Shown: in pieces, positions 1 through 64,000 of the stretch
Numbering within the stretch: the first letter of the stretch is position 1
Layout of the letters: every line of letters begins with the position of its first letter
Program-made: the position numbers and the translations under genes
Notes under the pieces: model-generated
Told to the model about the DNA's origin: nothing
What the model saw: only the letters and a program-made list of their open reading frames with translations
Databases searched by the model: none
NCBI GenBank assembly: GCA_017305665.1
Contig: JAFKKH010000022.1
Coordinates: forward strand, 124,001 to 188,000
DNA from: Hyphomicrobiales bacterium
GTDB taxonomy: Bacteria; Pseudomonadota; Alphaproteobacteria; Rhizobiales; Xanthobacteraceae
Length of the DNA: 64,000 nt
Reading direction: 5' to 3'

Positions 1-1450
1 GCGGTGGCGGCGCGGGCGCATCGGTGGTGTCGAGGCGCAAAATCGTTTTGTTCTTATCTTCGACCACCCAGATCGCACCGTCGGACGCAACCGTCATGCC
101 GACCGGCGCGCCCTGCGGCCGTACGCCGTTGACCCGGTACCAGCCGGAGACCAGTTCAGTGAACGCCGCTGCCGCGACCTGCGACGCGCTGCCAATCTGG
201 AACGGCCGCGACGGTTCGGCCGCGCAACTGACGTTGTAGCGCACCGGCGGCGGGCTGATTTTCGGAAAGCCCCTGTCGTCGACGTCGTAGATGAGGATGC
301 GGCTGCCGGTCGGACGGTAGCCATGCAGGCCGACAATCAGTTTGCCGTCGAGCGCGGGAAATTTCGCGCCGTGATAGTAGAGCATCGCGAGCGGCGCGCC
401 GTGCGGCGGCAGCAACGACAGCGGCGCGCGATAGAGCGCGGCATTGCCGCAGAGATTCCTGTATGGCGATGCCGTGCGCAGGAATGTCCCGTATTCGGGG
501 CTGACGGTTTTGAGGTCGTAGCAATAGGGCCAGCCGTAGTGTTTGCCCTTCTCCAGCGCATTGATCTCTTCGTTCGGCGCGAAGATGTCGGGCAGGTCGC
601 GGCCGTTCTCGGCCTGCAGGAAGGCAAAACCGGCATCAGGAAAATCCGGATGCATGGCCAGTGCCATCGAGTTGCGCAGGCCGCGCGCAAAAATCTCGCG
701 CGGCGGGTTCGGATCGTCAGGCTTCAGCGTCGGAAAGATGCCGCCCGCCGGCGGCGTGAAAGCCCAGATCGCGGCCAATGGTGCTGCGCCTTCGCCAGCG
801 GCGCACGGCTTTGTCGAACCCGCGGGGAGGCAATTGTCGCTGGGCGCGCCGACGTTGACATAGAGTTTGCCGGTCTTGTCGAACACGAAGGCCTTCAGCG
901 GATGTGCGGCATCATCGATGACGGTGCCGTCGGAGAGCGTGACATGGCTGCCGGGCAGGCCACGCACGATGGTCTCGACCGTTGCCTTCGGATCGTCCGC
1001 CAGCGGGTCGAAGCGGAAGATGGTTTCGGCGGTGGATGCATAGACCTTGTTGTCGATGCCGCGCACGAGGCCGAACGGCTGATCGAGTCCGCCGATCAAT
1101 TCCCTGATGCGATGGCCGGGCGGCTGTGCCGGATCGAGCAGCAACAGCTTTCCGTCGGGGGAGTCAAAGCCCACCATGTCCGCGACGACGAACTTGTCAG
1201 AACCGGGAATCTGCAGGATCGAGCGCGGGAAGGCGAGGCCGTCCGCTTGAGTTGCAACCAGCCCTGCGCACATGCCGGCGCGCATGCCGAGCCTCACCGC
1301 CGGAAAGGCATTCGGCGCCGTTCCGCAAAGCTCGCTGCCCGTGGCGTAGCCGCCGGGCTGTGCCGGATCGGCTACCGCGCCAGGACTGGTCGCGACAGCA
1401 AGCGCAACCACGGCCAGCGCAAGCCTGCACGACGTGCGCCGCCATGACAT
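1..1450 (-). CDS. PQQ-dependent sugar (sorbosone/glucose) dehydrogenase-like secreted protein, 3' end outside the window
   Basis: Partial gene reading leftward off the window edge; about 483 residues are visible. The N-terminus (MSWRRTSCRLALAVVALAVA...) is a signal peptide, so the protein should act in the periplasm. The rest reads as a beta-propeller of the soluble glucose/sorbosone dehydrogenase family: repeated blade segments such as DKTGKLYVNVGAPSDNC, REIFARGLRNSMALAMHP and GKHYGWPYCYDLKTV. The FARGLRNS and GWPYCYD stretches are typical of this family. Start chosen at ATG 1450; an in-frame ATG at 1462 is possible, with a GAGGG motif just before it. It lies 60-odd bp downstream of the acyl-CoA synthetase and may be its operon partner. 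Substrate is not determinable from sequence. Confidence 0.8.
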   Translation of the reverse strand, partial: MSWRRTSCRLALAVVALAVATSPGAVADPAQPGGYATGSELCGTAPNAFPAVRLGMRAGMCAGLVATQADGLAFPRSILQIPGSDKFVVADMVGFDSPDGKLLLLDPAQPPGHRIRELIGGLDQPFGLVRGIDNKVYASTAETIFRFDPLADDPKATVETIVRGLPGSHVTLSDGTVIDDAAHPLKAFVFDKTGKLYVNVGAPSDNCLPAGSTKPCAAGEGAAPLAAIWAFTPPAGGIFPTLKPDDPNPPREIFARGLRNSMALAMHPDFPDAGFAFLQAENGRDLPDIFAPNEEINALEKGKHYGWPYCYDLKTVSPEYGTFLRTASPYRNLCGNAALYRAPLSLLPPHGAPLAMLYYHGAKFPALDGKLIVGLHGYRPTGSRILIYDVDDRGFPKISPPPVRYNVSCAAEPSRPFQIGSASQVAAAAFTELVSGWYRVNGVRPQGAPVGMTVASDGAIWVVEDKNKTILRLDTTDAPAPPP

Positions 1451-1525
1451 GTCAGCCCGCATCCCTCGTGCCCCGTCTTATCGGTGGATACGCTTGTACC
1501 ACGCCATGCGCGCAAATTGTCTGGC

Positions 1526-3064
1526 TCACGCCTCCTGACGGGCGTATTGCGTCTGCAATTCCGCGCGGTTCACTTTTCCGGCGGCGTTGTAAGGCAGGGT
1601 GTCGGCGACGAATATCTTGTCCGGGCATTTGTATTTCGCCAGCGATGCCCGCAGATGCGTTTGCAATTCATCGAGATCGATGGCTGCGCTCGTCGCGACG
1701 ATGACGGCGACGACAAGTTCGCCCCATTTTTCGTCCGGCAGGCCGATCACGGCGGCGTCTTGCACGCCGGAAAATTCCAGCAGAATCCGCTCGACTTCCA
1801 CCGGGTAGATATTCTCGCCGCCGCGAATGATGAGGTGCTTCTTGCGGCCGGCGAGAAACACGTAGCCGTCATTGTCCTGGTATCCGAGGTCGCCGCTGTA
1901 GATCCAGCCGTCACGAAGCGTGCGCGCGGTCTCGGCGGGATTGTCCAGATAGCCCGTCATCTCCGTGCCGCCGCGGGTCACGATCTCGCCGATCGAGCCG
2001 GTTTCGACCTCGTTGCCCTGGTCGTCGCAAATCTTCAGTTCGACGCCGACGGCGGCGCGGCCGATCGACGCCAGGCGCGGCGTCTCGCCTTCAAACGCGA
2101 GGCGGTGATCGGCAGCGCTGAGAATGGCCTGGGGCAGGTCCTCCGTCTGTCCGAACGACTGGACGAAATCGCCTCGATAGACCTCCATGATGCGCCGGAG
2201 CAGCGTCGCGTTCATCGGCGCTGCCGTATACATGATGAGGCGCACCTTGCTGAAATAGTCGGGACCGAAATCGGGCCGCTCCGTCATCATCGCCAGAATG
2301 GTTGGCACGACGAGCAGGAATGTGACGCCTCGCTCGCGCACGAATTCCGGTGTCCGCGCCAGATCGAACTGCGAATTGATCGCGATGGTCGTGCCGCGAA
2401 GGATGCCGGTGAATGTGAGGTTGATCGACGAGATATGGAACATCGGCGACGTGATGTGAAACACGTCGCTCTCCAGGACTCCGAATTCGGCAATGAATTT
2501 GAGGCCGCGAAGGTAGGCGGAGCGATGGCTCAGCACGGCGCCCTTGGGTCGTCCCGTCGTGCCGCTGGTGTAGCAGATGGCGAATGCCGCGTCGGCATCG
2601 CAATCGAACTCCAATGCACTGGCGGCACCGGTGCGACTATCGAGCCTGCCGCTCTGCGCTACGACGTCGTCGATCTGCTGCCATCCCAGATCCAGCGCCG
2701 GCGACAATTCGCGCGCGATATCCGCATATCGACGTCCCGCGATCAGCAGGCGAGTCTTGGAATGAGAGAGTTGATATTGCAGTTCCGGCGCGCGCTGACG
2801 GTAATTCAGCGGCACCACGACGGCGCCCATCGTGGCCAGCGCATACATCATGAGCAGATAGTCGACGCTGTCGGTATCCAGCAGCGCAACCGTGTCGCCG
2901 GCGGAGACGCCGATCAGCTTCAGCTTCGCAACGAGCTTGTCGATCTCCTGTGCGGTTTCTGAATACGTGAGCGTTCGCAGGTCGGAGCAGAGACAGGTCT
3001 TGTCGGGAAATTGCCGGGCGGCTGCGCGAATGGCCGCGGAAATCGTCTGGGCTTGATAAGGCAT
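1526..3064 (-). CDS. AMP-binding acyl-CoA synthetase / long-chain fatty acid-CoA ligase family
   Basis: A 512-residue member of the ANL superfamily, which activates a carboxylic acid with ATP to an acyl-adenylate and then a CoA thioester. Visible motifs in order are the P-loop CYTSGTTGRPKGAVLSH, the SFGQTED region, the GWIYSGDLGYQDNDGYVFLAGRKKHLIIRGGE hinge split across the core/C-domain junction, and the C-terminal lysine in LPYNAAGKVNR. The start at 3064 (MPYQAQTIS) has AGGAAG five to eight bases upstream and lies 8 bp after the enoyl-CoA hydratase stop; a longer in-frame start at 3097 would overlap that gene. Paired with a hydratase, it probably feeds a fatty or aromatic acid into beta-oxidation. 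The substrate is unknown. Confidence 0.9.
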   Translation of the reverse strand: MPYQAQTISAAIRAAARQFPDKTCLCSDLRTLTYSETAQEIDKLVAKLKLIGVSAGDTVALLDTDSVDYLLMMYALATMGAVVVPLNYRQRAPELQYQLSHSKTRLLIAGRRYADIARELSPALDLGWQQIDDVVAQSGRLDSRTGAASALEFDCDADAAFAICYTSGTTGRPKGAVLSHRSAYLRGLKFIAEFGVLESDVFHITSPMFHISSINLTFTGILRGTTIAINSQFDLARTPEFVRERGVTFLLVVPTILAMMTERPDFGPDYFSKVRLIMYTAAPMNATLLRRIMEVYRGDFVQSFGQTEDLPQAILSAADHRLAFEGETPRLASIGRAAVGVELKICDDQGNEVETGSIGEIVTRGGTEMTGYLDNPAETARTLRDGWIYSGDLGYQDNDGYVFLAGRKKHLIIRGGENIYPVEVERILLEFSGVQDAAVIGLPDEKWGELVVAVIVATSAAIDLDELQTHLRASLAKYKCPDKIFVADTLPYNAAGKVNRAELQTQYARQEA

Positions 3065-3072
3065 GGTCTTCC

Positions 3073-3906
3073 TTATTTGAAGCGGCTGCTCACCCACTTC
3101 AGGGCGGCCGAAAAGCCGTCACGGGCGATGCGCTCTCGCAATTCTTTTTTGATCGCATCGGGCAGAACCGCGGTGAAGACGAAGGTGTCCTCGCCGAGCG
3201 CAATCGATTCCTGCAATCCCATGCTCTCGTAAATTCTGTTGAGGCCACGCTTGTTCTCCGACCAGAAATCGGCCGAGAATCCTGAAAGCTGCCGAGCCAA
3301 TGTCCGTGTGGAGTTTTCAAGCTGGCCGGCGTCGCAAACCTCATTCACGAATCCGATGCGCTCGGCTCGCTCTGCATTGACCGTCTTGCCCAGGAGGAGG
3401 ATTTCCTTGGCGTGCCTCATGCCCACGACCCACGGTGTGATGAGAAACGGGGACGTTGAGCCGATCCGACACTCGGGCTCGCCGAAAACACCGGATGAAT
3501 CCGTCAGCACGAAATCGCAGGCGAGAGCCAGTTCGAATGCGCCGCCGAGGCAGTATCCCTGAACGGCGGCGATGACCGGCTTTTTCGAATTCCAGACCTT
3601 CCAACAGGCGTCATTGCCAAAGGCAATGTGGCGCCTGATGCGCTCGACCGAGCTGTCCTTCATTTCGTCGATGGCCGCGGGAAAATTGTAGCCGACTGAA
3701 AAGTTGCCGCCGGCGCCCGCGATGGCGATACACCCGACGCCCTCGTCGGCTTCCGCATCCGTCAGAGCCTGCACGAGGTCTTTCCACTGCGGATGATCGA
3801 AAGCATTCAAGGTGGATGGCTGGTTGAGCACGATCCAGCGCAGATTGTCCTCCTGTCGCACCAACAGCGTCGCATAGTGCGGGATCGCGGCATCGGATCC
3901 AGTCAT
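3073..3906 (-). CDS. Enoyl-CoA hydratase/isomerase (crotonase) family protein
   Basis: 277 residues, normal for a crotonase. The oxyanion-hole region is GAGGNFSVGYNFPA and the second signature is GYCLGGAFELALACDFVLTD followed by GEPECRIG, which keeps the glutamate expected in the active site of hydratases. It is the first gene of a two-gene minus-strand operon with the acyl-CoA synthetase (8 bp gap). GGGCGGA sits before the ATG at 3906. It is divergent from a CoA transferase across about 225 bp, which suggests a shared acyl-CoA pathway and shared control. Hydratase versus isomerase or lyase activity cannot be settled here. Confidence 0.88.
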   Translation of the reverse strand: MTGSDAAIPHYATLLVRQEDNLRWIVLNQPSTLNAFDHPQWKDLVQALTDAEADEGVGCIAIAGAGGNFSVGYNFPAAIDEMKDSSVERIRRHIAFGNDACWKVWNSKKPVIAAVQGYCLGGAFELALACDFVLTDSSGVFGEPECRIGSTSPFLITPWVVGMRHAKEILLLGKTVNAERAERIGFVNEVCDAGQLENSTRTLARQLSGFSADFWSENKRGLNRIYESMGLQESIALGEDTFVFTAVLPDAIKKELRERIARDGFSAALKWVSSRFK

Positions 3907-4132
3907 CGAGTTTTCCGCCCATCGTTTCCATGTTTTTCGACATTCACTATGGTTGATCTGGAAAAGTCAACCGCGATGCCTTGTCGCCATGCATTCAGCG
4001 ATCGTCGCGCTGGCGGTCGGCGTGACCTCCGCTTCTCGCCTTTTCAATGCGTCGCGATGAATGTTAGCGTGGCGCGCGTGCAAGGGTTGATTGCGGGGCG
4101 ATCCTCAAGATCAGAAACTTCGGAGAACAGAA

Positions 4133-5320
4133 GTGTCGCAGGTGCTTGCGGGCGTTCGCGTCCTGGATTTCGGCCGCTACATTGCGGGGCCTTACTGTGG
4201 TGCGTTGCTGGCGGACTACGGAGCGGAGGTGATCCGCATCGAAAAACGCAACGGCGGCGAGGACCGTTTTCTCGCGCCGGTGTCCGACACGGGCGCCGGC
4301 GGGCTGTTCATGCAGATGAACCGCAACAAGAAATCCGTGACCCTGGATCCCATGAAGCCCGCCGGCGCCGAAGCCGTCCGCCGTCTGGTCGCCACCGCCG
4401 ATGTCGTCATCGCGAATCTGCCGGCGTCGACATTGAAGGCGATGAAGCTCGACTACGACAGCTTGCGGACCACCAAGGACAATATCATCCTTGCGACCGC
4501 GTCTGCCTTCGGCGCCACCGGGCCGTATGCCGAGCGCGTCGGCTTCGACAGCATCGGGCAGGCGATGTCGGGCGCGGTTTACATGACCGGCGAACCGGGC
4601 GAGCCCTACCGTGCCTCGGTGCCTTATGTGGATTTTGGCACGGCGCTCGCGCTTGCCTTCGGCACGCTCGCCGCATTGATGGAGCGCGGCCGCACCGGAA
4701 AGGGCCAGGTCGTCGAGGGCGCGCTGCTGCGCACCGCGCTCAACATGATGGGGCCCGCGCTGATCGAGCAGGCGGTGCTCAAGATCGACCGCATCCCGAC
4801 CGGCAATCGCGGGCAGACCTCGGCGCCCAGCGACATCCTTCCGACCAAGGACGGTTTTGTTCTCGTCGCGGTCGTTGGGCAGCCATTGTTCGAGCGCTGG
4901 GCCAAGCTGATGGGTGATGCCGACACCTGGCTGAACGATCCGCGTTTCAAGGACGATCTGGCGCGCGGCGACAATGCCATCGCGATCAGCGCGCGGATGC
5001 GCGAATGGTGCGCCGAACGTACCACGGCGGAAGCGATCGCGGCGCTGGAGGCGGCGCGCATTCCGGCCGGCCCGGTGCTGTCGCTGCAGCAGGCGCTCGA
5101 CGACGAGCACGTGGTCGCGACCGGCTATCTGCAGCCGGTCGAATATCCCGGCACGCGCGTGCCGGCGCCGGTGCCGCGCAGTCCTGTCTACCTGTCGGAG
5201 ACGCCCGGCGAGATCCGCACTCGCGCGCCGCTGCTCGGCGAGCATACCGACGAGGTGCTGACGAGCGTGGGTTATTCGAAGGAGGAGATTGCGGGGTTGC
5301 GGGAGAAGGGCGTGGTGTGA
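4133..5320 (+). CDS. CaiB/BaiF class III CoA transferase
   Basis: 395 residues. Family III CoA transferases move CoA between carboxylic acids through an aspartyl-CoA intermediate. The N-terminus GVRVLDFGRYIAGPYCGALL and IRIEKRNGGEDR are the nucleotide-fold signature. The catalytic Asp is expected at about residue 167 in VPYVDFGTALALAFG, followed by ERGRTGKGQVVEGALL. The GTG start at 4133 is preferred because GGAG lies 7 bp upstream and the conserved family begins here; an upstream in-frame ATG at 4091 adds 14 non-family residues. It is divergent from the hydratase/CoA ligase operon, and the three together look like uptake and activation of an organic acid. Confidence 0.9.
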   Translation: MSQVLAGVRVLDFGRYIAGPYCGALLADYGAEVIRIEKRNGGEDRFLAPVSDTGAGGLFMQMNRNKKSVTLDPMKPAGAEAVRRLVATADVVIANLPASTLKAMKLDYDSLRTTKDNIILATASAFGATGPYAERVGFDSIGQAMSGAVYMTGEPGEPYRASVPYVDFGTALALAFGTLAALMERGRTGKGQVVEGALLRTALNMMGPALIEQAVLKIDRIPTGNRGQTSAPSDILPTKDGFVLVAVVGQPLFERWAKLMGDADTWLNDPRFKDDLARGDNAIAISARMREWCAERTTAEAIAALEAARIPAGPVLSLQQALDDEHVVATGYLQPVEYPGTRVPAPVPRSPVYLSETPGEIRTRAPLLGEHTDEVLTSVGYSKEEIAGLREKGVV

Positions 5321-5586
5321 GCGAGGGCTGTGAGAGATGCGAATGACTTGGATTACCCCGAGTTGGCATGAGGTAGCGATAAGCTGAATGCTTCGCCCGT
5401 AACCTAACGGCCGAGTTTTAGCGCTCTAACCACTTGGGGTGTTATGTTCGCGACGCGATCTTTGTGGCGCAACTGGCGACCCTTGGCTGCCGCGAAAGCC
5501 AGCTTAGCCTGGCTGGCGTCTCTACCGACAAACCAACTGCGACAGTCATGAGGCTTTTAGCGCCGTTCAACGCGAGGAGTACGTAC

Positions 5587-6153
5587 ATGCAAAACTGGAT
5601 CGCTTCCTCGACACGCCAGCCGGAGTATAAAAGAAGGCTACTCGTGCCAGCGGTTGCAGTCATAGTCGGTGTAGGCCTCAGTCCGGCGCTTGCCTCTCCC
5701 CCGGCTAAGTTGCTGAACAAGACGATCCGCGTTTCCTTTGTGTCGACGACGCCTGTGAAACGCGCCGACGGAAGGGAAATGTCGCCCAGTCATGCCATTT
5801 CGCGAACTATTTATATAAGCAGCCTTGGCCGCGCCTTTGCCCAGAAATCGATCGTCGGTGGTCAAGGTCGAAGCAAAGTTGGAGACGCGGGACCAGGCGG
5901 CACCAGCCGCCACTATAGGTTCGAAGGATCAAGGTTGATCATCACCATCCGCTCCGGCAGGCATGGTGCTCGCCAGGTGGACGTTAATTTCGACAGGAAT
6001 TTTCAAAACTGTACCTTGGATGTCAAAACAGGTAGCCAAGGAGGTGCGCGAACCTGGATTGGCTTGGATGGAAAGCGGTATACAGCTATGGGCCCCGCCT
6101 CGATTTCCAACCCGAGTTGCTCAATCTCCAACGGCAATGCTTTCGCAAACTAG
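5587..6153 (+). CDS. Hypothetical secreted protein, AT-richer than its neighbours
   Basis: 188 residues, no family recognised. The N-terminal 47 residues contain a basic stretch (PEYKRRLL) followed by a hydrophobic run VPAVAVIVGVGLSPALA, a good signal peptide with an ALASP cleavage site. The mature part has charged and glycine-rich segments (VGDAGPGGTSRHYRFEGSRL) and two cysteines near the C-terminus that could form a disulfide. The ATG at 5587 has GAGGAG 7 bp before it; the open frame extends upstream to 5434 without further signals. Base and codon use are visibly less GC-rich than in the flanking genes, which suggests later acquisition. Function unknown. Confidence 0.6.
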   Translation: MQNWIASSTRQPEYKRRLLVPAVAVIVGVGLSPALASPPAKLLNKTIRVSFVSTTPVKRADGREMSPSHAISRTIYISSLGRAFAQKSIVGGQGRSKVGDAGPGGTSRHYRFEGSRLIITIRSGRHGARQVDVNFDRNFQNCTLDVKTGSQGGARTWIGLDGKRYTAMGPASISNPSCSISNGNAFAN

Positions 6154-6248
6154 CGACGCACGCTCGTGAGGGAGCGTACCGAAACTTTATCGTTTTCCCG
6201 ATGCGGGTTACCGGCCGCAACGCCGGCACGAGGGAGTGCCGCTAAAAC

Positions 6249-6902
6249 ATGGCGACCTTTATCCTGATCCCCGGAGGTTGGCAGGGCGGCTGGGCTTTCG
6301 AGACAGTCGCGGACCTGCTTGTTGCGCACGGGCACAACGCCGAGCCGCTCACGCTTGCTGGTCTCGGCGATGTGTCGGCTCCGTCAGCCAATCTTGCTCT
6401 CCACATCAGCGAGGCCGTTCGCGCCATCGAGGCGCATCGCGACGACATCGTTCTGGTCGGTCACTCCTACGGCGGAATGATCGTGAGCGGTGCAGCGGAC
6501 GTGGCGCCGGCCAAGATCCGCGCGCTGGTCTATTCCGACGCCTATGTGCCCGAATCCGGCGACTCGGTCTGGTCGCTCACAAGTCCCGCCTTCCGTGAGA
6601 TGTTTATCGCCGGTGCTGCGGCCGATGGGCTGACCTGTGCGCCGCCGTCCCATCTCGATGCGCGATGCCGTCCGCATCCAATGGGGACATTTCTTCAGGC
6701 CATCGATCTCAGCGGATGTTGGCGCGACGTGCCACGGAAGACCTTCGTCGGAGCGCATGGCTGGGAAGGAAGCCCGTTTCTTGACCTCTACCGACGCCTG
6801 AGCGCCGACCCCGCGTGGACGACGTTCACCTTCGATTGCGGGCACAACATTCCGCGCCTGAAGCCGGAAGCCTTCGTCGAGATATTGCTGGCTCAGGTTT
6901 GA
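6249..6902 (+). CDS. Alpha/beta hydrolase (small esterase, hydroxynitrile-lyase-like)
   Basis: 217 residues. The oxyanion-hole segment FILIPGGWQGGWAFE, the nucleophile elbow VGHSYGGM with Ser in GxSxG, and a C-terminal DCGHNIPRLKPEAF supplying the catalytic His all fit the plant-esterase/HNL-like branch of the alpha/beta hydrolase fold. No signal peptide, so it is likely cytoplasmic. It stands alone between the orphan secreted protein and tRNA-Leu. The substrate cannot be inferred. Confidence 0.85.
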   Translation: MATFILIPGGWQGGWAFETVADLLVAHGHNAEPLTLAGLGDVSAPSANLALHISEAVRAIEAHRDDIVLVGHSYGGMIVSGAADVAPAKIRALVYSDAYVPESGDSVWSLTSPAFREMFIAGAAADGLTCAPPSHLDARCRPHPMGTFLQAIDLSGCWRDVPRKTFVGAHGWEGSPFLDLYRRLSADPAWTTFTFDCGHNIPRLKPEAFVEILLAQV

Positions 6903-6938
6903 TGGCGAGCACGCGATGCCCCAACCCGGTCGTATGGT

Positions 6939-7023
6939 TGGTGCCCCTGGCCGGAATCGAACCAGCACTCCTTGCGGAACTCGATTTTGAGTCGAGCGCG
7001 TCTACCAATTCCGCCACAGGGGC
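6939..7023 (-). tRNA. tRNA-Leu (anticodon CAA)
   Basis: On the minus strand the acceptor stem GCCCCUG pairs with CAGGGGC followed by ACCA. The D arm has GGCGGAATTGGTAGAC, the anticodon stem-loop CTCGA-CTCAAAA-TCGAG gives anticodon CAA, a variable arm of class II type (TTCCGCAAGGA region) follows, and the T arm contains GGTTCGATTCC. The length of 85 nt with encoded CCA and the long variable arm fit leucine tRNA reading UUG. Confidence 0.95.
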
Positions 7024-7230
7024 AATCGGGCCATCGCCAAAAGGGCGGGGCGCGAAGCGGGCGGAATATAGCGGGCGCTGACTTGGGGTCAACCCGCCGC
7101 GAGCCGCTGGGTTGGCTTCGGAAACATCGTCGAAACACCGCAGTGTGAAGGGCCGCCGCCTCGACAGCGGCGGGGCCTGCCGTTACGACGCGGGTAAGCG
7201 AATTCCATTAAACGGCAGCCGGAGCCCGAC

Positions 7231-7770
7231 GTGACCCTCGATGCCACCCTGAAATCCGCAGGCGCAGCCCGCGGCAAAAGTCCTGCACCTGTCGCCGCGC
7301 TCGCCGTCGCGCTGATCGCCACCGCGACGCTGGCCGGCGCGTGGTTCTTCCAGCTTGTGCTTGATATCGTGCCGTGCCCGCTCTGCCTCGAGCAGCGCTA
7401 TGCCTATTACCTCGCGGTCCCGCTCGGTCTGCTCGTCGCATTGGCCGCGGCGAAGAGGGCGCCGCGCGGCGTCGTGCTGGCCGGTCTCGCACTTCTCGTG
7501 CTGGCCGCGCTCGCTAATGCCGGCCTCGGCGCCTATCACTCCGGCGTTGAATGGAAGTTCTGGCAGGGGCCGACCGACTGCACCGGCCCGATGCTCGATC
7601 TCAGCAAGGGCGGCCTGCTCGCCAACCTCGACAAGGTGAAGGTCGTGCGCTGCGACGAGGTACAGTGGCGCTTCCTCGGCCTGTCGCTCGCCGGCTACAA
7701 CGTGCTGATCTCGCTGTTGATGGCCGCGGTCGCCGCGTGGGGTATCGCAGGCTTGCGCAGGCAGGCCTGA
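7231..7770 (+). CDS. dsbB: Disulfide bond formation protein B (DsbB family)
   Basis: 179 residues with four hydrophobic helices. The quinone-side pair CPLC lies in IVPCPLCLEQRYAYY after the first helix. The second periplasmic loop has YHSGVEWKFWQGPTDC and a downstream Cys in VVRCDEVQW, the two cysteines that reoxidise DsbA. Start is GTG 7231 after GGAG (about 9 bp upstream). The protein passes electrons from DsbA to quinone in the inner membrane. A DsbA-like gene lies 3.3 kb downstream but is not adjacent. Confidence 0.92.
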   Translation: MTLDATLKSAGAARGKSPAPVAALAVALIATATLAGAWFFQLVLDIVPCPLCLEQRYAYYLAVPLGLLVALAAAKRAPRGVVLAGLALLVLAALANAGLGAYHSGVEWKFWQGPTDCTGPMLDLSKGGLLANLDKVKVVRCDEVQWRFLGLSLAGYNVLISLLMAAVAAWGIAGLRRQA

Positions 7771-7807
7771 GCAACCAACACCGCCGCAGAATTTCGATCG
7801 GTTGACC

Positions 7808-8893
7808 CTAGTCGTCCACGTCGTCCTGCGGCCGTCCGAACAGGTGGACGATACCAGGCGTTGCGATCGAGACGAATACGAAGCGCGCCAGGTGATGCGC
7901 GCCGACGAAGATCGGATCGATGTGCAGCGTTAGGGCCAGCGCCAGCATGGCGTCCATCGCCCCCGGCGCGAAGGCGACGACGACATCGCTGAAACGAACA
8001 GGCGTCGTCATCGCGATGAACGCGACGAACACGGCGGAAATGGCAACGGCGATGCCGAACGAGCCGAGTGCCGCCGACAGATGGCTGAGCATGGTCTTGG
8101 TCGAGATCTTCGCGAAGCGCGTGCCGATGATCGCACCGATGCCGACCAGCGCAACGCCGCGCAGCCACGGCGGCAGCCCGCCTTCGACGAGGCCGGCACC
8201 ATGCAGCAGGCTCGAGCCGAGCATCGCGCCGAACATCCAGCTCGCGGGAAACTTGGTCCACCGCAGCGCCAGCGCGCTTGCGATCGAGGCCGCGACCAGC
8301 GCCAGCAGCCCGAGGGGTGAGGCGATGATGATGGCGGTCGTCGCCGCGCTTCGCGGCGCAAGCCCGGCGACCGCCAGCAGCATGGGCAGGGCGGCGGTCA
8401 GGATGATGACGCGCATGGTCTGCACCACCGCGATGCCGGCGACGTCGGCGCCGCGTTCGTTGGCGAGCATGATGATCTGCGACAGCGCGCCCGGACTTCC
8501 GGCGAGAAATGCGGAGGTCCGGTCCCAGCCGTGAATCCGCTGCAGGTAAAGGCCGCTGCCGAAGGTTGCACAGAAGGTCGCCAGCGCCAGCAGCGAGATC
8601 GTCAGCGGATACGCGCCGACGTGCTGCAGCAGTTCGCGCGACACCAGCGAGCCGAGCGAGATGCCGAGCAGCAGCAGGATCGATTGCGTCAGCGCCGGAG
8701 CAATGCTGAGCGGCCGCCCAGCGATGGCGGCTGCCGCCACCGCGATCATCGCACCGGAGATCAAACCGCCCGGCAGCGAGGCATACAGGAACAGCGCGCC
8801 GCCGGCCGCGCCGATGGCGAGCGTTTCGAGCGTCGGGAGAAAGGTCGGGAGGCCGTAGGCGGCCGGCGTTGCCGATGCGGATTTCCGGATCAC
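7808..8893 (-). CDS. AbrB-family membrane transport protein (PF05145-type)
   Basis: About 361 residues, almost entirely hydrophobic with roughly ten membrane segments. The two-fold repeated pattern LPGGLISGAMIAVAAAAIAG / KFPASWMFGAMLGSSLLHG is characteristic of the AbrB family (named ammonia monooxygenase/transport protein in databases). FLAGSPGALSQIIMLA and VAFAPGAMDAMLALAL are the matched conserved half-repeats. The start is uncertain: GTG 8893 (VIRKSASATPAAYGL) fits the family, whereas the open frame to 9016 adds an Arg-rich non-conserved tail. The transported substrate is unknown. Confidence 0.8.
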   Translation of the reverse strand: MIRKSASATPAAYGLPTFLPTLETLAIGAAGGALFLYASLPGGLISGAMIAVAAAAIAGRPLSIAPALTQSILLLLGISLGSLVSRELLQHVGAYPLTISLLALATFCATFGSGLYLQRIHGWDRTSAFLAGSPGALSQIIMLANERGADVAGIAVVQTMRVIILTAALPMLLAVAGLAPRSAATTAIIIASPLGLLALVAASIASALALRWTKFPASWMFGAMLGSSLLHGAGLVEGGLPPWLRGVALVGIGAIIGTRFAKISTKTMLSHLSAALGSFGIAVAISAVFVAFIAMTTPVRFSDVVVAFAPGAMDAMLALALTLHIDPIFVGAHHLARFVFVSIATPGIVHLFGRPQDDVDD

Positions 8894-9081
8894 GCGCGCG
8901 TTATTGCAAATCCCGATGCGGACGACAAATGCGCTCTGGCACGGCTGCAATGCACGGATACGAACGCGCTCGCGCGGACGAGGCAACAAGGCCCGGTCCG
9001 CGCGATGCATTGTCAACCCAAAAGTGTCAGTTGCGACCCGACACTTCCGGGTACGTCTTGGACGAGATCAGTTCGCCGCAA

Positions 9082-9357
9082 TTAGTTGGTCTTGGCCGAT
9101 TTGGCTGCCTTGGCCTTGCATTCGGAACGGAATTTCTTGCGCTCCTTGCCATGCAGGCCCTTGGCGTCGGCTTCCTTCGAGCATTCGATGGAGGCAGCGG
9201 TGTGCGGCTTTTCCGCCTTCTTGGCGGCGGGCGCCATCTTGGACGCCGGAGCGGCGGCGGGCTTCGCGGCCGGAGCCGTCGTTTGTGCGAACGCTGCCGT
9301 TCCTGCCAGCAGGAACGAAGCGGCGACGGTTGCGATGACGCGGGATGTCATGGTCAT
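9082..9357 (-). CDS. PsiF-repeat small secreted protein
   Basis: 91 residues: a signal peptide (ASFLLAGTAAFAQ), then an Ala/Pro/Lys-rich linker of about 25 residues, then one PsiF repeat, IECSKEADAKGLHGKERKKF followed by RSECKAKA, with its paired cysteines. PsiF is named for phosphate-starvation-inducible proteins; regulation here is not evident, and no Pho box was recognised by eye. Start ATG 9357 with GAGGG upstream; ATG 9351 is an alternative. It is divergent from a second secreted protein of similar build. Confidence 0.8.
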   Translation of the reverse strand: MTMTSRVIATVAASFLLAGTAAFAQTTAPAAKPAAAPASKMAPAAKKAEKPHTAASIECSKEADAKGLHGKERKKFRSECKAKAAKSAKTN

Positions 9358-9533
9358 GGGTAGGCCCTCGGTTGAAGAGGGGCACACGGTCGCGGAGTGT
9401 TGCTGAACGGCGTGTGAATGGTCGTGTTCCAATCGGAAACAAATTTTTGACGCCCGGTTCAGAGGCGGCGTTGAAACAGCAAGCGGCTGCGCTAGGATAT
9501 CCGTCCCATCCTCGATGTCCCGGGAGGACAGAC

Positions 9534-10004
9534 ATGACAACGTTGACGAAGTTCATCTGCGCGGTTTCAGCGGCCGGGTTTGTTGCCGTTGCGACCATGC
9601 CGGCGCAGGCGCTGACCATGCAGGAGTGCAGTGCCAAGTACAAATCGGCAAAGAGCGCCGGTACGCTCAACGGCCAGAAGTGGAATGATTTCCGCAAGGC
9701 CCAGTGCGGCGAAGGCGCGACCACCGCGGCGGCGCCTGCCGCTGCTCCGGCTGCCGCGCCTGCGGCCAAGCCCGCTCCCGCACCGAAGACCGCCGCTGCG
9801 CCCGCAGCACCCGTTGGCAATGCCGTCTTCCCGTCGGGAGTGTCGTCGAAATATTCCAAGGAGTCGGCCGGCAAGGCTCGCGAGCACACCTGCCTCGATC
9901 AATACAAGGCCAACAAGGCGAGCAACGCCAACGGCGGCCTGAAGTGGATCATGAAGGGCGGCGGCTACTATAGCGAATGCAACAAGCGCTTGAAGGGCGC
10001 CTGA
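9534..10004 (+). CDS. PsiF-like secreted protein with two cysteine modules
   Basis: 156 residues. The signal peptide ends at MPAQA. Two cysteine-bounded modules follow, MQECSAKYKSAKSAGTLNG to AQC and HTCLDQYKANKASNANGG to SEC, separated by a long Ala/Pro/Lys linker with AAAP/APAA repeats. GGGAGGACAGAC precedes the ATG at 9534. The modules resemble PsiF repeats but are divergent. The protein is common in type in Bradyrhizobium relatives; its role is unknown. The head-to-head arrangement with the PsiF gene suggests a related periplasmic function. Confidence 0.7.
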   Translation: MTTLTKFICAVSAAGFVAVATMPAQALTMQECSAKYKSAKSAGTLNGQKWNDFRKAQCGEGATTAAAPAAAPAAAPAAKPAPAPKTAAAPAAPVGNAVFPSGVSSKYSKESAGKAREHTCLDQYKANKASNANGGLKWIMKGGGYYSECNKRLKGA

Positions 10005-10209
10005 TCGTTGCCGGCATCGCGGGCGGGAAGCCCCGCTCGCGATGCTCATCGGCTTTGGACTGCCGCGTTGACGTCACGACGTTGACACGCAGGCTGTCGC
10101 GATGCTGTTCGCGCGCCGCGGATAACTCTTGAAAACCTTTTCCGCGGTCGTGGTCTCCTGCAACATTTCCTTCTAGGATCGTGCGGAGGTCACCAGGACA
10201 CATCCCGCG

Positions 10210-10995
10210 TTGAATATCTCCCTGATGCAAGAACTGCTGGCGCTCGTGTCGGGCGTGCTGGTCGGCTTTTCTCTCGGCCTTGTGGGAGGAGGGGGCTCGA
10301 TCCTCGCGGTGCCGCTGATGGTCTATGTCGTCGGCGTGCCCAATCCGCACGTCGCGATCGGTACCAGCGCGGTCGCGGTCGCCGTCAATGCCGCCGTGAA
10401 TCTTTCCGGCCATGCCCGGCGCGGCAACGTTCTGTGGTCGTGCGCGCTGCCGTTCGCGGCCGCGGGCGTCGCCGGTGCCTTCATCGGATCGGTTCTCGGC
10501 AAGATGCTCGACGGACACAAGCTGCTGGCGTTGTTCGCGCTGCTGATGCTCGTCATTGCCGGTCTGATGTTGCGCAGCCGGGCGCACGTCGGCGATGGCG
10601 ATGTCCGGCTGAATCGCTCCAATCTGCCGGCGTTGCTCGGGCTCGGTCTCGGCACCGGCACGCTCTCGGGCTTCTTCGGGATCGGCGGCGGGTTCCTGAT
10701 CGTGCCGGCGCTGATGCTGGCGACCGGCATGCCGATCCTGAGCGCGGTCGGGTCGTCGCTGGTGGCGGTCACGACGTTCGGGGCGACCACGGCGGCGAGC
10801 TATGCCTGGTCCGGGCTGATCGTCTGGAAGCTGGCCCTGCTATTCGTCGTCGGCGGGATCGGCGGTGGCATTCTCGGCGGTCGCCTCGCCGGCGCCCTGG
10901 CGGTGCGGCGCGGCGCGCTGAACGCGACCTTCGCCGCCGTCATCATCGCGGTTGCGCTCTATATGCTCGTTCGCAGTCTGGCGGCGTGGGGCTGA
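10210..10995 (+). CDS. TSUP family permease (sulfite exporter TauE/SafE-like)
   Basis: 261 residues with about seven to eight membrane helices in two homologous halves, each beginning with a glycine-rich motif: GFSLGLVGGGGSILAVPL near the N-terminus and LSGFFGIGGGFLIVPALML in the middle. This is the signature of the TauE/SafE anion exporters. The start is TTG 10210 with a weak AGGA upstream, or ATG 10225. It is followed after about 90 bp by a DsbA-like gene. The transported anion is not known. Confidence 0.88.
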   Translation: MNISLMQELLALVSGVLVGFSLGLVGGGGSILAVPLMVYVVGVPNPHVAIGTSAVAVAVNAAVNLSGHARRGNVLWSCALPFAAAGVAGAFIGSVLGKMLDGHKLLALFALLMLVIAGLMLRSRAHVGDGDVRLNRSNLPALLGLGLGTGTLSGFFGIGGGFLIVPALMLATGMPILSAVGSSLVAVTTFGATTAASYAWSGLIVWKLALLFVVGGIGGGILGGRLAGALAVRRGALNATFAAVIIAVALYMLVRSLAAWG

Positions 10996-11083
10996 TGCCC
11001 GCGACCGGCGGAACTCTGGCAGCATTGTGATGTGTACCTCTCGCCGGCCCGTGCTAGACGGGGCCGGATCAGCGGAGACCACA

Positions 11084-11758
11084 ATGTCTGACTTGGGATA
11101 TGGACAGCGCCTCATGGCGACGCGGCGCGAGACCCTCGGCCTTCTCGGAACCGGGACGGCCCTGCTTGGCCTGGCGGCGCGGCCGGCCTTTGCCGACAGC
11201 AATCCCGACGAGGTCCTGACCGAGGCGGGCGTGCTGCGCGATCCCGATATTCCGGCGGCGGGGAACAAGGACGGCGACATCAGCATCGTCGAATATTTCG
11301 ACTACAACTGTCCGTACTGCCGCAAGCTCGCGCCCGAACTGGCGCAGGTGGTGTTCGACGACGGCAAGATCCGGATGATCTTCAAGGACTGGCCGATCCT
11401 CGGGCCGGTCTCGGTCTACGCATCGAAGATGGCGCTCGCCACCAAATACCAGGACAAGTTCGCCGAGACGCACGAGGCGCTGATGAGCACCAGCTCGCGG
11501 CTGACGGAATCGCGGATTCGCGAACTGCTGGCCAACGCCAAGATCGACGTCGATCGTGCGGTCAAGGATGCCGGCACCCACGAGTCCGAGATCAACGCCA
11601 TCCTGAAGCGCAACAACGCGCAGGCGACCGCGTTCGGGTTCAACGGCACGCCGGCCTTCATCATCGGAAAGTTCCGCGTGCCGGGCGCGCTGACTATGGC
11701 GCAGTTCGAGCAGGCGATCGGCGACGCCCGCAAGGCCGCGGCAGCGAGGAAGAAATAG
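11084..11758 (+). CDS. DsbA-family periplasmic thiol oxidoreductase
   Basis: 224 residues. The N-terminus has a Tat-like twin arginine (MATRRETLGLLGTG) followed by a hydrophobic stretch ending FADSN, so export through Tat is plausible. The thioredoxin fold carries the active site CPYC in FDYNCPYCRKLAPE and the cis-proline segment FNGTPAFIIG. A helical insertion lies between them, as in the DsbA/ScsC group. Start ATG 11084 follows GGAGACCACA. It probably introduces disulfides in periplasmic proteins and would need DsbB or another partner for reoxidation. Confidence 0.88.
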   Translation: MSDLGYGQRLMATRRETLGLLGTGTALLGLAARPAFADSNPDEVLTEAGVLRDPDIPAAGNKDGDISIVEYFDYNCPYCRKLAPELAQVVFDDGKIRMIFKDWPILGPVSVYASKMALATKYQDKFAETHEALMSTSSRLTESRIRELLANAKIDVDRAVKDAGTHESEINAILKRNNAQATAFGFNGTPAFIIGKFRVPGALTMAQFEQAIGDARKAAAARKK

Positions 11759-11791
11759 CCGCCGGGCTCGGGCGGCTATCGTTCCATCGCG

Positions 11792-11998
11792 CTATCGCGA
11801 CGAGATTCTCACCCAGTCGTCATGCGTGCGCTGCTTGAGTGCCTGCCACTCCATCGCGGCGACGTCCCAGTTGACGAGGGTCTGGTTGCTCTGCGCCGTC
11901 TGACCGCTGGCAACCGTCGATGTCTGCAGGGAATCGTGGATATAGACGCCGGCGATCAGCAGCAGCGCGCCCAAGATCATTCCGAGAAACGTTCGCAT
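11792..11998 (-). CDS. Small single-pass membrane protein of unknown function
   Basis: 68 residues. One N-terminal hydrophobic helix (FLGMILGALLLIAGVYI) is followed by a polar tail with WDVAAMEWQALKQRTHDDW. An ideal Shine-Dalgarno GGAGGT sits four bases before the ATG at 11998, which supports real translation. The helix could be an anchor or an uncleaved signal. It is convergent with the DsbA-like gene and precedes the haemoglobin gene on the same strand direction but is separated by about 80 bp. Confidence 0.65.
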   Translation of the reverse strand: MRTFLGMILGALLLIAGVYIHDSLQTSTVASGQTAQSNQTLVNWDVAAMEWQALKQRTHDDWVRISSR

Positions 11999-12076
11999 GA
12001 CGACCTCCGTTGAGGCCGATCAACGCCTGTCGTGCCGCTTGGTTCCGGAACCGCGCGCGTGCGCTATCAGCCGATA

Positions 12077-12484
12077 TCAACCTTGGGGCGGCCACGGCCG
12101 GTCCGGCCGATAGAACAGGCCAAGTTGCAGGCTCTCGGCAATGCGATGGGCCCGATCCATGAAGGCCGCGCGGATGGTGTCGTCGCAGAGTTCGCGGCAG
12201 GTATCCTCGAACAAGGCAAGCCAGCGGGTGAACAACTCCGGCTTCATGCCGGGCAACGCCATGTGCTTCATCATCGGATTGCCTTTGTAGCGGCCTGAGG
12301 TCAGCATCACAGACGACCAGAACGCGTACATCTTCTCCAGATGATGCGGCCAGTTATCCTTGATGGCGCGGTCGAAGATCGGGCCCAGCTCGGCATCGGT
12401 GCGCACCTTGGTATAGAAGGCGTCGACCAGCCGGACGATACCGTCCTCGGACACATGGTCCATTCGCTCGGCAGCAAGCATCAT
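12077..12484 (-). CDS. Group III truncated haemoglobin
   Basis: 135 residues with the 2-on-2 globin pattern: VDAFYTKVRTDAELGPIFDR, then HLEKMYAFWSSVMLTSGRYKG and MKHMALPGMKPELFTRWLALF carrying the proximal His region. Group III globins bind O2 or NO, and this one sits with an NsrR-type repressor, so a role in NO or low-oxygen stress is likely. Its ATG overlaps the stop of the upstream 61-residue gene (the GTATGATG junction), so the two are translationally coupled. A longer in-frame ORF to 12703 has no family sequence and is rejected. Confidence 0.88.
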   Translation of the reverse strand: MMLAAERMDHVSEDGIVRLVDAFYTKVRTDAELGPIFDRAIKDNWPHHLEKMYAFWSSVMLTSGRYKGNPMMKHMALPGMKPELFTRWLALFEDTCRELCDDTIRAAFMDRAHRIAESLQLGLFYRPDRPWPPQG

Positions 12485-12666
12485 ACGACTATCGCCACGA
12501 CGATCACGCCGGCCACGGTCCAGACCAGCGAGTTGATCAGCATGCGCACCAGGTGCGTATAGTCGCCCGCGGTCTCGCTGCGAAGGCCGAGCGCGTTGCA
12601 CGCGATCGTTCCTGGCAGCAGAAAGGATTTTGCGACGGTATCGCCGAATGTTGCGGTCTTGCTCAT
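12481..12666 (-). CDS. 61-residue membrane peptide coupled to truncated haemoglobin
   Basis: Short protein with a polar N-terminal half (KTATFGDTVAKSFLLPGT) and a strong C-terminal membrane helix LVWTVAGVIVVAIVV ending the protein. AAAGGAGGG lies 4 bp before the ATG, one of the best ribosome sites in the window. Its TGA overlaps the haemoglobin start, and the NsrR-type operator is about 60 bp upstream. No named family is recognised. It may anchor or support the globin at the membrane, but that is inference from coupling only. Confidence 0.7.
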   Translation of the reverse strand: MSKTATFGDTVAKSFLLPGTIACNALGLRSETAGDYTHLVRMLINSLVWTVAGVIVVAIVV

Positions 12667-12728
12667 GGCGCCCTCCTTTCAAAAGGACAGGCAGGCTATA
12701 CATCGGCGGTTGCTTAAAAGCAATATTT

Positions 12729-12740
12729 AAGATATATCTT
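12729..12740. promoter_or_regulatory. Candidate NsrR/Rrf2 operator
   Basis: A perfect palindrome AAGATATATCTT in an otherwise AT-rich patch of the 103-bp divergent gap between the 61-residue gene and the Rrf2 gene. The known NsrR half-site is AAGATG(C/T)ATTT, so this is a good match in each arm. Its position suits control of both divergent transcripts. Binding itself is inferred. Confidence 0.65.
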
Positions 12741-12769
12741 TATCCGCAGCCGCCACATGGGAGACATGC

Positions 12770-13252
12770 ATGCGCCTCACCACCTATTCGGACTACGCGC
12801 TGCGGGTGCTGATGTATCTCGCGCTGAAGCCCGAGGGGCTGTCGACCATCGCCGAGATCGCCGAGAGCTACGACATTTCCGAAACCCATCTGATGAAGGT
12901 GGCGCATCAGCTCGGCGTCGCCGGCTACATCGAGACCGTGCGCGGGCGGGGCGGTGGCCTGCGGCTCGCGAGGCCGGTCGAGGCCATCGGTCTCGCCGAC
13001 GTCATCCGTACCACCGAACCGGACATGGCGATCGTGTCGTGCTTCAAGCCGGTCGAGGCGCCCTGTGCGATCTTCCCGAGCTGTGTCCTGAAGCGGGCGC
13101 TGGAGAAGGCGCGCGATGCCTTCCTGGCCGTGCTCGAGGATTACACGCTGGCGGATCTGGTGGCGCCGCGCGCGAGCCTCTCGGGCCTGCTCGGCATCGG
13201 CCCGGCGGCGGACGTCAAGCGGCCGCGAACACCCGCACGACCCAGTCGATGA
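12770..13252 (+). CDS. nsrR: Rrf2 family nitric-oxide-sensing repressor, NsrR type
   Basis: 160 residues. The N-terminal winged helix MRLTTYSDYALRVLMYLAL and ETHLMKVAHQLGVAGYIETV match NsrR closely. Three cysteines at about residues 91, 99 and 105 (SCFKPVEAPCAIFPSC) are placed to hold the NO-sensitive Fe-S cluster; IscR-type spacing differs. NsrR represses NO-detoxifying genes until NO damages the cluster. The divergent globin unit with a palindromic operator between fits this. Its 3' end overlaps the convergent LysR gene by 38 bp. Confidence 0.85.
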   Translation: MRLTTYSDYALRVLMYLALKPEGLSTIAEIAESYDISETHLMKVAHQLGVAGYIETVRGRGGGLRLARPVEAIGLADVIRTTEPDMAIVSCFKPVEAPCAIFPSCVLKRALEKARDAFLAVLEDYTLADLVAPRASLSGLLGIGPAADVKRPRTPARPSR

Positions 13253-14102
13253 ACACCCGCAGCCGCAATGACAACTGCCGATGTCGCGGATAGAGCAGCG
13301 ACACCGGCGTCGGTGACGGTGCGACGTCAGGCAGCACCACGGCGAGCGTGCCGCGCCGGATGTCGTCCGCGAGCGGATAGCGCGGCGCCTGCACCAGCCC
13401 GAACCCCTGCCGCGCCGCCTCGACCAGCGTATCGGCGCTGTTGACCGTGAACGTCGCTGGCAACGTGACGTTGCGGATCGCACCGTCGACGCTGAATTCG
13501 AGCGGCAGCAGCGTCCCCGTTGCGGAGGAATGGAAGCCGACCATTCTGTGCCCGTCGAGCGCGTCGATGTTTTTTGGAGTGCCGAAGCGATCGAGATAGG
13601 CGGGCGAGGCGCAGGTGATCTCCTCCAGCATGGCGACACAGCGGGCGATCATGTCGCTGTCGCGCAGCTCGCCGGCGCGCAGCACGCAGTCGATTCCTTC
13701 GCGCACCGGATCGACCAGCCGGTCGCCTTCGCTCATGTACAGATCGATCTCCGGGTATTGCGCGAAAAACTCCGCGAGCCGCGGCAGCAGGAAGTACCGC
13801 GCCAGCCGGCCATGCACCTCGCAGCGCAACGGTCCCTTCGGGATGGCGCCGCCGAACGCGGATTCGGCGTCCTCCAGATCGGCGATCAGCGACAGGCAGC
13901 GCTGATGATAGGCCTCGCCATCGAGCGTCGGGCTGACATGGCGCGTGGTCCGCTGCAGCAGGCGAACGCCGAGCCGGGCCTCGAGCTGCTTCACCGCATC
14001 GGTGACGGTGGAGCGCGGCAGCCCGAGATCGTCGGCGGCGAGGGTGAAGCTGCGACGCTCCACCACCCGCGTGAACACACGCATCGCGTCAAATCGGTCC
14101 AT
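13215..14102 (-). CDS. LysR family transcriptional regulator
   Basis: 295 residues. The N-terminal helix-turn-helix is MDRFDAMRVFTRVVERRSFT followed by LGLPRSTVTDAVKQLEARLG, and RLLQRTTRHVSPTLDG completes the standard LysR head. The effector domain (PLRCEVHGRLARYFLLPRL, GIDCVLRAGELRDSDM) belongs to the CrgA-like subgroup. It is divergent from an SDR gene across about 120 bp, the usual arrangement for a LysR regulator and its target. The tail overlaps nsrR by 38 bp. Confidence 0.9.
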   Translation of the reverse strand: MDRFDAMRVFTRVVERRSFTLAADDLGLPRSTVTDAVKQLEARLGVRLLQRTTRHVSPTLDGEAYHQRCLSLIADLEDAESAFGGAIPKGPLRCEVHGRLARYFLLPRLAEFFAQYPEIDLYMSEGDRLVDPVREGIDCVLRAGELRDSDMIARCVAMLEEITCASPAYLDRFGTPKNIDALDGHRMVGFHSSATGTLLPLEFSVDGAIRNVTLPATFTVNSADTLVEAARQGFGLVQAPRYPLADDIRRGTLAVVLPDVAPSPTPVSLLYPRHRQLSLRLRVFIDWVVRVFAAA

Positions 14103-14224
14103 GGTATTATTCAGACATCTCGGACAGTGTTGTCAGAAAATGCATGATTATCCGGGAGTGGCAAGGGCGTATCTACTCCCCATCGAACGCGGTTGACCGC
14201 GGTCAGGCGATGAGGAGATTAAAA

Positions 14225-14965
14225 ATGTCGAATGAAACCAAAAAGGTAGCCATTGTCACCGGCGCCTCGCGCGGGATCGGCGCCGCGGTGGCCGAACGGC
14301 TGGCCCACGACGGCTTTGCCGTGATCATCAACTACTCCGGCGATGCCAACCCGGCGGACGCGCTGGCCCGCAGAATCGAAAGCGCGAGTGGTCGGGCCCT
14401 GACCGCGAAGGCGGATGTCAGCGACGTCCGGGCGGTACGACAGATGTTCGATGCGGCGGAAGCGGCCTTCGGCGGCGTCGACGTGCTGGTCAACAACGCC
14501 GGCACCATGAGCCTCACGACCATCGCGGATGCCGACGACGCAAGTTTCGACCGCATGATGAACGTCAATCTGCGCGGCACCTTCAACACGCTGCGCGAGG
14601 CGGCGAAGCGCCTGCGCAACGGCGGCCGCATCATCAACCTCTCGTCGAGCGTGCTCGGTCTTCGGCTCGAGGGTTATGGAATCTACTCGGCGACCAAGGC
14701 CGCGGTGGAGATGCTGACGGACGTTCTCTCCAAGGAGCTGCGCGGCCGCGCCATCACGGCGAACACCGTCGCGCCGGGACCGACCGCGACCGATCTGTTC
14801 TTCAAGGGCAAGTCGGAGGAGTTGATCGATCGCATGGCGAAGATGAATCCGATGGAGCGGCTCGGCACGCCCGAAGATATTGCCGCCGCCGTCGCCTTCC
14901 TCGCCGGTCCCGATGGCGGATGGATCAACGGCCAGACCCTGCGCGCCAACGGCGGCATGGTGTGA
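14225..14965 (+). CDS. Short-chain dehydrogenase/reductase
   Basis: 246 residues, classical SDR. The cofactor motif is TGASRGIG, then NNAG, the catalytic Tyr-Lys in YSATKAAVEM with a preceding Ser (INLSSSVLGL), and the C-terminal INGQTLRANGGMV. The pattern and length fit 3-oxoacyl-ACP reductase-like SDRs, although the substrate could be any carbonyl. ATG 14225 has GAGGAG with an A-rich spacer; the longer frame from 14144 is not conserved. Probably controlled by the divergent LysR protein. Confidence 0.88.
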   Translation: MSNETKKVAIVTGASRGIGAAVAERLAHDGFAVIINYSGDANPADALARRIESASGRALTAKADVSDVRAVRQMFDAAEAAFGGVDVLVNNAGTMSLTTIADADDASFDRMMNVNLRGTFNTLREAAKRLRNGGRIINLSSSVLGLRLEGYGIYSATKAAVEMLTDVLSKELRGRAITANTVAPGPTATDLFFKGKSEELIDRMAKMNPMERLGTPEDIAAAVAFLAGPDGGWINGQTLRANGGMV

Positions 14966-14975
14966 GGCGTTTGTT

Positions 14976-16076
14976 TCACCGTTCGCCGCGCAGCCACGCC
15001 AGGATCTCCGCGTTGATCTCGCGTGGATAGGCGTGGCTGAGGTCGGCGATCTCGTGAAGGCTGACATCGGCGCCTGCCGCCGCGAGTGCCTCGCGCGCCT
15101 GCCGTGCCACCTCGATGGGAAACATCCAGTCGAGGCGGCCGTGCACCTGAAAGACGGGTAAGCCGCGCAGGCGTTCCGCGTCGGCCATCTGCGCCATCAG
15201 CGGATGAAAGGTGGCGGCGACCGGCGCGAGGTGCGTGAAAGGTGAGGCCGCTTCCAGCCCGCTGACATAACAGAAGGTGCCGCCGTCGCTCATGCCGGTG
15301 AGAAGCATCCGCGCCGGATCGATCGACCACTCCGAACGCACCGCCTCCAGAATCCGCATCAGGTTGGGCGTGTCGGCATCGTCGCCCATCAGCGCCCATG
15401 TCGGGCCGGTCGCCGTCGGCGAGATCACGATCGCACCATGGCTGCGCGCGGCACGCAACCAGCTCCACAGGAAAGCACGGCCGTTGCCGCTGCCGCCATG
15501 CAGCGCCACGACCAGCGGCCAGGTGCGTTCGCCCGTGTAATCTTCCGGCACGTAGAGCGAATAGCCGCCGCGGCTGCCGGGCTCGTTGTCAAAGTGATGG
15601 ACGCCGCTGCCGGGCGCGGGAGGTTTCGCGAACCGTGCCAGCGCGGCCGCGTCATTACGCATGTCGGGCGCAAGAAAAAACTGGCTCACCGGCGGCAACC
15701 GCGCGGCGAGCGGATACAGCGCCTCCTGCGCACGCGGCAAATAGCGCATCGCGCGAAACACGTCGCGGATGTCGCCGCCCTCGTTTTGCACGGCGCGAAG
15801 TTTTGCGAATCCGGCGAGCGCGGCATCGCTCGCAATCTGAAGCGGCGCGCTGACGTCGGCGAAACCGTCCGCCCAGTCATCGAGTCGCACGCGAACGTCC
15901 TGCAGGGCCTGATCCGGAGCCTCGACCTGCGCCATGATCGCGTCGAAGGCGGGCGGATGAAAATGGCGTGCGATGAATTCCAGCGCTTCCAGCGACTGCA
16001 ATAACGGCGGCAGCACCGCCACGATGTGGTCCACCACGGCTTCGCCGGCGGGGTTGGAAGGCCGTGAGTCGGTCAA
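14976..16076 (-). CDS. Alpha/beta hydrolase, phospholipase/carboxylesterase type
   Basis: 366 residues. The N-terminal 150 residues are helical and of no known family. The C-terminal half has the hydrolase core: PLVVALHGGSGNGRAFLW (oxyanion hole), GMSDGGTFCY (nucleophile Ser), FQVHGRLDWMFPIEVARQ (Asp) and DLSHAYPRE (His). No signal peptide. The gene is convergent with the SDR, with a 10-bp gap. An esterase acting on an acylated compound is likely; the substrate is unknown. Confidence 0.82.
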   Translation of the reverse strand: MTDSRPSNPAGEAVVDHIVAVLPPLLQSLEALEFIARHFHPPAFDAIMAQVEAPDQALQDVRVRLDDWADGFADVSAPLQIASDAALAGFAKLRAVQNEGGDIRDVFRAMRYLPRAQEALYPLAARLPPVSQFFLAPDMRNDAAALARFAKPPAPGSGVHHFDNEPGSRGGYSLYVPEDYTGERTWPLVVALHGGSGNGRAFLWSWLRAARSHGAIVISPTATGPTWALMGDDADTPNLMRILEAVRSEWSIDPARMLLTGMSDGGTFCYVSGLEAASPFTHLAPVAATFHPLMAQMADAERLRGLPVFQVHGRLDWMFPIEVARQAREALAAAGADVSLHEIADLSHAYPREINAEILAWLRGER

Positions 16077-16123
16077 TGGTGCCTCGATGCAGCCGTTCGT
16101 GACGTCACGTTCGCGCAGCCTTG

Positions 16124-17095
16124 TCAGTGCAGCCTCGGCTTCCGCAGCATTTTTGCGCGGTCGGTCGAGGTCACCACCACGTCGAAGGTGTCGCCCTCGC
16201 GATAGAGCGTCAGCGGCACGTCGACGCCGGCATCGCCCAGCGCCCAGAGCTTCCGGTAGAACTGCCCCGAGTCCGAAATCTTCTCGCCCTTCACCGCGAG
16301 GATCACGTCGCCGGTGCGGAGCTCGGCGCGGGATGCCGGTCCCTTCGGTGCGATGCCGACCGCGACGATCTTGTCATCGATCTCGGTCACGTACATGCCG
16401 AGCCAGGGTCGCGCCGGCTTGTTGACTCGACCGAACGTTCTGAGGTCGTCGAGGATCGGCTTCAGGAGATCGATCGGAACGTTCATGTTGAGGTTCTCGC
16501 TTTTCCCGCCGTGCTCGCGTTCGAGCTGCAGCGAGCCGATCCCGATCAGTTCGCCGGCGGCGGAGATCAGGCCGGTGCCGCCCCAGTTCGGATGGGCGGG
16601 ATAGGTGAAAATGGCTTCGTCCAGCAGATATTCCCAGTAGCCGGCGAACTCCTGCTTGGCGACGATGCGGCCGGCGAGCGAGCGCGTCCGGCCGCCGATG
16701 CCGCCGACCACGATGCGGTCGTTCAGTCCGGCCGCGGCGGACGATCCCAACGGCAGCGGATCGAGATCGAGCGAGCCCAGCGCCTGCACCAGACCGAAGC
16801 CGCTCTCCTGGTCGAAGCCGAGCGCGTGGCCCTGCACCACGCGGCCGTCGGCGAGATGCAGCCACACGGTCTCCGCCTCGGTGATGAGATACCCGATGGT
16901 GAGGATAAGGCCGTCGTCGATCACGACGCCGTTGCCGGCGCGTTCGGTGCCGAGGGTGTCCGCCGTGAAGGCGTCAGACGGGATGATGCTGTGCAGGCCG
17001 ACCACCGACAACAGCGTGCGTTCGAGATCGAAGCCAAAATCCTCCGCGCGCGGCTGAACGGCTGATGGCACCTTCCATTCGGTCAATGAGGCCAT
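16124..17095 (-). CDS. S1C (HtrA/Deg)-like PDZ protein with a lost catalytic triad
   Basis: 323 residues: a chymotrypsin-fold domain (about 40-205) and a C-terminal PDZ domain (about 215-310; LGMYVTEIDDKIVAV, GPASRAELRTGDVILAVKGE). Against HtrA, the His segment TNAHVV reads TIGYLI, the Asp segment DPKTDLALL reads DQESGFGLV, and GNSGGPL reads PNWGGTGL, so His, Asp and Ser all appear replaced. There is no signal peptide. It is probably a non-proteolytic scaffold or peptide-binding protein. Start ATG 17095 has AGGGAG upstream. It follows the esterase gene's direction and may be its operon leader (47 bp gap). Confidence 0.8.
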   Translation of the reverse strand: MASLTEWKVPSAVQPRAEDFGFDLERTLLSVVGLHSIIPSDAFTADTLGTERAGNGVVIDDGLILTIGYLITEAETVWLHLADGRVVQGHALGFDQESGFGLVQALGSLDLDPLPLGSSAAAGLNDRIVVGGIGGRTRSLAGRIVAKQEFAGYWEYLLDEAIFTYPAHPNWGGTGLISAAGELIGIGSLQLEREHGGKSENLNMNVPIDLLKPILDDLRTFGRVNKPARPWLGMYVTEIDDKIVAVGIAPKGPASRAELRTGDVILAVKGEKISDSGQFYRKLWALGDAGVDVPLTLYREGDTFDVVVTSTDRAKMLRKPRLH

Positions 17096-17220
17096 GCGGG
17101 GTCTCCCTGCGATGCGCGGATGCGGGCCTGGCGGCATACCGCCCCTGCTCCGTCAACGAACATAAGCGCCAAACGTTCGCAGCGAAAGCTGGGCCGCGAC
17201 AGGAGACGTGGTGCCGCAGG

Positions 17221-17778
17221 CTACGGATCGAGCTCGGTGTCCCAGTAGAGATAGTCCAGCCAGCTATCGTGCAGATAGTTCGGCGGAAACAGCCGGCCGT
17301 TGCGGTGAAGCTGATGCACGGTCGGCGCGTAGGGCGTTTGCCTCGGAAACATCCGCGCCTGCTGCGTCGTCAGGTTGCCCTTGCGCAGGTTGCAGGGCGA
17401 GCAGGCCGCGACGACGTTCTCCCAGGTGGTCTGGCCGCCCTTCGAGCGCGGAATGATGTGATCGAAGGTGAGGTCCTCGGGCGCGCCGCAATACTGGCAG
17501 TGGAAGCGATCGCGCAGGAAGACGTTGAACCGGGTGAAGGCTGGATGGGTGGTCGGCTTCACGAACGACTTCAGCGACACCACGCTCGGAAGCTGCATTT
17601 CGAACGAGGGGCTGTGGACCGCGCGGTCGTAGTGCTCGACGATGTTGACGCGGTCGAGGAACACCGCCTTGATCGCGTCTTGCCACGACCAAAGGGACAG
17701 CGGGTAGTAACTCAGCGGCCGGAAGTCCGCGTTCAGGACCAGCACCGGCCAGCCGCCCTGTGAGACATGTGCGTTCAA
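17221..17778 (-). CDS. HNH endonuclease domain protein
   Basis: 185 residues. The central segment FHCQYCGAPEDLTFDHIIPR with SKGGQTTWENVVAACSPCN holds the HNH His (FDHIIP), the Asn of WENVV and two CxxC zinc-binding pairs. The N-terminus VLVLNADFRPLSYYPLSLW is typical of the small alphaproteobacterial HNH family of unknown role. Start chosen at TTG 17778 because CAGGAG precedes it and the conserved part begins there; an open frame continues to 17937 without similarity. It could be a nicking or structure-specific nuclease; the target is unknown. Confidence 0.8.
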   Translation of the reverse strand: MNAHVSQGGWPVLVLNADFRPLSYYPLSLWSWQDAIKAVFLDRVNIVEHYDRAVHSPSFEMQLPSVVSLKSFVKPTTHPAFTRFNVFLRDRFHCQYCGAPEDLTFDHIIPRSKGGQTTWENVVAACSPCNLRKGNLTTQQARMFPRQTPYAPTVHQLHRNGRLFPPNYLHDSWLDYLYWDTELDP

Positions 17779-18098
17779 GTAACGCTCCTGACCCCCCACG
17801 CTTAAGCTGCCAGCATACGAAGCAGCTTGTGCCCGACATACTACAGGGAGCGTGACGGGATTGTGAAGAGCGCCGGCCAGGCTTTTCCTGAGCGCTTTAA
17901 GGCCGCTGAATTGGGCGCCGAGGGCCATCCGCCTCATTTGTTATGGCCTCATCTGTTGGCCACACTTGCAAATTAATTGCGGGAGTCGCTGGCCTGTAGC
18001 GCGCGACACAGCTAAACCGCCTTGAGGCTGGTCAACTGCCCGATCGTGCGATTCCGGCCTTCGCATCCGTCCTGCCGTCGATATCCCGGACCAGACAT
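17779..18098. other. Intergenic region between the HNH gene and the ClC gene
   Basis: No supported gene. The HNH frame stays open on the minus strand to 17937 but lacks family similarity. A short AT-richer patch near 17960-17985 (CACACTTGCAAATTAATTGC) may hold promoter elements for the divergent genes; no clean -35/-10 pair was identified. Confidence 0.5.
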
Positions 18099-19859
18099 AT
18101 GCTTGCAGGTTTTCGTTTCATTGAAGCCCCGCGGCGGCTCCGGGCCTTCGTGCGCGCCCATGAAGCGAGCCTGATCCTGCTGGCGGCGGTGATCGGAACC
18201 ATCGGCGGACTGGTGGTCGCGGCGATGGGAGCCGCCGTGCTGAAGCTGCACGAATGGTTGTTCGCCATTCCGGCCGGGGAGCATCTCTCCAGTCAGGACA
18301 AGGTCGATTCGCTGCGCGCCATCCTGGTGCCGAGCATCGGAGGGCTGCTGCTCGGCGGCGCCTTCCTGCTGCTGCTGCGCTGGCGGCCTGCGCGCGAGGT
18401 CGACCCCATCGAGGCCAACGCGCTGCACGGCGGGCGGATGTCGTTTCGCGGCAGCATCATCGTGGCGCTGCAGACGGTCTGGTCCAGCGGCGTCGGTGCG
18501 TCGGTCGGCCTCGAGGCCGGTTATACCCAGCTCGCCAGCGGTCTCGGCGCTTCGATCGGACGCGGCTTCCACCTGCGCCGCGCCGACCAGCGCATCATGG
18601 TCGGCTGCGGCGCGGCCGCCGCCATCGCCGGCGCCTTCGGCGCACCGTTGGCCGGCGCGTTCTATGCCTTCGAACTCGTGATCGGCGGCTATACCTCCGC
18701 GAGCCTGACGCCGGTCGGGGTCTCGGCGGTGATCGGCTATCTGATCGCGCACAATTTTCTGCCGATGTCGCTCGGGGTCGCCGTCGGGCCGTTCGGCGTG
18801 GTGTTCAGCCACGACCTTGCGATCGCGGCGCTGCTCGGCCTGTTCGCGGCGCTGACCGGCATCGGCATCATGTGCGGGGTCGCGCTGTGTGAGGCGGCGC
18901 TGACCAGCATCAAGATCGGGCCGCCGGTGCGGCTCGCGGTCGGCGGCCTGTGCGTGGGATTGCTGGCGCTGGTGACGCCGCAGGTGATGTCGTCGGGTCA
19001 CGGCGCGCTGTTCTATTCCGGCCTCGTGACCATGACCGTGGGCATGACGGCCACGGCATTCCTTCTGAAGTCGCTGGCCTCGATCATCTCGCTCGGCAGC
19101 GGTTTCCGCGGCGGCCTGTTTTTCGCAACGCTGTTTCTCGGGGCACTCGGCGGCCGGCTGTTCGCCGCCGGATTCGATTTTGCGTGGCCGGGCCTCGACC
19201 TCAATCCGAACATCTACGCCGTGATCGGCATGAGCGCGCTGTCGGCTTCGGTGATCGGCGGCCCGCTGACCATGTCGTTCATCGCGCTGGAATCCACCGG
19301 CAACCTCTGGCTGACCTCGGCGGTGCTGATCGCGGTGATCATCTCGACCCAGATTACCCGCGAGCTGTTCGGCTACTCGTTCGCCACCTGGCGCATGCAT
19401 CTGCGCGGCGAAACCATCCGCAGCGCCGCCGACGTCGGCTGGATCCGCGATCTCACGGTGAGGAGCATGATGCGGCCGGAGACCGTCACGGTCGATTCGA
19501 CCATGCCGATGGGGGAATTCCGCGAAAAATTTCCGCTCGGCTCCAAGAGCCAGGTCATCGCGGTGGATACGGAGGGCCGCTATGCGGGACTCGCGCTGGT
19601 CGCCGAAGCCTATACCCCCGAAGCCAGCGAGATCACCAATCTCGACAGCATCCTGCACTACAAGGATGTCGTCCTGCATCCGGCCATGAACATCCAGCAG
19701 GCGATCGCCGTGTTCGACGCGGCGGAAGCCGAAATGCTGGCGGTGGTCGAGGCCGACGGCGAAAAGCGCGCGGTCGGGGTTCTCAGCGAAGCTCACGCGA
19801 TGCGCCGCTATGCGGAAGAATCCGAGCGGCGACGGCGGGAAGTGGTGGGCGAGGTCTAA
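18099..19859 (+). CDS. ClC family chloride channel/transporter with C-terminal CBS region
   Basis: 586 residues. About 440 residues of membrane helices carry ClC motifs: SSGVGASVGLEAGYTQLAS, where the Glu of GLEAG matches the gating glutamate of GREGP, and GSGFRGGLFFATLFLGALGG, corresponding to GGIFAP. The C-terminal 130 residues (WIRDLTVRSMMRPETVTVD, ILHYKDVVLHPAMNIQQAI) form a CBS pair that could sense nucleotides. The filter motifs deviate from the E. coli exchanger, so ion specificity is uncertain. The cyclase gene starts 101 bp downstream on the same strand. Confidence 0.9.
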   Translation: MLAGFRFIEAPRRLRAFVRAHEASLILLAAVIGTIGGLVVAAMGAAVLKLHEWLFAIPAGEHLSSQDKVDSLRAILVPSIGGLLLGGAFLLLLRWRPAREVDPIEANALHGGRMSFRGSIIVALQTVWSSGVGASVGLEAGYTQLASGLGASIGRGFHLRRADQRIMVGCGAAAAIAGAFGAPLAGAFYAFELVIGGYTSASLTPVGVSAVIGYLIAHNFLPMSLGVAVGPFGVVFSHDLAIAALLGLFAALTGIGIMCGVALCEAALTSIKIGPPVRLAVGGLCVGLLALVTPQVMSSGHGALFYSGLVTMTVGMTATAFLLKSLASIISLGSGFRGGLFFATLFLGALGGRLFAAGFDFAWPGLDLNPNIYAVIGMSALSASVIGGPLTMSFIALESTGNLWLTSAVLIAVIISTQITRELFGYSFATWRMHLRGETIRSAADVGWIRDLTVRSMMRPETVTVDSTMPMGEFREKFPLGSKSQVIAVDTEGRYAGLALVAEAYTPEASEITNLDSILHYKDVVLHPAMNIQQAIAVFDAAEAEMLAVVEADGEKRAVGVLSEAHAMRRYAEESERRRREVVGEV

Positions 19860-19960
19860 CGCCGGTTCCCGCCGCTGGACGGGTGAAGTATGTATGAGGA
19901 GCCCTGCGTAACCGGTCGCCCGTTCCGGGCCGCCGGCGCCCTCATGCCGAGAACCGTCCC

Positions 19961-21556
19961 ATGACCGACGACGACGCCGCGAGCCGCAAGCCCGAAAACC
20001 TTCGCTTCCGCTGGCTGATGATGGGCGGACTCATCGTGATGCTGCTGGCGGCGTTGCCGCTTGCGGTGTGGCTCGACCTCTCGAGCCTCGGTGAGACCGC
20101 GCTGCGGCGGCAGGCCGCCGATCTCAATTCGGTGATCTCGAGCGTTCGCGCCTACTATGGCAGCAACGTGGTCGGCCGGGTGCTGGCGGCACACGGCAAG
20201 GAGACCCAGGTCGTTCACAACTATGAGGACATTCCCGGCGCGATCCCGATCCCGGCGACGCTGTCGCTCGAACTCGGCAAGGTGATCAGCGAACAGCAGC
20301 ACAACATCACCTATCGCTTCGTCTCGGACTATCCGTTCAAGAACCGCGCGCCGCACCCGCTCGACGCATTCGAGAAGGATGCGCTGAAGTCGCTGCGCGC
20401 CGATCCCAAGCAGAAAATCGTCCAGGCCAGGCGGTCGCTGTTCAGTGACGACGTGCGTCTGGTCGCCCCGATCATGATGGGAGCGGCCTGCGTGAGCTGC
20501 CACAATACGCATCCCGAAAGCCAGAAGCGCGACTGGAAGGTGGGCGACGTTCGCGGCATTCAGGAGGTCGAGATCACGCAGCCGATCGCGGCGAACCTGT
20601 TCTCGTTCAAGTTCCTGCTGGCCTATTTCGCGCTGGCGGCGATTTGTGGCGTCTCGTTCCTGGCGGTGCAGCGCCGTCAGGCCCGGCAGATCGCGGGCAT
20701 GAATCGCGAACTGGAATCGGCCAACGAGTTTCTCGCCGGCCTCTCCATGAAGATTTCGCGCTATATCTCGCCGCAGATCTACAAAAGTATCTTCAGCGGG
20801 CAGCGTGACGTCGCGATCCACACCGAGCGCAAGAAGCTGACGATCTTCTTTTCCGACATCCAGAATTTCACCGCGACCACCGAGCGGCTGCAGCCCGAGC
20901 AGATCACCCAGCTCCTGAACGAGTATTTCACCGAGATGTCGGCGATCGCCCATCAATACGGCGGCACCATCGACAAGTTCATCGGCGACGCCATGCTGAT
21001 CTTCTTCGGGGATCCCGAGACCAAGGGGGAGAAGGCCGATGCGCAGGCCTGCGTGCGCATGGCCTGGGACATGCAGCGTCGTCTGGTCGAACTCAACGCG
21101 AAATGGCGCGCCGCCGGCATCGAGCAGCCGTTCCGCGCCCGCATGGGCATCAATTCCGGATACTGCAACGTCGGCAATTTCGGCAGCACCGACCGCATGG
21201 ACTACACGATCATCGGCGCCGAGGCCAATCTCGCCGCGCGGCTGCAGGCGGTCGCCGAGCCCGGCGGCATCGTGCTGTCGTTCGAGACGTTTGCGCTGGT
21301 GCGCGACGCGGTGGAGGCCGATCCGCTGCCGCCGATCACCATGAAGGGCATCAGCCGCGACGTGGTGCCCTATGCCGTGACCCGCCTGATCGATGCCGAT
21401 GCCGAGCGCGACGGCGTGGTGATCGAGCGCATGGCGGGGCTGGATATCTTCCTCGATCCGGCGATGGTCGATATGCGCGATACCGAGCGGGTGCGGTCGA
21501 TCCTCGCGAGCGCGCTCGCCGCGCTGGAGCATCGTTTGCCGAAAGCGGCGACGTAG
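19961..21556 (+). CDS. Membrane adenylate/guanylate cyclase with periplasmic c-haem (DUF3365/Tll0287-like) sensor
   Basis: 531 residues. Helix 1 is at about 17-38, the periplasmic domain 40-212, helix 2 at about 216-236 and a class III cyclase domain at about 280-430. The sensor is of the DUF3365 type with a CVSCH haem-c attachment motif at 177-181. The cyclase keeps the metal Asp residues (FFSDIQNFT, D299; GDAMLIFFG, D343), Lys339 for purine recognition (TIDKFIGD) and the GAEANLAARL helix with Asn and Arg, so it should be active, more likely on ATP. It may couple periplasmic redox, NO or O2 state to cAMP. Export of the haem domain needs the Ccm system, not seen here. Confidence 0.9.
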   Translation: MTDDDAASRKPENLRFRWLMMGGLIVMLLAALPLAVWLDLSSLGETALRRQAADLNSVISSVRAYYGSNVVGRVLAAHGKETQVVHNYEDIPGAIPIPATLSLELGKVISEQQHNITYRFVSDYPFKNRAPHPLDAFEKDALKSLRADPKQKIVQARRSLFSDDVRLVAPIMMGAACVSCHNTHPESQKRDWKVGDVRGIQEVEITQPIAANLFSFKFLLAYFALAAICGVSFLAVQRRQARQIAGMNRELESANEFLAGLSMKISRYISPQIYKSIFSGQRDVAIHTERKKLTIFFSDIQNFTATTERLQPEQITQLLNEYFTEMSAIAHQYGGTIDKFIGDAMLIFFGDPETKGEKADAQACVRMAWDMQRRLVELNAKWRAAGIEQPFRARMGINSGYCNVGNFGSTDRMDYTIIGAEANLAARLQAVAEPGGIVLSFETFALVRDAVEADPLPPITMKGISRDVVPYAVTRLIDADAERDGVVIERMAGLDIFLDPAMVDMRDTERVRSILASALAALEHRLPKAAT

Positions 21557-21572
21557 CGAGACCGACATTGCC

Positions 21573-21695
21573 GTCATTCCGGACGCCGCGTCAGTGGCGA
21601 TCCGGAATCCATAGTCCCTGCAGTGGTTATGGATTCCGGGCTCGCGCTGTCGGTGCGAACGCTGCGCGTTCGTCGCCCGCGCGCCCCGGAATGAC
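21573..21695. repeat. Palindromic intergenic repeat, copy 1
   Basis: Bounded by GTCATTCCGG and its reverse complement CCGGAATGAC, with inner inverted arms ATCCGGAATCCATAGTCCCTG and TGGTTATGGATTCCGGGCTCG. A second copy lies at 22700-22796. It is of the short palindromic element kind scattered between genes in Bradyrhizobium-type genomes. It lies between the cyclase and the NHL protein, two convergent genes. Confidence 0.85.
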
Positions 21696-21706
21696 GAAGA
21701 ACAAAG

Positions 21707-22675
21707 CTAGTTACGTATCCGCTCCAGCTTCTGCAGGCAGCGCACGACAGGCGGCATCGGGGTGTCCGGAAAACTTACCTTCCAGTTGGTGACGCCGACC
21801 TCGCCGACATAGATGTCGCCGTGCGAATCCAGCGCCAGTCCATGCGGCGCGAGGAATTTCCCGGTCTCGAGCCCCGCGCCGGTCTCGCCGCCGAGCCGCG
21901 CGATGCGCTGGCCCTTGGCGTCGACGATCGTCAGGCGCGGGCCGAGATTGGGCACGTTGAGATTGACCGGCATGCCGGGGCCGAGTTCGCCGACGATGAA
22001 GGTCGGATTTTTTGCATCCCCGCAGCGGCACAGCGCGCAGGGCCGGTGCAGGTTGTTCCACTGGGTCTCGTACTTGCCGTTGCCGTCGAACACCTGCACG
22101 CGGTGGTTCTCGCGGTCCGCGACATAGATCCAGCCGTCCGCGTCGGTGACGATGTTGTGCACGATGTTGAACTGGCCGGGATCGCTGCCCGGCTCGCCCC
22201 AGGTCTTGATCAGCTTGCCGTCGGGTGTGAACTTGTGCACGCAGGCATTGCCGTAGCCATCGGACACGTAGATGTCGCCGCGCGGCGACAGCGCGGTGTG
22301 GGTGCAGCGATGGAACGGCTCGCCGCTCATGTAGGGCGCGAGCTTGTTTGGAATGCCGATGGTGAGCAGCACCTTGCCCTCGGGCGAGCACTTGCGCACC
22401 GTGTGATCGCCGTCGTCGGTGCAATAGAGATTGTCGTCGCTGTCGATATGCAAACCGTGGGCGCGCTTGAACAGACCTTCACCCCAGGTCCGCAACACGT
22501 TGCCATTGCGATCGAACACCACCATCGGATGCGCGCCGCGATTGAAGGCATAGATGCGGTCCTTGCTGTCGACGGCAACGGCGGCGACGTCCGTGAGATT
22601 CCAGCCCTCCGGCAGCTTCGCCCAGTTCTCCACCACGCGATAGCGATGCTCACCTGAACCGAGGATGGTGGGCAT
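21707..22675 (-). CDS. NHL-repeat beta-propeller protein (peptidylglycine amidating lyase-like)
   Basis: 322 residues composed of NHL repeats, for example DVAAVAVDSKDRIYAFNRG, RAHGLHIDSDDNLYCTDDG, GDIYVSDGYGNACVHKFT and GWIYVADRENHRVQVFDGNG. The repeat series resembles the propeller of peptidyl-alpha-hydroxyglycine alpha-amidating lyase, but enzyme activity is not shown. No signal peptide. It stands downstream of a flavin monooxygenase on the same strand, with a palindromic repeat in the gap, and may share its transcript. A copy of the repeat sits on either side of this gene. Confidence 0.82.
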   Translation of the reverse strand: MPTILGSGEHRYRVVENWAKLPEGWNLTDVAAVAVDSKDRIYAFNRGAHPMVVFDRNGNVLRTWGEGLFKRAHGLHIDSDDNLYCTDDGDHTVRKCSPEGKVLLTIGIPNKLAPYMSGEPFHRCTHTALSPRGDIYVSDGYGNACVHKFTPDGKLIKTWGEPGSDPGQFNIVHNIVTDADGWIYVADRENHRVQVFDGNGKYETQWNNLHRPCALCRCGDAKNPTFIVGELGPGMPVNLNVPNLGPRLTIVDAKGQRIARLGGETGAGLETGKFLAPHGLALDSHGDIYVGEVGVTNWKVSFPDTPMPPVVRCLQKLERIRN

Positions 22676-22699
22676 GGGGATTCTCCCTCAATTTGAAGT

Positions 22700-22796
22700 G
22701 TCATTCCGGGACACGCCCCTTGGCGCAGGCCCGGAATCCATAATCCCTGCTGTGGTTATGGATTCCGGGCTCGTGCTTCGCACGCCCCGGAATGAC
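22700..22796. repeat. Palindromic intergenic repeat, copy 2
   Basis: Same element as 21573-21695 but shorter: GTCATTCCGG at the left end, CCGGAATGAC at the right end, and the shared inner unit CCGGAATCCATAATCCCTGC followed by GTGGTTATGGATTCCGGGCT. It could fold into one long stem. It separates the NHL gene from the upstream monooxygenase gene. Confidence 0.85.
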
Positions 22797-22834
22797 GAGG
22801 TTGGTGAAATTGCGCGACAAATATCAGGTGTTCG

Positions 22835-24592
22835 TCAAGATGGGCGTCCCAGTAACCCCGCCTCGATCGCCTTGATCTGCAGCGCCAGATACTTCGAATT
22901 GATGCGGCATTGCGCGAGGCTGCCGGCGATGAACCACAGTCCCGCCTGCGGCGTGCGCATGTACATGTTGCGCAACTCCTGGCCGTCGCCAAAGCCCCAG
23001 ATCGGGCCGACGCGGTCGGCGACCGCATCGCCGAACAGCTTGCGCACCAGAACTTCCTGCCCCTTGTAGCCGGTGGCGAGCACAATCAGGTCGGCCTCGA
23101 TGGTCTCGCCGTCGGTCATGCGCGCGCCGCCGGCGGTGAATTCGGCGACATCGGCGAACTGCTTCAGCGCGATCTCGCCGCGCACGATCATGTCGGAGCA
23201 ACCGACGTTGAAATAGTAGCCGCCGCCGCGGATCAGATACTTGTATTGCCAGCCGGTGCCGTCATAGCCGTCGTCGAGCCGGAAGCCCTTCGCCGTGAGG
23301 CCGTCGAGCAGCGCCTTGTCGAGCTCCTTGGACTGGATGGTGAGAAGCTGATGGCCCTTGCGGCCGAGCGGCGTCGGCATCGAGGTCGCGATCAGGTCGT
23401 TGTCGTCGAGCGTGCCCTCGTTATAGATCGCATAGGCGAGTTGCGCCGATGGCTCGATGTTGGTGACGAGGGTGGACGAGCGCTGCAGCATGGTGACATG
23501 CGCACCGCTGGAGCAGAGGTCCTGCGCGATGTCGTGGCCGCTGTTGCCGGTGCCGATCACGATGGCATTCTTGCCGCGCCATGGTTCGCCGTCCTGATAG
23601 CGGCCGGAGTGGATGATCTCGCCCTTGAAGTTTTTCAGCGATGGAATGTCCGGTAGGTTGGGAATGCCGCTGACGCCGGTCGCCATCACCACGTGGCGCG
23701 GATGCAGGATGCGCTCGGCGCCGTTGCGCTTGAGCCGGACCGTCCAGCGTCCGTCACTGTCGTCGTAGCTGCCGCCCAGGAATTCCGTCGACGTCCAGAA
23801 GTTCAGCTCCATGGCCTCGACATAGGCCTCGAACCAGTTGGCGAGCTTGTCCTTCGGGATGTAGGTCGGCCAGTTCGGTGGAAACGGCATGTAGGGCAGG
23901 TGATTGACCTGCACCTGATTGTGCAGCGTCAGCGCGTGGTAGCGCTTGCGCCAGTTGTCGCCGATGCGCTCCTCGCGATCGGCGATCAGCGTATCAATTC
24001 CAAGTTGCGCGAGCCGCGCCGCGATGGTGAGGCCGGCCTGTCCGCCGCCGACCACCAGCACGTCGGGATCGCGGTCGGCATATTCGGCGGCGGCCTGACG
24101 CAGATCGAGCCAGTTGGGTCCGCGAAAGTCCCGTGAATAGACTTCGCCGCGCGGACGCTCGCGGCCGAGTCTCTCCTCATGGCCCTTGATCTCGTCGAGC
24201 GCGGTCAGCAACGTCCACGCTTTTGGCGTGCCGTTCTCATCGGGGATCAAACGGACGATGCCGCTGCCGCGTCCTTGCGCCGTCTCGAAAATGATGATCG
24301 CCTCGATGGCGCTGGTACCGGCGCGGGTGATCTGCCGCGGCGGCGCGCGGTCGGGCGCGATCCGGACATTTGTAAGCCGGGCCTTGCGCGCCAGCGATGC
24401 GAAGGCCGGGATGATCTCGTCCGCGCCACAGAGGGTGGTGAACGTCCACGTCAGCGCCAGCACGTCGCGCCAGTAGCTGTCGGACTGAAACAGCGGCTTC
24501 AGCCGCGCCTCGCTGCCGGCCGCCAGGGCCTCGTTGAATTGCGCCAGCCAGGCTTCGGTCGTGGCAGCCGCGGTGTCGGTTCGGTCCAGCAT
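22835..24592 (-). CDS. Flavin-containing monooxygenase with N-terminal SnoaL-like domain
   Basis: 585 residues. Residues about 1-150 look like an NTF2/SnoaL fold (AWLAQFNEALAAGSEARLKP, YWRDVLALTWTFTTLCG). An FAD-binding Rossmann motif VLVVGGGQAGLTIAARLA follows at about 180. Further on are the NADPH site VIGTGNSGHDIAQDL and the ATG-type motif DLIVLATGYKGQE, the order expected for class B flavin monooxygenases. It should oxygenate a carbonyl, amine or sulfur compound with NADPH and O2; the substrate is unknown. The start at 24592 fits the fold. It is divergent from a GMC oxidoreductase across 265 bp with no gene, an arrangement suggesting one catabolic or tailoring pathway. Confidence 0.88.
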   Translation of the reverse strand: MLDRTDTAAATTEAWLAQFNEALAAGSEARLKPLFQSDSYWRDVLALTWTFTTLCGADEIIPAFASLARKARLTNVRIAPDRAPPRQITRAGTSAIEAIIIFETAQGRGSGIVRLIPDENGTPKAWTLLTALDEIKGHEERLGRERPRGEVYSRDFRGPNWLDLRQAAAEYADRDPDVLVVGGGQAGLTIAARLAQLGIDTLIADREERIGDNWRKRYHALTLHNQVQVNHLPYMPFPPNWPTYIPKDKLANWFEAYVEAMELNFWTSTEFLGGSYDDSDGRWTVRLKRNGAERILHPRHVVMATGVSGIPNLPDIPSLKNFKGEIIHSGRYQDGEPWRGKNAIVIGTGNSGHDIAQDLCSSGAHVTMLQRSSTLVTNIEPSAQLAYAIYNEGTLDDNDLIATSMPTPLGRKGHQLLTIQSKELDKALLDGLTAKGFRLDDGYDGTGWQYKYLIRGGGYYFNVGCSDMIVRGEIALKQFADVAEFTAGGARMTDGETIEADLIVLATGYKGQEVLVRKLFGDAVADRVGPIWGFGDGQELRNMYMRTPQAGLWFIAGSLAQCRINSKYLALQIKAIEAGLLGRPS

Positions 24593-24857
24593 GCGTGCGT
24601 TCCGTCAAAGCCGTCGAGTGGTCTGCTGCGCACTATGTTGCGAAAGTCCGCTCGAATCCACTCAACTGGATGCAGGGCAGGGTCCATGCCGCGCTGCAAG
24701 ATGTCGCGGCGATCGTACCGCATTGCGTCACGCAGAATTCGGCAATGCATTGGTTCGCTGTTCCAGTTTCGGAGTATTCACGATGCTTTTTTCACAATAA
24801 GAAATTTGCTTCTCTCGTTACCGCGGTTACGCTCGCGCATCGCACCACAGGATTCCC

Positions 24858-26498
24858 ATGGATACGTTTGATTATGTGATCGTCGGTGCCGGCTCCGCCG
24901 GATGCGTGCTGGCCAATCGCCTGAGCGAGGATCCCGGAACCAGCATCTGCGTGCTCGAGGCGGGACCGCGCGACTGGCATCCCTACATCCATCTGCCGGC
25001 GGGGTTCATCAAGACCTTCCACATGCGCAGCATCAATTGGGCCTACCAGCAGGAGGTGGGCCCGTGGACCGGCGGCCGCAGCATCTATGCGCCGCGCGGC
25101 AAGACGCTCGGCGGTTCGTCGTCGATCAACGGCCACATCTACAATCGCGGCCAGCGCCAGGATTTCGACACCTGGGCGCAACTCGGTAATCGCGGCTGGG
25201 GCTATCCGGACGTGCTGCCGTACTTCAAGCGGCTGGAGAGCCGGATCGGCGAGGGCGAGGATACCTATCGCGGCCGCGACGGCAGCCTCACCGTCACCAC
25301 CATGGATTGGCGCGATCCGCTGTGCGAGGCGTTCATGGCGGGCGCCCAGAGCCTCGGCATTCCCCGCAACCCCGATTACAACGGCGCCATTCAGGAAGGC
25401 GTCTCCTACGCCCAGCGCACGATCCGCAATGGCCTGCGCGTCAGCGCTGCCACCGCGTTCCTCAATCCTGCGATGAAGCGGCCCAATGTTCACGTGCGGA
25501 CCCACGCGCACGCGACCGGCATCGTGTTCGAGGGCAAGCGCGCCGTCGGCGTGCGTTATGCGCGCGGCGGCAAGGGCGGCACCAGCCATGAGGTGCGCGC
25601 GCGCAAGGAGGTCATTCTCTCCGGCGGTACCTATAACTCGCCGCAACTGCTGCAACTGTCAGGCGTCGGTTCGCCGGAACTGCTGCAATCGCTCGGCATC
25701 GAGGTGCGTCATGCGCTGCCGGGTGTCGGCGAGGGGCTGCAGGATCATTACGCGCCGCGTTCGGTCGCGCGCGTCAAGAGCATCAAGACCATCAACGAAA
25801 TGCGGCGCGGCCTCGGCCTCGTCAAGGAAGTCCTCAAATGGGCGACGACTCGGCGCGGCCTGCTCTCGCTGTCGCCGACCATGGTCTACTGCTTCTGGCA
25901 TTCGGGCGAGACCACTGAAAGTTCCGATCTGCAACTCACCTTCACGCCGGCGTCGTACAAGGAAGGCGTGCAAGGTCAACTCGAGGACGAGCCCGGCATG
26001 ACGGTCGCGTCATGGCAGCAGCGGCCCGAGAGTCGCGGTTACGTTCGTGCGCGCTCGTCCGATCCGTTCGCGCCGCCGATTATCCAGACCAATTACCTGG
26101 TCGAGGAACTGGATCGCCGCGTTGTCGTCGCCGGCATGAAGCTCGCGCGGCGATTGCTCGCCTCCGCGCCGCTCGCGCCGTATTACGCCTACGAAGATTT
26201 TCCAGGCCCCGGCGTGCAGAGCGACGACGAATTCCTCGCCGCCGCCACTGAGCGTGGCACCACCACGTTCCATCCCGGCTGCACCTGCCGAATGGGTCCC
26301 GCGGACAGTTCATGGGCTGTGGTGGACGATCAGTTGCGGGTGCATGGCCTCGAAGGCCTGCGCGTGATCGATGCTTCGATCATGCCGCGGATGATCTCCG
26401 CCAACCTCAACGCCTCGACCCTGATGATCGCCGACAAGGCCTCGGACATGATCCGTGGCCGCACGCCGCTGGAAGCGCAGGTTCTGGCGGCGAACTGA
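24858..26498 (+). CDS. GMC family FAD-dependent oxidoreductase (choline dehydrogenase-like)
   Basis: 546 residues. FAD motif YVIVGAGSAGCVLANRLSED at the N-terminus, the GMC signature GKTLGGSSSINGHIYNRG, the second signature SGGTYNSPQLLQLSGVGSPE, and the C-terminal TFHPGCTCRMG and ISANLNASTLMIADKAS regions. Oxidises an alcohol with FAD; choline versus other alcohols cannot be told apart by eye. Likely acts with the divergent monooxygenase. It is followed by the small double-glycine peptide gene 147 bp further on, on the same strand. Confidence 0.9.
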   Translation: MDTFDYVIVGAGSAGCVLANRLSEDPGTSICVLEAGPRDWHPYIHLPAGFIKTFHMRSINWAYQQEVGPWTGGRSIYAPRGKTLGGSSSINGHIYNRGQRQDFDTWAQLGNRGWGYPDVLPYFKRLESRIGEGEDTYRGRDGSLTVTTMDWRDPLCEAFMAGAQSLGIPRNPDYNGAIQEGVSYAQRTIRNGLRVSAATAFLNPAMKRPNVHVRTHAHATGIVFEGKRAVGVRYARGGKGGTSHEVRARKEVILSGGTYNSPQLLQLSGVGSPELLQSLGIEVRHALPGVGEGLQDHYAPRSVARVKSIKTINEMRRGLGLVKEVLKWATTRRGLLSLSPTMVYCFWHSGETTESSDLQLTFTPASYKEGVQGQLEDEPGMTVASWQQRPESRGYVRARSSDPFAPPIIQTNYLVEELDRRVVVAGMKLARRLLASAPLAPYYAYEDFPGPGVQSDDEFLAAATERGTTTFHPGCTCRMGPADSSWAVVDDQLRVHGLEGLRVIDASIMPRMISANLNASTLMIADKASDMIRGRTPLEAQVLAAN

Positions 26499-26543
26499 GC
26501 CTGCAGTTTCCTCGTGTGATCTCGCGCACGCCGCCGCGTCTTC

Positions 26544-26557
26544 GTGATTTCGGTCAC
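26544..26557. promoter_or_regulatory. CRP/FNR-type palindrome upstream of peptide gene 1
   Basis: GTGATTTCGGTCAC, an exact GTGA-N6-TCAC palindrome followed by GG, ending 88 bp before the first peptide start. The CRP consensus is TGTGA-N6-TCACA. A matching element sits at almost the same distance before the second peptide gene. Function as an operator is inferred. Confidence 0.55.
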
Positions 26558-26645
26558 GGAGCGCAGCGGCCGCTTGGGTCAAAGTCCTCTCACGGCACAG
26601 GCGAACCATTCCGGTCCGCAGGCCACCAGACAAGGGAGAACTGAT

Positions 26646-26831
26646 ATGACCCGGACATCCGATTTCAACGGTAATGACCTGCGCGCGCTGAACGATGCCG
26701 AGCTGGAGCAGGTCTCCGGCGGTATCTATGACGACGGCGGCTGCATCCATCTTCCGACCATCGGCCCGGTCGAGCCGCCGGCGCCGTGGACCTTCAAGGA
26801 CGTGTTCGCGAAGTACACCATCGGCCGCTGA
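26646..26831 (+). CDS. Small peptide 1 with double-glycine secretion leader (bacteriocin-like)
   Basis: 61 residues. Residues 1-26 end LRALNDAELEQVSGG, which fits the class II leader consensus LSxxELxxIxGG cut after Gly-Gly by C39 peptidases. The predicted mature part is 35 residues: it starts IYDDGGCIH, has one Cys, an IGPV motif, a proline-rich PVEPPAP stretch and a basic aromatic end. AAGGGAGAACTGAT gives a good ribosome site for ATG 26646; the ORF in frame upstream has no leader logic. The gene has its own hairpin terminator. No named family recognised; no exporter in the window. Confidence 0.75.
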   Translation: MTRTSDFNGNDLRALNDAELEQVSGGIYDDGGCIHLPTIGPVEPPAPWTFKDVFAKYTIGR

Positions 26832-26854
26832 GCCGATTTGCATCGTTGCATCTG

Positions 26855-26884
26855 AAGAGCTGGCGCTCGCGCCGGCTCTTTTCA
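26855..26884 (+). terminator. Rho-independent terminator after peptide gene 1
   Basis: AAGAGCTGGCG, a CTCG loop, CGCCGGCTCTT, then TTC. The stem is 11 bp with one G-T wobble, followed by a short T run. It is 23 bp after the stop codon, so peptide 1 is a separate transcription unit from peptide 2. Confidence 0.75.
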
Positions 26885-26985
26885 TTGTGCAATACGCGTT
26901 ATCCGCCGTCTCGCAAACGCGCCCGCAAATTTGCGCGCTCCGAATCTTCATTTTTCGTGTCTTCGCGGTTGATGCTGTCCTGTGT

Positions 26986-26999
26986 GTGAGCCGCGTCAC
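26986..26999. promoter_or_regulatory. CRP/FNR-type palindrome upstream of peptide gene 2
   Basis: GTGAGCCGCGTCAC followed by GG, the same GTGA-N6-TCACGG pattern as the site before peptide gene 1. It ends 83 bp before the ATG of peptide 2, against 88 bp for the first. The spacers differ in sequence, so the matched parts are the palindrome arms and the trailing GG. Confidence 0.55.
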
Positions 27000-27082
27000 G
27001 GCGTGGTCCGTCGCAGTCCGGCAAGGCTCCCCGAGCGGCGGTGGAAAAAACCACGCGCCGCATCAACCCAAAGGAGCAAGTC

Positions 27083-27283
27083 ATGACTGAGACCACGAAT
27101 GCCATCCGCGCGCTCAGCGCCGATGAAATCGATACCGTGTCCGGTGGCGCCGAGGCGCATATCGGGCCGGTGAGCGTCTACACTTTCGACAAGGGCTTCA
27201 GCATTCAGGTCGGCGGCGCCGGCATCTGGGTCGGCCCGGCCGGCGTGTCCTGGTGGGCCGGCAGCGCCGGTGGTCACACCTGA
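27083..27283 (+). CDS. Small peptide 2 with double-glycine secretion leader (bacteriocin-like)
   Basis: 66 residues. The leader (22 residues) ends [15 protein letters not shown]. The predicted mature part has 44 residues: [16 protein letters not shown], then a glycine-, alanine- and tryptophan-rich half with GIWVG and GSAGG, both GxxxG motifs as found in two-peptide bacteriocins. It shares leader layout and an IGPV motif with peptide 1. AAAGGAGCAAGTC precedes ATG 27083, and a strong terminator follows. No cysteine, so no thioether or disulfide. Function unknown; secreted antimicrobial, signal or self-recognition peptide are all open. Confidence 0.78.
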
Positions 27284-27337
27284 TCAATGACGGCATGAGG
27301 CGAGCCGTTCGCGGTCGCCTCATGCCGATGCCTCTTC

Positions 27338-27374
27338 AAAGACCCGTCCGGTCGCACCGGCGGGTCTTTCTTTT
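27338..27374 (+). terminator. Rho-independent terminator after peptide gene 2
   Basis: AAAGACCCGTCCGG, loop TCGCA, CCGGCGGGTCTTT, then CTTTT. The stem is GC-rich with a mismatch near the tip, followed by a T-rich tail. It ends about 100 bp before aroQ, isolating the peptide gene. Confidence 0.85.
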
Positions 27375-27471
27375 GCGCGCGCGCAAAAAGGCTGTGTGGT
27401 CGCTCTGGCCGAAATGGTGCCGGCGGTTATTCTCTGGCTGTCGAACCTTCCAGCCGCCGAAAGGACGCCAC

Positions 27472-27903
27472 ATGAAACGACTGATGATCCTGAACGGTCC
27501 CAACCTCAACATGCTCGGCATACGCGAGCCGCACATCTACGGCACCACCACGCTGGCGCAAATTCGCGAACGCTGCGAACAGCAGGCGAAGCAGTTGAAT
27601 CTTCAGTTGTCGTTTCATCAGTCGAACCATGAGGGCGAGCTGGTCGACCTGATCCAGTCGGCACGGACCAGCGCGGACGCCATCATCATCAATCCCGCCG
27701 GCTATTCCTTCACCTCGGTCGCCATCTTCGACGCGCTGAAGATATTCGAGGGGCCGATCGTGGAATTGCACATCTCCAACATCCACGCCCGCGACAAGCT
27801 GCATCGCCATTCCATCCTGTCCGCGGCGGCAACCGGCGTGATCTGCGGCCTCGGACCGTACGGCTACGTCGCGGCGATGATGGCGGTCGCGCAGATGACG
27901 TGA
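27472..27903 (+). CDS. Divergent type II 3-dehydroquinate dehydratase (AroQ family)
   Basis: 143 residues, normal length. [19 protein letters not shown] carries the conserved Asn and active-site Arg and Tyr, [14 protein letters not shown] and [14 protein letters not shown] follow, so the fold is clear. The segment usually NPGAYTHTSVAIRDAL reads [16 protein letters not shown], which replaces the His (His81 in M. tuberculosis numbering) by Phe. The usual Arg112 is His (LHRHS). Both contact the substrate ring hydroxyls in known structures. It may be an accessory paralogue with shifted substrate use rather than the main shikimate enzyme. ATG 27472 follows AAAGGACGCCAC. Confidence 0.8.
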
Positions 27904-28089
27904 GGTCGGGAGGTGAATCCCAACCGTCCTCTCTTGTGCGGCTTTGCGCTGCCTGTGCGGCGGTTCGCCGCGCATTCATTGGAGCGATTCTAGCCGGAAC
28001 CGGAGCTCCTTCTCTTTGCATCGCCGGATCGCGAGGTTAGGCCTGTCCCCGGAAGTGTGAATGGGGCTGGTTTGTTGAAAGTCACAAGA

Positions 28090-30390
28090 ATGAATAACCG
28101 GCGCATGCGCTTGGCAGCGCTAGCCGGAGCGATGAGCGTTGTGTCGTGGCATGGCGCGGATGCGCAAACGGCAGCACAACCGGACACGGCATTGCCGGCG
28201 GTCACCATCGATGCGCCCCGGCAGCGGGCCACTCAGGCCAAGCCGGCGCAGCGCGAGGCGCGCTCCTCGCGCGGAACGCGGCGTCACCGTGCGGAGCGCC
28301 GCGTGGCTGCGCAACCCGCGCCGTCGCCCGCCGCACCGCAAGCCGTCGAACGCATCGACGGTCATGTCGATGGCTACGTCGCGACCCGGACCGGGTCCGG
28401 CAGCAAGACCAACACGCCGATCCGCGAGCTTCCGCAGACGGTCAACGTCATCACCGCAGACCAGATCACCGAGCAGGGCGCGCAAAGCGTCAGCCAGGCG
28501 CTGCGCTATACGCCCGGCGTCCTGGCGGAAACCTACGGCGGCGCATCGCAGTTCGATTCCTACACCCAGATCCGCGGCTTTCAAGCCGACACCTATCTCG
28601 ACGGTCAGCGTCTGCCGAACGGCATGAGCAGCACGTTCTGGGCCAGCACGGTGGTCGATCCCTACAGCCTCGAACGCGTCGAGGTGCTCAAGGGGCCGTC
28701 GTCCGGCCTGTATGGCCAGACCTCGCTCGGCGGCATCGTCAACATGACGACCAAGCGCCCGACCGAGACGCCGTTCGGCGAAGTCCAGCTTCAGGGCGGC
28801 AGCTTCGATCGCAAGCAGGTGGCCTTCGATTTTGGCGGGCCGACCGATGCGAGCAAGCAGTTCCTGTACCGGTTCACCGGCCTCGTTCGCGACGCAGACA
28901 CTCAGGTCGATTTCATGAAGGACAACCGCGCTTTCATCGCGCCGTCCTTCACGTGGCGGCCCGACGCGAACACGACGCTGACGGTGCTTGCCAACTACCA
29001 GTCCGAGTGGGGCGGCAAGACCAGCTTCAACTATCTGCCGACGTCGGGAACGCTCACCTTCAATCCGAACGGCCGCCTGCCGCGCAATCTCTACGTCGGC
29101 GAGCCGACGTTCGATCAGTTCAGCCGGCAGCAGGCATCGATCGGTTATCTGTTCGAGCATCGCTTCAACGATGTGCTGACCGTTCGGCAGAACCTGCGCT
29201 TCGTCGATGTCGACACCGATCTGAGGGCGCTCAACCGCTCCGGAGAACTGCAGGCCGACAACCAGACGCTGAATCGCCGCGCCTTCGGCATCGACGCTGG
29301 TGCGCGTTCGGTCGCGGTCGACAATCAGGCGGAGGTCCGTTTCCTGACTGGGCCGTTCAGCCATCTCGCGCTGTTCGGTATCGACTACCGGACCGAGGAC
29401 AACCATTACAATGTCGGCAGCGCGCTCGCGCCTCCGATCAACGTCTATCGTCCGGTCTACGGTCTCTCGATCACCGATCCCGGCACCACGAACTTCCAGC
29501 TCTCTTCGACGACGGAAAGCCAGCTCGGCGCCTACGCGCAGGATCAGATCAAGTTCGGCCGCTGGGTCGCGACCATCGGCGGCCGCTATGACGTCGCCGA
29601 TGCGGATACGCTGAACGGCAAGACCGGTTTTATCGCACGCCAGCGCGACGATGCGTTCACCGGCCGCGTCGGCCTGAACTACTTGTTCGACAACGGCCTG
29701 ACGCCTTACGTGTCGTACTCGACCGCTTTCCAGCCGCAACCCGGCACCGATTTCTTCGGCAACGTCTACAAGCCGACCACCGGCGATCAGATCGAAGCCG
29801 GCATCAAGTATCAGCCGGCCGGAAGCCGGACGATGGTCACGCTGTCGGCTTTCGAGATCAACCAGCAGAACCGGCTCACCGCCGATCCCGATCCGACGCA
29901 TATCGGCAAATTTGTCCAGACCGCGGGCGCGCGGGTCAGGGGCGTCGAGATCGAGAGCAAGACCGAGCTGATGCGCGGACTGAACATCATCGCCTCCTAT
30001 GCCCATCTGGAGCATGAGGTGACCGCCAGCACGAACCCCGCGGACATAGGCCGGCGTCTGGCGCAGACGCCGAACGATCAGGCCGCGCTGTGGGCCATGT
30101 GGGAGATCCAGGGCGGCAGCCTGCGTGGCCTCGGCGTCGGCGGCGGCATGCGCTACATCGGCCAGACCTACGATCTGACCAATGCGACGGTCACGCCGGG
30201 TTATGCGTTGTTCGACGCGCGCATCCAGTATGATCTCGTCAACCTCTCGCCGCAGTTGAGAGGCTTCAAGGTCGCGGTCAACGGCCTGAACCTTGCCGAC
30301 AAGTACTACCTGACGGAATGCACGACGGGATCGGGCTGCACGCTGGGACTTGGACGTACGGTTCTGGCGACGCTGACCTATCGATGGTGA
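28090..30390 (+). CDS. TonB-dependent siderophore receptor (FhuA/FoxA-like)
   Basis: 766 residues with the ATG at 28090; in-frame starts at 28057 (GTG) and 28075 (TTG) are possible. The signal peptide ends near WHGADAQ. A Pro/Ala/Arg-rich stretch of about 70 residues follows, then the plug: TPIRELPQTVNVITADQITE, LERVEVLKGPSSGLYGQTSLG. The beta-barrel ends in TYRW with a C-terminal aromatic as expected. A short disulfide-capable segment ECTTGSGCTLGLGRT precedes the end. Imports a ferric siderophore using TonB energy. A PepSY protein gene follows at once, a common partner in iron uptake loci. No Fur/Irr box recognised by eye. Confidence 0.9.
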   Translation: MNNRRMRLAALAGAMSVVSWHGADAQTAAQPDTALPAVTIDAPRQRATQAKPAQREARSSRGTRRHRAERRVAAQPAPSPAAPQAVERIDGHVDGYVATRTGSGSKTNTPIRELPQTVNVITADQITEQGAQSVSQALRYTPGVLAETYGGASQFDSYTQIRGFQADTYLDGQRLPNGMSSTFWASTVVDPYSLERVEVLKGPSSGLYGQTSLGGIVNMTTKRPTETPFGEVQLQGGSFDRKQVAFDFGGPTDASKQFLYRFTGLVRDADTQVDFMKDNRAFIAPSFTWRPDANTTLTVLANYQSEWGGKTSFNYLPTSGTLTFNPNGRLPRNLYVGEPTFDQFSRQQASIGYLFEHRFNDVLTVRQNLRFVDVDTDLRALNRSGELQADNQTLNRRAFGIDAGARSVAVDNQAEVRFLTGPFSHLALFGIDYRTEDNHYNVGSALAPPINVYRPVYGLSITDPGTTNFQLSSTTESQLGAYAQDQIKFGRWVATIGGRYDVADADTLNGKTGFIARQRDDAFTGRVGLNYLFDNGLTPYVSYSTAFQPQPGTDFFGNVYKPTTGDQIEAGIKYQPAGSRTMVTLSAFEINQQNRLTADPDPTHIGKFVQTAGARVRGVEIESKTELMRGLNIIASYAHLEHEVTASTNPADIGRRLAQTPNDQAALWAMWEIQGGSLRGLGVGGGMRYIGQTYDLTNATVTPGYALFDARIQYDLVNLSPQLRGFKVAVNGLNLADKYYLTECTTGSGCTLGLGRTVLATLTYRW

Positions 30391-30415
30391 TCGAGCCGGA
30401 AATGCCGGGAATGCA

Positions 30416-31558
30416 ATGACGAGGTTTCAGGCGCGGACGGTTCGGCGATGGTCGCTGGTCCATAAATGGACCAGCCTCGTCGTCACGGCGTTTCTGCTGG
30501 TCCTGTGCGTGACCGGCCTGCCGCTGGTCTTCCATCAGGAGATCGACGACTACCTAAATCCGCCGTCGGCAATGCCGGCGGTGCCGCCGGGCACGCAGGC
30601 GCCGACGCTGGATGCGATCGTCGCCAATGCCCTGAAGCGGCACCCCGGCGATGTGCCGGTGTCGCTCGGCTTCTTCCGCGACCGGCCGGCGGTGGTGGTG
30701 CAATCCGCGCCGACGCCGCGCACGCCATTCAATCTTTCGCACCGGGATACGATCGATCTGCGTACCGGGCAGGTGATCGATCTGCGGCCCGAGGCGCGCG
30801 GCAAGTTCACGACCTTCCTGCGCGACCTACACACCGATCTGTTTCTTGGTCTGCCGGGAGCGTTGTTTTTCGGCGTGATGGCGCTGACGCTGATCGTCGC
30901 CATCGTGTCCGGCGTCGTGGTGTATGCGCCGTTCATGCGGCGGCTCGATTTCGGCGTCATCCGTGCCGGTGGCGGGCGGCGGCTGATGTGGCTCGACCTG
31001 CATAACCTGCTCGGCATCGTCACGGTGACGTGGCTGCTCGCGGTGGGCATCACGGGGGCCATCAACACGCTGCACGATCCGGTCGCGGCCAAAGTGCGTT
31101 CCGAGATCGTCGCCATGGCGAAGAACCGCGGCGGCTCCGCGCCGACGCGACTGTCGTCGGTGGATGCGGCGATCGCGACCGGGCGTGCCGCGCTGCCGGG
31201 CGGCGCGCTGGTTTCGTTCTTCTTTCCGGGTGCGGGCTTCAGCACGCCACAGCACTATGCGGTGTTCGCCAAGGGCGACCGCCCGATCACGTCGGAACTG
31301 TTTTATGCTGCGCTGATCGACGCGCAGACCGGCAAGCTGACAGACGTGCTGGAAATGCCCTGGTACGCCAAGGTGCTGCTGCTGTCGCAGCCGTTGCATT
31401 TCGGCGACTACGGTGGGCTTCCGCTGAAGATCATCTGGGCGCTGCTCGATCTCGTCACCATCATCGTGCTGGTGAGCGGCCTCTATCTGTGGCTCGCCAA
31501 ATGGCGGACGCCGCGCCGTCGGTCGTTCGGCGCATCGTCGCCGATGGTGGCATCGTGA
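30416..31558 (+). CDS. PepSY-associated transmembrane protein (iron reductase-like)
   Basis: 380 residues. Four membrane segments (WTSLVVTAFLLVLCVTGLPL, FFGVMALTLIVAIVSGVVV, LLGIVTVTWLLAVGITGAI, IIWALLDLVTIIVLVSGLYL) and conserved His residues near them (LVHKW, DLHTDLFLG, DLHNLLG) give the PepSY_TM/PiuB pattern thought to move electrons to reduce ferric siderophores. It starts 25 bp after the receptor stop and its TGA overlaps the next gene's GTG start. Confidence 0.85.
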   Translation: MTRFQARTVRRWSLVHKWTSLVVTAFLLVLCVTGLPLVFHQEIDDYLNPPSAMPAVPPGTQAPTLDAIVANALKRHPGDVPVSLGFFRDRPAVVVQSAPTPRTPFNLSHRDTIDLRTGQVIDLRPEARGKFTTFLRDLHTDLFLGLPGALFFGVMALTLIVAIVSGVVVYAPFMRRLDFGVIRAGGGRRLMWLDLHNLLGIVTVTWLLAVGITGAINTLHDPVAAKVRSEIVAMAKNRGGSAPTRLSSVDAAIATGRAALPGGALVSFFFPGAGFSTPQHYAVFAKGDRPITSELFYAALIDAQTGKLTDVLEMPWYAKVLLLSQPLHFGDYGGLPLKIIWALLDLVTIIVLVSGLYLWLAKWRTPRRRSFGASSPMVAS

Positions 31559-31746
31559 CGCCGCGCCGCTTCATCCCGCTTCGCCGGATATTCCTCGTGC
31601 CGGCCGTGTTGGCCGTGCTGAGCGCGGCGGGCCTTGCCTCGGCGCTGTTCGGCGACGGCACATGGGACGTCGTGTCGTGGCTGGCATTGGCGACACCCAT
31701 TGCGATCGCAGCTTACTTCGCCGGTCGCGCATACGCGGACCGTTAG
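31555..31746 (+). CDS. 63-residue membrane protein coupled to the PepSY gene
   Basis: GTGA overlap with the PepSY stop codon gives translational coupling. The protein has two hydrophobic segments, IFLVPAVLAVLSAAGLASALF and LALATPIAIAAYFAG, with a basic N-terminus. Small proteins of this build commonly close siderophore uptake operons in alphaproteobacteria. Its 3' end overlaps the convergent DUF2855 gene by 4 bp. The role is inferred from context. Confidence 0.7.
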   Translation: MTPRRFIPLRRIFLVPAVLAVLSAAGLASALFGDGTWDVVSWLALATPIAIAAYFAGRAYADR

Positions 31747-32849
31747 GCTCGCGCTGCCGGGCCTGCGGAAGCCAGCGACAGGATATGTCCTCGATCCGGT
31801 GCCGCGTGGCCTGCGAGGGTCTCGCGGTAGACCCGTTCGACGGCCGCTGGTCCACGATCCTCGGCAACCGCGATCCATCGGGGAAGTTTTTGCGCAAGGC
31901 CGGTCCACGCCGCGCCGAAGCGGGTATCGATGCCACCCGGCCCCCATTCCCTGGCACGCTTCCGGATCTGGTCCGGTGCGAAGAACCATTGCGGTTGTGC
32001 GCCGGGCAGGCCGGTCTCCTCGCGCGAGGCATCATGATGGGTCAGCCCGATGCGGCCGCTGTAGACCAGCCGTTCGCCGAAATGCCGGTGCAGCCGCGCG
32101 CGCAACTCGCCGTTGCCGGCCATGTCGACAAACGCGGTCTTGCTTTCGGTGGGCAGGTTCTCGATCGCATCATAAGTCACGACGTCGTCGTAGCAGCCGA
32201 GCGACCGCACGAAGGCCGCGTTGGACGCCGATGTCAGTCCGATCACCCGGATCGGCTTGCGCTGGGTATGCAGCAGGTGCGCAAGCCCGAACGCGGTCTT
32301 GCTGGATGCGCTGGAGAGGATCACAGACTCGGCGCCGAAGAAATCGTTCCCGGCCAGATAGTCGTCGACCAGAAACGACAGCATGAACAGCGGCCGCAGC
32401 AGCGCCTGATAGTCGCCGTCCGCTCCAGCGAAAGCGGGATCGCCGCCGATCCGCGCATAGGCGTTATAGACGGGGGCTACCCCTTGGCGGTGGGATGCGG
32501 CATCGCGCAGTCCGCGTTGATTGACGCCGTCGGCTTCGATCACCAGATGCGTTGCCATCGGAAAGTAGCCGAACAGGCGCTCGCCCTCGGTTATGCCGGG
32601 ATGCCGCGACGCGATCACATCGCCAAGGCCCCAGACCGGAACGATGCCGAATCCGTCCGGTGCCGGAAACAGCTGCCAGTATTTCAACTGATCGCCCAGC
32701 ACCGCATAGGTGATGTTGTTCGCCGTGAGCGCGAAGCGGTCGACCTTCACCAGCAGCGCGCCATCCGGCAGGGCTTCGGGTAAGGGCGTTTCGATGAAGC
32801 GGCTTTGCGCGAGGTCTTCGCGGGCGACGATGAATTGCGTGTTGATCAC
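31743..32849 (-). CDS. DUF2855 family protein (quinone oxidoreductase-like)
   Basis: 368 residues. SGRIGLTHHDAS and the middle segment GAESVILSSASSKTAFGLAH suggest a degenerate MDR (medium-chain dehydrogenase) fold: a GroES-like head (DGALLVKVDRFALTANNITY) and a Rossmann-like half. The function of the family is not established. Start GTG 32849 overlaps the AlkA stop (GTGA), so the two are coupled. The longer frame to 33197 is the AlkA shadow and is rejected. Confidence 0.8.
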   Translation of the reverse strand: MINTQFIVAREDLAQSRFIETPLPEALPDGALLVKVDRFALTANNITYAVLGDQLKYWQLFPAPDGFGIVPVWGLGDVIASRHPGITEGERLFGYFPMATHLVIEADGVNQRGLRDAASHRQGVAPVYNAYARIGGDPAFAGADGDYQALLRPLFMLSFLVDDYLAGNDFFGAESVILSSASSKTAFGLAHLLHTQRKPIRVIGLTSASNAAFVRSLGCYDDVVTYDAIENLPTESKTAFVDMAGNGELRARLHRHFGERLVYSGRIGLTHHDASREETGLPGAQPQWFFAPDQIRKRAREWGPGGIDTRFGAAWTGLAQKLPRWIAVAEDRGPAAVERVYRETLAGHAAPDRGHILSLASAGPAARA

Positions 32850-33610
32850 GGTTTCGATCCGGGTTTGCGTTTCCCCGCGATCTTTGCTTTGGCCGATGTC
32901 GCTTTTGCGACAGCAGCGGCGTTTAAAACAGCATTGGTGTTTGAAGCGGTGTTTGAAACAGCGCGTTCCGCGATCACGCCCTCGCGGTTCTTCAGCACGC
33001 GATAATAGGCCCACCACAGATGCGCCGCCGCGCCGCGCAGGGGACGCCATGGCTCCGCCAGCGGCGCCATCTGCTTCACCGTTGGCCGCGCGGTGAGACC
33101 GAGGCCGACCTTGATCGCTTCCTGAATCGCGATATCGCCGGCCGGCCAGGCGTCGCCATGGCCGAGGCAGAACAGCAGATAAACGTCGGCGGTCCACGGC
33201 CCGATGCCGCGATGACGCACCAGGGTGGCATGGGCGGCGTCGGCATCTTCTTCAGCGAGCACGTCGAGGTTGAGCCGATCCGCGGCGATCTCGCGCGCCA
33301 GTTCCTTGAGCGTGGTGATCTTGGCCGCCGACAGGCCGAGCCGCCCGAGCCGGTCGGCGCGCGCTTTGCGGATCGCCTCGTGATGGAAGGGATCGAAGGC
33401 CGCGGTAAGCCGCCCCCAGATCGCGGCCGCGCTCGCGGTGGAGAGTTGCTGGCCGCAGACGATGGCGGCGAGGCCTTCGAAGCCGGGCTGGCGCTGGCGC
33501 AGCGCGGGCAGGCCGGTGCGCTCGAGGATCGGCTTCAGCCGCGGGTCCTGCTTCACCAGCGCGTGGATGGCATCGTCGAGGTCGGACTGGCTGGCAAGAT
33601 GAATGGTCAT
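32846..33610 (-). CDS. DNA-3-methyladenine glycosylase II (AlkA family)
   Basis: 254 residues. The helix-hairpin-helix and catalytic Asp block is HRGIGPWTADVYLLFCLGHG followed by DAWPAGDIAIQ, with the conserved GQQLST earlier. Removes alkylated purines in base excision repair. The last 40 residues are a low-complexity tail (NTASNTNAVLNAAA, then Lys-rich) outside the catalytic core; the DNA there has repeated GTTTGAA/GCGGTGTTT units. It is divergent from gluQ by only 45 bp. Confidence 0.88.
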   Translation of the reverse strand: MTIHLASQSDLDDAIHALVKQDPRLKPILERTGLPALRQRQPGFEGLAAIVCGQQLSTASAAAIWGRLTAAFDPFHHEAIRKARADRLGRLGLSAAKITTLKELAREIAADRLNLDVLAEEDADAAHATLVRHRGIGPWTADVYLLFCLGHGDAWPAGDIAIQEAIKVGLGLTARPTVKQMAPLAEPWRPLRGAAAHLWWAYYRVLKNREGVIAERAVSNTASNTNAVLNAAAVAKATSAKAKIAGKRKPGSKP

Positions 33611-33655
33611 TCGTTAGTAGTTCTGCGTCACGGCCGGTTATGCAAGCAGAGATCG

Positions 33656-34528
33656 ATGCCGCCACCCGTTTTCCGTTTCGCGCCGTCGCCGAATGGCTTC
33701 CTCCATCTCGGCCATGCCTACTCGGCGCTGCTGAATTTCGAGTCCGCGCGGCGAAGCGACGGCCGTTTCCTGCTCCGTATCGAGGACATCGATACCACGC
33801 GCTGCCGTCCCGACTACGAAGCGGCGATCTACGAGGACCTCGGCTGGCTCGGGATCGCGTGGGAAACGCCGGTGCGGCGGCAGTCGGAACATCTCGCCGA
33901 CTACCGCGCGGTGCTGGACCGGCTCTCCGCGCTGGGGTTGCTCTATCCGAGCTTCGAGAGCCGCGCCGAGATCGCGCGGCTGGTGGCCGAACGCGAGACG
34001 CGAGGCGCGTGGCCGCGCGATCCCGACGGCGCGCCACTTTATCCCGGCACGGCAAAATCGCTGTCCATCGGCGAACGTGAACGGTTGTTGCGATCCGGCG
34101 ACCCTTATGCGTTGCGGCTCGACATGGCGGCGGCGATTCGCGTCGCCGGCGATCTGACATGGACCGAACGCGGCCTCGGTCCGGATGGCGAGACCGGCGA
34201 GGTCACCGCACAGCCCGCCACCTGGGGCGACGTCATCCTCGCGCGCAAGGAAACGCCGACCAGCTATCATCTCTCCGTAGCGATCGACGATGCCTTGCAG
34301 GGCGTCACCGATGTGGTTCGCGGTCAGGACCTGTTCTGGTCGACCAGCGTGCACCGGCTGCTGCAAAAAATTCTGGACCTGCCGCAACCGGTCTACCGCC
34401 ATCACGATCTGGTCCGCGATGACGCAGGGGCCAAGCTCGCGAAGTCGTCCCGGGCGACCGGCTTGCGGGAACTGCGGGTCGCCGGCACGACGCCGGACGA
34501 TATCCGGAGGCGGATCGGGCTGCCCTGA
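33656..34528 (+). CDS. gluQ: Glutamyl-Q tRNA(Asp) synthetase
   Basis: 290 residues: the catalytic half of a glutamyl-tRNA synthetase with FAPSPNGFLHLGHAYSALLN (HIGH motif) and KLAKSS (KMSKS-like), and no anticodon-binding domain. It charges glutamate onto the queuosine of tRNA-Asp. The zinc-type cysteines seen in the E. coli enzyme (CxC near LYPC) are absent here, where LYPSFESRAEI is read, so a zinc-free version is likely. Start ATG 33656; the long ORF upstream is the AlkA shadow. Confidence 0.88.
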   Translation: MPPPVFRFAPSPNGFLHLGHAYSALLNFESARRSDGRFLLRIEDIDTTRCRPDYEAAIYEDLGWLGIAWETPVRRQSEHLADYRAVLDRLSALGLLYPSFESRAEIARLVAERETRGAWPRDPDGAPLYPGTAKSLSIGERERLLRSGDPYALRLDMAAAIRVAGDLTWTERGLGPDGETGEVTAQPATWGDVILARKETPTSYHLSVAIDDALQGVTDVVRGQDLFWSTSVHRLLQKILDLPQPVYRHHDLVRDDAGAKLAKSSRATGLRELRVAGTTPDDIRRRIGLP

Positions 34529-34656
34529 AATCGCCGCAAGACCAAAATCGCTGCCTTGGGTTCGCCGCAAGACAATCTCAACCCAAAATCGCGGTCCAGC
34601 GTGACTCCTCCGGTCGGCCCATGGCATGCTGGCTACGGGGTTGGGGCAAGGGAACC

Positions 34657-35898
34657 ATGGCGCCGATATCGCGCTCACCGCGCAAGTCGCGGACGCTGAA
34701 GAAGCGGCCGGCGAAGGCGCGCGCCGGGAAGAAAGTCGCAAGGTCAACAAAGCCTAAACAACCGTCCACCGATCTCGTCGAGGCCGCGCTGGCTGCGTTC
34801 GCGCACGAGGTGCGTACGCCCTTGACGGGAATCCTCGCCGTCAGCGATCTGCTCGCCACCTCCGATCTCGGCGAGCGCGAGCGCCGCTGGGCCGATACCA
34901 TCAAGGCCGGTGCCGAACACCTTGCAAGCCTCGCGACGCTGTTCGTCGATGCGGCGCGAAGCCGTCATGCCCCGCCCGGCGGACGGCAGGATCTGTTCGA
35001 TCTGCGCGCGCTGGCACGCAACGTCGGCGACTCGCTCGCGGGCCGCGCCACGGCGAAAGGTTTACGCTCGACCGTTGAGATTTCCGACAAGCTGCCGGTG
35101 TTCGTGACCGGCGATCCCGTTCGCCTGCGCGCGGCGCTGGAGAACCTGGTCGATAACGCCGTCAAGTTCACCGAGCGCGGCGACGTCGTCCTGAAGGCCA
35201 CGGCCTTGCGCGGACCGAAAGGAAAGACCGCTGTGACGTTTTCGGTGTCCGACAGCGGCATCGGCCTGACGCTTGCCGAGATCAGGCGGCTATTCAAGCC
35301 GTTCTCGCAGGCCAACGTCTCGATCGCATCGCGCTTTGGTGGCGCCGGCCTTGGGCTGTCCTCCGTCAAGCAACTCGCGCGCGCGATGGAAGGCGATGTG
35401 ACGATCGCGCCGCGACGCGGCGGCGGCACAACGTTCACGTTCACCGTGCTGCTGGCTGCTGCGAAGGGCGCGGTGACGATCATGTCCGAAGATGTCGATC
35501 CGTCATCGGAGTCATCGGAAGGGCTTCGCATTCTCAGCGTCGAGGATAATCCGTTCGGCCGCGTCGTGCTCAATGCGATCTTGACCGAGCTCGGTCACCA
35601 GGCCGAATTCGTCGGGCGCGGGGAGGATGCCGCGCAGCGCATTGCGCAAGGCTCCTTCGATGCGGTGCTGATGGATATGGTGCTGCCCGGCATTGACGGG
35701 ATCGAAGCGATCAGGCGTATCCGCGCGCTCAACGCGCCGTCCGGTCGGGTCGCGATCATCGGCGTGTCGGGTCGGAACGAGGATGAAGCGGCATCGCGCG
35801 CGGCCGGCGCGAATGCGTTTTTGATCAAACCGGTTTCTCCGCGGGCGCTAGCGACTGCGCTGCTTGAAGCGAGACGCCGCGCGGCAGCCGCGACTTGA
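34657..35898 (+). CDS. Soluble hybrid histidine kinase with C-terminal receiver domain
   Basis: 413 residues. A Lys/Arg-rich N-terminus is followed by HisKA (AFAHEVRTPLTGILAVSDLL), HATPase with N box ENLVDNAVKFTE, G1 DSGIGL and G2 GGAGLGLS, then a receiver domain (LSVEDNPFGR, phospho-acceptor Asp in LMDMVLPGIDG, invariant Lys in FLIKPVSP). No membrane segment or input domain is visible, so its signal may come through a partner. ATG 34657 has AAGGGAACC upstream; 34621 is an earlier in-frame start. It overlaps the convergent YihY gene by 74 bp. Confidence 0.88.
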   Translation: MAPISRSPRKSRTLKKRPAKARAGKKVARSTKPKQPSTDLVEAALAAFAHEVRTPLTGILAVSDLLATSDLGERERRWADTIKAGAEHLASLATLFVDAARSRHAPPGGRQDLFDLRALARNVGDSLAGRATAKGLRSTVEISDKLPVFVTGDPVRLRAALENLVDNAVKFTERGDVVLKATALRGPKGKTAVTFSVSDSGIGLTLAEIRRLFKPFSQANVSIASRFGGAGLGLSSVKQLARAMEGDVTIAPRRGGGTTFTFTVLLAAAKGAVTIMSEDVDPSSESSEGLRILSVEDNPFGRVVLNAILTELGHQAEFVGRGEDAAQRIAQGSFDAVLMDMVLPGIDGIEAIRRIRALNAPSGRVAIIGVSGRNEDEAASRAAGANAFLIKPVSPRALATALLEARRRAAAAT

Positions 35899-36718
35899 TG
35901 ATCGCTGCATTCAGTTCGCCGCCGAAAACGAAGATCGCGGCGATGAAATAGAGAAACACCAGCGCGATGATGACCGAGGCGAGGCCCGCATACATCGTGA
36001 CGTAGTTGTTGGCGAAGCGCGCGAGATAGAGGCCGAAGCCGATGCCCGACACCAGCGACGCCAGCATGGTGAAGACGATGCCGGGGATGATCTGCAGAAA
36101 CGATCGCCGTCCCGCCGGCAGCCATGCGTGCAGGATCACAAGCGCAATGAACATGGCTAGGCCGGTGATGCCGTAGCGCGCGAAGTTGAGCAGGTTTTCG
36201 TTCGATTCGACGATCAGCGGAATATAGCGTTTGGCGGCGGCGATGATCAGCGGCCCGAGCACGATCAGGAATGCCATGGCCAGCGCGGTGACCGCCGCGA
36301 CCAGCGTGTAGCCGATCGATTCCAGCCGCAGCCAGTACCAGCGCCGCGGCTCGATCACCGCATAGGCGCGGTTGAGTGCGACCCTTAAGCTTTCGACGCC
36401 GTTCGACGCGAAGTAGACCGCGAGCACGGCGCCCACCGTCAGCGCATCACCGCGCGTGGTCGTCAGCACGTCGTGGATTTCTCCCGACAAGGCGTTGGCG
36501 ACCTGGATCGGCCAGATCTGGAGCATCAGTCCCGCCGCCTGGTCGGCGAGCTGTTTCGATCCGAAGAAGCCGGCCAGCGAAGTCAGCACGATGAGAAACG
36601 GGAACAGGGCCATTAGCGTGGACAATGCGATATGGCTTGCGATGGCCCAGCCATCGTCGGCCAGGAACGTGTAGAAGGCGTCGAGCCCGACCCGCCAGAC
36701 GTAGCGAATCCGCTTCAC
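35825..36718 (-). CDS. YihY/BrkB family inner-membrane protein
   Basis: 297 residues with six membrane helices. Family landmarks are AFYTFLADDGWAIASHIALS, LAVYFASNGVESLRVALNRAY and GLASVIIALVFLYFIAAIFVFGGELNA near the C-terminus. The family was once called ribonuclease BN and is now of uncertain function. Its stop lies inside the 3' end of the histidine kinase gene. Confidence 0.88.
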   Translation of the reverse strand: MKRIRYVWRVGLDAFYTFLADDGWAIASHIALSTLMALFPFLIVLTSLAGFFGSKQLADQAAGLMLQIWPIQVANALSGEIHDVLTTTRGDALTVGAVLAVYFASNGVESLRVALNRAYAVIEPRRWYWLRLESIGYTLVAAVTALAMAFLIVLGPLIIAAAKRYIPLIVESNENLLNFARYGITGLAMFIALVILHAWLPAGRRSFLQIIPGIVFTMLASLVSGIGFGLYLARFANNYVTMYAGLASVIIALVFLYFIAAIFVFGGELNAAIIKSRLPRGVSLQAAQSLAPAEKPV

Positions 36719-36864
36719 ATGTCACCTCGCTCGGCCATCGACGGTCTCCGTCAGCACCTTAGCTTACTATCTGATATCAATACATAAAAAGCCAGATCGT
36801 TGCGCAGGTCCGGGTCGCGGTGCAAGTAATGGCGCGGCGGCGGCGACGGTGTTATGTAGCGGAC

Positions 36865-37062
36865 ATGACAGTATTTCTGAGCAATATCCTGATTCCGATC
36901 GCCGTTGCTGCCGTGACGCTGGTGCTGCTGATGGGTCTGATCAACATGATGCGTGGCGGCAATCCGAACCGCTCGCAGAAGCTGATGCAGATGCGGGTGC
37001 TGCTGCAGTTCGTCGCCATCGTCATCACGATGCTGACCGTCTGGGTGATGGGCCATAGTTGA
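36865..37062 (+). CDS. HIG1-type twin transmembrane protein
   Basis: 65 residues with two hydrophobic helices, LSNILIPIAVAAVTLVLLMGL and LLQFVAIVITMLTVWVMGH, joined by the basic loop MRGGNPNRSQKLMQMR, the Q-rich-type HIG1 signature. Bacterial members are linked to cytochrome oxidase assembly, but that is by analogy. The start at 36865 is preferred over 36820 because the helix pattern begins there. It is 27 bp before the PduO gene on the same strand. Confidence 0.75.
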   Translation: MTVFLSNILIPIAVAAVTLVLLMGLINMMRGGNPNRSQKLMQMRVLLQFVAIVITMLTVWVMGHS

Positions 37063-37089
37063 AGTGGCCTGACCGCAACCGGAGGACCG

Positions 37090-37662
37090 ATGGTCGTTCT
37101 CAATCGAATCTACACGCGCACCGGTGACGACGGCACAACGGCGCTCGGCAGCGGCGAGCGCCGCCCGAAATACGATCTACGTGTCAGTGCTTATGGAACC
37201 GTCGACGAGACCAACGCCGCGATCGGCGTGGTCCGGCTCCATCTTGGGCGCGCACCCGATCTCGACGCCATGCTCGGGCGCATCCAGAACGATTTGTTCG
37301 ATCTTGGCGCCGACCTTGCCGTTCCCCAGCGCGAGGGCAAGGCGGAACGGTTGCGGGTGCTGGCGAGCCAGGTTGCGCGGCTGGAAGGCGATATCGACAC
37401 CCTGAATGCACAGCTTGCCGAATTGACCTCGTTTGTATTGCCGGGCGGTGCGCCGGCCGCCGCATACCTTCATCTGGCACGGACCGTCTGCCGCCGCGCT
37501 GAACGGATCATGGTGGAACTCGCCGCGCAACCCAACGAGCCGGTCAGCGACGCCGCGATCCAGTACATGAACCGGTTGTCGGATTTCCTGTTTGTGGCCA
37601 GCCGGTTCACGAACGACAAGGGGGCGGGCGATGTGCTCTGGGTGCCCGGCCAAAACAGATGA
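37090..37662 (+). CDS. pduO: Cob(I)alamin adenosyltransferase, PduO type
   Basis: 190 residues. IYTRTGDDGTTALGSGERRP, SAYGTVDETNAAIGVVR and LARTVCRRAERIMVELA are the PduO-type ATP and corrinoid contact motifs. Transfers the adenosyl group of ATP to cob(I)alamin to make coenzyme B12. GGAGG precedes the ATG. Adjacent HIG1 and ETF genes do not obviously share its pathway. Confidence 0.9.
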   Translation: MVVLNRIYTRTGDDGTTALGSGERRPKYDLRVSAYGTVDETNAAIGVVRLHLGRAPDLDAMLGRIQNDLFDLGADLAVPQREGKAERLRVLASQVARLEGDIDTLNAQLAELTSFVLPGGAPAAAYLHLARTVCRRAERIMVELAAQPNEPVSDAAIQYMNRLSDFLFVASRFTNDKGAGDVLWVPGQNR

Positions 37663-37728
37663 GCGCAGGACCGGATTCGGATTCAGGCCAGAACTGCAGG
37701 AACGCCGCAATTTTTGGCCTTTCGCGCG

Positions 37729-37757
37729 TTGACCGCCGAAACCGGGACCTTTAGGTT
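37729..37757 (+). promoter_or_regulatory. Candidate sigma-70 promoter for etfBA
   Basis: TTGACC, a 17-bp spacer and TAGGTT, about 60 bp before the etfB start. The -35 box is close to consensus, while the -10 box keeps only TA....T. Confidence 0.5.
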
Positions 37758-37816
37758 CCGCGCCCAAAGCTCACAAGCAAGCTGATCCAGCCAAAGTTCA
37801 ATACGAAAGAGGTTCG

Positions 37817-38566
37817 ATGAAGGTTCTGGTGCCGGTAAAGCGGGTTGTCGATTACAACGTCAAAATCCGCGTCAAGAGCGATGGGTCGGGCGTTGAACTC
37901 GCCAACGTCAAGATGTCGATGAATCCGTTCGACGAAATCGCGGTCGAGGAAGCCCTCCGCCTGAAAGAGGCCGGCAAGGCGACCGAGGTCATCGTGGTCT
38001 CCATCGGTCCGGCGCAGGCCACCGAAACGATCCGCACCGGCCTCGCCATGGGCGCTGACCGCGGCATTCTGGTGAAGGCCGACGGCCTCGTGGAACCGCT
38101 GGCGGTGGCCAAGATCCTCAAGGGCGTGGTCGACGAGGAAAAGCCCGGTCTGGTCATTCTCGGCAAGCAGGCCATCGATGACGACTCCAACCAGACCGGC
38201 CAGATGCTGGCGGCGCTCCTCGGATGGTCGCAGGCGACCTTCGCCTCGAAACTCGAAGTCGAAGGTTCCGATTTCAAGGTGACGCGCGAAGTCGACGGCG
38301 GCTTGCAGACCGTCAAGCTCAAGGGGCCGTCGATCGTCACGACGGACCTGCGTCTCAACGAGCCGCGCTACGCCAGCCTGCCGAACATCATGAAGGCGAA
38401 GAAGAAGCCGATCGCGGACAAGACCACGGCGGATTACGGCGTCGATATCGCGCCGCGCCTTGAAATCCTCAAGACAACCGAACCTCCGGGCCGCAAGGCC
38501 GGCGTCAAGGTCAAGGACGTCGCTGAACTTGTGTCCAAGCTCAAGAACGAAGCCGGGGTGATTTGA
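37817..38566 (+). CDS. etfB: Electron transfer flavoprotein beta subunit
   Basis: 249 residues: [20 protein letters not shown], the family signature [17 protein letters not shown] and [20 protein letters not shown]. The beta subunit binds AMP and pairs with EtfA to carry electrons from acyl-CoA dehydrogenases to ETF-quinone oxidoreductase. AAAGAGGTTCG precedes the ATG. Its TGA overlaps the ATG of etfA by one base. Confidence 0.95.
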
Positions 38567-39510
38567 TGACGACGCTGCTGATTGCCGAACACGACAACGC
38601 CTCGCTGAAGGATGCGACCAACAAGGCGCTCACCGCAGCCGCCGAACTCGGCGCGCCGGTCGATGTGCTCGTCGCGGGTGAGAACGCCAAGGGCGCCGCG
38701 GAAGCTGCCGCGAAGCTCAAGGGCGTCGGAAAGGTGCTGCTCGCCGACAATGCAGCCTACGCCCACGATCTCGCCGAGCCGCTTGCGGCGCTGATCGTCT
38801 CGCTGGCGCCGAACTACGACGCCTTCGTCGCGCCGGCGACCTCGCGCTTCAAGAACGTGATGCCGCGCGTCGCAGCGCTGCTCGATGTGATGCAGATCTC
38901 CGAGATCATCAAGGTGGTCGCACCCGACACGTTCGAGCGGCCGATCTATGCCGGCAACGCGATCCAGACCGTGAAGTCGAAGGACGCCAAGAAGGTCATC
39001 ACCGTTCGCACCTCGACGTTCCAGGCAACGGGCGACGGCGGCAGCGCGGCGGTCGAGAACGCAGCGGCGGCGGCCGATCCCGGTCTGTCGAGCTTTGTTG
39101 GTGAGGAGGTCGCCAAGAGCGATCGTCCTGAACTGACCTCGGCGAAGATCATCGTCTCCGGCGGCCGCGCCATGCAGAGCCGCGAGAACTTCACCAAGTA
39201 CATCGAACCGCTGGCCGACAAGCTCGGCGCTGGCGTCGGGGCATCGCGCGCCGCGGTGGACGCTGGCTACGCGCCGAACGACTGGCAGGTCGGACAGACC
39301 GGCAAGGTGGTGGCGCCGGAGCTTTATATCGCCATCGGCATCTCCGGCGCGATCCAGCATCTCGCCGGCATGAAGGACTCCAAGGTGATCGTCGCGATCA
39401 ACAAGGACGAGGACGCGCCGATTTTCCAGGTGGCCGACTACGGTCTGGTGGCAGACCTCTATCAGGCGGTGCCTGAACTGACCGCGGAACTCGGAAAGCT
39501 CGGAAAATAA
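38566..39510 (+). CDS. etfA: Electron transfer flavoprotein alpha subunit
   Basis: 314 residues. The N-terminal half is divergent as usual; the FAD-binding half has [14 protein letters not shown]-like text ([16 protein letters not shown]), [20 protein letters not shown] and [15 protein letters not shown] with the flavin and AMP-ring contacts. The start is ATG 38566 inside TGATG, coupling it to etfB. A strong terminator follows 11 bp after the stop. Confidence 0.95.
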
Positions 39511-39520
39511 CGATGATTGG

Positions 39521-39559
39521 AAACATCGCCCGGATCATCCGACTCCGGGCGGTGTTTTT
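39521..39559 (+). terminator. Rho-independent terminator after etfA
   Basis: AACATCGCCCGGA, loop, TCCGGGCGGTGTT, then TTTA. The stem is 13 bp with one mismatch, and the tail is T-rich. Confidence 0.88.
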
Positions 39560-39604
39560 ATGTAAGGGTGGGCGGATCGCAGGTCGTGCGACAGCTCCGA
39601 TGAG

Positions 39605-40495
39605 ATGACAAAAATGGCGGCAATGATCAGGAAAGTCGGCGTGATCGGTTCGGGCCAGATGGGCAACGGTATCGCGCATGTGACAGCCCTCGCCGGAATG
39701 AGCGTCGTGCTCAACGACATCTCGGCCGATCGCATCAAGTCTGCGATGGCGACCATCAACGGCAATTTGTCGCGACAGGCCTCGAAGAAAGCCATCACCG
39801 AAGACGCGCGCAAGCAGGCGCTGGAGCGGATCACGTCCACCGACTCGCTGGACGGTCTTGCCGACTGCGATCTGGTGATCGAGACCGCGGTCGAGAAGGA
39901 AGAGACCAAGCGCAAGATCTTCCACGACCTGTGCGCGGTACTGAAGCCCGAGGCCATCGTCGCCTCGAACAGTTCGTCGATCTCGATCACACGGCTTGCA
40001 GCTTCCACCGACCGGCCGGAAAAATTCATCGGCATTCACTTCATGAATCCGGTGCCGCTGATGGAGCTGGTCGAACTGATCCGCGGCATCGCCACCGATG
40101 ACGCGACCTTCGACACGGCCAAGGAGTTTGTGACAAGGCTCGGCAAGCAGATCGCGGTGTCGGAGGATTTCCCGGCCTTCATCGTCAATCGTATCCTGCT
40201 GCCGATGATCAACGAGGCGATCTACACGCTGTATGAAGGCGTCGGCAACGTCGAGGCGATCGACGCCGCGATGAAGCTCGGCGCGCATCATCCGATGGGA
40301 CCGCTCGAGCTCGCCGATTTCATCGGCCTCGATACATGCCTCTCGATCATGCAGGTGCTGCACGAGGGTCTCGCCGATTCCAAGTACCGGCCGTGTCCGC
40401 TGCTCGTGAAATACGTCGAAGCCGGATGGCTCGGCCGCAAGAGCCAGCGCGGCTTCTATGACTATCGCGGCGACAAGCCGGTTCCGACGCGCTGA
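39605..40495 (+). CDS. hbdA: 3-hydroxybutyryl-CoA dehydrogenase
   Basis: 296 residues. The NAD fold opens KVGVIGSGQMGNGIAHVTAL; the signature IGIHFMNPVPLMELVELIRG and DFPAFIVNRILLPMINEA is typical of 3-hydroxyacyl-CoA dehydrogenases, with the catalytic His in GIHFMNP and Glu in the ELIRG stretch. Converts 3-hydroxybutyryl-CoA to acetoacetyl-CoA in butyrate/PHB metabolism. The start could be 39605 or 39623. Its placement after etfBA fits short-chain acyl-CoA metabolism. Confidence 0.92.
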   Translation: MTKMAAMIRKVGVIGSGQMGNGIAHVTALAGMSVVLNDISADRIKSAMATINGNLSRQASKKAITEDARKQALERITSTDSLDGLADCDLVIETAVEKEETKRKIFHDLCAVLKPEAIVASNSSSISITRLAASTDRPEKFIGIHFMNPVPLMELVELIRGIATDDATFDTAKEFVTRLGKQIAVSEDFPAFIVNRILLPMINEAIYTLYEGVGNVEAIDAAMKLGAHHPMGPLELADFIGLDTCLSIMQVLHEGLADSKYRPCPLLVKYVEAGWLGRKSQRGFYDYRGDKPVPTR

Positions 40496-40585
40496 CGCAG
40501 CGGCGCGGAATCTCGCCGGTAGAATTTCCTTAACCCTCGCCCGATATGCCTGAACCCGGAGTTCGGCGGCGATGAGTCTGTTTCC

Positions 40586-40783
40586 ATGGATATGAGTCTG
40601 GTGATGGCCGCGATGGCTGCCCAAGTGGGTCGTACGCAGACGCAGATCGCGACCTCGATCCTCAAATCGAATCTCGATACCGAGAAGTCCAACGTGCTCA
40701 CCCTGCTGGGCGCGGGTCAGAATTCGCCCTCGCTCGCCAATGTCGGCGCGGGCGTCGGCGGCAATCTCAATATCTCGGCGTGA
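40586..40783 (+). CDS. Small putative motility/YjfB-like protein
   Basis: 65 residues, MDMSLVMAAMAAQVGRTQTQ then IATSILKSNLDTEKSN, and a Gly-rich end. This resembles the short YjfB-type family annotated as putative motility protein; no function is proven. Start 40586 or 40592. It stands alone before the convergent tlpA gene, with a possible hairpin CGGCCCG...CGGGCCG at about 40789-40813. Confidence 0.65.
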   Translation: MDMSLVMAAMAAQVGRTQTQIATSILKSNLDTEKSNVLTLLGAGQNSPSLANVGAGVGGNLNISA

Positions 40784-40825
40784 GGCTTCGGCCCGCCGGT
40801 TGCTGTCGGGCCGATCATCCAAATC

Positions 40826-41500
40826 TCAGGGCGCTGCCGCCGCCTTGATCAGTTCGATCGCGTCGGGGCTATCCCATTCGGCTGGTCCGGCCATGTTGCC
40901 GATTTCACAGCCCTGACCATCGATCAGCACCGAGGTCGGCATGCCTAGCGCCAAGCCGATGCTCTTAAGATCCTGAAATACCTTGGCTTTCGTATCGTGA
41001 AAATTACCGAGGCGGGTCAGGTTGGCATCCCTCAGGAAGGCCTTGGGCTTCTCTGCGTCGCGGGTATCGATATTGACCGCGACCACTGCGAACTTGTCGC
41101 TGCCGAGTTTGCCCTGCAACCGGTCCAGTGCCGGCATCTCCTTCCGGCAGGGCACACACCATGTCGCCCAGAGGTTCAGGAGAACGGTCTTGCCCTTCCA
41201 GTCGGAGAGCTTCTTCGACTGACCGTCGCCATCCACGAAGGCCAGATCCGGCATCTGCAGCGGCTTCGACGCCATCGTCAGGGCGGCGACTTCGCCGATG
41301 GCCAGCGGCGCCAGCTTCTTCGACAAATTCAGCGCCGGGCTGCACGGTGCATCGGCGCGGGCGGTCTGCCTGAGGTGCCCGACGCCATAGATGAAGGCCG
41401 CAGCCAAGAGAACCCCGGCGACCGAGATCATCGGGCCGCTCGGAGGTCCCTTGCGACGGGCTGCCGGGGTTGAGGGTGTTTCAGGCATAGTGTTTGTCAT
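40826..41500 (-). CDS. tlpA: TlpA family membrane-anchored thioredoxin
   Basis: 224 residues. One N-terminal membrane helix (MISVAGVLLAAAFIYGVGHL) then a periplasmic thioredoxin domain with active site WATWCVPCRKEMP and cis-Pro MPTSVLID. It matches Bradyrhizobium TlpA, needed for CuA insertion in cytochrome aa3 oxidase. CSPALNLSKKLAPLAIGEV is a conserved lead-in. It is divergent from argH, with about 100 bp between. Confidence 0.9.
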   Translation of the reverse strand: MTNTMPETPSTPAARRKGPPSGPMISVAGVLLAAAFIYGVGHLRQTARADAPCSPALNLSKKLAPLAIGEVAALTMASKPLQMPDLAFVDGDGQSKKLSDWKGKTVLLNLWATWCVPCRKEMPALDRLQGKLGSDKFAVVAVNIDTRDAEKPKAFLRDANLTRLGNFHDTKAKVFQDLKSIGLALGMPTSVLIDGQGCEIGNMAGPAEWDSPDAIELIKAAAAP

Positions 41501-41599
41501 CCTGTATAAGATACGGGTATGCAGGGCGTGGTTCTAGACAGCTAAACCGTCTGGCCGGACGGTTCGGTCGTTGGGCAGACGTGAAATGAGCGGCACAGC

Positions 41600-42997
41600 A
41601 TGAGCAACAAGATGTGGGGCGGCCGGTTCGGCGAAGGCCCCGGCGCGATCATGGAAGAAATCAACGTCTCGATCGACGTCGATCGCCACCTCTACGCCCA
41701 GGACATCGCCGCGTCCAAGGCCCACGCCGCCATGCTCGCCGCGCAAGGCATTATCACGGCGAATGATGCAAAAAACATAGGCAAGGGTCTAGACACGATT
41801 TTGTCAGAAATCGGCAAGGACTCCTTCGACTTTAAGCGTGCGCTCGAGGACATTCACATGAATGTCGAGAGCCGGCTCGGCGAGCTGATCGGGGCCGCTG
41901 CCGGACGGTTGCACACCGCGCGCTCGCGCAACGATCAGGTTGCAACCGATTTTCGCCTCTATGTTCGCGACACTGTCGACGAGGCCGACGCAGCGCTGGC
42001 GGCGTTCCAGCACGCGCTGGTGACGCGTGCGCTGGAGCATGCCGATACGGTGATGCCGGGCTTTACCCATCTGCAAACCGCGCAGCCGGTCACCTTCGGC
42101 CATCATCTGATGGCCTACGTCGAAATGGCCGCGCGCGATCGCGGTCGCTTGGCCGACGCGCGCAAGCGCTTGAACGAAAGTCCGCTCGGCGCTGCGGCGC
42201 TGGCCGGGACATCCTTTCCGATCGATCGTCATGCGACAGCGAAGGCGCTCGGCTTCGACCGGCCGATGGCCAATTCGCTCGACGCGGTGTCCGATCGCGA
42301 CTTCGTGCTGGAGACGCTGTCCGCATGCGCGATTGCCGCGGTGCATCTGTCGCGCTTTGCCGAGGAGATCGTGATCTGGACATCGCCGCTGGTCGGCCTG
42401 GTACGGCTATCGGACAAGTTCACCACCGGCTCCTCGATCATGCCGCAAAAGCGCAATCCCGATGCGGCTGAACTGGTGCGGGCCAAGACGGGCCGCGTGA
42501 TCGGCGCGCTGACGGCGCTGCTGATCGTGATGAAGGGATTGCCGCTCGCCTATCAGAAGGACATGCAGGAGGACAAGCAGGGGGCGATGGAAGCGTTCGG
42601 CGCGCTCTCGCTCGCGGTGCGGGCGATGACCGGCATGGTGCTTGACCTCGTGCCGGACGAGGAGCGGATGAAGGCCGCCGCCGGCGACGGCTACGCCACC
42701 GCGACCGATCTCGCCGACTGGCTGGTGCGGACGTTGAAGATGCCGTTCCGCGACGCCCATCATGTGACCGGCCGGATTGTGGCGGCGGCGTCGAAGCAGA
42801 ACGTGGCATTGCATGACCTGCCGCTCAAGGACATGCAGGCGGTCGAGCCGCGCATCACCCGCGATGCGCTTGCGGTACTGTCGGTCGAGTCGTCGGTGAA
42901 AAGCCGGACCAGCTATGGCGGGACCGCACCGAAAAACGTCCGCACGCAAGCCAAGGCCTGGCTCAAGCGGCTGGAAAAAGAGCGAAAATTGGGCTGA
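41600..42997 (+). CDS. argH: Argininosuccinate lyase
   Basis: 465 residues. The fumarase-superfamily signature is [18 protein letters not shown]; also [17 protein letters not shown] and [15 protein letters not shown]. Last step of arginine synthesis, releasing fumarate. ATG 41600 follows GAGCGGCACAGC. First gene of the common argH-lptM-lysA run. A hairpin without T-tail lies just past the stop. Confidence 0.95.
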
Positions 42998-42998
42998 T

Positions 42999-43023
42999 CG
43001 GGAAAATTCGCTGGATTTTCCCG
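42999..43023 (+). terminator. Hairpin after argH, possible terminator
   Basis: CGGGAAAATTC, loop, GGATTTTCCCG: an 8 bp perfect stem (GGGAAAAT/ATTTTCCC) 2 bp after the stop. No T-run follows, so it may instead slow decay or attenuate downstream expression. Confidence 0.45.
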
Positions 43024-43087
43024 GCCGTTCGGGTCTCGCCAGATCAAGGCATTCTTTGTATGGTGCCGCCGCATTGGGGATATCGTC

Positions 43088-43366
43088 GTGAACAGCACTT
43101 CTCACCCCATCTCCACGAGATGGGCTCTGGTTTTTCTCGCCGTCGCCACGCTGGCGCTGGCCGGTTGCGGCCGCAAGGGCGGTCTCGACCTGCCGCCGAC
43201 CGCGTCGGATCATGCGCGTGCGACTGCGACTTCGGAAGATCAGGCGCGCGATGCCGCCACCAAGGGCAGTCTGTTCGATCCGTCCTACGGCATGGATCGC
43301 GATCCGGAAGCGGCGAAGGGCAAGAAAAGGTCGTTCATCCTCGATCCGCTGCTCGACAGTCACTAG
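43088..43366 (+). CDS. lptM: LPS translocon maturation chaperone LptM-like lipoprotein
   Basis: 92 residues. A lipoprotein signal ends LALAGCGRKGGLDLPP: the CGRKGxLxxPP pattern is the LptM (YifL) signature that supports LptD disulfide assembly in the outer membrane. The start codon is GTG 43088. The rest is a polar, Asp-rich tail. It sits between argH and lysA as in many Proteobacteria. Confidence 0.85.
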   Translation: MNSTSHPISTRWALVFLAVATLALAGCGRKGGLDLPPTASDHARATATSEDQARDAATKGSLFDPSYGMDRDPEAAKGKKRSFILDPLLDSH

Positions 43367-43384
43367 ACCCAAGACCGTTCGCTC

Positions 43385-44650
43385 ATGCGCCACTTTGACT
43401 ATCGCGACGGCGTGCTCCACGCCGAGGACGTGAACCTTGCGGCGCTGGCCGAGACGGTCGGCACGCCGTTCTATTGCTATTCGACGGCGACGCTGGAGCG
43501 ACACTATCGCGTGTTTGCCGATGCCTTCGCAGGGGTAGATCACCTCGTCTGCTACGCGATGAAGGCGAATTCCAACCAGTCGGTGCTGCGCACGCTGGCG
43601 AAGCTCGGCGCCGGCGCGGACGTGGTGTCCGGCGGCGAACTGAAGCGCGCGCTGGCTGCAGGCATTCCGGCGAACAGGATCCTGTTCTCTGGTGTCGGCA
43701 AGACCGAGGCCGAGCTGCGCGCGGCGCTGGCTGCGGACATTCTCTGCATCAACGTGGAATCCGAGCCCGAGCTCGACCTGTTGTCGAAGCTGGCCGCCGG
43801 GATGGGGCGCACCGCGCGCATTTCGATCCGCGTCAATCCCGACGTCGATTCCAAAACGCACGCCAAGATTTCCACCGGCAAGTCGGAAAACAAGTTCGGC
43901 ATCCCGATCACGCGCGCACGCGAGGTCTACGCAAAGGCGGCGAAGTTGCCGGGCATCGCGGTCACCGGCGTCGACATGCATATCGGCAGCCAGATCACCG
44001 ATCTCGGCCCGATGGAAGAGGCGTTCCGTCTGTTGGCGGAGTTCGTCACCACGCTGCGTGGCGACGGCCACACCATCAGCCACGTGGATTTCGGTGGCGG
44101 CCTTGGCATTCCCTATTACGAGGATCGTGCGGCGCCGCCGGAGCCGCTCGCTTACGCCGAGATGGTCAAGCGCGTGACCCACAATCTCGGCTGCACGCTG
44201 ATGTTCGAGCCGGGCCGCATGATCGTCGGCAACGCCGGCATTCTGGTGACGCGCGTGATCTACGTGAAGCACGGCGATGCACGGAATTTCGTCATCATCG
44301 ACGCTGCGATGAACGATCTGATCCGCCCGACCTTGTACGAGGCCTATCACCAGATCATGCCGGTGCGCGCCGCGCCGAAGGATGCGCCTGTGATGGTCGC
44401 CGATGTGGTCGGTCCGGTCTGTGAGACTGGCGATTATCTGGCGCTCGGCCGTAATCTGCCGGAGCCGAAGGCCGGCGACCTCCTGGCGATCATGACGGCG
44501 GGCGCCTACGGCGCGGTGCAGTCCGGCACCTACAACACCCGCCCGCTGATCCCCGAGGTGTTGGTCAAGGGCGACCAATATGCGGTGGTTCGCCCCCGCA
44601 TCGAGGTTGAGCAACTGATCGCGATGGACACGCCGGCGCCCTGGCTGTGA
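43385..44650 (+). CDS. lysA: Diaminopimelate decarboxylase
   Basis: 421 residues. The PLP lysine is in VCYAMKANSNQSVL; GADVVSGGELKRAL, GVDMHIGSQITDL, DFGGGLGIPY and PVCETGDYL form the substrate and cofactor contacts of fold-III decarboxylases. Last step of lysine synthesis. 18 bp after lptM, so probably one operon with it. Confidence 0.95.
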   Translation: MRHFDYRDGVLHAEDVNLAALAETVGTPFYCYSTATLERHYRVFADAFAGVDHLVCYAMKANSNQSVLRTLAKLGAGADVVSGGELKRALAAGIPANRILFSGVGKTEAELRAALAADILCINVESEPELDLLSKLAAGMGRTARISIRVNPDVDSKTHAKISTGKSENKFGIPITRAREVYAKAAKLPGIAVTGVDMHIGSQITDLGPMEEAFRLLAEFVTTLRGDGHTISHVDFGGGLGIPYYEDRAAPPEPLAYAEMVKRVTHNLGCTLMFEPGRMIVGNAGILVTRVIYVKHGDARNFVIIDAAMNDLIRPTLYEAYHQIMPVRAAPKDAPVMVADVVGPVCETGDYLALGRNLPEPKAGDLLAIMTAGAYGAVQSGTYNTRPLIPEVLVKGDQYAVVRPRIEVEQLIAMDTPAPWL

Positions 44651-44680
44651 ACCCGGGCTCGTCGGTCCGGGCTAGTGGGG

Positions 44681-45574
44681 CTAGCTTTTCGCTGGCTCGA
44701 CCACCACACCGGCCGCCTTCTCGATCGGCTGGATCGCCGACGTGAAGTCGGACTCCGCGCCCATCTCGCGGATCACGACTTCCCACAGACGGCCGACGGC
44801 TTCGGCCACTTCCATCGACATCCCGAGCGATTTTGCTTCTTCGAGGCAGAGCCGGACATCCTTGACCATCAGGCCAGTGGCGAAGCCGAAATCGAAGGTA
44901 CGCGGCAGCACCGACTTCGGAAACTTGTCGCGGCTCGCGGTGTTGAGTCCGGAGCCCGAGTTGATCACATCGATCATCACCTTCGGGTCGAGGCCGGATT
45001 TGACGCCCATCACCACGGCTTCCGAAGTGGCGACGATGGCGGTCGCGGACAGCATGTTGTTGGCGAGTTTCATGGTCTGTGCCGAGCCCGGCTTTTCGCC
45101 GATGAAGAACACCTTGCCGATCACGTCGAGCGCAGGCTTGAGCACGTCGAAGTCCGCGCGCGGGCCGGACACCATCACGGCGAGAGTTCCCTTTTCCGCC
45201 CCGCCGACGCCGCCGCTGACCGGGCTGTCGATCTGCACGATGTTGCGTTTTGCCAGCAGGTCGTGAATGCGGACCGCCATCTGGGAACCGACGGTCGACA
45301 GGTCGACGAACCGCTTGATGCGCTTGCCTTCGATCACGCCGCCCTTGCCGGTCGCCACATCGAGCGAGGCCTGAAGCGAGGGCAGGCTGGCCAGAACGGT
45401 GTCCACCTGATCGGCGATCTCGGCCGGAGATTTGGCCGCCCGTGCACCAAGCGCAACGAGACGCTCCACCGCTTCGCTGCGCTGGTCGTGAACGATGAGC
45501 TTGTGGCCAGCTTCGATGAGCCGACGCGCCATGGGAGATCCCATATTGCCGAGCCCGATAAATCCGATGTCCAT
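44681..45574 (-). CDS. 3-hydroxyisobutyrate dehydrogenase-like NAD(P)-dependent oxidoreductase
   Basis: 297 residues. Rossmann start MDIGFIGLGNMGSPMARRLI, the family signature DSPVSGGVGGAEKGTLAVMV and the catalytic Lys in QTMKLANNMLSATA. Oxidises a beta-hydroxy acid, possibly hydroxyisobutyrate or tartronate semialdehyde. GAGGGAGATCACACC precedes ATG 45574. It is convergent with lysA. Confidence 0.88.
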   Translation of the reverse strand: MDIGFIGLGNMGSPMARRLIEAGHKLIVHDQRSEAVERLVALGARAAKSPAEIADQVDTVLASLPSLQASLDVATGKGGVIEGKRIKRFVDLSTVGSQMAVRIHDLLAKRNIVQIDSPVSGGVGGAEKGTLAVMVSGPRADFDVLKPALDVIGKVFFIGEKPGSAQTMKLANNMLSATAIVATSEAVVMGVKSGLDPKVMIDVINSGSGLNTASRDKFPKSVLPRTFDFGFATGLMVKDVRLCLEEAKSLGMSMEVAEAVGRLWEVVIREMGAESDFTSAIQPIEKAAGVVVEPAKS

Positions 45575-45739
45575 GGTGTGATCTCCCTCACGCAGCGTTG
45601 CTCGCTGTTTAAGGGGTTCGGGCGCGAAGGTCACGTCTTCGTGCCATGCGTGTTTTGGGTGGGGTTATCGCCCGGCTGCCGATGCCTCATTGCCGCCGCC
45701 GTGGTAGGATGCTGTTTGGGCAATAACCCGGAGAATTGA

Positions 45740-48265
45740 TTGAACGGCGCAACCCCCGATCCATCCAGGCAGCAGGCTCGCAACCAGCATGCGGCGTCGG
45801 AGATTCAACTGACGCAGGCCTTGCAGCGGGCACGATGGGCGATTGCATGGGAGAGGGGCTGGCCGCATCTGGCGCGGCTGCTCTGCGTCGCCGGATTGTT
45901 TCTCGTCGCATCCTGGATTGGCCTGTGGCTGATGCTGCCGGTCTGGGGACGTGTCGCCGGCGTCTCGGTATTTGCGTTGCTGGCCATCGCGGCGCTGGTG
46001 CCGGCGGTCAGGTTCCGCTGGCCGACGCGCGATGAAGGGCTCAGCCGGCTCGACCGCGGCTCCGGTATCCGCCATCGCCCGGTCACCACGCTGGCCGACA
46101 CCGTCGCAACCCAGGATCCGGTCGCGTTGGCGCTGTGGCAGGCGCAGCGCGTCCGCACGCTGGCCTCGCTCAAGCGCATTCGCGCGGGACTGCCGTCACC
46201 ACGGCTGCCTCTGCATGACCGCTGGGCGCTGCGTGGGTTGGTGATCGTGCTCATGGCGGTCACGTTCATCGCGGCCAGCGGCGAGCGGACCGAGCGGGTG
46301 GCCGCGGCGTTCGACTGGAACGGTATGCTTGCGCAACCCAATATCCGGGTCGATGCCTGGGTGTCGCCACCGCAATACACCAGCAAGCCTCCAATCATTC
46401 TGTCTGCGGCGAACAAGGACGCCGCGCCATCCGACAGTGCGGCGCTTCCCGTTCCCGCGGGCAGCACGCTCATCGTTCGCTCGAGCGGCGGCAATCTCGA
46501 TGTGGTGGTCGGCGGTGGCGTGCGCGAAGCGGCGCCGACCGAGAAGCCCGCCGATGGCACCCAGGAGCAGCGTTTCACCATCGCCGCCGACGGCACGGCC
46601 CATGTCCGGGCGCCGTCGGGCCAGCCGCAATGGAAATTCAGCGCGGTTCCTGATCGAGCCCCGACGATCGCGCTGGCCAAGCCCCCGGAGCGTCAGGCGC
46701 GCGGATCGCTGCAGATGTCCTATCGCATGGAGGACGACTACGGCATCACCGAAGCTCATGCCGCCTTTTCGCCTCGGACGGAGTCCGCGAAGGGTGGTGC
46801 GGCCCCGCGTCCGCTGTTCGATGCGCCGCAGTTCGCGCTGGTGTTGCCGAACGCGCGCACCCGTAACGGCGTCGGGCAGACCGTCAAGGATCTGAGCGAA
46901 AATCCCTATGCCGGCGCCGACGTGACGCTGACGCTGACCGCGAAGGATGAGGCGGGCAATGAAGGGCATAGCGAGCCGTTCAACATGCGCCTGCCGGAGC
47001 GGGTCTTCACCAAACCGCTGGCGCGCGCGCTGATCGAGCAGCGTCGCATTCTGGCGCTGGACGCCAACCAGAACACCCAGGTCTTTACGGCGCTCGACGC
47101 GCTGATGATCGCGCCGGAGGTGTTCACGCCGAAGCCTGGCGAATATCTCGGCCTCTACAGCGTCACCAAGCAGCTCGAGGACGCGCGTACCGATGCGCAG
47201 TTGCGCGAGGTCGTCGCAAGCCTGTGGGCACTCGCGGTCAGCATCGAGGACGGCAATCTCACCGACGTCGACAAGGCGCTGCGGGCGGCGCAGGACGCAT
47301 TGAAGGAAGCGCTGGACCGCGGCGCCAGCGACGAGGAGATCAAGAAGCTCACCGAGAACCTGCGCGCGGCGCTGGACAAGTTCCTACAGCAGCTTGCCGA
47401 GCAGATGCGCAACAACCCGCAGCAGCTGGCGCGTCCGCTCGATCGCAATACCAAGGTGATGCGTCAGCAGGATCTCGACAACATGCTCGAGCGCATGGAG
47501 CGCCTATCGCGATCCGGCAACAAGGATGCCGCGAAGCAGTTGCTCGACCAACTGCAGCAGATGCTCGAGAATCTGCAGATGGCGCAGCCGGGTCAGGGCG
47601 AGGACGGCGACATGCAGCAGTCGCTCAACGAACTCGGCGACATGATCCGCAAGCAGCAGCAGTTGCGCGACAAGACCTACAAGCAGGGCCAGGATTCGCG
47701 GCGCGACCGCCGGCGCGGCGATCCGAACGCCATGGATGGCCTGCAGCAGGATCAGCAGGCATTGCATGATCGACTGAAGAAGCTGCAGCAGGAGCTCGCG
47801 AAACGCGGCATGGGACCGGGTCAGCGCGGCCAGCAGGGGAAAGATGCTGGGCAGGGCGAGGATGGTCTCGACCAGGCCGATTCCGCCATGGGCGATGCCG
47901 ACGGGCGGCTCGGCGACGGCAATGCCGATGGCGCCGTCGATGCACAGGGCCGGGCGCTGGATGCCCTGCGCAAGGGCGCGCAAAGCCTCGCCGAAGCGAT
48001 GCAGCAGGGCGAAGGTGAGGGGCAGGCGGAAAACGGTCCGGGGACTCGCGAGGGCCGCCAGCAGAGCGGTGGCAATCAGACCGATCCGTTGGGACGGCCG
48101 TTGCATGGTCGCGAATTCGGCGACGATCTGACGGTCAAGATTCCGGGTGAAATCGACGTGCAGCGGGTTCGCCGCATTCTTGAAGAGCTGCGCCGCCGTC
48201 TCGCTGATCCGTCGCGGCCGAAGATCGAACTCGATTACCTCGAGCGTCTGCTCAAGGATTACTGA
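45740..48265 (+). CDS. TIGR02302 family membrane protein (DUF4175)
   Basis: 841 residues starting at TTG 45740, with GGAG 6 bp upstream. Two membrane helices near the N-terminus (LARLLCVAGLFLVASWIGLW, VAGVSVFALLAIAALVPAV) and a third near 170, then a large soluble part. The C-terminal 350 residues are Gln/Asp-rich coiled coil (QQLAEQMRNNPQQLARPLDR, LDQLQQMLENLQMAQ). The family is restricted to alphaproteobacteria; function unknown. It is conserved in this place after lysA. Confidence 0.88.
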   Translation: MNGATPDPSRQQARNQHAASEIQLTQALQRARWAIAWERGWPHLARLLCVAGLFLVASWIGLWLMLPVWGRVAGVSVFALLAIAALVPAVRFRWPTRDEGLSRLDRGSGIRHRPVTTLADTVATQDPVALALWQAQRVRTLASLKRIRAGLPSPRLPLHDRWALRGLVIVLMAVTFIAASGERTERVAAAFDWNGMLAQPNIRVDAWVSPPQYTSKPPIILSAANKDAAPSDSAALPVPAGSTLIVRSSGGNLDVVVGGGVREAAPTEKPADGTQEQRFTIAADGTAHVRAPSGQPQWKFSAVPDRAPTIALAKPPERQARGSLQMSYRMEDDYGITEAHAAFSPRTESAKGGAAPRPLFDAPQFALVLPNARTRNGVGQTVKDLSENPYAGADVTLTLTAKDEAGNEGHSEPFNMRLPERVFTKPLARALIEQRRILALDANQNTQVFTALDALMIAPEVFTPKPGEYLGLYSVTKQLEDARTDAQLREVVASLWALAVSIEDGNLTDVDKALRAAQDALKEALDRGASDEEIKKLTENLRAALDKFLQQLAEQMRNNPQQLARPLDRNTKVMRQQDLDNMLERMERLSRSGNKDAAKQLLDQLQQMLENLQMAQPGQGEDGDMQQSLNELGDMIRKQQQLRDKTYKQGQDSRRDRRRGDPNAMDGLQQDQQALHDRLKKLQQELAKRGMGPGQRGQQGKDAGQGEDGLDQADSAMGDADGRLGDGNADGAVDAQGRALDALRKGAQSLAEAMQQGEGEGQAENGPGTREGRQQSGGNQTDPLGRPLHGREFGDDLTVKIPGEIDVQRVRRILEELRRRLADPSRPKIELDYLERLLKDY

Positions 48266-48277
48266 TTGTCCGGTTGC

Positions 48278-48661
48278 TCAGCGTGCGCCGGGTTGACGCG
48301 CCGCCAGTGCGCCAGCGACGGCGGTGCGGATATCGGTCACCGAGAAAGGCTTCGTGACGACGTCGTGCACGATGGCGTTGAGGCCGGATGCGCGCTCGCG
48401 CTGATCGGCGAATCCGGTCATCAGCAGAATCGTCAGCGCCGGGAAATCCCGCGCAGCAGACAGGGCCAGCGCGATGCCGTCCATGATCGGCATCTTGATA
48501 TCGGTGAGCAGCAGGTCGAAGGCGCCTGCATTGTCGGTCAGGATATCGAGCGCCTCGGCGCCGTCCTGCGCCGTCACGATCTCATGCCCGTCCATGGCAA
48601 TGGCGCGGGCCACCAGTGACCGCATCGAGTCCTCGTCGTCGGCAATCAGAACACGCGCCAC
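48278..48661 (-). CDS. cpdR: CpdR-like single-domain response regulator
   Basis: 127 residues, a receiver domain only. MARVLIADDEDSMRSLVARA, phospho-acceptor Asp in LLLTDIKMPIMDG, Thr/Ser switch in LLMTGFADQ and Lys in VTKPFS. Length and sequence fit CpdR, which in Caulobacter directs ClpXP to cell-cycle substrates. It lies 3 bp after the MJ0042-type gene on the same strand, so the two are co-transcribed. Confidence 0.8.
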   Translation of the reverse strand: MARVLIADDEDSMRSLVARAIAMDGHEIVTAQDGAEALDILTDNAGAFDLLLTDIKMPIMDGIALALSAARDFPALTILLMTGFADQRERASGLNAIVHDVVTKPFSVTDIRTAVAGALAARQPGAR

Positions 48662-48664
48662 GAG

Positions 48665-49480
48665 TTACGCTCCGCCTCCCGCGGCAACATCCTGCCGGTT
48701 GAAGAAGCGAACATCGATACTGCGGCCTTCCGGTGGCGGGGAGGCCAGCCGTGAGCGAAACCAGGCCTTTTCGCCCGGCTTGAGCACCGGCTGTTCCAGC
48801 ACCGCGTTCCATGCGTAGATTTCCGTGTCGTGAGCGTCATGAACGCTGAAGCGCAGGCGCGGCAGTTCCACCGGTTTGCGGGTTTCCGAAACGATCATGC
48901 CCTCGATCACCAGCACCGGCTTGCCGTCGACGGTTTCCGTCGACATCTTGACGTCCTTGAACGCCAGTCCGCGCAGGTTCACGTCCAGCCCCGCGAGCCG
49001 GTAGAATGCCGCGGTTTGCGGCAGCAGCCGCACGATCTCGACGCGCCAGATGACCAGCGCCAGCACCATGGCGGCCATCGCTGTGCAGATGGTGGTCAGG
49101 TTGACGGTAGGCAGACGCGGCACGAACGAGGGCCTGAACAGGGCGCGGAGCCGCGAGGCGTGGGTCGACAGTTTTGGCTCGCCCTCGGCGGGGATGTTGT
49201 CCTGCTGGGCCAGCGATGCCCAGGCTGCCTCCGGGTCCGGCGGCATCTCACTGGCGATCGGTGGGCTTTCGATCGTGGGCGTGACAGCGGCACTCCCGCG
49301 GTCGTTCCATCCGCTCTCGTCGTCGGCTCCAGCCATAGCAGTTGCGGGCGCGGCGATATTTTCCGGCGTCGCCAGCCAGGTTTCCTTGCAGCGCGAGCAG
49401 CGGACCGTGCGGCCGGCCTCGCCAAAACTGGCGGGATTGACCGCATAGGATGTCGTACAATGGGGGCAGACAATGTGCAT
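48665..49480 (-). CDS. MJ0042-type zinc-ribbon membrane protein
   Basis: 271 residues. N-terminal zinc ribbon MHIVCPHCTTSYAVNPASFG with CSRCKETWL (two CxxC), a long acidic linker, one membrane helix (TICTAMAAMVLALVIWRVEI), and a C-terminal domain (PVLVIEGMIVSETRKPVELP, WFRSRLASPPPEGRSIDVRF) of the DUF3426 type. Start ATG 49480. Function unknown, often next to cpdR and ftsEX in this group. Confidence 0.85.
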   Translation of the reverse strand: MHIVCPHCTTSYAVNPASFGEAGRTVRCSRCKETWLATPENIAAPATAMAGADDESGWNDRGSAAVTPTIESPPIASEMPPDPEAAWASLAQQDNIPAEGEPKLSTHASRLRALFRPSFVPRLPTVNLTTICTAMAAMVLALVIWRVEIVRLLPQTAAFYRLAGLDVNLRGLAFKDVKMSTETVDGKPVLVIEGMIVSETRKPVELPRLRFSVHDAHDTEIYAWNAVLEQPVLKPGEKAWFRSRLASPPPEGRSIDVRFFNRQDVAAGGGA

Positions 49481-49662
49481 GGACGAATCGCCGGAATGAC
49501 GCTGCCCGGAGGCTATCCGCCGACCGTTAACGAATCGGAAACCATAACGGCGGCACAACCGGACTTGGCCGATGGTGGCCTGCCCGGACCTCGCGGAACT
49601 CGCGGTTTTCGGGATTTCGGCTCTATCTGTCTGATCCCGCGTCGCATCGAACGGAGCTAGAG

Positions 49663-50322
49663 GTGGTCCGGTTCGAAAATGTCGGTTTGCGCTACGGGCT
49701 CGGCCCGGAAATTCTGCGCGACCTCAATTTCCAGATTCCCGCGCATTCCTTTCAGTTTCTCACGGGTCCGTCCGGCGCCGGCAAGACGTCGCTGCTGCGG
49801 CTGCTATTCCTGTCGCTGCGGCCGACCCGGGGGCTGGTGAATCTGTTCGGCCACGACGTGTCGTTGCTCGACAAGGATGCGGTCGCCGACCTGCGCAAGC
49901 GCATCGGCATCGTGTTGCAGGATTTTCGCCTGCTCGATCACATGACCACCTACGAGAACGTCGCGTTGCCGTTCCGGGTGATGGGCCGTGCCGAGTCGAG
50001 CTATCGGCGCGAGGTGATCGATCTGCTGAAATGGGTCGGTCTCGGCGAGCGCATGGATGCGTTGCCGCCGGTCCTGTCTGGCGGTGAGAAGCAGCGCGCG
50101 GCGATCGCACGCGCGGTCATCTCACGCCCGCATCTGCTGCTGGCGGACGAGCCGACCGGCAACGTCGATCCGACGCTCGGACGGCGTCTGCTCCGGCTGT
50201 TCATCGAACTCAACAAGTCCGGCACGGCGGTCATCATCGCCACCCACGACATCACACTGATGGACCAGTACGACGCGCGGCGGCTGGTGCTGCATCAGGG
50301 ACGGTTGCACATCTATGAATAA
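49663..50322 (+). CDS. ftsE: Cell-division ABC ATPase FtsE
   Basis: 219 residues: Walker A GPSGAGKTSLL, signature LSGGEKQRAAIARAV, Walker B LLLADEPTGNVD, switch His in ATHDITLMD. Starts GTG 49663 with GAGCTAGAG upstream. FtsEX drives peptidoglycan hydrolase activation at the septum. The 3' end overlaps ftsX by 8 bp. Confidence 0.95.
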   Translation: MVRFENVGLRYGLGPEILRDLNFQIPAHSFQFLTGPSGAGKTSLLRLLFLSLRPTRGLVNLFGHDVSLLDKDAVADLRKRIGIVLQDFRLLDHMTTYENVALPFRVMGRAESSYRREVIDLLKWVGLGERMDALPPVLSGGEKQRAAIARAVISRPHLLLADEPTGNVDPTLGRRLLRLFIELNKSGTAVIIATHDITLMDQYDARRLVLHQGRLHIYE

Positions 50323-51286
50323 GGGGAGCGACGATCGCGGCGTCTTGATGGATCTCGGGCGTGAACGCCCGCAGGTGCCGGCCCGCGCGCGCAACATGTC
50401 GCCGATCGTGCCGCGCGCCTCGATCGCAGGCCGGGCGCTGGTTGTCGTCGTCGCCATCATGACGTTTCTGGCATCGGTCACGACCGGCGTGGTGCTGCTG
50501 GTCGGCGCGTCGGCCGCGGAGTGGCAATCCGAGGTCGCGAGCGAAATCACCATCCAGGTGCGCCCTGTCACCGGCCGCGATATCGAGCGCGATGTAACAG
50601 CCGTGGTAAACGCGATGCGCACGCAGCCGGGCATCGTCGATGTCAGGCCATACACCAAGGAGGAGTCCGGCAAACTGCTGGAGCCGTGGCTCGGCACCGG
50701 CCTGTCGCTCGACGAGTTGCCTGTGCCCCGCATGATCGTGGCCCAGGTCTCACCGGGGACAAAACTCGATCTGGATGGCCTTCGCAGCCATGTCACGCAG
50801 GTGGCGCCGTCGGCCAGTGTGGACGATCATCGCGCCTGGATCGACCGGATGCGGTCGATGACCGGCGCCACGGTGTTCGCCGGAATTGGTATCCTCGCTT
50901 TGGTCATCCTGGCGACCATCATTTCGGTGTCGTTCGCGACCCGCGGCGCGATGGCGGCCAACCGTCCGATCGTCGAGGTGCTGCATTTTGTCGGCGCCGG
51001 TGATCGCTATATCGCCAACCGCTTCCTGCGGCATTTCCTCCGGCTCGGGTTCGAGGGCGGCGTGATCGGGTGTGTCGCGGCAATGCTGATGTTCGGGTTC
51101 TCCGAATCGGTTGCCAACTGGTTTTCCGGAACGCCGGTCGGCGACCAGTTCGCGGCGCTTCTGGGCACGTTCTCGTTGCGTCCCTCCGGCTATCTCGCGC
51201 TCGCTGCGCAGACGATCCTGATCGCGGCGGTGACCGCCTGGGCCTCCCGCCGCACGCTGTTTGCGACACTGGACGACATCGACTAA
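50315..51286 (+). CDS. ftsX: Cell-division permease FtsX
   Basis: 323 residues with a basic N-terminal tail, helix 1 (ALVVVVAIMTFLASVTTGVVL), a periplasmic domain with TVTIQVRP-type strands (ITIQVRPVTGRDIERDV), and three further helices in an FtsX/MacB-like layout. Starts inside ftsE (8 bp overlap), typical coupling. Confidence 0.93.
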   Translation: MNKGSDDRGVLMDLGRERPQVPARARNMSPIVPRASIAGRALVVVVAIMTFLASVTTGVVLLVGASAAEWQSEVASEITIQVRPVTGRDIERDVTAVVNAMRTQPGIVDVRPYTKEESGKLLEPWLGTGLSLDELPVPRMIVAQVSPGTKLDLDGLRSHVTQVAPSASVDDHRAWIDRMRSMTGATVFAGIGILALVILATIISVSFATRGAMAANRPIVEVLHFVGAGDRYIANRFLRHFLRLGFEGGVIGCVAAMLMFGFSESVANWFSGTPVGDQFAALLGTFSLRPSGYLALAAQTILIAAVTAWASRRTLFATLDDID

Positions 51287-51365
51287 GCGGCCGCAGAGCG
51301 TCGGTCGGACTCCACTTCGCCTCAAAACGCATTAAAATCGAGGGAACTAAGGATCGTTGGACGGA

Positions 51366-52085
51366 ATGAGCGACCAGAGCCGCCAAAGTCAGCCGGAATC
51401 ACCGCGCCGGGCGCGGCGTGGCGTGCTGTTCGCGGCCGTCGTTGCCCTCGCCGGAATTGCGTTTGTCGGCGCCGCGGCGGGTTTTGTCGGATTCCTGTCG
51501 CAACTGCGTGGCGTGGAAACCAAGCCAGCCAGCAATGCCGACGGCATTGTGGTGCTCACCGGCGGTTCGTCGCGGATTTCGGACGCGATCGAGCTTTTGG
51601 CGAGCGGTTATGGCAAGCGGCTGCTGATCTCCGGCGTCCACCCGACCAACGGCGCCAACGATATTTCGCGCTCGGTGCCGGAGAGCCAGCCGCTGTTGAA
51701 ATGCTGTGTCGATCTCGATCGCTCCGCCGTCAATACCCGAAGCAACGCCAGCGAGACGCGGCGCTGGGTCAACGAGCGCGGCTTCCACTCCCTGATCGTG
51801 GTGACCTCGAACTATCATATGCCGCGCGCCATCGTCGAACTGTCGCATGCGATGCCGGATATCACGCTGATTCCGTTTGTGGTGATCGGCGACAAATGGC
51901 GCGAGGAGCCGTGGTGGACCAGCGGCGCGACGCTGCGGCTCTTGCTGTCCGAATATGTCAAATACCTCGCTGCCGAGGTACGGGTTCGCCTGGCCTATCT
52001 CGGCCTCGAACTGGCTCCCGAGATCGCCGAGCCGCCGACCGGATCGATTGCGCCGCGCCGACCGGCGACGGCCGACGCCCGCTAG
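51366..52085 (+). CDS. YdcF/SanA-like DUF218 membrane protein
   Basis: 239 residues. One N-terminal helix (GVLFAAVVALAGIAFVGAAAG) and a periplasmic DUF218 domain: ADGIVVLTGGSSRISDAIEL, the substrate-type segments GKRLLISGVHPTNG and LIVVTSNYHMPRAIVELS. The family includes ElyC/SanA-like envelope proteins. ATG 51366 chosen; TTG 51357 is an alternative with AAGGATCG upstream. Follows ftsX by about 80 bp. Confidence 0.85.
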   Translation: MSDQSRQSQPESPRRARRGVLFAAVVALAGIAFVGAAAGFVGFLSQLRGVETKPASNADGIVVLTGGSSRISDAIELLASGYGKRLLISGVHPTNGANDISRSVPESQPLLKCCVDLDRSAVNTRSNASETRRWVNERGFHSLIVVTSNYHMPRAIVELSHAMPDITLIPFVVIGDKWREEPWWTSGATLRLLLSEYVKYLAAEVRVRLAYLGLELAPEIAEPPTGSIAPRRPATADAR

Positions 52086-52112
52086 CCGCGGCAGAACGGA
52101 ATTGGATTTTCG

Positions 52113-52880
52113 ATGATCTTTCTGCGGTCGCTGATCTTCAACGTCCTGTTCTACCTGACGCTGGTGCTCTGGCTCATCGTCGCGGTGCCCACGTTTGTGA
52201 TGCCATCTGCGGCGATCCTCGGCGTCGCGAAGGCCTGGGGTCGCTGGAATGTCTGGTTGATGCGTGTAGTCTGCGGCACGCACGTGCAGTTTCTCGGCAC
52301 CGAAAGAATTCCGCAAGGACCGCTCATCATCGCGTCCAAGCATCAATCGATGTGGGAGACGTTCGCGCTGCTTCGTTTCATCGATCAGCCGATCTTCATC
52401 CTGAAGCGCGAACTGAACTGGATTCCGTTCTTCGGCTGGTACCTGATGAAGGCCGGCATGATCGGCATCGACCGCAAGGCCGGGGTGCGCTCGCTCAAGA
52501 TGCTGGCCCGCATGACGCAGCAGCAGATGCATCATGGTCGCCAGCTCGTGATTTTCCCGGAAGGGACCCGCCGGCCCGTTGGCGCGCCGCCGGCCTATAA
52601 AAGCGGCGTTGCACTGATCTATGCCGAGGGAGACGTGCCATGCATGCCGGTGGCGCTCAATTCCGGCCTGTGCTGGCCGCGCCGCACCTTCCTGCGCTAT
52701 CCCGGCACGATCACAGTCGAATTTCTTGATCCCTTGCCGCCGGGACTGAAGCGCGATGCGTTCATGACGCGTCTCGAAGCGTCGATCGAAGGTGCGACCG
52801 ATCGTCTCGTCGAGGCGGGGCGGCGCGAGCAGGCGCAACTGTTCGGCGGTGTCCCGCACACGCCGGCAGCGGAGAGCTAA
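52113..52880 (+). CDS. plsC: 1-acyl-sn-glycerol-3-phosphate acyltransferase
   Basis: 255 residues. Membrane helix (LIFNVLFYLTLVLWLIVAVP) then the acyltransferase domain. The block that is usually NHxSxxD reads KHQSMWETF, an HX4E form as also seen in related alphaproteobacteria; the EGTRRPVGAPP phosphate-binding block is intact. Makes phosphatidic acid. Starts 27 bp after the YdcF-like gene and overlaps the convergent gene by 3 bp. Confidence 0.88.
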   Translation: MIFLRSLIFNVLFYLTLVLWLIVAVPTFVMPSAAILGVAKAWGRWNVWLMRVVCGTHVQFLGTERIPQGPLIIASKHQSMWETFALLRFIDQPIFILKRELNWIPFFGWYLMKAGMIGIDRKAGVRSLKMLARMTQQQMHHGRQLVIFPEGTRRPVGAPPAYKSGVALIYAEGDVPCMPVALNSGLCWPRRTFLRYPGTITVEFLDPLPPGLKRDAFMTRLEASIEGATDRLVEAGRREQAQLFGGVPHTPAAES

Positions 52881-53458
52881 CCTGGCACGGGTGTCTCGTC
52901 GCGCAGCAGATCGGCGAGTTGATGCAATTTCGAATCGCGAAAGCCCTGCGCCTCGATCGACTTCACGGTGGACAGAACGTAATCGCGATTATTACCGGAA
53001 CGGCCGTGGCCCTGCCGGACGTAGCGGACCTGCTCCGCCAATGTCAGCCGTCCGGCGTATTGGATATGCCCGCGATCGACCACATAGGCCATGGCGCTGA
53101 CGCGCAGACGGGCCTCATTCTCGAGCCAGACCGATCGCATCACCTCGCGATAGACGTGCGTAGTCTGCTCGCGTTCGCGCAAGTATGAGATCGTCGCCTC
53201 GCGACGGCTGGCCGCAACGCGGAAGGCGATGCCCCGACAGGCCCCGCCGCGGTCGAGGCCAAGCACGAGCCCCGGCTTTTCCGGCGTTCCGCGATGGTCG
53301 AACGAATAGACGCAGAGTGCCCGGTGCTCACCGATCAGACGTGCCGGGGCCTGCTCGATGAAATCGAATCCCGGCCGCCACATCAGCGAGCCATAACCGA
53401 ACACCCAAAGATCGCCGGAATGGACCTGGTCTGGCGGGAATTGTCCTTGTGCACTCAT
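52877..53458 (-). CDS. Gamma-glutamylcyclotransferase, ChaC-like
   Basis: 193 residues. VFGYGSLMWRPGFDFIEQAP is the glutathione-specific ChaC signature; GIAFRVAASRREATISYLRE and REVMRSVWLEN follow. Likely cleaves glutathione to 5-oxoproline and Cys-Gly. ATG 53458 (MSAQGQ) chosen over 53482. Convergent with plsC (overlapping TAA/TAG region) and divergent from the DUF2125 gene. Confidence 0.85.
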   Translation of the reverse strand: MSAQGQFPPDQVHSGDLWVFGYGSLMWRPGFDFIEQAPARLIGEHRALCVYSFDHRGTPEKPGLVLGLDRGGACRGIAFRVAASRREATISYLREREQTTHVYREVMRSVWLENEARLRVSAMAYVVDRGHIQYAGRLTLAEQVRYVRQGHGRSGNNRDYVLSTVKSIEAQGFRDSKLHQLADLLRDETPVPG

Positions 53459-53586
53459 CGCGCGCACGCCTAGCAGACCCATGCGGCCAGGCGAAGCGGA
53501 ATTCCGGCTGCTGGTTTTGCGAGCCCGGCGCGATTATTGTCGCCCGCGACGCTGATTTGACAAAATTCATGGTTTTAGGTCCCGGC

Positions 53587-54783
53587 ATGACCGACAGCAC
53601 CCTCGTTCTTCGCAAGCGCCGTCTCTGGCCCGTTTTCGTCATGCCCGCGCTGGTGGTCGTCCTCGCGGTAGGATGGAGCGCGTTCTGGTTTTACGCCGCC
53701 TCGCAGGTCGATCAGACCGTCGATGCCTGGCGCGCACGCGAGGCCGCGTCGGGGCGCATCTATGACTGCGCCAAGCGGACTGTCGGCGGCTTTCCGTTCC
53801 GGCTTGAGGTGCATTGCGAGGGCGCGACCGTCGCGCTGAAGTCGCAGACCGCCGATCAAGCCGCGGCCCAGACGCCACCCGTGACCGCAAGTCTCGGTGA
53901 CATTCTGGTGGTCGCCCAGATTTACACGCCAAAACTGCTGATCGCGGAGTTCAAGTCGCCCGCGACGTTGTCGCAACGCGGTCAACCCACGATGACGGTC
54001 AACTGGAAGACCGCACGTAGCAGCATCGTGGGGCTGCCGGGTACTCCTCAACGGGCGGACATCGTGTTCGACGATCCGTCGATCGATCGCACTGTGGCGT
54101 CGGGGCAAGCTCCGGTCGCCCGCGCCAAACATATCGAACTGCACGGCCGTATCGCCGAGAGCTCCACCGCCGATCATCCTGCGATTGAAGCCGTACTCGA
54201 ATTGAATGGCGGGACTGTTCAGGACATTCATCCGCTGCTGGCCGCGCCGTTCGACGCCAATGTTCACGCGATGGTGCGCGGCTTGAAGGATTTCACGCCA
54301 AAACCCTGGCCGGTGCGGTTTCGCGAATTGCAGGCAGCGGGTGGACGCGTCGAGATCGTGCAGTCGCGCATCCAGCAGGGCGATCTGATCGCGATCGCCG
54401 CGGGCTCGCTCGGTCTGACGGCCAGCGGTCATCTCGATGGCGAGTTGCAAATGACGGTGGCCGGTTTCGAGAAGGTGATCCCGGCGCTCGGGATCGAGAA
54501 GATGCTGGACGAGGGCGTGCCGCAAGCGACGCTCGACAAGGTAGCGCCCGGTGTGAAGTCGCAGGATCTCACCAAACTGTTCGGCGCGCTGGACCGGGCC
54601 ATTCCGGGGCTCGGCAAGGCCGTGCGCCAGAACGCCAACGTCGGTATCGCAGCCGGGCTCAATGCGCTCGGTCAGGAAGCGACACTGGAAGGCAAGAAGG
54701 CGCGATCCTTCCCGCTGCGTTTCGTCGACGGTGCGATCTTCCTCGGGCCGTTCAAGGTGGCCCAGACGCCGCCGCTATTCTGA
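53587..54783 (+). CDS. DUF2125 family protein
   Basis: 398 residues. N-terminal membrane anchor (FVMPALVVVLAVGWSAFWFY) with a long periplasmic domain containing paired Cys (IYDCAKRTVGGFPFRLEVHC). The DUF2125 family is frequent in Rhizobiales. ATG 53587 follows GGTCCCGGC. It is convergent with tyrC (4 bp gap). Function unknown. Confidence 0.85.
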   Translation: MTDSTLVLRKRRLWPVFVMPALVVVLAVGWSAFWFYAASQVDQTVDAWRAREAASGRIYDCAKRTVGGFPFRLEVHCEGATVALKSQTADQAAAQTPPVTASLGDILVVAQIYTPKLLIAEFKSPATLSQRGQPTMTVNWKTARSSIVGLPGTPQRADIVFDDPSIDRTVASGQAPVARAKHIELHGRIAESSTADHPAIEAVLELNGGTVQDIHPLLAAPFDANVHAMVRGLKDFTPKPWPVRFRELQAAGGRVEIVQSRIQQGDLIAIAAGSLGLTASGHLDGELQMTVAGFEKVIPALGIEKMLDEGVPQATLDKVAPGVKSQDLTKLFGALDRAIPGLGKAVRQNANVGIAAGLNALGQEATLEGKKARSFPLRFVDGAIFLGPFKVAQTPPLF

Positions 54784-54787
54784 CGGC

Positions 54788-55726
54788 TTAAGGCTTCTTC
54801 GGCGTGGCCGCGCTCAGCCGCCCGAAGTCGGGAGCGGCCGAATCCTGGCCGATCTCGACGATGCCGCGGCGGATCGCGCGGGTGCGCGTGAAGTGATCGA
54901 ACAGGGCCTCTCCATCGCCGCGGCGCATCGCGCGCGTCAGCTTGGAGAGATCCTCGTTGAAGGTGCCGAGCATTTCCAGCACCGCATCCTTGTTGTTCAG
55001 GAACACGTCGCGCCACATGGTGGGGTCGGACGCCGCGATGCGGGTGAAGTCGCGGAAGCCGCCGGCCGAGAACTTCATCACTTCCGAGGATGTGACCTCG
55101 CCGAGTTCGTCCGCCGTGCCGACGATGGTATAGGCGATCAGATGCGGCAGATGACTGGTGATCGCGAGCACCAGGTCGTGATGGTCGGGCGTCATGGTCT
55201 CGACCTTGGCACCGATCGCGGTCCAGAACGCGCGCAACTTGTCGACGGCCGCGGCATCGGTCCCTTCGGGCGGCGTCAGGATGCACCAGCGGTTGATGAA
55301 CAGTTCGGGAAAGCCGGAATCCGGCCCCGAATGCTCGGTGCCCGCCACCGGATGCGCCGGTACGAAATGCACGCCAGCCGGCAGGTGCGGGGCCATGTCG
55401 CGGACGACGGCGCCCTTCACCGATCCGACGTCGGAGATGATGGCGCCCGGCTTCAGATATGGCGCGATCTCCTTGGCCACCGGCCCGCATGCCCCGACGG
55501 GGATGCAGAGGATCACGAGATCGGCGTCCTTGACGGCCTCGACGTTGGTCTCGACCACGCGGTCGACGATGCCGAGCTCGGCCACCCGCGCCCGGGTCTT
55601 CGGCGAGCGCGCCGTGGTGACGATTTCGCTGGCGAGTCCCTTTGCCCGCGCGGCGCGCGCGATCGAGCCTCCGATCAGGCCGAAGCCGATCAGCGCGACG
55701 CGCTGGAATAGGGGCGCTGTGGTCAT
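54788..55726 (-). CDS. tyrC: Prephenate/arogenate (cyclohexadienyl) dehydrogenase
   Basis: 312 residues. NAD motif [20 protein letters not shown], then [13 protein letters not shown] and [20 protein letters not shown], the TyrA-specific His region. Oxidises prephenate and/or arogenate towards tyrosine. Its ATG overlaps the hisC stop (ATGA), so the two are coupled. Confidence 0.92.
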
Positions 55727-56820
55727 TTCTGCGCCATGAAATCGCGCAAGCCATCCGCCACCAGGCGGTTGGCTTCCTCGGTGCCAATGGTCATGCGGAG
55801 CGCATGCGGCAAGCCGTAGTTGTTGAGCGCGCGCAGCACGAGGCCGCGCTTGGTCAGGAACGCATCGGCGTCGGCCGCGGTCTTGCCCTTGGCGGTGGGG
55901 AAGTGGATCAGGATGAAGTTGGCCACGCTCGGCGTCACCTTGAGACCGAGCTTGGTAACTTCGTCCGTCAGCCAGTTGCGCCACTTTTCGGTGTGCTCTT
56001 TCGACATCTGCTGATGCGCGGTGTCCTCGATCGCGGCGACGGCGGCGCGCATCGCCGGAGTCGAAACGTTGAACGGTCCGCGAATGCGGTTGACCGCATC
56101 AACGATGTGCGCCGGTCCGAACATCCAGCCGATCCGTAGCGATGCAAGGCCGTGGATCTTGGAGAAGGTGTGGGTCAGCACCGTATTCTCGGTGGTCGCC
56201 ACCAGCTCGATGCCAAGTTCGTAGTCATTGCGTGACACATAATCCGAATAGGCGGCGTCGAGTACCAGCAGCACGTGTGATGGCAAGCCGGCGCGCAGGC
56301 GCTTGACCTCGTCGAACGGCAGATAGGTGCCGGTGGGGTTGTTGGGGTTGGCGAGCCAGACCAGCTTGGTCTTCGGCGTGATCCGCTTAAGGATCGCATC
56401 GACGTCGGCGGTGTAGTCGGTCTCCGGCGCGACGACGTTTTTCGCGCCGTTCGCCATGGTTGCGATCGGATACACCAGAAAGCCGTGCGTGGTCGAAATC
56501 GCCTCGTCGCCGTGGCTCAGATAGGTGTGCGCCAGCAGGTTGAGGATTTCATCGGAGCCTGCACCACAGATGATGCGATCCGGATCGAGCCCGTAGGCAC
56601 GCCCGATGGCTTCGCGCAGCACGCGCGAGGTGCCTTCCGGGTAATCCTCCAGATGCGACACCGCATCGCGGTAAGCGTTCATCGCTTTCGGCGACGGGCC
56701 GAACGGCGTTTCGTTGGCCGACAGCTTGAACACCTTGCGGCCCGCCTCCGGCACCGGGCTCTTGCCGGGTGTGTAGGGCGCAATATCGAGGATGCCGGGG
56801 TTCGGCACAGGGCGAGACAT
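55723..56820 (-). CDS. hisC: Histidinol-phosphate (imidazole acetol phosphate) aminotransferase
   Basis: 365 residues. PLP fold [34 protein letters not shown] and the PLP lysine in [17 protein letters not shown]. HisC also transaminates prephenate or aromatic keto acids, which fits its place between chorismate mutase and tyrC. ATG 56820 (MSRPVPNPG) has GGAG 6 bp before; 56826 is possible. The 24-bp gap to the upstream mutase gene suggests one transcript. Confidence 0.92.
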
Positions 56821-56844
56821 CGTCAACTCCGGAGTGTCGGGGCT

Positions 56845-57696
56845 CTACGAGCGCACGGCCCCGCTGGAAGGGATCGTATAGCGCGTTGCATGGCTGCCGA
56901 CGAGGGCCGTCGAACGGACCGATGCCCCGACTTTGGTCAACGCAGACGTGACCTTGTCGAGGCTGGTGTCGCCCGTGATCGAGGCCAGCAATGCGGCGCC
57001 GTCAAAAGCCGTGTCGGGGACGGCGACGATCTCGGCGAGCGGCGACAGCGCGCGGGCGGTGTCGGCATTCCAGCCGGAGACGCGGATGCTCCAGGTTTCG
57101 ACCTCCGTCACCCGTGCATCGTCGGCGACGCGCGAGATCACGAATACGGGGAGCGCCGCCGGATGGTCGGCGCGTTCGATGAAGGGGAGGCGGGCGATGA
57201 TCTTCGGTGCGCCTTCGGCTTCCAGTGCAAGCCACCATGGCGTGCGGCTCGAGGTGGCCGGGACCAGCGCGAGATCGCCCTTCGAGTTTGCAACTGCGTC
57301 GACGGCGGCCGGTGCGTTGAAGTGCGATACGAACGGCACCGTGAAACCGAAATGGAAGCGCGCCGAATCCCGCATCGCGGATTCGCCGAGCGACAGATCG
57401 GCATGGAGCGAGAACGGCGCCTGCACGTAGGTGAAGGTCGAGATGATGACGCGCCAGATGCTCTCGACGGTGTCGAGCGGAAGAATACCGCGATGGCGCT
57501 GCGCCAGCCGGCGCATCATGTCGGCCTCGCGTGCCGGCCGGAATGCGGAGCCGACTTCCTGGGTCTGCTTCACCGAGATCAGGCGATCGATGATGTCGCC
57601 ACGCTGCATCAGCAGGTTATGGACCTGCTGATCGATACTATCGATCTCTTTGCGCAGGTCTTGCAGGGAGGGCGGCGCGGGGGGTGTTTTAGCCAT
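56845..57696 (-). CDS. Chorismate mutase with C-terminal prephenate-dehydratase-like region
   Basis: 283 residues. Residues about 8-95 are an AroQ-type chorismate mutase (LQDLRKEIDSIDQQVHNLLM, READMMRRLAQRHRGILPLD), the form fused to P-proteins. The remaining 190 residues look like a degenerate ligand-binding or dehydratase-type domain (FGFTVPFVSHFNAPAAVDAV, GDLALVPATSSRTPWWLALE) without the usual TRF motif. Chorismate to prephenate is supported; any dehydratase activity is doubtful. It heads an operon with hisC and tyrC. Confidence 0.82.
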   Translation of the reverse strand: MAKTPPAPPSLQDLRKEIDSIDQQVHNLLMQRGDIIDRLISVKQTQEVGSAFRPAREADMMRRLAQRHRGILPLDTVESIWRVIISTFTYVQAPFSLHADLSLGESAMRDSARFHFGFTVPFVSHFNAPAAVDAVANSKGDLALVPATSSRTPWWLALEAEGAPKIIARLPFIERADHPAALPVFVISRVADDARVTEVETWSIRVSGWNADTARALSPLAEIVAVPDTAFDGAALLASITGDTSLDKVTSALTKVGASVRSTALVGSHATRYTIPSSGAVRS

Positions 57697-57901
57697 GGAT
57701 GCAACTCATCGGGCCGCATCAACGGGACGGCCAGTATCTTGGTTCTGACGTTCGCATCCGCGGTTTGCGGCAAGGAGGCCGAACGTCAATTCATGCTGTT
57801 TGCGGGCGCATTGATAGGAAAGACGGCGCGTGAAAGCAAAGAAAACATTGCCGAGGTGTCCGTCAGCGCGCTTCCGGAGGCAAGCTCTCGCGCGCCTTGC
57901 C
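57697..57901. other. Divergent intergenic region before metX and the mutase operon
   Basis: No supported gene. Plus-strand open frames here are tails of mirror ORFs over the mutase/hisC genes. The right edge abuts a promoter and riboswitch for metX. Confidence 0.5.
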
Positions 57902-57930
57902 TTGACGAAAAGCGCATGCGGGACTAACTT
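57902..57930 (+). promoter_or_regulatory. Candidate sigma-70 promoter for metXW
   Basis: TTGACG, a 17-bp spacer, TAACTT. It ends about 10 bp before the riboswitch, which places the transcript start at the riboswitch 5' end, as expected for an RNA leader. Confidence 0.55.
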
Positions 57931-57937
57931 CCCGCTG

Positions 57938-57993
57938 TTCCGTGGTCATTTGAGCCGGCCGGCTTGCAGCCACGTTAAACAACTCGCTAAACA
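57938..57993 (+). ncRNA. SAM-II riboswitch
   Basis: TTCCGTGGTCATTTGAGCCG, then the GGCCGGCTTGCAGCCACG stem, TTAAACAACTCGCTAAACA. This follows the conserved metA-motif (SAM-II) order: CGTGGTCATTTG, the stem closing GCAGCCACG, TTAAAC, and GCTAAA for the pseudoknot. Binding S-adenosylmethionine is expected to switch off the downstream methionine genes. It is 110 bp upstream of metX. Confidence 0.92.
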
Positions 57994-58018
57994 GGCCGGG
58001 GACAGCAAAATCCTGATC

Positions 58019-58049
58019 CCGGCCGAACCCATGTTCAGGCCGGTTTTTT
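58019..58049 (+). terminator. Riboswitch-linked terminator hairpin
   Basis: CCGGCC, loop GAACCCATGTTCA, GGCCGG, TTTTTT. A second hairpin, GGCCGGG at 57994-58000 with CCCGGCC at 58018-58024, uses the same 58019-58024 arm, so only one can form at a time. This is the expected shape of a transcription-attenuation switch, though its coupling to the aptamer is inferred. Confidence 0.75.
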
Positions 58050-58102
58050 ATGGCCTGTGATCCGGTGGTTATCGAAAACTGCCGGTGGAGGTCAGTAACA
58101 GG

Positions 58103-59302
58103 ATGGTAAACGTGCAAACGATACCTGGTCCGGCGGTTCACGCCGAGGATCGCGTCCTCGAGGCGGACCACCCCACTTCGCAGGTCGCGGTGTTTACCGA
58201 CGATCAACCTCTGCGGCTGGATTGCGGCATCGATCTCGCGCCATTCCAGATCGCCTATCAGACCTACGGCGAACTCAATGCCGACAAATCCAATGCGATC
58301 CTGGTTTGCCATGCGCTGACCGGCGATCAGCATGTCGCAAACGTCCATCCCGTCACTGGCAAGCCGGGCTGGTGGGTGACGCTGGTGGGGCCGGGCAAGC
58401 CGCTCGACACCGACAGGTATTTCATCATCTGCACGAACGTGATCGGCGGCTGCATGGGTTCGACCGGTCCGGCTTCCATCAATCCGGCCACCGGCAAGGC
58501 GTGGGGTCTCGATTTTCCGGTCATCACCATTCCGGACATGGTGCGCGCGCAGGCCATGCTGATCGATCGTCTCGGCATCGACACGCTGTTCGCCGTGGTC
58601 GGCGGCTCCATGGGCGGCATGCAGGTGCTGCAATGGTGCGTGGCCTATCCGCAGCGTGTGTTCTCGGCGTTGCCGATCGCGTGCAGCACGCGTCACTCGG
58701 CACAGAACATCGCGTTTCACGAGTTGGGGCGGCAGGCCGTGATGGCCGATCCCGACTGGCGCGACGGCCGCTATGTCGAGCAGGGCACCCATCCGCGGCG
58801 AGGGCTTGGTGTCGCGCGGATGGCCGCGCACATCACCTATCTGTCGGACGCGGCTTTACATCGCAAGTTCGGGCGGCGGATGCAGGACCGCGAGCTGCCG
58901 ACGTTTTCATTCGATGCGGATTTCCAGGTCGAAAGCTATCTGCGTTATCAGGGCTCGTCGTTCGTCGAGCGCTTCGACGCCAACAGCTATCTCTACCTGA
59001 CGCGGGCGATGGACTATTTCGACATCGCGGCGGACCACGACGGCGTGCTGGCCAAGGCATTTCGCGATACCAAGACGCGGTTCTGCGTGGTGTCGTTCAC
59101 GAGTGACTGGCTGTTTCCGACATCGGAATCGCGCGCCACCGTGCATGCGCTCAATGCCGGCGGGGCGCGGGTCTCGTTCGCGGAAATCGAGACCGATCGC
59201 GGCCACGATGCCTTCCTGCTCGATGTTCCCGAATTCTTCGACATCGTGCACGCGTTCCTGGAATCCGCAGGCAAGACACGCGGCTTGACGGCAGGTGAGT
59301 GA
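58103..59302 (+). CDS. metX: Homoserine O-acyltransferase (MetX)
   Basis: 399 residues, alpha/beta-hydrolase fold: [13 protein letters not shown], the nucleophile elbow [14 protein letters not shown], a C-terminal Asp ([18 protein letters not shown]) and His (DRGHDAFLL). Acylates homoserine for methionine synthesis; acetyl versus succinyl donor is not resolved, though MetX is usually acetyl. ATG 58103 chosen (GGAGG upstream); a GTG at 58085 is in frame. Leader carries the SAM-II riboswitch. Confidence 0.92.
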
Positions 59303-59303
59303 A

Positions 59304-59972
59304 ATGACCGCCCAGCAACAAGCTTTGCCATTGAACGGCCTCGCTTCTCCATCGGACAGCCGCTATCGCAGCGACCATCTGCTGTTGGCGGAGATGATCG
59401 AGTCCGGTTCGAAGGTGCTCGATGTCGGTTGCGGCGACGGCGATCTGCTGCAATTGCTGGAGACGCGCGGTATCGACGGGCGCGGCATCGAGTTGTCGCG
59501 CGAGGGCGTCAACCATTGCGTCGCCAAGGGACTTGCCGTGGTGCAGGGCGACGCCGATACGGATCTCGTCAACTATCCCGATGATGCGTTCGACTACGTG
59601 ATCCTGTCGCAGACCTTGCAGGCGACGCGGCAACCGAGGGTCGTGCTGGAGAACTTGCTGCGGATCGGCCGCCGCGCCATCGTCTCGTTTCCGAACTTCG
59701 GCTACTGGAAGATGCGGCTTCAATTGCTGATCGGTGGCCACATGCCGCGTACCGAGAATCTGCCGGCGACGTGGTACGACACGGCCAATATCCACTTCTG
59801 CACCATCAAGGATTTCGTGGAGCTCTGCGACGCGATCAATGTCAAGATGGAGCGCGCGATCGCGCTCGATCTCTATGGCCGGCCGCTGCAGTTCAATGCA
59901 CCCTGGTGGTTCTGGAACATGTTCGGCGAGCAGGGCGTATTTTTGCTCAGCCGCGCAGAGAAGGGCAGATAG
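59304..59972 (+). CDS. metW: Methionine biosynthesis protein MetW
   Basis: 222 residues of a class I SAM-methyltransferase-like fold: VLDVGCGDGDLLQLLE, then QTLQATRQPRVVLEN and VSFPNFGYWKMRLQL. MetW partners MetX in methionine synthesis. It starts 1 bp after the metX stop, with GGTGAG as a ribosome site. Confidence 0.93.
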   Translation: MTAQQQALPLNGLASPSDSRYRSDHLLLAEMIESGSKVLDVGCGDGDLLQLLETRGIDGRGIELSREGVNHCVAKGLAVVQGDADTDLVNYPDDAFDYVILSQTLQATRQPRVVLENLLRIGRRAIVSFPNFGYWKMRLQLLIGGHMPRTENLPATWYDTANIHFCTIKDFVELCDAINVKMERAIALDLYGRPLQFNAPWWFWNMFGEQGVFLLSRAEKGR

Positions 59973-59981
59973 CAAATCGAG

Positions 59982-60012
59982 CCGTCATGGCCGAGCCTGT
60001 CGGCCATGACGG
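59982..60012. terminator. Bidirectional palindrome between metW and an alpha/beta hydrolase gene
   Basis: CCGTCATGGCCGA, GCCTG, TCGGCCATGACGG: a 13-bp perfect stem between two convergent genes. No long T-run on either side, but its placement suits a shared terminator. Confidence 0.65.
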
Positions 60013-60018
60013 AATTGA

Positions 60019-60882
60019 TCACGCCTTGATCGAGCGCGGATCGCGCGGTCCCCAGCGTTTTGCCTCGGCGAGTGCGATGAAACGCTCCACCGCGCCGTTG
60101 AACAGCGAAGCCTCTTCCAGGTTGAGAACGTGGCCGGTCTTGGGAAACATCATCAGCCCCGAAGGCGCGATGTGCTTCTTGAGATAAAGGCTGGATTCGA
60201 TGCAGGCATCGTCCTCGTCGCCGACCACGATCAGCGTCGGCGTGTTCACCCGCTTGATGGCCGACTCGAATTCGTAGAGGGGCGGACGGCCGCCCTGGAA
60301 GTTGCGCATGGTGAACGCCGAGCCTTTGGCATCGTGGCGCGACAGCGCATCGAAGAACTCCTGATAGCCGCGCGGATCCTTCACCTCGAACGCCACGCGG
60401 CCCGGACCACGTCCGTAGCCGTTTGCAAAGCCGGCCGCGCCGCTTGTTTCAAGCTGCTCGGCGTTTCTGCGGCACTCGGCGCGGAATTGATCGAGCTTCG
60501 CAGCTTCGAATCCGGAGCCGATGCCGGCGAGTGTCAATGACAGCACGCGTTCGGGGGCTTTGATGCCGACTTGAAGGGACGAATAGGCGCCCATCGAGAG
60601 ACCGACGAGGTGGGCCGCCTTGATCTTGAGATGATCGAGAACGGCAATCGCATCGTCGCGGAAATGCTCGTAGCTGTAGGCGCTGTCCGTGGCGGGCACA
60701 TCCGACGGCGTGTAGCCGCGCGCCGAATAGGCGATGCAGCGATGCCGGCGCGAGAAGTAGCGCATCTGCGGCTCCCAGCTCGCGTAGTCCGCCGCGAATT
60801 CGTGCACGAACAGGATCGGCGTGCCGCTGCCCGACTCTTCGAAGTAGAGGCGTACATTGTCCTTGGTTGTTGCGTGGGGCAT
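60019..60882 (-). CDS. Alpha/beta hydrolase
   Basis: 287 residues. LYFEESGSGTPILFVHEFAA (oxyanion hole), VGLSMGAYSSLQVG (nucleophile Ser), VVGDEDDACIESSLYL (Asp) and KTGHVLNLEEASLF (His). The lid insertion between Ser and Asp is longer than usual. Haloperoxidase or ester hydrolase branch; the substrate is unknown. Confidence 0.85.
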   Translation of the reverse strand: MPHATTKDNVRLYFEESGSGTPILFVHEFAADYASWEPQMRYFSRRHRCIAYSARGYTPSDVPATDSAYSYEHFRDDAIAVLDHLKIKAAHLVGLSMGAYSSLQVGIKAPERVLSLTLAGIGSGFEAAKLDQFRAECRRNAEQLETSGAAGFANGYGRGPGRVAFEVKDPRGYQEFFDALSRHDAKGSAFTMRNFQGGRPPLYEFESAIKRVNTPTLIVVGDEDDACIESSLYLKKHIAPSGLMMFPKTGHVLNLEEASLFNGAVERFIALAEAKRWGPRDPRSIKA

Positions 60883-61179
60883 TCCGTTCTCCCGTTAACG
60901 ATTATGGCTATTCGTCGGCGCCACGATAGTTGAAAACGCACGCGCATGCGCTCTGCGCCAGATGCAGTCCAGCCATGACTTCCAAAACGCGCCTTAACAT
61001 GTTTTCAAGGCGCCGCGCGATGGCTTCCGTCACCAAATGACCGCGGAATCGCCTCGAAAACGCGTGAGGCATGCAGCACATCGTCATGCTCTCGCCATAT
61101 CGCAATTCGTTTTACGCGCTGGAGTGTCGATCTCGGTCTCGGGATCGATGGAATTTGGGGGTGTCACAGAGGATGCAGA

Positions 61180-61836
61180 ATGATTGAGTTGGTTGCGTTT
61201 CGCCGGTCGCTTCGTGTTTTGGCGCTGGCGGTTTGTTCATTGGCCATCGTCGCGCTCGCGACGCCCGCTTCGGCAAGGCCTTATCATCATCACCGCGCGG
61301 GACATCACGCGCATCATCATCACAAACATCATCATTATCATCACGCGAGCCGGCACCATCGGTATCGCCATCATGGTCGCCGTGCGCGCGTTTCGCACTG
61401 GAATGCCGGCGTCGAGCGGATGCATGCGCAAGGCCTTGCGAATGCCAACGCCGCACTGACGCCGCAGACCGGATTCTCCAGCGGCTTCGGCGTGTCGAAC
61501 GTCGTCGCCGAAGCCCGTCGCTATATCGGCGGCAATCCGACCGGCCGCAGCCGGCTCTGGTGCGCGCGCTTCATGAACATGGTGCTGAAGCGCTCGGGCC
61601 ATCAGGGCACGGGGTCGGACATGGCGAGTTCGTTCGCGCATTACGGGCGCCGTGTGTCAGGCCCGCAAGTCGGTGCCATCGCCGTCATGGGTCGCCGTGG
61701 CGGCGGTCACGTCGGCGTGGTCAGCGGCATCGACAAGCGCGGCAACCCGATCATCGTGTCGGGCAATCACAGTCATCGCGTCGCGGAATCGGTCTATCCG
61801 CGCGGCCGCATCTACGCCTACGTGATGCCGAACTGA
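61180..61836 (+). CDS. His-rich secreted CHAP/TIGR02594-like protein
   Basis: 218 residues. Signal peptide (LALAVCSLAIVALATPASAR) is followed by a His-rich block at about 35-65 (HHHH and HH runs with Arg, Lys, Tyr), then a cysteine-peptidase-like domain: RRYIGGNPTGRSRLWCARFM with the putative nucleophile Cys, and GGHVGVVSG with the His. Likely a cell-wall hydrolase or amidase; the His block could bind metal ions. The ATG is 61180 with AGAGGATGCAGA upstream. Confidence 0.78.
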   Translation: MIELVAFRRSLRVLALAVCSLAIVALATPASARPYHHHRAGHHAHHHHKHHHYHHASRHHRYRHHGRRARVSHWNAGVERMHAQGLANANAALTPQTGFSSGFGVSNVVAEARRYIGGNPTGRSRLWCARFMNMVLKRSGHQGTGSDMASSFAHYGRRVSGPQVGAIAVMGRRGGGHVGVVSGIDKRGNPIIVSGNHSHRVAESVYPRGRIYAYVMPN

Positions 61837-61841
61837 CGCTG

Positions 61842-61900
61842 TAGCGTTTTCAAGCGAAGTGGATACCGGTTCGCGTCAAGAAAACGCGTCAAAATGAAAA
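61842..61900. repeat. Interspersed intergenic repeat
   Basis: GCGTTTTCAAGCGAAGTGGA followed by TACCGGTTCGCGTCAAGAAA and ACGCGTCAAAATGAAAAGCT. This is a repeat unit of a type recalled as frequent between genes in Bradyrhizobium-like genomes; its copy number here is one. Confidence 0.6.
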
Positions 61901-61941
61901 GCTAGAGCCCGGCTTTGATTCCATCAAAGCCGGAATAGCTC
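61901..61941. terminator. Hairpin between the CHAP-like and MOSC genes
   Basis: GCTAGAGCCCGGCTTTGAT, loop TCC, ATCAAAGCCGGAATAGCTC: an 11-bp core stem CCGGCTTTGAT/ATCAAAGCCGG with outer extension. It lies between convergent genes and may end both transcripts, but has no long T-run. Confidence 0.65.
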
Positions 61942-61946
61942 TTGCG

Positions 61947-62732
61947 TCAGATCAGCGACGGATCGGCATGAACGATCTTGTCACCGGTGGCGACCGTGCC
62001 GCCGGTGACGACCTCCGCGTAAATCCCACAATCGCAGTGGCCAAGCGTTCGCATCAGGGTCTGCGGGATGTTGAGGTCGCGTGCGGCGGTTTCCGGATCG
62101 ACATTGGTGGCCGCACAGCGCACGATCCGCTTGACCACCTTGAGCCTGACGTCGCCAATCGCGAGCGTGCGGTCGAGCAGGTCGAGTTCGCTCCAGGCCG
62201 GCCAGCCGCGGACGTAAAGATTGGCGCGAAAGCGTAAGGGATGGACCGGCTGTCCCACCATCTCCTCGATGGCGGCGACGCTGCCGAGGTTGATGATGGA
62301 GACGACCTTCTTTGCAACGTCCGAAAAGCTGTGGCCGTGGCCGACCAGCACCTTCGGCGGTCCTTTCAGTTCCTCGGCGAAATTGGTCGCGAAATAATCC
62401 TCGACCGTGGCGCGGCCCTCGGCGGTGCCGAGGTCGGTGCGGACCGCTTCCTTGCCGTCGGCCCGAAGTGTCAGAACCCGGCTGTCGTCGTCGTAGTGGC
62501 TGTGGAGGGTGGCAAGGCGCTCGTCTCGCATCAGCATCAGAAAGCGGGTTTTCGGAAAGTATTGCGGATTGGCCGGGTCGAAGCCGGTCGGGCCGTTCTC
62601 GATGGCGTAGCTGCGATCGCCGGGGACGGTTTTGCCGGGGCTCAGGGCGGCGCGGAGCAGGGCTTCCGCGGACAGCCCTTTGACGGGATAGCGGTAAATG
62701 GCCTCGATGGCCGCATCGGGGATTTCGGACAT
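61947..62732 (-). CDS. MOSC domain protein
   Basis: 261 residues. N-terminal MOSC barrel lead IEAIYRYPVKGLSAEALLRA, then LRFRANLYVRGWPAWSELDL and the conserved Cys in VKRIVRCAATNVDPETAARD. MOSC proteins handle molybdenum-cofactor sulfur or N-hydroxylated substrates. ATG 62732 (MSEIPDAAIE). It is divergent from clpB. Confidence 0.85.
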   Translation of the reverse strand: MSEIPDAAIEAIYRYPVKGLSAEALLRAALSPGKTVPGDRSYAIENGPTGFDPANPQYFPKTRFLMLMRDERLATLHSHYDDDSRVLTLRADGKEAVRTDLGTAEGRATVEDYFATNFAEELKGPPKVLVGHGHSFSDVAKKVVSIINLGSVAAIEEMVGQPVHPLRFRANLYVRGWPAWSELDLLDRTLAIGDVRLKVVKRIVRCAATNVDPETAARDLNIPQTLMRTLGHCDCGIYAEVVTGGTVATGDKIVHADPSLI

Positions 62733-62957
62733 AAGGCTGTTTAGGGGATTCGCGCGCGGCTTGCCATCGGCCGCGAAAATCCACCGCGCCGCCTCTTCCT
62801 TTCCTGGGAGCGTATTCCTACATTTGCCACAAGCTGGATCGACGATCCGGCGTGACGACCGTTGCCGGTTGAGGAACGTCAACGCGGCCAGCGGAAACCC
62901 AATGAAGATGTTGCTTCTGTGCCTTCGGGGCAGGGGCGGCAGGCTGAGGGAGATCCC

Positions 62958-64000
62958 ATGAATATCGAAAAGTATACCGAGCGCGTGCGCGGCTTCATCC
63001 AGTCGGCGCAATCGCTCGCGGTGCGCGAAGGCCACCAGCAGTTCACTCCGCTCCATGTCCTGAAGGTGCTGCTCGACGACAGCGAAGGTCTGGCGGGAAG
63101 CCTGATCGACCGCGCCGGCGGCAATTCGCGCGCGATCCTGAAAGCGACTGAAGCCGCGCTCAACAAGATGCCGAAGGTGTCCGGCGCCGGTGCGGGCCAG
63201 ATCTATCTGGCGCCTGCGACCGCGCGCGCGTTCGATGCCGCGGAGCAGGCCGCCGAGAAGGCCGGTGACAGTTTCGTCACCGTGGAGCGGCTGCTGCAGG
63301 CGCTGTCACTCGACAAGGACAGCGATGCCGGCAAGCTGCTCAAGGACGGCGGCGCCACTCCGCAGAACCTGAACGCAGCCATCAACGCGCTGCGCAAGGG
63401 CCGCACGGCCGACAGCGCCACGGCGGAAAACGCCTATGACGCGCTGAAGAAGTATGCCCGCGACCTCACGCAGGCCGCGCGTGACGGCAAGCTCGATCCG
63501 GTGATCGGCCGCGACGAGGAAATCCGCCGCACGATTCAGGTGCTGTCCCGTCGTACCAAGAACAATCCTGTGCTGATCGGTGAACCCGGCGTCGGCAAGA
63601 CCGCGATTGCGGAAGGGCTTGCGCTGCGTATCGTCAACGGCGACGTGCCGGAAAGCCTCAAGGACAAGAAGCTGCTCGCGCTCGATCTTGGATCGCTGAT
63701 CGCGGGCGCGAAGTATCGCGGCGAGTTCGAGGAGCGGCTGAAATCCGTACTGCAGGAGGTCACCTCGGCTGAGGGTGGCATCATTCTGTTCATTGACGAG
63801 ATGCACACGCTGATCGGTGCCGGTAAGGCCGACGGCGCGATGGATGCGTCGAACCTCTTGAAGCCGGCGCTCGCGCGCGGCGAGTTGCACTGCGTGGGCG
63901 CCACAACGCTCGACGAATATCGCAAGCATGTCGAGAAGGACGCGGCGCTGGCGCGGCGCTTTCAGCCGATCTTCGTGTCCGAGCCGACGGTGGAAGACAC
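62958..64000 (+). CDS. clpB: ATP-dependent chaperone ClpB, 5' part only
   Basis: First 347 residues; the gene continues past the window. ClpN domain ([33 protein letters not shown]), then AAA-1 with Walker [21 protein letters not shown] and Walker [18 protein letters not shown] and [13 protein letters not shown] (pore loop). Disaggregates proteins with DnaK. GAGGGAGATCCC precedes the ATG. A 19-codon frame (62902-62961) ends in a TGA that overlaps this ATG. A heat-shock promoter was looked for and not found with confidence. Confidence 0.95.

Follow-up and report, generated by a model that had tools for sequence, protein, structure and literature searches.

P1 and P2, two small genes in the window (the whole 64-kb stretch of DNA that was analysed), are probably separately transcribed members of a dispersed CRP-type regulon of exported peptides with double-glycine leaders, as judged from their sequence features. 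Both genes lie on the + strand. P1 (26646..26831) encodes a 61-aa precursor with a 26-aa leader (LRALNDAELEQVSGG) and a 35-aa core, and P2 (27083..27283) encodes a 66-aa precursor with a 22-aa leader and a 44-aa core. The first-pass annotation had reported two such genes, and their ATG starts, ribosome sites (GGGAG/AAAGGAG) and lengths of 61 and 66 codons were verified. Double-glycine leaders carry hydrophobic residues at -15, -12, -7 and -4 and Gly-Gly at -2/-1, and the leaders of P1 and P2 alike have all of these. A strict scan of the 64-kb window for such a leader plus a ribosome site returned P1 and P2 as its sole results. The separate terminators claimed earlier were also borne out, each gene being followed on the + strand by one terminator-like hairpin. 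That of P1 (26854..26881) has a folding energy of -20.3 kcal/mol (z -3.6) and a similar stem-loop sequence in the nearest relative, and that of P2 (27338..27369), identified by folding energy, reaches -22.5 kcal/mol (z -4.6). A simple terminator scan, which needs five T in eight bases, detected no terminator, and a sigma-70 consensus scan detected no promoter. Scanning P1 and P2 against Pfam gave one match, below the cut-off. Eight Nitrobacter peptides were scanned against NCBIfam, and curated family names for them were dropped because every match fell below its cut-off. No plasmid match was found for P2 or the C8-type peptide.

Upstream of each gene we found a CRP-type palindrome on the + strand. 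The site of P1 (26543..26558, CGTGA-TTTCGG-TCACG) matches the consensus at 8/10 positions and is centred 95 bp before the start codon; the site of P2 (26985..27000, TGTGA-GCCGCG-TCACG) matches at 9/10 and is centred 90 bp before the start codon. Putative -10 hexamers follow on the same strand, CAAAGT for P1 (26580..26585) and CAAGGC for P2 (27022..27027), each with an A (26581 and 27023, respectively) 38 bases from the start of its site. Alignment of the genome of the window (G000) with that of the same-genus Nitrobacter sp. 62-13 (G002) showed that the P2 palindrome is kept and that TGTGA-CCCAGA-TCACA stands at the aligned place 5' of P1. A further 9/10 palindrome, TGTGATCTCCCTCACG, lies at 45577-45592 of the window, and the composite rule described below joins no gene to it.

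The motif was first seen upstream of P1 and P2 and of the P1 relative in G003, and the rest were then tested for it. A TGTGA-N6-TCACA-like palindrome was present in 32/32 first-gene promoters, with its centre 60-110 bp ahead of the start codon; 25 of these promoters are from Nitrobacter, and seven were added later, six of them from other genera. All 31 genes in the set that was read had a palindrome of at least 8/10 within 400 bp: in 25 first genes it lay at -61 to -109, and in six second genes it lay before the preceding gene. By comparison, random 400-mers reach 8/10 in 5.7% of cases, and the palindrome occurred in the matched interval of 2/66 other upstream regions, which belong to mechanically called ORFs of at least 150 codons with a ribosome-site-like motif rather than to checked genes. 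Neighbouring intervals of the 25 promoters contained 0-1 palindromes, but 5/25 had one at -160 to -110. A blind scan of 1024 five-mers with 13 spacers placed TGTGA-N6 at the top (32/32). Among genes outside motif discovery, sites at -77 to -88 were found in 5/5 read in G480 (from nine leader matches) and in one of one each in G506, G078 and G003:C106; G480_5, an eighth added peptide outside the count of seven, has its site at -85. We also read 22 leader matches outside the genus in which no palindrome stood at peptide distance, three in G054/G079 and 19 in other families. Glycine-rich, zipper-like Gly-Gly peptides (among L162-L184) were observed in other families of the order, with no CRP-type site at peptide distance.

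The position of the palindrome relative to the putative -10 element was nearly invariant. An A lay exactly 38 bases from the palindrome start in 30/32 promoters (23/25 and 7/7), orthologous and hence not independent promoters being included, and the next best A column reached 32%. In G000 alone, the A was present in 11/11. The rest of the putative -10 is weak, with T at -12 in 15/32 and T at -7 in 14/32. Class II CRP-dependent promoters have TGTGA-N6-TCACA centred at -41.5. Reading the A as position -11 would place the palindrome centre at -41.5, which fits this geometry, the transcription start being predicted from that A. A composite rule, which asks for the site, the A at +38, a ribosome site and an ATG, was applied to both strands of ~324 kb and gave 18 matches, of which 15 are Gly-Gly peptides, one is the exporter operon and two are something else. 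One known L013 peptide, which lacks the A, was missed, and since the scanned DNA had been selected for its peptides and exporters, the result measures specificity rather than a genome-wide count. At C44, one palindrome (L026:9045-9060) lies between divergent peptide genes, with an A at +38 on both sides.

P1 and P2 stand side by side and in the same order in G002, with 85% identity for P1 and 85-86% for P2, so that a relative retains the leaders as well as the cores; a lack of conserved leaders would have spoken against the earlier reading. The genes flanking P1 and P2 in G000 are absent beside the G002 pair, and the G002 flanks match the window near 12-20 kb and 33-36 kb. Comparison with G002 gave dN 0.077 and dS 0.503 for P1 (dN/dS ~0.15), dN 0.121 and dS 0.829 for P2 (dN/dS ~0.15), and dN 0.041 and dS 0.662 for the P2 core (dN/dS 0.06); P1 and P2 are under purifying selection. 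Nine other peptide pairs were compared, three of which, all G002/G003, showed no amino-acid change in the core, while the core dN of the less conserved pairs rose to 0.37. G003 has a relative of P1 located within a peptide cluster, and P2 had no match there at E 0.001. A scan of genome contigs for P2, which reaches close relatives only and possibly left out the window's own genome, confirmed 1/68 pattern stretches, the Nitrobacter sp. 62-13 record.

These results bear on the earlier proposal that P1 and P2 form a dedicated pair. If the two peptides together made up a class IIb-like bacteriocin, they would pair helices through GxxxG stretches in the target membrane. The adjacency and equal order of the genes in two genomes would suit such a pair, as would the GxxxG in P2 and a resemblance between P1 and the curated cerein 7B/lactobin A model, which is below the cut-off (16.3 bits versus 21.5) and does not extend to P2, which was unlisted. 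However, where a class IIb pair would share one operon, P1 and P2 have separate activator-type sites, -10 positions and hairpins, and at least 11 further genes of the leader type lie elsewhere in the genome. The IGPV motif said to be shared is indeed present in both G000 cores, but it is not a conserved common motif because LGPI stands in its place in P1 of the nearest relative, and it was dropped as such. In G003 a P1-like gene occurs without any P2 match at E 0.001, the P1-P2 gap contains no conserved immunity-like ORF by eye in the G000/G002 alignment, and the P2 core was modelled, with moderate confidence, as four beta strands instead of a GxxxG helix. We consider the two-peptide reading very improbable and dropped it in favour of separately transcribed members of a dispersed set.

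The size of this set was estimated by leader-profile searches and locus reading, which identified at least 13 Gly-Gly-leader peptide genes at eight places in G000: P1 and P2, four at C44, three at two places at C15, and one each at C36, C8, C7 and C47. The C7 and C47 peptides are weak leader matches, and the C47 leader ends in Gly-Ala; one further weak match, C8:62527 (E 0.046), is outside the count of 13. Profile A3, built from 20 leaders, has L-12, [ILV]-7, [VI]-4 and GG in 20/20 and [ILVM]-15 in 19/20, the Gly-Ala-ending members (C47, G002 L073 and G078) being kept outside it. Between peptide genes at L026:9626-10078 and L013:8777-9304 we observed an ORF of 150-175 aa, similar in G000 and G003, which had no Pfam match at E 0.1 and is a candidate partner or immunity gene.

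Leader matches and the exporter occurred together within the genus. At E 0.1, leader matches numbered 11 in G000, 12 in G002 and 11 in G003 and 0-1 in the other six of the nine genus genomes, and a C39 domain of more than 100 bits was found in G000, G002 and G003 alone; the chance of this co-occurrence would be 1 in 84 if the genomes were independent. The G002 count is the fairest, since just one of the 15 rows of profile A2 came from G002 (ten from G000 and four from G003). G002 and G004 are 89% complete, and among the 36 genus leader matches, five were unread and one (in G004) is no peptide gene. G005, which is without a >100-bit exporter, contains a C8-type relic whose core has lost 27 residues internally (L051, G005:C1:1067680) and whose upstream site is still 9/10. 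Across 149 family genomes, a C39 domain of more than 100 bits was present in 14, leader matches at E 0.01 in six, and both in four; therefore, most C39 exporters of the family probably serve something other than these peptides. The 11 family exporters checked were 25-46% identical to that of G000. G078, a 95%-complete draft, has a peptide with a site, yet the list of 24 genomes that have a C39 match at E 1e-15 does not include it.

The C39-peptidase ABC exporter and HlyD-type partner to which the first-pass annotation had pointed were both found in the genome that carries the leaders, together with a TolC-family protein. PF03412 gave two matches in G000, at C3 (123 bits) and at C36, and only the C3 match keeps the catalytic Cys, its absence at C36 being judged by eye. 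The C3 match, located on a contig other than that of P1 and P2, is a C39-ABC exporter of 721 aa in which Cys25, His98 and Asp114 are present. The spacing of these residues equals that of the CvaB catalytic triad, Cys32/His105/Asp121 (PMC9746304). The operon at C3 encodes, in order, a 513-aa 2Fe-2S protein (L003:7193-8734), HlyD and the exporter, and the first gene overlaps the HlyD gene by 4 bases. The 2Fe-2S domain scored 35 bits, above the cut-off, and the N-terminus of this protein is weakly cytochrome-b558-like (17 bits versus a cut-off of 96). Its unassigned C-terminus may resemble anti-sigma-factor periplasmic domains. G002 and G003 keep this order of three genes, and the encoded proteins are 83-84% (2Fe-2S protein), 91% (HlyD) and 94% (ABC) identical. 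The TolC-family protein, at C8, matched TIGR01844 with 322 bits against a cut-off of 225, so that the genome has both the adaptor and the channel found in class II microcin systems. An 8/10 palindrome precedes the exporter operon at -87 in G000, -84 in G002 and -84 in G003. The A at +38 is present only in G000 and is absent in G002 and G003, and the idea that the exporter promoter follows class II geometry in all three was therefore dropped. At L034/L045 (G005) and L039/L047 (G002), two C39 matches stand in tandem within long open reading frames (903 and 916 aa).

To identify a candidate regulator, we turned to the Crp HTH family, which has 11 matches in G000; seven of these, Crp/Fnr-type proteins, were read, and the remaining four, below the cut-off, were unread. 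Among the seven, only the 224-aa protein at C6 (C6 Crp) has an R-E-x-x-x-R helix (ARESVNR), and an R-E-x-x-x-R recognition helix fits TGTGA. C6 Crp has a presumed cAMP pocket, judged from its residues. C6 Crp is 90-94% identical in six other genus genomes, four of which lack the peptide set, and it had no match at E 1e-40 in G005 and G006. If it is the right regulator, C6 Crp is a general regulator recruited for the peptide set. Its occurrence in genomes without peptides, the number of Crp HTH matches and the 2Fe-2S protein with a weakly cytochrome-b558-like N-terminus that opens the exporter operon would all agree with a palindrome read by another Crp/Fnr-family protein, such as a redox or NO sensor, rather than by a cAMP-type Crp. 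The restriction of the R-E-x-x-x-R helix to C6 among the proteins read argues against this, and we regard another reader as somewhat unlikely. At 19961-21556 of the window, ~5 kb before P1, a Tll0287-like domain fused to an adenylate/guanylate cyclase domain was noted.

Taken as a regulon, the set would work as follows. A Crp-family activator, most likely C6 Crp, would bind the palindrome and recruit RNA polymerase; the leaders would be cut after Gly-Gly by the C39 ABC exporter at C3, and the cores would exit via HlyD and the TolC-family channel. Peptides and exporter are probably switched on jointly, because the exporter operon bears a weaker copy of the site. The 2Fe-2S protein opening that operon may link peptide release to the respiratory state. 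It is possible, and we put this forward tentatively, that Nitrobacter and some relatives control a peptide secretome spread over the whole genome as a single regulon, in which at least 12 mostly unlike secreted cores have their export tag, their exporter and a class II CRP promoter plan in common; a single cyclic-nucleotide or redox signal would then release a mixed cocktail whose members can be gained or lost singly. The leader, combined with a palindrome at constant spacing, gives a rule for finding secreted peptides that searches for a nearby exporter miss, and it yields the testable claim that nitrite-oxidising bacteria emit a co-regulated peptide set. If this is true, one deletion, of crp or of the C39 exporter, would silence or block the entire set, and its role in nitrifying communities would therefore be directly testable.

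Outside the producer, other cells are the most likely target of the cores, which is a guess; among the roles considered, antagonism is ranked first, at slightly less than even odds, before signalling and then a surface or structural function. The cores differ widely by eye. The P2 structure model contains four strands, with pLDDT of ~80 in residues 31-60 and a mean of 68.8, and the strands of the core begin every 8 residues, so that the modelled core can be read as a meander. When PDB and viral libraries were searched with the model, no fold reached E 0.001, and P1 gave no confident fold. The strands of P2 with their 8-residue spacing, and several other cores that are beta-rich by eye, would agree with peptides that form a surface or matrix layer through extracellular assembly of short beta-rich cores; other members are, however, helical, Pro-rich or glycine-zipper-like by eye, and with P1 lacking a confident fold and P2 a fold match, such a layer is improbable. 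No immunity gene was recognised for the peptides, immunity proteins being difficult to spot. Conserved cores, such as those of the three unchanged G002/G003 pairs, without recognised immunity genes would suit CRP-controlled signals (pheromones) rather than toxins. Signalling is nevertheless rather unlikely, since an unsystematic look recognised no receptor gene adjoining the peptides, the member sets differ among species as they do in arsenals, and thirteen distinct precursors are many for signals.

Among the literature matches listed, none tied a class II CRP promoter to Gly-Gly peptides, and none described dispersed CRP-switched peptides together with their exporter. Known systems share parts of the arrangement. 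Class II microcins (MccV and kin; PMC9746304, PMC13174018) are alike in their small double-glycine-leader precursors and in their export machinery, for which G000 has all three parts: the C39 exporter, the HlyD-type adaptor and the TolC-family protein. In contrast, the Nitrobacter precursors and exporter are on different contigs, lack a recognised immunity gene and have a common CRP-type promoter plan. The Caulobacter contact-dependent bacteriocin CdzC/CdzD (PMC5380434, accessible part) likewise consists of alphaproteobacterial small proteins secreted via a type I system, but, differently from the Nitrobacter set, it is encoded in a single cluster that includes the exporter and an immunity gene, CdzI, and glycine-zipper proteins serve as the toxins; "CRP" has 0 occurrences in the accessible text. 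Cyanobacterial bacteriocin clusters also combine a C39 exporter and HlyD with short precursors; in the part of PMC3140520 that was available they are mostly clustered, with a common activator site unmentioned, and lanM genes distant from other genes are reported. The exporter PCAT1 (4ry2) and the Nitrobacter exporter align over residues 20-703 (E 8.8e-89), and its substrate CtA is a weak match to profile A5 that is not significant (E 0.68). Unlike PCAT1, the Nitrobacter exporter adjoins an HlyD gene, and its putative substrates are many and unlinked.
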